The position numbers were made by a program, and so were the translations under genes. This document shows positions 1 to 23,000 of a stretch of 23,000 nucleotides of DNA, in pieces (position 1 is the stretch's first letter; every line of letters begins with the position of its first letter). Under the pieces are notes generated by a model. The model did no database searches, had not been told where the DNA came from, and saw only the letters and a list, made by a program, of their open reading frames with translations. The DNA comes from a virus: the IMG/VR virus record IMGVR_UViG_3300032291_002073, positions 1 to 23,000 of that record; one strand, given 5' to 3'.

Positions 1-964
1 ACAAAGAGAAATAAGAGCCTGCAATAACACTATCTACCACACTTGCCCCTAAAACATTAAACTGCCCGTTGACAAAATTCCTTTCTGAACTTGCCCCGTT
101 TAAAGTATTAGCGTGTCCAACAATAGAACTATAAAGGTTTACGTTGGTAATAGTATTCCCAAAGCCTATTGATTGGAATTGCAAAGATGATGGCGAACTT
201 GTAGACCTAAACCAACTTGTTCCACCAAAGGTAATTGCATCGCTGTTTGTATTCGCTATTGGTATATTTACAATACCATTGCCAGTAATAGAAAACGTTT
301 CCGAACTATCGGCTGCATTCCTTATTACTAAGGTCTTACTGCCTAATGTATCGGCTGCATTAACTAAGGTTAATCGTGTACCCCTTGCAGTTGAGCCGCC
401 TATTATTAAACCGTTGGTTGTGTCTAAATTTAAGATTGCGTTTTCTTGCAATACATTACCAGTTCCCTCAAACAATACCCTGCCAACCGTTCCCCCTGTT
501 ATAGGTGTTGTTCCGATTGCTAATGACGTAGGTGCTAAAGTATAATTAGCCCAAGCACCCGAATGGTATATCCTGTTTATTACAGTACCGGCGGTTGAAT
601 ATCCAGTACCCCCTACTGTTGCCGTGCCGTTCCTTACAAACACCACAAACCCTTTACCCTCTGCGGGTGTAGGGTCGGTAAAGGTAGCCGATGCAACAAC
701 GGTATAAACACCGTCTAATACAGCCGTTGTGTTACTGTTAATTACAATGCTTTCATTTTGCTTTAAATCTAAAGCCGTTTGTAAGTCAGTTTGTGAAGAT
801 AGCGTTCCCGTTATACTTCCCCAGGTTGCACCACCACCACCTACCGCTTGCCAACTTCCCTTTCCATTGGCATCAGAAGTCCACACATAACCATTAGCAG
901 CACCCCTGCGAAAAGTTACCCCCCCTAAAAAAAGTACATCGCTTGAAAACGGTTTATAATTCAT
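1..964 (-). CDS. Tail-fibre-like structural protein, cut by window edge
   Basis: The minus-strand frame starting ATG at 964 stays open to base 1, about 321 codons, so the C-terminus lies outside the window. The start MNYKPFSSDVLFLGG overlaps the end of the upstream connector gene by 11 bases, which is the usual spacing here. The residues are rich in Gly, Thr, Ser, Asn and Val. Short segments resemble phage fibre and trimeric beta-structured proteins: a Gly run near residues 42-45, then ITGTLSSQTDLQTALDLKQN at about 51-70, which is a typical fibre repeat-like motif. Two NAAD segments occur near residues 200-215. I infer a tail fibre or host-contact protein. An intramolecular chaperone domain (for example peptidase S74) could follow beyond the edge, but I cannot see it. 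Position after the connector is consistent with the end of the structural module. Confidence 0.72.
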   Translation of the reverse strand, partial: MNYKPFSSDVLFLGGVTFRRGAANGYVWTSDANGKGSWQAVGGGGATWGSITGTLSSQTDLQTALDLKQNESIVINSNTTAVLDGVYTVVASATFTDPTPAEGKGFVVFVRNGTATVGGTGYSTAGTVINRIYHSGAWANYTLAPTSLAIGTTPITGGTVGRVLFEGTGNVLQENAILNLDTTNGLIIGGSTARGTRLTLVNAADTLGSKTLVIRNAADSSETFSITGNGIVNIPIANTNSDAITFGGTSWFRSTSSPSSLQFQSIGFGNTITNVNLYSSIVGHANTLNGASSERNFVNGQFNVLGASVVDSVIAGSYFSL

Positions 965-1547
965 AGCAATTGCAGTTCAATCGGTTGCAATCTCGGCAAG
1001 TATAACGTAACCTATTATTTGAATTACCGCCAACACCAATAACAACAACACCGCCCTTTTTTCTTGAACTTACCGTAGGGTCATCACCCCATAATGGATA
1101 GTCAGTTGACTTGTTGCATAGGAACTCTTCGCACTCATTCCAATATGCCTTGCCTTGTTCTTTAGCGTTACTTATTGCAGCTTGTAGTGTTTTGGTATCT
1201 ACCCTATCCGAAACATCGCTATTGTTTTTAAAAACAACTCCAAAGCGTGTTACATTAACGTTTTGGTTAGCTAAAAATCGTGCATAGGCAAACATTACAA
1301 TAACAGCCTTTAGCCCGGTAAAAGAATAGGTAAGGTTGTTATAAGTGTAATCGCCACCATTTAATAATGCTTGGTAGTTGGCATCGGATTGGTTGTTAAT
1401 AAGGTCAGTATAAAACTGATTGCCCATTAACTCTTTAAGGTCAAATTGTTGCGCTTGGCTAATATAAGGGTTAAGCCTTTCTGTAACGTCTAAGTTACCC
1501 GTTAACTCCCTATAAGGCTCAAAATCATTAAACGTTATTAGTGCCAT
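954..1547 (-). CDS. Putative head-tail connector protein (DUF6712-like)
   Basis: This 197-residue protein follows the portal gene with a one-base TAATG-type overlap, a position typical for an adaptor that docks on the portal ring and joins head to tail. The N-terminus MALITFNDFEPYRELTGNLD and the mostly helical middle resemble the DUF6712 proteins of Bacteroidota phages and gp6-like connectors; this is recognition from memory, not a search. The C-terminus is odd: residues about 182-195 have four cysteines in a CxxCxxxxCxC pattern (CRDCNRLNCNC), which could bind a metal. The last codons overlap the start of the fibre gene. The function is inferred mainly from position. Confidence 0.65.
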   Translation of the reverse strand: MALITFNDFEPYRELTGNLDVTERLNPYISQAQQFDLKELMGNQFYTDLINNQSDANYQALLNGGDYTYNNLTYSFTGLKAVIVMFAYARFLANQNVNVTRFGVVFKNNSDVSDRVDTKTLQAAISNAKEQGKAYWNECEEFLCNKSTDYPLWGDDPTVSSRKKGGVVVIGVGGNSNNRLRYTCRDCNRLNCNCYEL

Positions 1548-2833
1548 TATTCTGTTATTGTTGTACCGTAAACCATAGCTTTAGCACTATTCTCATCAAC
1601 ACCAAAGATAACCCTAATCATATTTGTTTTTTGTTCAGGTGTTAATACTGGGTCAACTAAAATAGTGGTAATTGATTGCACCCCCCCAACTCCAATAACA
1701 GTAGCTAAATTTTGGCTATCTACGTTCTCTGAAGTAGCTGTTAAAGGAATAATAGAATAGTCATTAGTTGGGTTAATAGGCATATAATAAAATGCAAAAA
1801 TCTTTTTATAAACCTCTTCAATTATAAGCCTCTCATCGGCTGTTTTTTTGTTGTAGCTTTCAACCGCTTCTATCTCCTCCCCTGCCGTACCAAGTTTGCC
1901 CGATACCTCTTTACCTATTAATATGCTTGCCATTCCGTAATTCATACGGATATTGTCTTGAACTGAACTTTCAGTATATTCAAAAAGTTTGTCAGTATCT
2001 TGGTAGTCTACCTTAATTAGTTTAGGGTCTTGCGTTTCATCAGTACTGTCAACACGCATAATTTTTGAACTGTTATCAGCCCCTTGAAATGATGCCAACA
2101 CCCCGTTTAGGTCATCGGTACTATCACCGTCTTCAGTTACCGCCCTATTAATATAAATATGCGATGCCATAAAGTTGGTAGTAATATCACGGTACTTTTT
2201 AACCTTTATTTGTCCATCGGTAACACAATCTTCTAATACGGGGTCGGCTGTTGCCGTTGGGTATTCGTGTCCGTCAACAGAGAAATAAAGTATTTGACCT
2301 TTGTATTTGTCAAAACCACCCGCCTGAATAACCTCTTCTTCTACCTTTTCAGGGTTAAAAAAATTGATTATATCAATATTCTCTTTTTTAATTTGCTTTA
2401 ACCTGCGTTTATTCCAATCGTCATATACGGCAACAGCATAAGGAACGTAACTATCCTTTTCAACCGCTAACCTGCAATGCTCAAAAGGTATTGAATAAAC
2501 ATCGGTAATTTGATAGTTCGCATTGTAGTTAACGTGGAACGCAAAGCCCCTAAACATTGCTAAGTCGTTGGCTGTTTTGCGTAAAATAAAGTCATTAGTT
2601 TGACCTAATTGGTTAACCTTAGCCTTGTAAAAAGATTGGTCGGCAAAACCTTGTCCCGTTATAAACTTTGCATAGATTTCGTTACACCTAAATGCTGTTC
2701 CGCTACCCTTAATAATGTCCATTACCCGTTGCGGATAGGCATTATCAATGTCATAAGCCAATATCCCCTCTGTAGCTATACGTTTTACTGTTAGCCTTTG
2801 CGGTACATCAACAATGGAAGTTCTGTAAACCAT
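1547..2833 (-). CDS. Phage portal protein
   Basis: This 428-residue protein would form the dodecameric ring at the capsid vertex through which DNA is packaged and ejected. Its length, its mixed alpha/beta N-terminal half and a late segment with GKEVSGKLGTAGEEIEA (about residues 307-323) fit portal proteins of Bacteroidota phages. The segment lies in the part that normally lines the channel and clip. Next to it are a connector gene (downstream, one-base overlap) and a SAP-like gene (upstream, one-base overlap), so the three are probably translationally coupled. The odd point is order: in most tailed phages the portal gene directly follows the large terminase, but here it follows protease and capsid genes. 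Assignment is from pattern and context; a structure-based search would settle it. Confidence 0.68.
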   Translation of the reverse strand: MVYRTSIVDVPQRLTVKRIATEGILAYDIDNAYPQRVMDIIKGSGTAFRCNEIYAKFITGQGFADQSFYKAKVNQLGQTNDFILRKTANDLAMFRGFAFHVNYNANYQITDVYSIPFEHCRLAVEKDSYVPYAVAVYDDWNKRRLKQIKKENIDIINFFNPEKVEEEVIQAGGFDKYKGQILYFSVDGHEYPTATADPVLEDCVTDGQIKVKKYRDITTNFMASHIYINRAVTEDGDSTDDLNGVLASFQGADNSSKIMRVDSTDETQDPKLIKVDYQDTDKLFEYTESSVQDNIRMNYGMASILIGKEVSGKLGTAGEEIEAVESYNKKTADERLIIEEVYKKIFAFYYMPINPTNDYSIIPLTATSENVDSQNLATVIGVGGVQSITTILVDPVLTPEQKTNMIRVIFGVDENSAKAMVYGTTITE

Positions 2834-3330
2834 TATTCGCCTTTTTTGTCATCAGCTTCTAACGCCTCAATAAAAATTGCCTTGCTTGTGCCTGTAACAT
2901 CTAAACCACGATTAGCGCACTCTTCCTTTAATGCAGGTAATTTCATTTCAGCGTAGGCACTTTCTTTTTTATCTTCTACAACTGGGCTTTCTTTTAGCAA
3001 ATCTTCGTTGATAGTCTTAAACTTTTTGCGTAGTTCAGGGCGTGCTAATAGCATTTCTATACAAGCCGATTCAGGTAAATACTTCTCTGAATAAGTAACG
3101 CCTTTAAAGCTGATTAAACTGCCTGTTTTTAGAGTAAAATTTTTAGTTGATTGCATATCTTGTTCGTTTGATGGTAAAGATAAGTAATTTTTTAATTTAA
3201 AGTAATCACGGTAGAGGTTGCCTGGGCAACTGCCGCAAACTACACCCTTACCAAATGTTGATTTGAATAAAATACCAAACTCTTTTTGAGCCTGTGGATT
3301 ATACATGACCTCGTTAACTGTCCACTTCAT
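2833..3330 (-). CDS. Unknown structural-module protein with SAP-like C-terminus
   Basis: This 165-residue protein lies between the capsid operon terminator and the portal gene. Two regions stand out. Residues about 30-38 carry a CGSCPGN motif, a CxxC pair that could bind a metal. The last 40 residues, beginning near KLPALKEECANRGLDVTGTS, look like a SAP or HeH helix-extended loop-helix: the pattern lpaLkeec..rGLd.tGtKa.li is typical, and such domains often bind DNA. Phage proteins with this domain occur near portals and connectors. The middle contains charged linker sequence (about residues 112-128). I do not recognise the family as a whole. A head-completion or DNA-contacting role is an inference from the C-terminal pattern and position. 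Confidence 0.6.
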   Translation of the reverse strand: MKWTVNEVMYNPQAQKEFGILFKSTFGKGVVCGSCPGNLYRDYFKLKNYLSLPSNEQDMQSTKNFTLKTGSLISFKGVTYSEKYLPESACIEMLLARPELRKKFKTINEDLLKESPVVEDKKESAYAEMKLPALKEECANRGLDVTGTSKAIFIEALEADDKKGE

Positions 3331-3342
3331 AAAAATTAGTAT

Positions 3343-3371
3343 AAAAAAAGGGGCTTTTTATCGCCCCCTTT
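3343..3371 (-). terminator. Rho-independent terminator after the capsid genes
   Basis: Read on the minus strand, GGGGC (with three A before it) and GCCCC form a 5-bp GC stem, extendable by A-T pairs across one bulged G. The loop is GATAAAAA and a run of seven T follows directly. It lies in the 58-base gap after the structural gene at 3389-3964 and before the next minus gene, so it would end or reduce transcription between the capsid operon and the portal operon. I see no consensus promoter just downstream of it, so it may act as an attenuator. Confidence 0.7.
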
Positions 3372-3388
3372 CCTTTAGTTAAAAAATG

Positions 3389-3964
3389 TTATAGTAAGGC
3401 TTCAATTAATGCCAATGTTGTAGCATAATTGGTGTCAAATACGCTAAATGGTAAGTGTGGCTCTTTTACAAGTTCCGAACTGCCAAGTTGCAGTACATAG
3501 ATGCCGTCATTCTCCATTACGTTACGCACGCTTGTTAGCACTTCAAGACCGTTGGTTATACCATAAATCTCAAAAGCTGAATTGCCAGTAGCGGAACGGT
3601 TAGCATTTTCAACAATAGCACAAAGGTTTCCCGATTGTACCATTTTTTCAATTTGTGCTTTTGTTTCCGGTGTAATATCAAATGCTGCAAAACCTACATT
3701 GTGTTGGTAGCTATCAAAATACTGACCTTTTACAAGTTCAGCACTTGCTGTAATTGAGTTGTTACGCCCCTCTATTTTAAACAATGTTTGACCTGATGCT
3801 AATGTAATGCCATCAACAATCTTTTGTGGTGTTATACCTGCTGTGTCGTAGGTAAAATCAGCCCCGTCAAGGTTAAATAGATATAAGGTGTCTTTAGTCC
3901 CCGCAATAGGCGGGTTATCACAATCAATCAATATATCTGCGCTTATGCCTCCGCATTGTGCCAT
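3389..3964 (-). CDS. Phage structural protein, possibly tail tube or head decoration
   Basis: This 191-residue protein follows the major capsid gene after a 19-base gap and is followed by a terminator, so it is probably made in large amount. The sequence is beta-rich and without membrane segments or a signal peptide. Segments such as LYLFNLDGADFTYD (about 27-40), TLFKIEGRNNS (60-70) and the C-terminal YATTLALIEALL match a protein type I associate with Bacteroidota phage structural clusters. I cannot say whether it is the major tail (tube) protein or a capsid decoration protein. High-dose position beside the capsid fits both; no other tail tube candidate is obvious in the window, which slightly favours tail tube. 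Confidence 0.55.
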   Translation of the reverse strand: MAQCGGISADILIDCDNPPIAGTKDTLYLFNLDGADFTYDTAGITPQKIVDGITLASGQTLFKIEGRNNSITASAELVKGQYFDSYQHNVGFAAFDITPETKAQIEKMVQSGNLCAIVENANRSATGNSAFEIYGITNGLEVLTSVRNVMENDGIYVLQLGSSELVKEPHLPFSVFDTNYATTLALIEALL

Positions 3965-3983
3965 AATTCTTAGTTTTTAAAGG

Positions 3984-5063
3984 TTAATAAGCTACTTCTA
4001 CCAAGTAATCTTCCAATACTTTAGCATCAAGGTTGTAAGCGAATTTAGCAACGTATTTCTCGTTGTATTCGTCAAAGAATGCTTTAACTTCAGCAAGGTT
4101 GCCCTCTTCTTCAACACCTAAACCTAAGTTATCGGTAGTGGTAAGAATGGCACGGTGTGGGCGGTAATATTTAGTGCCGTTGTCTTGGTAAAGGTCAATC
4201 ATACGGTCAAAGAAATTAACACCAACAACCGGTATGCCGTTGTAAGATAGTGCGCTAAAACCGCCCTCAATGCGTACAAAAGAACTGTCAACACCTTGCA
4301 TCTCTAATTCGTATGCGTACTGGTCAAATACTGTTTGAGTAACAATAAAAATAAGGTTGTTACGATCACGCAAACGGAAGTCAGCCGATATTTTTAAAGT
4401 GTGTAGGGTTTTGGTAGCTATACGGTTAGTTAGGTCAGTTGCATCAAACGCTTGCAAGGCTTTTGTAGATTGTCCGTTTTTAGTTGCCAATGTGTCAACG
4501 TAACGTGCCGGGGTTGCTGTACCAATTGCAAAAAGTTGTTTCCAAAAACCGTCAATAGGGTTGAAGTAGTCAACATCTATACCGTTTGTAATAACACCGG
4601 CAGGGCTATCATTGTAGTTAGCTGCATCAGTATCACCAAACCAAGCAATACGCCAAGCTGCATCAACGGCAGCATCAGTTAAACGCTCTTCAACAAAGTT
4701 AGCAAAGTCAGTATCAAGGATGTTTGTTTTGTTAACACCATTTTTAGTAGCCCAAGCAAAGAATGTATCTTCTAAGTCAGTCCAGCAATCTTCAATACGG
4801 GCGGCTATGTACTTTGGAGTCCATACCTTTTCGCTAATATCAATAGATGCGGTGTCGGCAGTTGTTGAACAAGTTGTTTTTTCTTTGCCAAGCAAGCCTA
4901 ATTTACCAAGAAAAACAATCTGTTTGTTTGCCTTAATGCCGGTAAATACCTGGTGAAATTCGGTAATAGCAGGGCGTGTAAATAACGCCTCGTAGATAGC
5001 CTCTGAAAGTAGTTGTACTTCCCTACGGGTAAACGTATAATTGGTTGGGTTTAAAATTGCCAT
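3984..5063 (-). CDS. Major capsid protein (HK97-fold candidate)
   Basis: This 359-residue protein directly follows the ClpP-like protease/scaffold gene (18-base gap), the classic place for the major capsid protein. The N-terminal 30 residues are helical (TRREVQLLSEAIYEALFTRP) and could be a scaffold-like arm. The middle has aromatic and charged segments (WRIAWFGDTDAANYND at about 137-152), and the C-terminal third carries GFSALSYNGIPVVGVNFFD (about 265-283) and a DEYNEKYVAKFAYNLDAKV segment, similar in layout to the P-domain and A-domain of HK97-like capsids in Bacteroidota phages. Assignment rests on length, position and these general features. The A/T-rich gap before the start gives no clear ribosome binding site. 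Confidence 0.75.
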   Translation of the reverse strand: MAILNPTNYTFTRREVQLLSEAIYEALFTRPAITEFHQVFTGIKANKQIVFLGKLGLLGKEKTTCSTTADTASIDISEKVWTPKYIAARIEDCWTDLEDTFFAWATKNGVNKTNILDTDFANFVEERLTDAAVDAAWRIAWFGDTDAANYNDSPAGVITNGIDVDYFNPIDGFWKQLFAIGTATPARYVDTLATKNGQSTKALQAFDATDLTNRIATKTLHTLKISADFRLRDRNNLIFIVTQTVFDQYAYELEMQGVDSSFVRIEGGFSALSYNGIPVVGVNFFDRMIDLYQDNGTKYYRPHRAILTTTDNLGLGVEEEGNLAEVKAFFDEYNEKYVAKFAYNLDAKVLEDYLVEVAY

Positions 5064-5081
5064 TTCTTATCTTTTTATGGG

Positions 5082-5645
5082 TTAGGTTAATTGTTTTTTA
5101 ACAGGTTTGTATTCAGCTTTACGCTCTTTCATACCCTCAAAACGGTTGTCGTCTTTTTTGTTGTCTGTGTGGCGTGCCATGTTATCTTTTTGGCGTGCCT
5201 TTGGAACGTATGTAGATTTCACGTTGGCTTTAAGTGCCTTTACTTCTTCTTGCAGTGATTCAATAGTTTCAGCCGATTTTGTCAAAGCGTTTTCTACTTC
5301 TTTGTCTTCAGCTTCGTACTCTGCAACTTTAGCTTGCAGGGCTGTTACTTGTTCTTGTAGTTCAGCCATAGTGTATTCGCTTGGTGCGTACACTTCAGTA
5401 ATTTTACCGCCCTCTGTTACAATACGGAAACCTGCCAAATCTCCTGTTAGCGTGTGTTCTGCATCGGTAGGGGTTTCGCCTGTATTGTCTGCACCTACAT
5501 AAACCATATCCCCAACTTTAGGAACATCAGCTTCGGTTTCAATATACAGTTCAGTACCATTTTCTAAGGCACTATGCAAAGCCTTTGGCTCTGCTTCAAA
5601 CAAGGCTCTTACCTTGTCAAGTAATGATTTTTTTTCTGTGGTCAT
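5082..5645 (-). other. Possible internal start giving a separate scaffold protein
   Basis: Within the protease gene an in-frame ATG at 5645 begins MTTEKKSLLDKVRALF, exactly where the ClpP-like domain ends and the scaffold-like half begins. It is preceded by the A-rich stretch GTTGAAATAAAA, the type of leader that favours initiation in Bacteroidota. The product would be 187 residues. Lambda C/Nu3 is the known model for nested scaffold starts in protease genes. This is an inference from position and leader only. Confidence 0.3.
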
Positions 5646-6224
5646 TTTTATTTCAACTTTTCGTTTAGGTTGCAAATCAATTTTAGCATAAGCCTTAATC
5701 GGCTCTGCTATTGCGGTAATAAAACCAAGTTCTAATGCTTTGTTAGCGGTTAGGGTTGTTTCAACAGCCATTAGTTGGCGTAGTGTATCAACATCTTGCC
5801 CCGTTTTTTTAGCGTAGAAATCAGCTAATTTGGTTTCGTTTTGGGTAAGCATTTCTGCCACCTCTGTAAACTTAGCTGCATCGCCACCAGCTTCAGTCCA
5901 GGGATTGTGAATAAAGAACTCGCTGTTAGGAGTCATCAATCGGGTTTCGCCTGATAACGCTATAACGGTGGCTATACTGGCGCATAAACCCTCAATAATA
6001 GTTTCAACGGGTTTGCCTAACGACTTAATGTAATCATGGATAGCAAAGCCCTCGCTAACGCTACCGCCCCGTGAATGAATGTGTAAACGTATTGTATCAA
6101 ATTCACCTGCATTGGTTAATTGCTTTCTAATGCTATCCAAAGAAACAACACCAAACATATCAGCCATATCAGCCGCTACTGTATCTACTTCTCCGTAAGC
6201 GTATATTTCAGCTATTTTGCTCAT
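5082..6224 (-). CDS. ClpP-like prohead protease fused to scaffold-like coiled coil
   Basis: The protein, 380 residues from the start MSKIAEIYAYGEV, would cleave scaffold and capsid arms inside the prohead. I chose ATG 6224 because the family begins with this beta strand; a longer frame to 6275 adds a poor 17-residue tail and overlaps the divergent gene's start. The N-terminal ~180 residues are a ClpP/S14-type domain: HSRGGSVSEG (about 50-59), GLCASIATVIALSGE with the likely nucleophile Ser83, and FFIHNPW with likely catalytic His106; the acid residue is probably near KTGQDVD. The C-terminal half is charged, includes a coiled coil around 285-335 (AELQEQVTALQAKVAEYEAE) and ends in a basic tail, like a scaffold. 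The capsid gene follows. The protease-scaffold fusion is known in tailed phages. Confidence 0.82.
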   Translation of the reverse strand: MSKIAEIYAYGEVDTVAADMADMFGVVSLDSIRKQLTNAGEFDTIRLHIHSRGGSVSEGFAIHDYIKSLGKPVETIIEGLCASIATVIALSGETRLMTPNSEFFIHNPWTEAGGDAAKFTEVAEMLTQNETKLADFYAKKTGQDVDTLRQLMAVETTLTANKALELGFITAIAEPIKAYAKIDLQPKRKVEIKMTTEKKSLLDKVRALFEAEPKALHSALENGTELYIETEADVPKVGDMVYVGADNTGETPTDAEHTLTGDLAGFRIVTEGGKITEVYAPSEYTMAELQEQVTALQAKVAEYEAEDKEVENALTKSAETIESLQEEVKALKANVKSTYVPKARQKDNMARHTDNKKDDNRFEGMKERKAEYKPVKKQLT

Positions 6225-6246
6225 TGATACAAAATTGTTATTTTTG
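6216..6246 (+). promoter_or_regulatory. Bacteroidota-type promoter for the plus-strand gene
   Basis: TTTG (6216-6219), a 19-base spacer and TATTTTTG (6239-6246) match the published Bacteroidota -33/-7 form (TTTG or TTG, about 17-23 bases, TAnnTTTG). Transcription would begin near 6253, leaving about 17 bases before the ATG at 6270. The site overlaps the first codons of the divergent protease gene. It is the only consensus-like site I found directly before the only plus-strand gene, which strengthens it, but AT-rich sequence makes chance matches possible. Confidence 0.55.
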
Positions 6247-6269
6247 CTGAACACCATTACTACAAAAAA

Positions 6270-6779
6270 ATGCAAGTAGATATATTAGGGCTTGGAGAAA
6301 GCCTAAAGGAATACAAGCCAACGGGCAATTTAACCATTGGGGTAAATGACATAGGGACTTACTACCCTGCCGATGTGGTTATATGCGTTGACAACCTTTA
6401 TAGGTTTAAAGGGAAAAGAAAGAAAACACTATGCAGTTATCAACCAAAAGAATTTTGGTCGCATAGATTAGAGTTTAAACAGTTCCAACCGGGCTTTAAA
6501 GAATACCAAATTGGCGGCACTCATAGCCTTAAAAATATGGGTAAAAAAAATACGGTTGTGTTTGGGTTTACTTCCGTTTATGCTGCAATAACTTTAGCGT
6601 ATAACATATACGGGGCAACTGAAATAAATATATACGGGTGCGACCTTGTCAATCACCCAGTATTAGGTGAAAAGAATAGATTAAACAGTACCGTCAAACA
6701 CCTTTTTCAACTGTTTTTGTATTTAAAGCAAAAAGGCGTAACGGTTAATCTGTATTGCGGCTTGGCTAAACTTTTCTAA
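6270..6779 (+). CDS. DUF115/GT42-like protein, lone plus-strand gene
   Basis: This 169-residue protein is the only supported plus-strand gene. It starts at an ATG directly after seven A and is divergent from the protease gene. Its end overlaps the convergent methyltransferase gene by 14 bases. The N-terminus VDILGLGESLKEYK is Rossmann-like. IGVNDIGTYYPADVVICVDN (about 23-42) and TSVYAAITLAYNIYGATEIN (about 101-120), followed by YGCDL, resemble DUF115 and sialyltransferase-like (GT42) proteins, in which a GxGxSL motif and an asparagine/aspartate pair bind a nucleotide sugar. The shortness makes it at best a single-domain version. Together with the neighbouring glycosyltransferases it probably belongs to a sugar-modification cassette; substrate unknown. 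A hairpin-capable inverted repeat (TTAGGgCTT/AAGCCTAA) lies just inside the gene. Confidence 0.65.
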   Translation: MQVDILGLGESLKEYKPTGNLTIGVNDIGTYYPADVVICVDNLYRFKGKRKKTLCSYQPKEFWSHRLEFKQFQPGFKEYQIGGTHSLKNMGKKNTVVFGFTSVYAAITLAYNIYGATEINIYGCDLVNHPVLGEKNRLNSTVKHLFQLFLYLKQKGVTVNLYCGLAKLF

Positions 6780-7305
6780 ACACCATAATAGTATTTTTAA
6801 ACCACCAAAGGTTTGCCGCATCTCTTAGCTTTTTGCTTGTTTCAGCATCGTAGCTATACTCGCTAAACATTTTTATTACCTCTTCATTGGGTAATTCGTT
6901 AACGTGTCCATCTCCACCTTGACCGGGTATAGCCCAACTCATAACAATAAGGTTAGGTTTAATTCTTTTTAGGTTTGTTATATACTTAGCAGTTAATTGT
7001 TTTGGTATGTGCTCTCCAACCTCTAAGCTAAGTACGGTGTCAAATAATATAGATGGATAAAAGTTAACTGTTAGGTCTTGTTCAATACAATCTTTTATTT
7101 TGTTCGTGTTTGGGTTGCCGTCATATCCAATAGCAATAATATCACTATCGTTAAACTTTTGCACATACTTACCCTCTCCACAACCAAAGTCAATAACAGA
7201 ACTTTCTTTAAATAATTCGGTTAGCGCATTAGCTAATGACTCATCAAAGGCGTGATGTTTATCGGTATCATTACCCAACCAATACCCTGTTTTTGCAATT
7301 TTCAT
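6766..7305 (-). CDS. Class I SAM-dependent methyltransferase
   Basis: This 179-residue protein has the SAM-binding motif I VIDFGCGEGKYV at about residues 37-48, an acidic strand-2 end (IAIGYDGNP, about 57-65) and the post-I/motif region DTVLSLEVGEHIP (89-101), which fits small Methyltransf-11/23-like enzymes rather than DNA methylases, since no NPPY or DPPY motif is seen. The product ends in MVFRKV. It overlaps the upstream sugar-related gene by 35 bases, so it is co-translated with the glycosyltransferase set. An O- or N-methylation of a sugar or lipid made by the neighbours is the most likely role; the acceptor is not visible from the sequence. Confidence 0.82.
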   Translation of the reverse strand: MKIAKTGYWLGNDTDKHHAFDESLANALTELFKESSVIDFGCGEGKYVQKFNDSDIIAIGYDGNPNTNKIKDCIEQDLTVNFYPSILFDTVLSLEVGEHIPKQLTAKYITNLKRIKPNLIVMSWAIPGQGGDGHVNELPNEEVIKMFSEYSYDAETSKKLRDAANLWWFKNTIMVFRKV

Positions 7306-7960
7306 ATATAGTGTCTATTCTGTTAGTGACATTCTCATCAAAACCATACTCACGACTGTACCAAGTGTGAACACAAAAAGGGCTGCCTTTAAATAACAAT
7401 TCCGTAGTAATACCATCAGCCCAAATATAAGCCGATAAATTTAATGGTTTGCCTTTGGCGTGCAAATAATAAAACAGACCAGCAAACGGCTCATCGTTAT
7501 TATGCTGAAACGTTCCCCTTTCTTTTGGGCGTGTTGCCTTTTTTATTCCGTCAAAGGTAAACGAATTAATAAAGTCTTTAGATTTTGACCGTACCAATAA
7601 AGAACATGCAACAACATTAAAAACATTAAAGAACGGATTGTGTACCGCCCAACTATTTGACCTGCCAGGGTGAACACAACCATCTGGCATACCAACGTGA
7701 GTAAATGAATTGTCTTTTGTATACTTTAACAAGTTTAGCACAACATTCCAATCAGTTATAAAACAATCTTCATCAATATTTATTATGTAGTTAACCTTGT
7801 TTTCAACAGCGTGTTCAAACATATAGTACAGATACTCAACAGCCGCTTCAAAACCATGAAACCCAGTACACCTATATTTTATTACATCTTGCGGAATAAA
7901 CTCACACATACGTTCCCATAATACAGGGTTGTTGCTTCTTGTATAAACAGCTACTTTCAT
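7271..7960 (-). CDS. Glycosyltransferase-like protein with DxD motif
   Basis: This 229-residue protein starts MKVAVYTRSNNP and has a probable nucleotide-sugar binding acid motif, YIINIDEDCFITD at about residues 58-70, with D63/E64/D65 placed like the DxD metal-binding motif of GT-A enzymes. The middle carries HNPFFNVFNVVACSL and later HTWYSREYG, which may form the acceptor site. It overlaps the upstream GT2-GT7 gene by four bases (ATGA) and the downstream methyltransferase by 35. I do not recognise the exact family. Most phage genes of this type add sugars to phage proteins or DNA or alter the host surface; here the target is unknown. Confidence 0.62.
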   Translation of the reverse strand: MKVAVYTRSNNPVLWERMCEFIPQDVIKYRCTGFHGFEAAVEYLYYMFEHAVENKVNYIINIDEDCFITDWNVVLNLLKYTKDNSFTHVGMPDGCVHPGRSNSWAVHNPFFNVFNVVACSLLVRSKSKDFINSFTFDGIKKATRPKERGTFQHNNDEPFAGLFYYLHAKGKPLNLSAYIWADGITTELLFKGSPFCVHTWYSREYGFDENVTNRIDTIYENCKNRVLVG

Positions 7961-9276
7961 AATAATACTTTTATATGGGTTACGTTTGCTTTTGTTGACC
8001 GTGATAATTCTTTATATTCTAAGTTGGAAAGCCCGTCATTAGCATCAATAGTATTGACTTTTTCAGCGTTTGTTGCAGCGTGTGAGTAATCTCTTTTATG
8101 GTCGGCACATTCAAAAACACATTGCCGCCTATCAACAATAAGCCCTTTAGCTTTTACCCTGTTTAGGCTCTCGTCATCTTCTCCACCCCAGCCCCAAAAG
8201 TTATTTGAGTAACCATTGATTGAATAGAACACCTCTTTGTCAAATATGGTAACACCCCCAAAATAATCAGGGTATGGCATTTTATATTTAAACTGACTGC
8301 ATTTTGTTGCTATGTGGCACGGGTTTAAAGAATAGCGATAATCAACATCAGCCGGGCGCATATCAACATCGTGGAATATATAGTAAGCGCATTGTTCTTT
8401 TGATACATCAGCCCCGATATTTAAAAGTTTAGCCCTGTTAAATGGTTTTTTGTCCGCTTGCTCAACTACATAAATATGGTAGTTTCTAAAGCCTTGTTTT
8501 TGCAAATAGCGTGTTAAAGTTGGGATAAAAACATTAAGATGTGCTTGCCTATCACGGTAGGGAATAATAAAAGCTGCACGTTGCTTTTGCTCTTTTAGGT
8601 GTCGTGGTACGTTGTTAAAATCTCCTAAGTGCCTTACAAAACCATTGCCGGTAATGATTGCTGAAACAAAACCTTTGTTTTTATAAAAAGCCCCTACATT
8701 GGCTTCAACAGTTGCACCGTGTTCTCCGTTTTGTGCATATTGACTAAACGACTCTAACAGCTTGTATTCTTTTAATCTTCTTAACCCAGGGTTAAAACTA
8801 AACCCGTTCCATATTCCTAAATGTTTAGTTATTGGGTGTTTGTATTTTACCCCCTTACAGTTATAAATTTTTGGTAACAATGGATGACCGTTGGTATCAT
8901 TTTCGGCTCTTATCCAAACCTGCAATACATTAGGGTTGTTTTCTAAAATAACCTTTGATTGCTCAATAAAGCCCGATTTGTAAAACTGCCAATCCTCTTC
9001 ACAATGAAAAATATAAGGTGTTTTTACAAGTGCATAGGCTTTATCAATAGAGTATGGTTGACCTTTGTTAACTTCGTTTTCTATCCAAGTAATAAAAGGG
9101 TACGACTCCTTTAGTTTATCATTGCAGCCCTTTACTCCGCTATCGTCAATAATAATAAACGAGTGCAAAGGGTATGTGTTAAACTCATCAAGACTTTTTA
9201 GTGTTTCGGATAACAAGGTAGGTCTATTGCACGATGTTAGCACTACTGTAACATCAGATTGATTGGTAAAATTCAT
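7957..9276 (-). CDS. GT2 glycosyltransferase fused to beta-1,4-galactosyltransferase-like (GT7) domain
   Basis: This 439-residue protein has two catalytic-type domains. The N-terminal GT2-like domain (about 5-225) has VTVVLTSCNRPTLLSETLKS, IIIDDSG near 41-47 and FHCEEDWQF (90-98) in the DxD place. The C-terminal domain (about 232-410) is of GT7 type: RAAFIIPYRDRQAHL (233-247), FNRAKLLNIG (279-288), the metal-binding FHDVDMRP (301-308), YFGGVTIFDKEVFYSINGYS (338-357), WGWGGEDDE (361-369) and a likely metal-ligand His393. In known beta-4-galactosyltransferases these are the donor, metal and acceptor motifs. No signal peptide or membrane segment is seen, so it would act in the cytoplasm. It is overlapped by glycosyltransferase-like genes on both sides. 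Confidence 0.82.
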   Translation of the reverse strand: MNFTNQSDVTVVLTSCNRPTLLSETLKSLDEFNTYPLHSFIIIDDSGVKGCNDKLKESYPFITWIENEVNKGQPYSIDKAYALVKTPYIFHCEEDWQFYKSGFIEQSKVILENNPNVLQVWIRAENDTNGHPLLPKIYNCKGVKYKHPITKHLGIWNGFSFNPGLRRLKEYKLLESFSQYAQNGEHGATVEANVGAFYKNKGFVSAIITGNGFVRHLGDFNNVPRHLKEQKQRAAFIIPYRDRQAHLNVFIPTLTRYLQKQGFRNYHIYVVEQADKKPFNRAKLLNIGADVSKEQCAYYIFHDVDMRPADVDYRYSLNPCHIATKCSQFKYKMPYPDYFGGVTIFDKEVFYSINGYSNNFWGWGGEDDESLNRVKAKGLIVDRRQCVFECADHKRDYSHAATNAEKVNTIDANDGLSNLEYKELSRSTKANVTHIKVLL

Positions 9277-9877
9277 AGGCTTCAGGTGTGCAATGTTCTT
9301 TCAAAAAATTATTATCGGGGGTGTAAATGTTAGTTCGGGTATGTCCACTACCGCCCGACATTCCTACACCGTGTTTAATACCTATTGCCATTATTCTTTC
9401 AGGTCGTACCGTTACGCCTTTCCATTTACTCCAAATAAATAAATCAGCAAAGGCATAGTTGTTTGCCGGCATAGGATAGTCAATGCAATTTTTACTTACC
9501 ATAGTGCAAAACATACTTGCCCTTTTTTCGTGGGATTGAAAATGTACCCCCTTTACCCCTAAGTGATAATAGTAAGTATAATCAATACCAAGTAAGTCAG
9601 GCTTGCCGTGTTGCACCCATTCAGCATACATATAAGCTATATAGTCGGGTTGGTAGTAATCGTCATCTTCCCAAAATATAATACATTCAGCCCCTTTTTT
9701 AACAGCGTTGCGTATTCCGTATTTGTATCGTTCTGTTATGTCTTTATCGTGGGAACGTGGGAGGTAATCAACAATTTCAATAATGTCGGGTTGCTTGGTT
9801 TGCATTAAGATTTGTTTAAGTGCAAAATCTAAGAACTCGCCCCTATCCCCCCTTGTTGGAATTACAACTGCTAACAT
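9254..9877 (-). CDS. GT2-family glycosyltransferase
   Basis: This 207-residue protein begins MLAVVIPTRGDRGEFLDFAL, the standard first strand and helix of GT-A (GT2) enzymes. The acid motif FWEDDDYYQPDY lies at about residues 68-79 (D71-D73 as the metal/nucleotide-binding site). Later, HGVGMSGGSGH may be part of the donor/acceptor loop. It overlaps the HTH-like gene upstream by 7 bases and the GT2-GT7 gene downstream by 23 bases, so it is within one translational unit. The sugar and acceptor are unknown. No membrane segment is seen, so it is likely a soluble cytoplasmic enzyme. Confidence 0.78.
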   Translation of the reverse strand: MLAVVIPTRGDRGEFLDFALKQILMQTKQPDIIEIVDYLPRSHDKDITERYKYGIRNAVKKGAECIIFWEDDDYYQPDYIAYMYAEWVQHGKPDLLGIDYTYYYHLGVKGVHFQSHEKRASMFCTMVSKNCIDYPMPANNYAFADLFIWSKWKGVTVRPERIMAIGIKHGVGMSGGSGHTRTNIYTPDNNFLKEHCTPEAYEFYQSI

Positions 9878-10101
9878 TCTTGCCCCATTTTTTTAACAGC
9901 CCTCCAAACGGTTGTATCGTTAACATCGTGTTTGTTGGCTACATTATTGACTGCGGTTGTAATTGTGCAAGGCTTACACATTTCTTGTTTTACCTCTGCA
10001 TACATTTTTGATTGCTGAATAACAAGGAACGACATAGCCCCTGACTTAACAAGTTTATCCATTAACTCTTGGTTTTCGTTTATCAAATCGCCTAACCTCA
10101 T
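9871..10101 (-). CDS. Small helix-turn-helix-like protein
   Basis: This 76-residue protein starts MRLGDLINENQELMDKLVKS, with an ATGA overlap with the tape measure gene upstream. The C-terminal half, VANKHDVNDTTVWRAVKKMG (about 53-72), looks like a helix-turn-helix of the type found in phage regulators and transposon-related DNA-binding proteins. The end of the gene overlaps the first glycosyltransferase gene. Sitting between tail and sugar genes, it might regulate the cassette, but it may also be a small structural or chaperone protein. Only the helix-turn-helix pattern supports the DNA-binding idea. Confidence 0.55.
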   Translation of the reverse strand: MRLGDLINENQELMDKLVKSGAMSFLVIQQSKMYAEVKQEMCKPCTITTAVNNVANKHDVNDTTVWRAVKKMGQEC

Positions 10102-12614
10102 AGCGTTGCGGTTGCTTTAACCCTGCCTACCTTTTGCGTTACATCAATAATATCAACTACTGATACTACTGGCTGTGGCATTGTTTTAAACATATCGGCT
10201 AAGATATTAAATTCTTGGCTAACAGGCGGTGTGTATATTTGTCCACCATCGGCAAACTTAACACCTCCCCCGGCTTCGTTTATTGCGCTTAGTAATGGTT
10301 TGTACATACTAACCGATTTGCGGTTAATAATAACCTCTCCCCCCTCCGCTTCAATCATTCCGCTTGGTGTACCTATTTTAATTCCACCTTGTGCGTGGCG
10401 GTTGCCTACTAACATACCATCAGCCGCTTTAGGTATTATGCCGCCCTTTTCAAAAGAACTTAACAAAGCCGCTTTAAATGCGGTAAACAAGCCCCTTATA
10501 ATACCTGCAACCAATAAAGATTGAGCAAGTCCAGCAGCCCCGCCCGTTAATGCTGATTGCGGTGTTGTAAATGAGTTGGCACTTGCTATCGTAGTTGCCC
10601 CCAATATTTGTACCTCTACTATTTTACCAAGCGTATCAATAACAATAGACAATGCTTGCTTTGAAAACTTTTTAAGGTCTATGCCATTTTCGGTAATGCT
10701 ATCAACAAAGGCTTTATTTATTAGGTCCGCTTGCTGAACAAATATTGCGGTAACAGCATCGGCATTATCATTTAGCGTTTTGGTTTTATCAGCATCAACA
10801 TTCTTAATCTCACCGCTATAAATTTTATATGCGTCAAGGCTTTTAGCTTCGTTTTCAGCTTGCTTGCTAAGTTGGTTTTGTGCTATTAAATCTTGCCCGG
10901 CTATCAGCTCATTTGTAAGGTCTTTTTGAAATTGAGCATCGGCTGACAGTATTGCCCTTAGATTTTGGCTGTATAGATTTTGTAATGCTAACTTATCAGT
11001 TAAGTATTGTTGCTCATTTACCAAACCTAATTTGTAAGCCTCTTCTATAATCTTACCCTCTTTTACATAGGTATCTGTTAGCTGTTTTATCCTGTACTCA
11101 TAATTGTCGGATAGTATCCTGTTCTCTAAAGTGTTAAGGGCTGATAAAGCATCTTGCCTTGCTTTTGCCTCACGCTTAGTTAATTCAATCCTTGCCGCTA
11201 CATTGTCTGCTTCAATATCCAATCGGTCTTGGTCTAACTTAATAAGTTCAAGGCTGTATTTTGCTTGCAGTTCAACATTAGTTTTGCTCTGCGACATAAG
11301 GGTATCAAGCCCTTTTTTTTGGTCTTCAATATCTTTTAGCTTTTGAGCGTTTAATTTGGTTTGCAAATTATAAAGGGCTAAGTCGCTTGCACCTTGCGCT
11401 GTTGCTAATTTTATTTGCCTTTCAATATCCCTTGCTCCACCGGCTGCTAAGGCACGTTTTTCGGCTTCTATTTTTACAAGGTCTTCATAAGCTGAAAACA
11501 GTAAATCGGCTTGTTTTTTTTGAGTTTCTATGCTATCCGATACGTTTTCAATAATACCTAATGACCTCTTTTGCTCATCTACCCACTTAGCATAATCTAC
11601 ACGCCCAAAACCAATAGTTTCATTAAAATCAGCTAAAGCATTAGTTACCCCCTTGAAGTTAAAGATTAACTCACCTAATAATAGAACAATTGCACCTATG
11701 CCAGTAGTTGCCAAAGCTATTCTAAACAATTTTAAAAGCCCTGTTGTGCTTCCTACAACGGTTGCATATAAAAGTTGTGCGGCTGCGGCTGCTTGTGTTC
11801 GTGCCGTGTTTAAAGCAACCATAGCTGCACTATCTTTTTGCAGCGCATTAGCCACTTGTTGCACCCCATTAGCAATAGCCATAGTAGACTGTATTCGCAC
11901 TAAGGTCTTTTGCAGGTCTTTATTCTCATCACCAAACAAAGCTGCCGCCCCTTGCGCTGCACTAAAAGCCCCTGCAACTCCACTTATGCCAGTTGCTACC
12001 CCGTCAATCAAACTTGTATCTGATGCTAAAGCCTTAATGGTGTTGTTAACATCACCCATCGTATCTTTAATACGCCCAGCTTCAGCACTTAAATTCCTAA
12101 ACTCTTCGCTATTGCCCTGCCCTTGTAGTTCTAATTGCTGCAATTGTTGCGTAAGTTCACGCAATTGTTGACGTAGAGGTTTAACGGCTTCAGTATAGTT
12201 ACCTACGTTTCGTGCATTTTGCCCGTAGCTGCTTTCAATCCTTTTTAGTTCGGAATTTAAACGGGCTACCTCTGCAACTTGGTCTTTGCCTTCTTGGGTA
12301 TTCTCACGTTGTTCAGCACTCATTTTGTTAAGTGCCGATTGCGCTACTACATACTGGGCTTTTAATTGCTCTAAACTACCCTCTGCCGCATTGTTGGCTT
12401 TAATGCTTGCTTGCAGTACACGGTCTTGTTCACGGTACGTTTTATTTAACAGGCGTAATTCAGCTTCGGTAGCCCTTAGTTGGTTTTCGTTGGCTTTCTC
12501 ATCACCCCGAAGTTTAACCAAAGCCCCCGATACTTTCTTAATCTTGTCTTCAGTATCTTTTAACGTATTGCTTTGTACGTCAATCTCAATTATTATCTTT
12601 TCGGTTGTTGCCAT
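10098..12614 (-). CDS. Tail tape measure protein
   Basis: This 838-residue protein, the longest in the window, would set tail length and leave through the tail at DNA entry. It is dominated by coiled coil: about residues 10-190 (rich in Gln, Leu, Glu, for example LRQQLRELTQQLQQLELQGQ) and again about 345-620. A small-residue Ala/Gly region at 205-285 leads to a hydrophobic segment near 293-320 (IGAIVLLLGELIF), as in many tape measures, and a second hydrophobic stretch near 690-730. The C-terminus has the glycine-rich EKGGIIPKAADGMLVGNRHA and GGEVIINRKS motifs that I know from Bacteroidota tape measures. The start overlaps the upstream gene by one base (TAATG). Confidence 0.92.
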   Translation of the reverse strand: MATTEKIIIEIDVQSNTLKDTEDKIKKVSGALVKLRGDEKANENQLRATEAELRLLNKTYREQDRVLQASIKANNAAEGSLEQLKAQYVVAQSALNKMSAEQRENTQEGKDQVAEVARLNSELKRIESSYGQNARNVGNYTEAVKPLRQQLRELTQQLQQLELQGQGNSEEFRNLSAEAGRIKDTMGDVNNTIKALASDTSLIDGVATGISGVAGAFSAAQGAAALFGDENKDLQKTLVRIQSTMAIANGVQQVANALQKDSAAMVALNTARTQAAAAAQLLYATVVGSTTGLLKLFRIALATTGIGAIVLLLGELIFNFKGVTNALADFNETIGFGRVDYAKWVDEQKRSLGIIENVSDSIETQKKQADLLFSAYEDLVKIEAEKRALAAGGARDIERQIKLATAQGASDLALYNLQTKLNAQKLKDIEDQKKGLDTLMSQSKTNVELQAKYSLELIKLDQDRLDIEADNVAARIELTKREAKARQDALSALNTLENRILSDNYEYRIKQLTDTYVKEGKIIEEAYKLGLVNEQQYLTDKLALQNLYSQNLRAILSADAQFQKDLTNELIAGQDLIAQNQLSKQAENEAKSLDAYKIYSGEIKNVDADKTKTLNDNADAVTAIFVQQADLINKAFVDSITENGIDLKKFSKQALSIVIDTLGKIVEVQILGATTIASANSFTTPQSALTGGAAGLAQSLLVAGIIRGLFTAFKAALLSSFEKGGIIPKAADGMLVGNRHAQGGIKIGTPSGMIEAEGGEVIINRKSVSMYKPLLSAINEAGGGVKFADGGQIYTPPVSQEFNILADMFKTMPQPVVSVVDIIDVTQKVGRVKATATL

Positions 12615-14629
12615 TACACCTTTATTAATTCTACTTCGGTTAATTGATTAGGTTGGTAGTTGTTGATTTTGTTAACGTAGAAACGACCATAAGGGTTAAT
12701 AGTTATTGTCCTATCAAACGCAAAAGTTAAAGCATCTATGGCTGTCAAATTCATTAATACGGTCAACTTTTTAAACCTACCAAATGAAAATGCAAGGCTT
12801 ATGTAGTTATCAATTAGCCCGTTTTCATTGTCTACAAATGTAAGGTTATATGCGCTATCATTCCAAAACCAAGTCAACGGCTCTGCATTAGCATCTTGCG
12901 CTGTATTTGTACCGTCATCGTAAACCAACTCATCACTCATTACCGTAAGGTCTACATATAACAATCTGGGCTTAACAGTGGTTAGTTTATAAACGGCACT
13001 TGTTTGGAAACCTAATGTATTTAAAATATTAGGTGTTACGTTGTAAATTATAACTTGGTTAGGGGCTGCAATAGCCGGTGCATCACCTGACGATACAGAA
13101 ATCTCATCGTATTCAAGCAATGGTATTTGTGAAACGCTAACATTGTCAAACCTGATAACGTCTAAACTTGCTGCAAATGGTTGTTGAATGGTTACAATGG
13201 CTTTGCTTAATATCTCATCACTAATCAACAGTTGACCGTTGGCATAGTCTACGGGGTTATTAGTTTCATCAGCCCACCTAAACTGATTGTTTTGCCCGAA
13301 AAATGCAGGGTGAAAATCTATCTTTCTACCGCCCACGTCTAATCTATCAGTCCAGTCTAAAGGCGTAGCGTTATAAACCTCATCGTAAGTCAAAACCGTT
13401 ATAACCTGACTAACAACATCGGCTTTAAATAGTAAGTTGTATCTTTGGGCTAATGACTTAACAAACTCTTTTAAGGTCATTTCGGGCATATTGCCTGTAC
13501 ACTCAAAAAGCGACTCGTATTGAATTGTATTGTCAGCAATGGTAACTTCAAAATAGCTATCTGTTGACACAGTAAATGTTTCTGATATGGTATTGTTGTT
13601 ATCGTATATAAGCCAAACATACAATTGGTCGCCGGCATTACATTGCACATTTTCAGCAAGCAAAGTATTACTGCTACCCAAGTTTAATGCAGCCTCTGCT
13701 AATACTATAAAATCGCCGTTAGTATCTTCTTTATATATAAAACAGCTACCATTACATAAAGGGTTAAATGTTGTATTAACTTCTAAATATGTGTTTATAC
13801 TATATAGCCCGTTTGACGGAACTAAATAATGGTCAACAGAATAATTAGAGCCTGATACAACACTATTAAAAGGCAATTTAAAAAACACAAATGTGTCGGC
13901 TAAAAGTATTGTATTTAAGTTGGTTGACCTTTCAGCATATACTCCGTTATCTAACAACCACGTTTCTGTATGTTTAGGCTCATTAGTTACAATAGGAACT
14001 ATCTCTGTAAGGTAACGGTTATCGGTTAAAAAATCGCCCTGCATTTCAAAGCCAGTCAACTCTAAAATCTTTTGCATTATAGAGTGAACATACAAGCAAG
14101 GGCGTAAGGTCTTAGGGTTAACAATTAGCGCATTGTTTAATGTACGGTAAACCTCATCAGTACCATACTCCACAATCCCCCATATTACGCCCGATGTGTT
14201 GTTTTTAGTGCTAAATGTATTAGGTGTTGTACCTACTATATTCCAATAGCTGTCAAAGTCGGATAGGTCAAGGTCGTTAAGTTTCTTATCGCCCATCGCT
14301 TCAAAAAAACCACTATTCCCGCTAAAGAATACCACGTTGGCAAAATCACCATCAACACCATCTAACTGCAAAAAGCCCGATTGAACAATCCCGTTAACGT
14401 GCAACTGGGCTGCAATCCTTGTATAAGGAATATCCGAATAGGAATTGACATCATTGGCAAAGCCTAACAGCCTTTTATTGAGTGAAGTTAACGGTAGCTT
14501 AATAGAGTTGCTGTAATTACCATCCCTACTTTCTAAGTTGGTAAGGTCATGCACTTGCAAGGTTAATGCAATAACCGTTTCACGGGCAAGGTCGGCAGGG
14601 GTATTGCCTATGTATAGCGTTACGCTCAC
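12614..14629 (-). CDS. Large tail structural protein (distal tail/baseplate type)
   Basis: This 671-residue protein precedes the tape measure gene in transcription and overlaps the secreted-protein gene by four bases. The N-terminus SVTLYIGNTPADLARETVIA followed by SRDGNYSNSIKLPLTSLNKR (about 34-53) is a pattern I associate with large tail proteins of Bacteroidota phages. The rest is beta-rich, with no membrane segment or signal peptide. Near the middle, MTLKEFVKSLAQRYNLLFKADV (about 380-401) resembles the helix-plus-strand part of phage tail hub proteins that read as wheel-like baseplate rings. I infer a tail tip or baseplate component; the exact role is not visible. Confidence 0.65.
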   Translation of the reverse strand: MSVTLYIGNTPADLARETVIALTLQVHDLTNLESRDGNYSNSIKLPLTSLNKRLLGFANDVNSYSDIPYTRIAAQLHVNGIVQSGFLQLDGVDGDFANVVFFSGNSGFFEAMGDKKLNDLDLSDFDSYWNIVGTTPNTFSTKNNTSGVIWGIVEYGTDEVYRTLNNALIVNPKTLRPCLYVHSIMQKILELTGFEMQGDFLTDNRYLTEIVPIVTNEPKHTETWLLDNGVYAERSTNLNTILLADTFVFFKLPFNSVVSGSNYSVDHYLVPSNGLYSINTYLEVNTTFNPLCNGSCFIYKEDTNGDFIVLAEAALNLGSSNTLLAENVQCNAGDQLYVWLIYDNNNTISETFTVSTDSYFEVTIADNTIQYESLFECTGNMPEMTLKEFVKSLAQRYNLLFKADVVSQVITVLTYDEVYNATPLDWTDRLDVGGRKIDFHPAFFGQNNQFRWADETNNPVDYANGQLLISDEILSKAIVTIQQPFAASLDVIRFDNVSVSQIPLLEYDEISVSSGDAPAIAAPNQVIIYNVTPNILNTLGFQTSAVYKLTTVKPRLLYVDLTVMSDELVYDDGTNTAQDANAEPLTWFWNDSAYNLTFVDNENGLIDNYISLAFSFGRFKKLTVLMNLTAIDALTFAFDRTITINPYGRFYVNKINNYQPNQLTEVELIKV

Positions 14630-15375
14630 TTTGTTATCTGACCTAAAAGGTTAAAATTAATAATAGGTTTCGGTTTTAACACTTGGTACTCCTTAATATC
14701 GGTTGCCATTACACGGGTAACAGAAAGGTTGTCTATGTAATAATAGGCATAAGGAAACTCGCTGCCATAATCAACATACTTGGTAAGGTAATCAGGGAAA
14801 AAGTTTCCTAAGTTAATTACCGTTTCGCCACCTTTGGCAAAGTAGTATTGTGAAAACAATATCCAGTTGGTTGTATCGCTTACCGTTTCCCGTGAGTAAA
14901 TTACTTTAGAATAGTCTATTCCGCTATAATCTATTAGGTATGGGTTTTGGTAGGGTATTGTACCAAAGTAAACACCCATATTGTTGCAAGCCATTTGGTA
15001 ACGGTCTGCCCGGCTGTAATAAAACTGAACAAGGTACACGCTATCTTTAACCATTGGCTCTATTTCACCCCTTACCCACTCCCTAACTTCAGGTTGTGTT
15101 GACCCTAAACAGATAGCAATGTAGTTTTGTCCGTCTTGTGGCTGTTGGCAACCAAACCAATTACAAGGCGTACCTACGTTTGAGTAATCAGCTTGACCGC
15201 TTGGTACGCACCCGCTAATCAAATCAATATCGCACCTTACATTTTGCCAACCATCAGGGCTTTGCGCTATCAATGTAGGGCAACTGGCAATCTCAAAGCT
15301 GCCATTAAATACCTGCGCTTTGGCTGTAACAACCATAAGCAAGGCAATTGCTATCAATGTTATTATTCTTATCAT
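14626..15375 (-). CDS. Secreted host-like protein in tail operon
   Basis: The chosen start at 15375 gives a 249-residue protein beginning MIRIITLIAIALLMVVTAKA, a clear Sec signal peptide with a probable cut near AKA-Q. It also lies just four bases after the stop of the upstream tail gene. The longer frame to 15519 lies within that gene and gives a signal peptide too far inside. The mature part starts FNGSFEIASCP and has DGWQNV, GTPCNWFGCQQPQDGQNY (about 89-106), WILFSQYYFAKGGETVINLG (about 191-210) and YAYYYIDNLSVT. This layout is like the beta-sandwich domain of Bacteroidota surface proteins, often linked to OmpA or PKD domains. In a phage it is unexpected: it may be a moron-type gene altering the host envelope. 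Confidence 0.72.
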   Translation of the reverse strand: MIRIITLIAIALLMVVTAKAQVFNGSFEIASCPTLIAQSPDGWQNVRCDIDLISGCVPSGQADYSNVGTPCNWFGCQQPQDGQNYIAICLGSTQPEVREWVRGEIEPMVKDSVYLVQFYYSRADRYQMACNNMGVYFGTIPYQNPYLIDYSGIDYSKVIYSRETVSDTTNWILFSQYYFAKGGETVINLGNFFPDYLTKYVDYGSEFPYAYYYIDNLSVTRVMATDIKEYQVLKPKPIINFNLLGQITK

Positions 15376-15379
15376 AAGT

Positions 15380-16819
15380 TTATTCACTTTGTATATAGTC
15401 GGTTGGTTTACTGATTGTAAAGATAACATCGTAAGTCTTACGCTTGTTATTAAATACGTTAAATGTGCCTGCATTAACATTAGTGCGATATTGCACCGCC
15501 CCGTTCTCATCAACAACAAAAACGGCTATTGACTTAGGCAATCCCATTAGCCCCCTTACATCGTTCTCATCTAACTTGCTTGCCGTTAATGTTATGCTGT
15601 TACCTGATGCTTTGCTAAGTAGTACCGCTTTTGCATCGGCTGTTGCCATATCTTCAATGTAAGGCTCATACACCTGACCGCTTGAAGTCGTTTGCACTTC
15701 TATCTCACGCTCATTAAATAACCAGTAATCCCAACCGCCTAATTGGTTTCTCCAAACTAACATAGTACCTGGGCAACTTTCTCTTACCCTTATGTACTTC
15801 AATTCACCAACCGCCAAAAACGGGAATACACTTCTACGAATTTGCACGGCTGTATATGAATAGGGGCTACTTGTTACAACTCCCCTGTTAACTCCAATCC
15901 TACTTACTTGTCCGTTATAATCAACCAACGTGCCTACTGAAGTAGCTTCAATAAATACTTTGTTCTCATCGTACCATAGTTGTATGGCTTCTAATGTATC
16001 TCCTAAGTTAAAGCAAAAAGCTAAATCAAACGGATAGCCCAACCATATACTTGGCTCTTCAAACCCACTCATATATAAACCATCAGCATCAGCATCGTCA
16101 ATCATTAAGTATTGAGCCATGTTAGGGGCTAAGGTAGCTTTTAACTGCAAAGCTGAATTGGTGGCAAAGAAATCAATATCAACATCGTCATCATTAGAAA
16201 CAACATCGTAAGCGCCGGCACTTAAACCGTAGTAATTTTCACGGTAACGAACCCTGTAACGCAAACTTCCGCCTGTATCTAATTGGTTAAGCGCACTATC
16301 GGAATAGCTGTAATCATTGCTTAACTCCCCTTTTAGGTACTCTTCTATTTGAGCAACAACACTTCCGTTTGGTAGGTTTTGAAACTTAGCCATAGGTGTA
16401 GTTGAACTTACACTTTGCCCGTTGATAGGTACATAAGCCGACCCGTTCCATTTGTCAATAATAAGTTCTACCCTCCAATCTTTTATAATGGTAGGGTATA
16501 TTCCAAAACCTGATGTTGAACTAACATAAGGTATATCGGTTGTTACGTTGTTGCCTGATACAGCCGTTACAGTACCCGTTGCATTATAAGTAGTGCCGTT
16601 TGATGACTGAACATATATAGGGGTATTGGTTGTTACGCCTGATGGTGGCGTAGTGCTAAAGTTAAAACGGGCAAAACCGCTAACATTTGTTACAGTTGAA
16701 AACACCCTGTCTTGCCTTTGAAAGATAAAGCGCACATAATTATAACAAGCAGTCCAGTAACTTATGTCACCGGTGTTAGGCTCGGTTGCTTGTGGTCTTT
16801 CTATTATGCTAACTGCCAT
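15380..16819 (-). CDS. Tail structural protein
   Basis: This 479-residue protein starts MAVSIIERPQATEPNTGDIS and lies in the tail module between small completion-type genes and the secreted protein. It is beta-rich, with many Thr, Ser, Val and Tyr residues, no signal peptide and no membrane segment. The segment around residues 360-375, MLVWRNQLGGWDYWLFNERE, and the Ser/Thr-rich part at 45-105 match proteins I know from Bacteroidota phage tail clusters, often left as hypothetical. I infer a tail wall or tip protein. The start overlaps the 65-residue gene by 11 bases. The function is not assigned by any motif I can see. Confidence 0.62.
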   Translation of the reverse strand: MAVSIIERPQATEPNTGDISYWTACYNYVRFIFQRQDRVFSTVTNVSGFARFNFSTTPPSGVTTNTPIYVQSSNGTTYNATGTVTAVSGNNVTTDIPYVSSTSGFGIYPTIIKDWRVELIIDKWNGSAYVPINGQSVSSTTPMAKFQNLPNGSVVAQIEEYLKGELSNDYSYSDSALNQLDTGGSLRYRVRYRENYYGLSAGAYDVVSNDDDVDIDFFATNSALQLKATLAPNMAQYLMIDDADADGLYMSGFEEPSIWLGYPFDLAFCFNLGDTLEAIQLWYDENKVFIEATSVGTLVDYNGQVSRIGVNRGVVTSSPYSYTAVQIRRSVFPFLAVGELKYIRVRESCPGTMLVWRNQLGGWDYWLFNEREIEVQTTSSGQVYEPYIEDMATADAKAVLLSKASGNSITLTASKLDENDVRGLMGLPKSIAVFVVDENGAVQYRTNVNAGTFNVFNNKRKTYDVIFTISKPTDYIQSE

Positions 16820-17006
16820 TGGTTACTTTTTTAAGTTCTTTTAGCCTATCAATTGATGCCAATTGTTCTTTATGCGTACCACGTTCAATACGCAATATTT
16901 GAACGTCTACAAAATAATCAACATCTTTTATCACCCCGCAAGATAGTTTTTGTGGGCTTTTAAATTCCGTTGTTCTTGCCCATTCTATTAGGTCGGCTGT
17001 TTCCAT
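16809..17006 (-). CDS. Small unknown tail-module protein
   Basis: This 65-residue protein begins METADLIEWARTTEFKSPQK. It shares one base with the upstream gene stop (TAATG) and overlaps the next gene by 11 bases, so it is translated as part of the operon, which supports it being a real gene. A conserved-looking middle, GVIKDVDYFVDVQILRIERG, suggests a small beta protein. No family is recognised. A tail accessory role is only an inference from position. Confidence 0.62.
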   Translation of the reverse strand: METADLIEWARTTEFKSPQKLSCGVIKDVDYFVDVQILRIERGTHKEQLASIDRLKELKKVTNGS

Positions 17007-17491
17007 TATATTACTGTTGCTGATGTGTTTCTTATCACTTCACTTTTAATCAAAGATACATAATAGTCCCCAAACTTAGCGGCTGTATCGTTTAACCATT
17101 CCTGATTAACCGCTTCAGTTATTACACCGCTATTTTTGCCCGACCTGTAAAGAACGTTACCCTCTTTTAATAGCTTGGTAGATATTGCATAGGCTAAACT
17201 GCGTTGGTTGCCGTTGGCGGCTGTTATGCCTTTAATCAATGTCCACCGTTCAATACTGTCAACCATTGCTTTAGGTGGGCGTGTGGTCTTTTGGCTTGGT
17301 CGGCTGCCATACTCGCTTGCAAACAGATAACCCGCCCCGTCAATCAATACGCCTTTGGTGTCATCGGCTTGTATTTTCATTTCGGCAATTGACCGACCTG
17401 ATGCTCTACGGTTTTGAATAACCATATTGTTAGCAATGTTCATTTTTGCCAACTCTAACTGTTCAATGATTATTTCTTTTATACTATACAT
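17006..17491 (-). CDS. Putative tail/neck completion protein (gp10-like)
   Basis: This 161-residue protein begins MYSIKEIIIEQLELAKMNIA. The central part, EYGSRPSQKTTRPPKAMVDS (about 59-78) followed by IERWTLIKGI and later LAYAISTKLLKEGNVLYRSG, is the pattern RPP...I..W...kGi...s.AyaI..ki.keGt..yR that I know from HK97 gp10-like and related minor capsid/tail completion proteins. It overlaps its neighbours by 13 bases and one base. The likely role is at the head-tail or tail-neck junction. This is from motif memory and position; no search was possible. Confidence 0.62.
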   Translation of the reverse strand: MYSIKEIIIEQLELAKMNIANNMVIQNRRASGRSIAEMKIQADDTKGVLIDGAGYLFASEYGSRPSQKTTRPPKAMVDSIERWTLIKGITAANGNQRSLAYAISTKLLKEGNVLYRSGKNSGVITEAVNQEWLNDTAAKFGDYYVSLIKSEVIRNTSATVI

Positions 17492-17955
17492 ATAGCACCC
17501 CCGTTAACAATAGGCAAGTCAATTTCTAATAACACTCCAGTTAAACCAACATCGTATGGCAGGTTGACTACATCGGTTAAGGTGTAGCTTGTACCAGTTG
17601 CCACATTAAAGTATTTTTTACCGTTGGCATCTTCAGCACTTTGCAGCCTAACAATAAATTCTTTAGCGTATGTGCGCATCTCTAAAATAGTAACCCTTTG
17701 TTGTGCGGGTGTGGCATCTAAAATAGCCTTATCAGCAAAGAACATAACCACTGGGTATACAACTGTTGAATTACCCATACTTGCTATGGTTTCACGGGAG
17801 CGTAACGGCTCGTCTAAATAAACCTTTGGAAACGTGGCGTTATCCCCGTCTTTGTTTTGCTCAAAGCGTGTGCCGTGAGTTAACACCAATGCTGGGCTTG
17901 CACCAATAGAGCCTACTATCTCACTTAATACTGTTACTATATCAACGGCTTGCAT
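17479..17955 (-). CDS. Putative tail terminator/minor tail protein
   Basis: This 158-residue protein starts MQAVDIVTVLSEIVGSIGAS and overlaps the long form of the chaperone frame by 14 bases. It is beta-rich with a helix near 80-105 (TPAQQRVTILEMRTYAKEFI). In the usual siphovirus order, completion, terminator, tail tube and chaperone genes lie near each other, and its size fits a tail terminator. That is inference; no decisive motif is visible. The early residues PKVYLDEPLRSRETIASMGN are the most distinctive segment. Confidence 0.52.
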   Translation of the reverse strand: MQAVDIVTVLSEIVGSIGASPALVLTHGTRFEQNKDGDNATFPKVYLDEPLRSRETIASMGNSTVVYPVVMFFADKAILDATPAQQRVTILEMRTYAKEFIVRLQSAEDANGKKYFNVATGTSYTLTDVVNLPYDVGLTGVLLEIDLPIVNGGAICIV

Positions 17956-18705
17956 ATATCTTTTGTAGTTTTTCGGTGTAGTCGCTTACTTCTTTTTCGT
18001 ACCTTAATATAGTAAAGGCATCGGAATACTCCAGGTCTTGTACTTGTTCTGATGTCAAACCGTGCGCTTTCATAATTGTACGGATTTGGGGGTACGAGCC
18101 ATATTTTTTAAACCGTTCAACACCTGCTGCAACCTCTTCGGGCTTTGGCTTGCTGCCGAGATAGTCGGCTTCACGTTGGATGACTTTAGCAAGCCGCTCA
18201 AAAAAAAATCAATTAAGGGCTTCGCAGAGGTTATTGGGTAATCATTAAACCATTGCTCTAACTCATCAACTCTTTTATCGGAATAACTGCCATAGGCTTC
18301 AACACAAAAAGTTATTGCCAGTAGTCGTGCATAGCAATCGGGATTAACTTCTACACCTGATGTATTGGTAATGGCTAATTGCTGAAATGCTATCTTTTGC
18401 CCAAACTTTAAACCCTCAAACCCTGCCGGTATGTTTAATACCTTGTCTTTATAATCAACCGCTTCAGGTTTTTCAAACTTTGGCAATCGGCTTAACCAAC
18501 CTAAGTTAACACCAATGGTAAGGTGAAAGTTAGCTAAGTCCGCATTGTTAAGAGTATCAACATCAATACCTAACAAGCAAGCTGCCACCGTAACTGCATC
18601 GGCTGTATCAGGCAACTTGCGTAAGGCTGAATAGCTTTTGAGGCTTAACTCTTCCCAGTCTAATGGTAACTGATAATCTTTATTGTCAATCTTTAGCTTT
18701 AGCAT
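17942..18705 (-). CDS. Tail assembly chaperone, long form by -1 frameshift
   Basis: If ribosomes slip back one base on the T9 run (18208-18200), codons 1-168 of the short form continue into the -1 frame for 86 residues, ending with TGA at 17944-17942. The total is about 254 residues. The -1 extension is strongly protein-like: FFFERLAKVIQREADYLGSK, then PEEVAAGVERFKKYG, MKAHGLTSEQVQDLEYSD and DYTEKLQKIY. It fills the gap that the short form leaves before the next gene, overlapping that gene by 14 bases as is usual here. In this frame a TGA lies just before the T run, so only slippage can join the two parts. This copies the lambda G/GT logic, in which the fused form binds the tape measure. A homopolymer sequencing error is the main alternative. 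Confidence 0.6.
18070..18705 (-). CDS. Tail assembly chaperone candidate, unshifted short form
   Basis: This 211-residue form begins MLKLKIDNKDYQLPLDWEEL, a pattern (short strands, then P...W.eL....y..L) that I know from phage tail assembly chaperones. The first ~166 residues are compact and helical (for example AITFCVEAYGSYSDKRVDEL), while the 43 residues after the T run (LSGLLKSSNVKPTISAASQS onward) are low-complexity and look like an alternative-frame tail. The stop TGA overlaps an ATG of the -1 frame. The position far upstream of the tape measure is unusual for a chaperone, so the name is an inference from sequence pattern plus the frameshift. Confidence 0.62.
   Translation of the reverse strand: MLKLKIDNKDYQLPLDWEELSLKSYSALRKLPDTADAVTVAACLLGIDVDTLNNADLANFHLTIGVNLGWLSRLPKFEKPEAVDYKDKVLNIPAGFEGLKFGQKIAFQQLAITNTSGVEVNPDCYARLLAITFCVEAYGSYSDKRVDELEQWFNDYPITSAKPLIDFFLSGLLKSSNVKPTISAASQSPKRLQQVLNGLKNMARTPKSVQL
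18147..18208 (-). promoter_or_regulatory. Predicted programmed -1 ribosomal frameshift signal
   Basis: On the minus strand a run of nine T (18208-18200) gives the heptamer T TTT TTT in the zero frame (after GA in the codon GAT). After six bases of spacer (TT plus GAGC), GGCTTGCT (18195-18188) can pair perfectly with AGCAAGCC (18154-18147). Inside the loop GCCGA (18169-18165) pairs with TCGGC (18159-18155), a second stem that would stack directly beside the first. Slippery run, spacer and stem match the usual bacterial frameshift layout. Confidence 0.6.
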
Positions 18706-18734
18706 GTTGCAAATATAAAATATTTTAGTTAATA

Positions 18735-18989
18735 TTACCGCTTCATAGTGTTTGATTGGTTAGACTTTGCCCTGCGTACTGCGGGGCTTTGTCTTTCAAT
18801 GCACTTATCAGTTACTTGTATCAGGTGCTTTGTTCCGTTCAGTTCAAACCGTATTACGTTGGTTTGCTTATGCCTTTTGCACTTCTTAACCTCAACACCC
18901 CCTAAAGAATAGATTGATAAAATAAACCCTGCAATAGCCCGGTAAGCTAATGATTTACTGCTATACAGTTTATTGGTTTTCATATTCAT
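18735..18989 (-). CDS. Small basic hypothetical protein
   Basis: This 84-residue protein begins MNMKTNKLYSSKSLAYRAIA and is rich in Lys and Arg, ending TMKR. A short hydrophobic part (AIAGFILSIYSLGG, about 18-31) may be a weak membrane-associated helix or a buried core. It lies between terminase and the chaperone with gaps of 29 and 78 bases, larger than elsewhere. No family is recognised. The open frame is short but has its own ATG pair (MNM). It could be spurious, but the gap it fills supports it. Confidence 0.5.
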   Translation of the reverse strand: MNMKTNKLYSSKSLAYRAIAGFILSIYSLGGVEVKKCKRHKQTNVIRFELNGTKHLIQVTDKCIERQSPAVRRAKSNQSNTMKR

Positions 18990-19067
18990 ACCCGACCCGC
19001 TTTTGTAGGTTATTTGGTATTTGTCCTCGTTCTTGGTTATTATTATTCTTGCTGCTATTGTTTTTAT

Positions 19068-21029
19068 TTACCTACTTGAAACTAATTGTACTCTTTGCCT
19101 TGTTAGTGGCTTGCTGACTAAATGGTAGCAGCCGTAGCGCATCGCATCACAATTATGAACTAATACCCCGTTTGCAAAGTATTCGTGGCAATCTTCAACT
19201 TCTAAATCATATACTATTTCTTTCCAACTTTCGCCTACGCCTAAGTGCAGTAGCTTTGCAGTTTTGATGGCAGTATTTTGATATGCCTCTGTTTCTTGTT
19301 TGGTATTCTTTTCCGCATACTTCGCATGATAAAGTTTTAAATGGAACATTCTCCCAAAGTTTAGTAGCGTGTTGCCTATGCCATTCAATACCGTCTTTTG
19401 TTTTATGCCACTCTTTTGAGGCTTCAATACCTTTTGCGTGAAATTCTTTAGCCCAGTCAGGATTATTGATAAACTTTTGCTTACCATGCTCTGAAAGATG
19501 TTTTTTAGCTTCGATAAGTTTAAGATTATCAATTCTATTATCCCAAGAATTACCGTTAACATGGTGAACATGATACCCTTTTGGTCGTTTGCCATTGTAG
19601 TATTCCCAAACTTTGTGGTGCATATGGTGTTTATGCTGCATAAAGTATTTTCTGCCCGGATAGAGTTTATATCTTTTTCCGTTAAAGGTTTGATATGGCA
19701 AATTGTCTGCCCCTGTTTTAATTGTGAAATCTGTGTCCATTCTGTATCGGTGCTGATTAAATGATTGTTAGTAGCACACAAATATACAGAAATCGTACCG
19801 CATTGCATCAAATACTTATTAACTTGTTTCTCTCCGTTATTAAATACGTTTAATACTTTTTTATAACCCTTTCTTGTTAATACCATATCACCAACTTTAA
19901 TTTCTGATATAGGCTTATTGCCTTTGTCAGTAAATATCAATGTAGATGCAATAAAGCAAGCGTCGTCTTTAGCCTTTACAGGCTCTTCTAATACGGTATC
20001 AGTAGCGTTATGACGTTTCCATTTGTAGTTCTGTATCTCTTTAACCAGGTTCTCACCATTGACAAATAGTTTTTGGCTTTTTACCTTATCAATCCCGTGC
20101 TTTACTTCTTTGGTTGCCGCCCTAATGTTGTAACCGGCTTTGCGAATGTCGGCTATTATTTCAGGTCTTGCACCATCGGCATATATTTCGGCAAGTTTAT
20201 CAACTACGGCTGCCAATGCGTTTATCAGTTCGGGTGTTGTTAGGTGCGATTGGTAAAGCAACTCACGGGCATATATCTCACCATCACGGTAAGAACACTT
20301 AACAAGTGCCGTGGGGTGATTGTAGCCAAAGTCTAAGCCATACATTACCCTGCAACCATCAGGCTCTTCGTGGTAATATTCGTAACGTGGGTATATTAAG
20401 TCCTTGCTACTGGCACGTTCACCCATTCCGTAAACCTTAAACCAATCGGGGTCGGCTTCACGGGCTGCCTCAATTTCGGCAACTATTTCTTTAGGTAGAA
20501 ACGGATTGTCTAAGTATGTAGACTTAATCAGCGTGCAATCCTCACGGGTTAGTATCTTATCGTATATCCAATGGTAAAGGTCAGACGGGTTAAAGTCCAT
20601 TAGTATCTGCCCGGCGGTACGGCTCGTTACTTGCTTAAAATCTTCATAGGTACAATAGTTGGCTTCATTAAACCAAAATATATCCTGTTTACGCCCGTGC
20701 AACTTTAGCGGGTCATCTAAGCCAATAAATTGTATTTCGCTGCCGCTATCCTTTAGGGTGTAGGTTAGACTGCTAAGGTGTACATTAAAGCGGTTGGCTA
20801 TCCCTGCCTGACTGATAACGTCTATAAAATCTTTGTATGCTGTATCTTTTAGATTAGTTAAAGCCGACCTTGCAATGGTTATCTTTAAACCTTTGGTGTT
20901 GATTGCTTTATACAATATGTACTGAATGATAGAATAGGTTTTGCTTGACCTTGCTCCGCCCTGATGTACTATGAGTCGGGTGTTGGCTGCTAAGGTTTGT
21001 TCAAAGACTATTGTGCTATTTAGTTCCAT
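19068..21029 (-). CDS. terL: Terminase large subunit with inserted intein
   Basis: The precursor has 653 residues; splicing would remove 269 and leave about 384. The enzyme is the ATPase/nuclease that packages DNA and cuts the concatemer. The ATPase part has the Walker A-like VHQGGARSSKTYSI (about 21-34) and the Walker B region DIFWFNEANY (116-125). The nuclease part has YGLDFGYNHPTALV (230-243) with likely Asp232, EIYADGARPEIIADIRKAGY (281-300), and the conserved DDA/DAMRYG site. The intein interrupts exactly there: KAKDDA precedes it and CDAMRYG follows. The start overlaps the small terminase by 14 bases. The spliced length is shorter than many large terminases (about 420-550) but within a reasonable range. 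Confidence 0.9.
   Translation of the reverse strand: MELNSTIVFEQTLAANTRLIVHQGGARSSKTYSIIQYILYKAINTKGLKITIARSALTNLKDTAYKDFIDVISQAGIANRFNVHLSSLTYTLKDSGSEIQFIGLDDPLKLHGRKQDIFWFNEANYCTYEDFKQVTSRTAGQILMDFNPSDLYHWIYDKILTREDCTLIKSTYLDNPFLPKEIVAEIEAAREADPDWFKVYGMGERASSKDLIYPRYEYYHEEPDGCRVMYGLDFGYNHPTALVKCSYRDGEIYARELLYQSHLTTPELINALAAVVDKLAEIYADGARPEIIADIRKAGYNIRAATKEVKHGIDKVKSQKLFVNGENLVKEIQNYKWKRHNATDTVLEEPVKAKDDACFIASTLIFTDKGNKPISEIKVGDMVLTRKGYKKVLNVFNNGEKQVNKYLMQCGTISVYLCATNNHLISTDTEWTQISQLKQGQTICHIKPLTEKDINSIRAENTLCSINTICTTKFGNTTMANDQKGIMFTMLTVILGIIELIILNLSKLKNIFQSMVSKSLSIILTGLKNFTQKVLKPQKSGIKQKTVLNGIGNTLLNFGRMFHLKLYHAKYAEKNTKQETEAYQNTAIKTAKLLHLGVGESWKEIVYDLEVEDCHEYFANGVLVHNCDAMRYGCYHLVSKPLTRQRVQLVSSR
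19207..19740 (-). CDS. HNH homing endonuclease encoded out of frame within the intein
   Basis: This 177-residue frame starts at ATG 19740 and is shifted by two bases against the terminase/intein frame. It has the HNH_3-like core GYHVHHVNGNSWDNRIDNLK (about 54-73), preceded by KVWEYYNGKRPK and followed by IEAKKHLSEHGKQ. The C-terminal end CEVCGKEYQTRNRGISKYCH resembles the zinc-finger-like tail common in phage HNH homing enzymes, followed by a basic RRRRK. An in-frame TAA at 19770-19768 closes the frame upstream, so it must start independently. It begins just after the N-terminal splicing blocks and ends a few codons into the C-terminal block, so it fills the space between them. Activity would spread the intein to intein-free terminase genes. 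Confidence 0.85.
   Translation of the reverse strand: MDTDFTIKTGADNLPYQTFNGKRYKLYPGRKYFMQHKHHMHHKVWEYYNGKRPKGYHVHHVNGNSWDNRIDNLKLIEAKKHLSEHGKQKFINNPDWAKEFHAKGIEASKEWHKTKDGIEWHRQHATKLWENVPFKTLSCEVCGKEYQTRNRGISKYCHQNCKATALRRRRKLERNSI
19779..19812 (-). promoter_or_regulatory. Promoter-like site before the nested HNH gene
   Basis: On the minus strand TTTG (19812-19809), a 22-base spacer and TATATTTG (19786-19779) fit the flavobacterial TTG-N17-23-TAnnTTTG form. A transcript would start near 19772 and reach the HNH ATG at 19740 after about 32 bases. The site lies inside the intein coding region, so it may be a chance match in AT-rich sequence; the agreement of position, spacing and downstream ORF is the reason to list it. 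Confidence 0.4.
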
Positions 21030-21318
21030 CTGGGCGAACTATGCGAATGGTAAGTTCGTTGCTTTCGTTTCCGTCTTTATCGGTAAAGCTGACGTTTTGC
21101 AGCTTAGGTAATATGTAAGGCAACACTTCGCCACATGCTTTAACGTAGCTTAAACCTTTTAGCGTGTTCATTTCTTTAAATAGCTTATCAACCATATCGG
21201 TATTGAAACCATCGGTTAATGCTTCTCTTAGTTGCCTCTTAATAGGGTTGGTTGCCCCTTTAGGTTTGCCGGGGTTTCCCTTTTTAAATGCGGTGCTTGG
21301 TGCTTTCCTTGTTCCCAT
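21016..21318 (-). CDS. terS: Putative terminase small subunit
   Basis: This 100-residue protein directly precedes the large terminase and overlaps it by 14 bases. The start, TAFKKGNPGKPKGATNPIKR (about 9-28), matches the DUF5681-like basic motif (FkpGnpGkPKG) found in many phage small-terminase-type proteins. The middle is helical (ALTDGFNTDMVDKLFKEMNT) and the C-terminus ends TIRIVRPDGTK, a strand that may contact the large subunit. DNA recognition for packaging is the expected role. The identification rests on motif, size and position. Confidence 0.7.
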   Translation of the reverse strand: MGTRKAPSTAFKKGNPGKPKGATNPIKRQLREALTDGFNTDMVDKLFKEMNTLKGLSYVKACGEVLPYILPKLQNVSFTDKDGNESNELTIRIVRPDGTK

Positions 21319-21327
21319 CGTATCGGG

Positions 21328-21340
21328 TCGTTATTAACGA
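21328..21340. repeat. 13-base perfect palindrome before the small terminase
   Basis: TCGTTATTAACGA is a perfect palindrome with a single central base, lying in the short gap just before the small terminase start. It could be an operator. A -7-like TAACTTTG (21357-21350, minus strand) lies next to it but has no matching -33 element, so the regulatory role is uncertain. Confidence 0.3.
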
Positions 21341-21343
21341 TAT

Positions 21344-21997
21344 TTATACCAAAGTTAACATTTCTTTTCTAATTCCTTTGCCCGGTATGTGAACGGGCTT
21401 GGTAAAGTCGTGTGTTTCAGGCTCAAAGTTAGCCCAATCTTTTAATATATCTTCAATTCGGTCTTTATAATTTCGGTTTGCGTTGCTATGGGTTAACTTT
21501 TCACGGTAGCTTTCTACACTATCCCTGACGTGGCTGTAGTGGTGGGCTTCAATCTCTTCTCTTTTGAAGATGTGAATGTTCTTTGCTGGGATTGCTCGTG
21601 TAGGGTCTACTCTTATATCCCAAGCGTTTAGTTTTAAGTTTCCGATTGTTTGAATAAATGGTATGTAATATGTTTCGGGTGTGGCAAACTTTACCGTTTT
21701 ATACTTATAGTAGGTTTGCATTTGGCAAGCGGTGGCTTGTAGGTTGTTGCGGTTGATGAAATATATAGCTCTATCCACGTCTTCAGGCTTGTAAACCTCA
21801 TCGCAATCCATCAGCAGTACATGGGTGCAACCAATAAGCCTATCAATACCTTTTTGCCTTTTTGCCATTTCGCCTTTGTGGTCTTCATACTTACCGTAGA
21901 CTAATTCTAATTGGTGTGCAAATGGTTGAATGCCGGCAATGCTTTCTTTTAGGTTTTCAAGTCCGTCAAATATGTTGTATACTACTCCTAATTTCAT
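21344..21997 (-). CDS. GT2-like glycosyltransferase in the packaging module
   Basis: This 217-residue protein begins MKLGVVYNIFDGLENLKESI, a GT-A type first strand, and carries THVLLMDCDEVYKPEDVDRA (about 58-77), where D64 and D66 form a DxD-like acid pair. Later EIEAHHYSHVRDSVESYREK (about 148-167) has the His and Arg pattern seen at the ends of GT2-like enzymes that act on small sugars. It overlaps the HNH gene upstream by four bases (ATGA) and sits 25 bases before the small terminase. A glycosyltransferase in this position is unusual. Substrate and target are unknown. Confidence 0.7.
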   Translation of the reverse strand: MKLGVVYNIFDGLENLKESIAGIQPFAHQLELVYGKYEDHKGEMAKRQKGIDRLIGCTHVLLMDCDEVYKPEDVDRAIYFINRNNLQATACQMQTYYKYKTVKFATPETYYIPFIQTIGNLKLNAWDIRVDPTRAIPAKNIHIFKREEIEAHHYSHVRDSVESYREKLTHSNANRNYKDRIEDILKDWANFEPETHDFTKPVHIPGKGIRKEMLTLV

Positions 21998-22299
21998 TTT
22001 CTGTTGTAATGTACTGTTAGTATTCTTTCTTTTACCGTTTCAAAATCTAAGTGCATAGTTGCGGCGTGTTTTAAAACAAGGTACTCAAAATCCCCCTGGT
22101 TATCTCCGTACTTATCGTGGCACTCCCGGCACATAGCCATAAGGTTTTCAATAAAGTCCATTACCTTACTGCCACCCATTCCTTTAGGTTTTATATGGTT
22201 TATGTCTACGGCTTGCCTACCACATTTACACTCGCACTCTATCCAGCTATTAATATCGTAGCCAAAATAGTCAAAGTAAATTTTAGTGTGCGGTTGCAT
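21994..22299 (-). CDS. HNH endonuclease of the packaging module
   Basis: This 101-residue protein has a compact HNH fold: CECKCGRQAVDINHIKPKGM (about 23-42), with a CxC/CxxC-type metal pair before HNH, then ENLMAMCRECHDKYGD (about 51-66) with a second CxxC. Small HNH proteins next to terminase genes are known in many long-tailed phages and aid the terminase in DNA cleavage and packaging (HK97 gp74 is a model). It is unrelated in sequence layout to the HNH frame nested in the intein. Its stop overlaps the glycosyltransferase start by four bases. Confidence 0.82.
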   Translation of the reverse strand: MQPHTKIYFDYFGYDINSWIECECKCGRQAVDINHIKPKGMGGSKVMDFIENLMAMCRECHDKYGDNQGDFEYLVLKHAATMHLDFETVKERILTVHYNRK

Positions 22300-22301
22300 T
22301 G

Positions 22302-22532
22302 TTAAACTTTGTTAATGTTAAAGTTGGTTTCGTAGTATTCTTGGGCTGATGCATTAATATCATAGCATTGCTCAGCACCTTTATTCCATGCTATTTCTAT
22401 ATCCTCACGCTCTTTGGGGAAGTACTTTTCTAATACCTTGATTGCCCTCATTACGCCAGATATATAATCAGGTGTTTTGTCCATTGGAACATAATTTAAT
22501 TCTTCTATTGCTTCCTGTAACGCTGTTTCCAT
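22302..22532 (-). CDS. Small hypothetical protein
   Basis: This 76-residue acidic protein begins METALQEAIEELNYVPMDKT and is largely helical, with ISGVMRAIKVLEKYFPKERE in the middle. It fits tightly between the upstream 150-residue gene and the HNH gene with gaps of only one or two bases, so it is likely real. No family is recognised. Position at the head of the packaging module gives no further clue. Confidence 0.6.
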   Translation of the reverse strand: METALQEAIEELNYVPMDKTPDYISGVMRAIKVLEKYFPKEREDIEIAWNKGAEQCYDINASAQEYYETNFNINKV

Positions 22533-22533
22533 G

Positions 22534-22986
22534 TTAGTTAGATTTGGTGGTTAGTTCTGTTCCTGTAAGGGCGAATATTACGTTCTGCAAGGTGTGTAGG
22601 TGTTCGCATGGTGTTAAATAGCGGTATGTGTCGCCCGTGTCAATAGATATTCCCCACCTGTTTAGGTAATTAAGTATGTACTCATTGCTCCCTATTTTTA
22701 GCGAAAACCAACTAACAGTCATATTATCGTTATAGGCTTTCTCAAAACCCAACTCAACCAAACGTTCTTCTGTGAGGGGGATGCCCTCAAATCTGTCATA
22801 CACCTCAACATTTGCACTGCCCTCTATACATTCTACCCATATAGAATAATCAAATGCTCCTATGCTGTCTAATGATGTAACAGCCACTATTTGGCTATGC
22901 TCAACATCTTCTTCTTGTTCTTCATTGATATATATCCCTCTAATAAGGTTACCTATCCGTAACTCTTGTGGTTTTAATGCTGTCAT
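22534..22986 (-). CDS. Conserved-type hypothetical phage protein
   Basis: This 150-residue protein starts MTALKPQELRIGNLIRGIYI. The layout ELRIGNLI, then IPLTEERLVELGFEK (about 69-83), and near the end HLHTLQNVIFALTGTEL (about 128-144) is one I know from many hypothetical proteins of Bacteroidota phages and mobile elements. The function is unknown. Its start is close to the window edge, so promoter and upstream neighbours cannot be judged. The ATG at 22986 is the first in frame. Confidence 0.68.
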   Translation of the reverse strand: MTALKPQELRIGNLIRGIYINEEQEEDVEHSQIVAVTSLDSIGAFDYSIWVECIEGSANVEVYDRFEGIPLTEERLVELGFEKAYNDNMTVSWFSLKIGSNEYILNYLNRWGISIDTGDTYRYLTPCEHLHTLQNVIFALTGTELTTKSN

Positions 22987-23000
22987 TTCTTCTATCTTTA

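What the first reader, a model, noticed from the sequence alone, without database searches (positions are those of the whole stretch)
19152..19958. Intein whose homing endonuclease is in another reading frame
The splicing parts of the intein lie in one frame at both ends (Cys358 to the TxxH block; the HN/C end), while the DNA between them codes in a different frame for a full HNH protein of 177 residues with HHVNGNSWDN and a CxxC zinc-type tail. The intein frame remains open for 178 codons across the HNH gene, although the sequence is AT-rich, so both frames appear kept. Normally endonucleases are inserted in frame inside the intein. Here it would be a free protein, produced separately from the terminase precursor, and coded on the same DNA. 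I know of no well-established example of this design; it needs a literature check.
Basis: partly seen in the sequence, partly recalled or inferred. Interest (0 to 1): 0.88.

Follow-up and report, generated by a model that had tools for sequence, protein, structure and literature searches.

The report
Endonuclease gene hidden inside phage intein
A phage packaging gene carries a self-splicing protein insert (intein), and the DNA in the middle of that insert also encodes, in a different reading frame, a complete DNA-cutting enzyme that probably spreads the insert; the same two-in-one layout is kept in more than a hundred related phage sequences.

Summary
Confirmed, and much stronger than reported. 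Window 19152-19958(-) is an intein (Cys1, TxxH, His-Asn, +1 Cys) in the terminase large subunit, at the nuclease motif DDA^CDAMRYG. The DNA between its splicing halves encodes a full HNH_3 protein (19207-19740) in another frame, with its own ATG, while the intein frame stays open. I found 110 distinct HNH genes nested this way in terL inteins. In 86 the host frame is HNH+1 and in 24 it is HNH+2, in a different-looking intein. None is in frame. Synonymous recoding predicts about 5 or 13 stops; none is seen. Free-standing relatives, mostly directly behind intein-less terL genes, have the expected number of stops. A scan for the intein's C-terminal motif, blind to HNH, gave 70/70 loci with this layout. 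The HNH folds confidently; the intein folds as a Hint domain around a disordered 'shadow' linker. Intein and HNH move together between diverged terminases, and near-identical empty sites exist. Splicing, HNH translation and cleavage are inferred. In a Vibrio phage the shadow frame is broken, giving a split-intein-like terL. Closest published case: the ShiLan out-of-frame HNH, not an intein. One relevant preprint could not be read.

The parts
19068..21029 (-). terL precursor ORF: TerL N-extein, intein, short TerL C-extein (653 aa)
   Evidence: Open ORF; Pfam Terminase_3 E 4e-31
19959..21029 (-). N-extein (ATPase and most of the nuclease domain of TerL), ends ...AKDDA
   Evidence: Empty-site comparison with L090-L092
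19152..19958 (-). intein, 269 aa, Cys1 to His268-Asn269
   Evidence: Pfam Intein_splicing; conserved catalytic residues; Foldseek gp41-1 intein 6riz E 2e-6
19686..19958 (-). N-terminal splicing half (residues 1-91)
   Evidence: AlphaFold2 block means about 87-97 over residues 1-90
19761..19772 (-). block B TxxH (T63..H66)
   Evidence: T63 and H66 invariant in A4; the TxxH pattern is found in all 110 nested hosts
19275..19685 (-). 'shadow' stretch of the intein frame (residues 92-228), lying over the HNH gene; probably a disordered linker
   Evidence: Block means about 29-51, 113 of 269 residues below 50; zero stops in relatives
19152..19274 (-). C-terminal splicing half (residues 229-269), ...HEYFANGVLVHN
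   Evidence: AlphaFold2 block means about 89-95; host-frame codon position 3 fastest
19071..19151 (-). C-extein beginning with the +1 Cys: CDAMRYGCYHLVSKPLTRQRVQLVSSR
   Evidence: the +1 residue is Met in intein-less L090-L092
19207..19740 (-). nested out-of-frame gene for an HNH_3 (I-HmuI-like) endonuclease, 177 aa; host frame = HNH frame +1
   Evidence: Pfam HNH_3 E 4e-13; PHROG 15471 E 1e-19; AF2 pLDDT 90.9; PDB 1u3e by profile E 5e-4
19522..19572 (-). HNH catalytic motif HVHHVNGNSWDNRIDNL
   Evidence: H59, H60, N68 invariant in A1
19258..19326 (-). CxxC...CxxxC zinc-type motif of the HNH protein (C139, C142, C157, C161)
   Evidence: All four Cys invariant in A1
19738..19740 (-). HNH start ATG, formed across the intein codons for E-W (GA-ATG-G); W74 is at least 90% conserved
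   Evidence: ATG kept in almost all nested genes, with an in-frame stop mostly 0-9 codons upstream; W74

Best explanation
This is a mobile intein in phage terL whose homing endonuclease is not a domain of the intein but a separate gene written over the middle of it in another frame. Translation of terL gives a precursor in which the two Hint halves fold together across a meaningless 'shadow' linker and splice the intein out, restoring DDA-CDAMRYG in the TerL nuclease site. Ribosomes starting at the internal ATG make a free HNH protein. That protein cuts intein-less terL alleles at or near the DDA^xDA-RY site, and repair from the intein-bearing allele copies intein plus HNH in one step. Because terL is essential, the intein frame must stay free of stops; because mobility needs the nuclease, the HNH frame keeps its sequence. 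Shown by sequence: both ORFs, their conservation in over 100 loci in two relative frames, opposite codon-position signatures inside and outside the overlap, empty sites, joint horizontal movement, and free-standing relatives beside terL. Inferred: splicing, initiation at the internal ATG, cleavage site and homing.
For: Layout. 110 distinct nested HNH genes (86 with host frame HNH+1, 24 with +2), 14 free-standing, 0 in frame. [quoted passage not shown] Stops: nested 0 observed against about 5.2 (+1 class) or 13.4 (+2 class) expected; free-standing 6.8 observed against 6.3 expected and 20.0 against 17.3. Selection: HNH codon position 3 fastest in the overlap, host position 3 fastest in the N- and C-intein parts. 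Splicing residues: Cys1, T and H of TxxH, and the last Asn invariant in 52 hosts; +1 Cys or Ser in 108/110. 51 of 52 representative hosts match Intein_splicing, most also terminase models. Folds: HNH pLDDT 90.9; intein ends about 94, shadow under 50, Hint match to gp41-1. Mobility: L090-L092 have the exact empty site KDDA|MDAMRYG at 93-94% nt identity, and intein-plus L002 and intein-minus L092 come from one metagenome number; L053 and L133 differ 28.5% in TerL but 1.9% in N-intein and 1.9% in HNH. Own start: in-frame stop mostly 0-9 codons before the ATG; L103 has GGAGG 7 nt before it. Target gene: free relatives lie directly 3' of intein-less terL.
Against: No experiment: splicing, HNH translation and cleavage are unproven. 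Only one nested gene has a strong Shine-Dalgarno (5 of 86 in the +1 class have 4 nt or more), so initiation is unexplained for most. Divergence is not lower next to the insertion site in L090-L092, so no co-conversion tract is visible for the window's own copy. The 4-fold-site comparison does not settle whether the shadow peptide carries sequence constraint beyond staying open.
Confidence: 0.88

Rival explanations
1. The nested HNH is a DNA-packaging partner of the terminase (as HK97 gp74 is for cos cleavage), not a homing endonuclease; the intein merely houses it.
For: Every free-standing relative examined in context sits beside a terminase gene, and HNH proteins beside terminases can act in packaging (HK97 case discussed in PMC10448857).
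Against: Sister contigs at 93-94% nt identity have terL without intein and L090's 28-kb record has no HNH match (the record may be incomplete), so it looks dispensable. Intein plus HNH jump between TerLs that are only 26-77% identical, and gene states interchange on the tree: signs of a mobile element.
Confidence: 0.06
2. The HNH is made by programmed frameshifting from the terL frame, giving a TerL-IntN-HNH fusion rather than a free protein.
For: The two frames overlap and the HNH frame has few strong ribosome-binding sites.
Against: The HNH frame has a stop mostly 0-9 codons before a conserved ATG (6 cases with none between, 23 with one), leaving almost no window for a slip. The two classes would need slips in opposite directions. 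Free-standing relatives start at the homologous ATG.
Confidence: 0.04
3. The open intein frame over the HNH is chance or recency, or the frame difference is a sequencing error; the HNH is really in frame.
For: In AT-rich HNH genes the +1 frame is intrinsically stop-poor (about 5 expected against about 21 in +2), so stop-free copies are less improbable than one might think.
Against: 110 of 110 nested copies stop-free in two different frames, down to about 26% HNH identity with the window, while free-standing copies have chance numbers of stops. Independent isolates and metagenomes agree.
Confidence: 0.01
4. It is a self-splicing intron carrying an HNH gene.
For: HNH genes are common in group I introns.
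Against: No Rfam match in 18000-22000 even at E 1; the insert is in frame, stop-free and carries all intein splicing residues and a Hint fold.
Confidence: 0.01

Closest known systems
[quoted passage not shown]
   Same: A mobile insert in a phage gene, stop-free in the host frame, that hides an HNH endonuclease with zinc motifs in the third frame, with its own start and mosaic distribution. Our main class has the same relative frame.
   Different: ShiLan has no intein splicing motifs or fold and is thought to stay in the methylase; here the insert is a clear Hint intein in an essential gene. Start is GTG there, ATG here. No actinophage methylase record appeared in our phage searches at E 1e-5.
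Canonical inteins with a nested homing endonuclease domain (e.g. PI-SceI, VMA inteins; PMC8966425)
   Same: Hint splicing domain, insertion at a conserved host motif, endonuclease sequence placed between block B and block F.
   Different: There the endonuclease is part of the intein polypeptide; here it is a separate overlapping gene and the intein polypeptide has a meaningless linker.
Fractured genes with split inteins and an endonuclease gene between the halves (Dassa et al. 2009, cited in PMC3229294 and PMC8228797; paper itself not held)
   Same: Endonuclease gene between the two intein halves; the nearest solved intein here is gp41-1 of that group.
   Different: In the window and its relatives the host gene is not split: the intein frame runs through. 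A Vibrio phage with the same HNH family does have the split form.
I-HmuI and free-standing HNH homing endonucleases of phages
   Same: HNH motif and fold (1u3e by profile E 5e-4; Foldseek prob 0.96, E 0.019).
   Different: I-HmuI is encoded in a group I intron; this one lies inside an intein in another frame.

Membership tests
Intein (Hint, cis-splicing) | Cys/Ser at position 1 | tested here: met
   Cys1; column invariant in 52 hosts
Intein (Hint, cis-splicing) | Block B TxxH and C-terminal His-Asn, followed by Cys/Ser/Thr | tested here: met
   T, H and Asn columns invariant in 52 hosts; +1 Cys 104, Ser 4 of 110, 2 not found by the pattern
Intein (Hint, cis-splicing) | Hint fold | tested here: met
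   Both ends pLDDT about 94; Foldseek gp41-1 and other inteins
Intein (Hint, cis-splicing) | Exact in-frame insertion, with intein-less homologues | tested here: met
   KDDA|MDAMRYG in L090-L092
Intein (Hint, cis-splicing) | Protein splicing activity | not testable with these tools
   Needs expression
Canonical intein with endonuclease domain | Endonuclease in the same frame, part of the intein polypeptide | tested here: not met
   HNH is in another frame in the window and in 110/110 nested relatives and 70/70 motif loci
HNH_3 homing endonuclease | HNH motif and zinc-type Cys pairs, HNH_3 profile | tested here: met
HNH_3 homing endonuclease | Site-specific cleavage of the intein-less allele | not testable with these tools
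   Indirect support only: empty sites and joint mobility
ShiLan-type out-of-frame HNH element | Out-of-frame HNH in a host gene without host-frame stops | tested here: met
ShiLan-type out-of-frame HNH element | No splicing element (stays in the host protein) | tested here: not met
   Intein motifs and Hint fold present
Fractured gene with split intein | Host gene in two ORFs, endonuclease gene between them | tested here: not met
   Window ORF is continuous; met in Vibrio phage 1.238.A
Group I intron with HEG | Intron RNA structure | tested here: not met
   No Rfam match at E 1

The most novel reading that the evidence does not exclude
Overlapping-gene inteins are a distinct, widespread architecture and an evolutionary crossroads: terL-targeting HNH genes that stand alone behind terL enter inteins through a frame poor in stop codons, stay there while splicing forces the shadow frame open, and can either leave again or, when the shadow frame breaks, turn the host gene into a split-intein 'fractured gene' (seen in Vibrio phage 1.238.A). 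This would give a route from contiguous to split inteins.
Probability: 0.45. Interest if true: 0.87.

Novelty: new variant of a known kind. Interest (0 to 1): 0.78.

Why it matters
Inteins are textbook examples of an endonuclease fused inside a splicing protein. Here the two functions are uncoupled in protein but locked together in DNA: the endonuclease is free, yet damage to the reading frame across its gene would kill the essential host gene. It raises testable questions: how an internal gene inside terL is translated, how an intein tolerates a random 140-residue linker, and whether split inteins arise when the shadow frame fails. It also means that many phage endonucleases are missed by annotation: in the Rhodobacteraceae phage, Highwayman and TJE1 records only terL is annotated over the HNH.

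Tried and rejected
Chance open frame or sequencing error: rejected. Frameshift fusion: unlikely. Group I intron: no Rfam match. In-frame HNH relatives: none found; L245 looked in frame but is a tandem-HNH protein without intein. Split inteins among the 14 free-standing loci: no intein halves near them. L007, a weak intein hit, is an ordinary long in-frame intein in another gene. A strong Shine-Dalgarno as a general start signal: not found. Extra constraint on the shadow peptide beyond openness: 4-fold divergence is lower in the +1 class, but recent intein transfer confounds it, so left open. First genome-contig scans with A1 (no usable stretch) and P0002 (no relative) gave nothing; A6 worked. 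The preprint 10.1101/2025.01.02.630785 ('Actinobacteriophage inteins ... non-canonical architecture') and Dassa et al. 2009 are not held, so prior description of intein cases in actinophages cannot be excluded.

Full report
Observation. On the minus strand the ORF 19068-21029 encodes a 653-aa terminase large subunit (TerL) with an intein at residues 358-626 (19152-19958). Pfam gives Terminase_3 (4e-31) and, for the isolated intein, Intein_splicing (1.6e-8, just under its cut-off). Within the intein a second ORF, 19207-19740, encodes a 177-aa HNH_3 protein (4e-13) in another frame. The HNH gene begins just after intein block B (TxxH) and ends at the start of the last block, so it occupies the usual place of an intein endonuclease domain but not the usual frame. 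Recoding the HNH synonymously gives 7.8 stops on average in the intein frame; none is observed.

Relatives. Scans of viral contigs, phage records and genomes gave 110 distinct HNH genes lying inside a longer ORF in another frame, 14 free-standing ones, and none in frame. In 86 the host frame is HNH+1 (as in the window) and in 24 it is HNH+2; the two classes have different-looking inteins (C-ends HEYFANG-LVHN and TFVLGNG-VSHN). The hosts are terminases with intein signatures (51 of 52 representatives match Intein_splicing, most also terminase models). Four contigs from bacterial genome assemblies show the same layout (Bacteroides, Patescibacteria, Prevotellaceae, Acidobacteria). So do three named phage records in which only terL is annotated over the HNH (Rhodobacteraceae phage LS06-2018-MD07, Acinetobacter phage Highwayman, Tetrasphaera phage TJE1). 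[quoted passage not shown] the pattern is specific to the first class.

Both frames are kept, for different reasons. Nested genes have no stops in the host frame (5.2 expected for the +1 class, 13.4 for the +2 class) but normal numbers in the third frame. Free-standing relatives have the expected number in both frames (6.8 against 6.3; 20.0 against 17.3). In the overlap, HNH codon position 3 is the fastest; in the flanking intein halves, host position 3 is. AlphaFold2 gives a confident HNH (mean pLDDT 90.9) and a confident Hint fold for both ends of the intein (about 94), but under 50 for most of the stretch over the HNH. The fold matches the gp41-1 intein, and the HNH matches I-HmuI weakly but best. 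So the HNH frame carries sequence information, and the intein frame over it seems only to need to stay open.

Expression. The HNH ATG is conserved in nearly all nested genes, and a stop in the HNH frame lies mostly 0-9 codons upstream. This argues for initiation at the ATG and against frameshifting. In the window the ATG spans the intein codons for Glu-Trp (GA-ATG-G); the Trp is at least 90% conserved. Strong Shine-Dalgarno sequences are rare (L103 has GGAGG at 7 nt), so the initiation signal is open. Free-standing relatives use the same start; in Brevundimonas phage Poludnitsa it overlaps the TerL stop as ATGA.

Mobility. L090-L092 lack the intein at 93-94% nucleotide identity; the site is KDDA|MDAMRYG, exact between codons, and the +1 Met is Cys in the occupied allele. 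L002 (occupied) and L092 (empty) carry the same metagenome number, 3300035190. Intein and HNH move together: L053 and L133 differ by 28.5% in TerL but 1.9% in N-intein and 1.9% in HNH; L043 and L112 have TerLs 26% identical but inteins 75% and HNHs 70% identical. Free-standing relatives sit directly behind intein-less terL in most loci. On the HNH tree the free and nested states interchange at least four times on well-supported branches, and one free-standing clade lies within a nested clade (98/95), with its host-frame-equivalent stops restored. The tree's bootstrap had not fully settled.

A broken case. In Vibrio phage 1.238.A a related HNH lies out of frame between an N-intein at the end of the TerL ORF and a separately annotated 'hint' ORF holding the C-intein and the TerL tail. 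Both halves are in one frame, but the stretch over the HNH has many stops. This is the layout of a split-intein 'fractured gene' and suggests a route from the overlapping form to the split form. One case does not show direction.

Comparison. The nearest published design is the ShiLan domain, an out-of-frame HNH in actinophage methylase genes, which lacks intein motifs and is thought to remain in the protein (PMC11855218). Canonical inteins carry the endonuclease in frame (PMC8966425). Collaborative homing by endonucleases beside split terL genes is known (PMC10448857). A preprint on actinophage inteins with 'non-canonical architecture', which the ShiLan paper cites for overlapping frames, was not available, and ten literature searches found no description of an intein with an out-of-frame endonuclease. 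I therefore call it a new variant of a known kind, with that caveat.

Noticed in passing
L247 2083-3374 (Vibrio phage 1.238.A, NC_055735.1): TerL split into a TerL-IntN ORF and a 'hint domain' ORF with IntC and the TerL tail, an out-of-frame unannotated HNH between them; the host frame over it has many stops.
   Followed up: partly
L226:1327-4752 (viral contig): A 1142-aa TerL ORF with a LAGLIDADG match at 291-343 as well as the intein with the out-of-frame HNH: probably two inteins with different endonuclease designs in one gene.
   Followed up: no
L008 near 4994: Directly after the first intein the TerL continues CDEICLTAGSQVLTSEG, which looks like the start of a second intein five residues on.
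   Followed up: no
L025, L026, L038: N-intein parts are 0-0.5% diverged while the HNH differs by 11-13% between L038 and the others: the HNH stretch may be swapped on its own.
   Followed up: no
All HNH loci: In these AT-rich HNH genes the +1 frame is naturally poor in stops (about 5 expected) compared with +2 (about 20), which may explain why the +1 layout is commoner (86 against 24).
   Followed up: partly
L107 2968-2971 (Brevundimonas phage Poludnitsa): Free-standing unannotated HNH gene overlaps the TerL stop as ATGA, suggesting translational coupling.
   Followed up: partly
window 16821-17006 (-): A 62-aa stretch between listed ORFs matches Pfam DUF6965 (E 8e-9).
   Followed up: no
window 954-6275 (-): Portal (PHROG 11226, E 6e-70) and head maturation protease (PHROG 94, E 1e-54) are on the same strand as terL but about 13-18 kb from it.
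   Followed up: no
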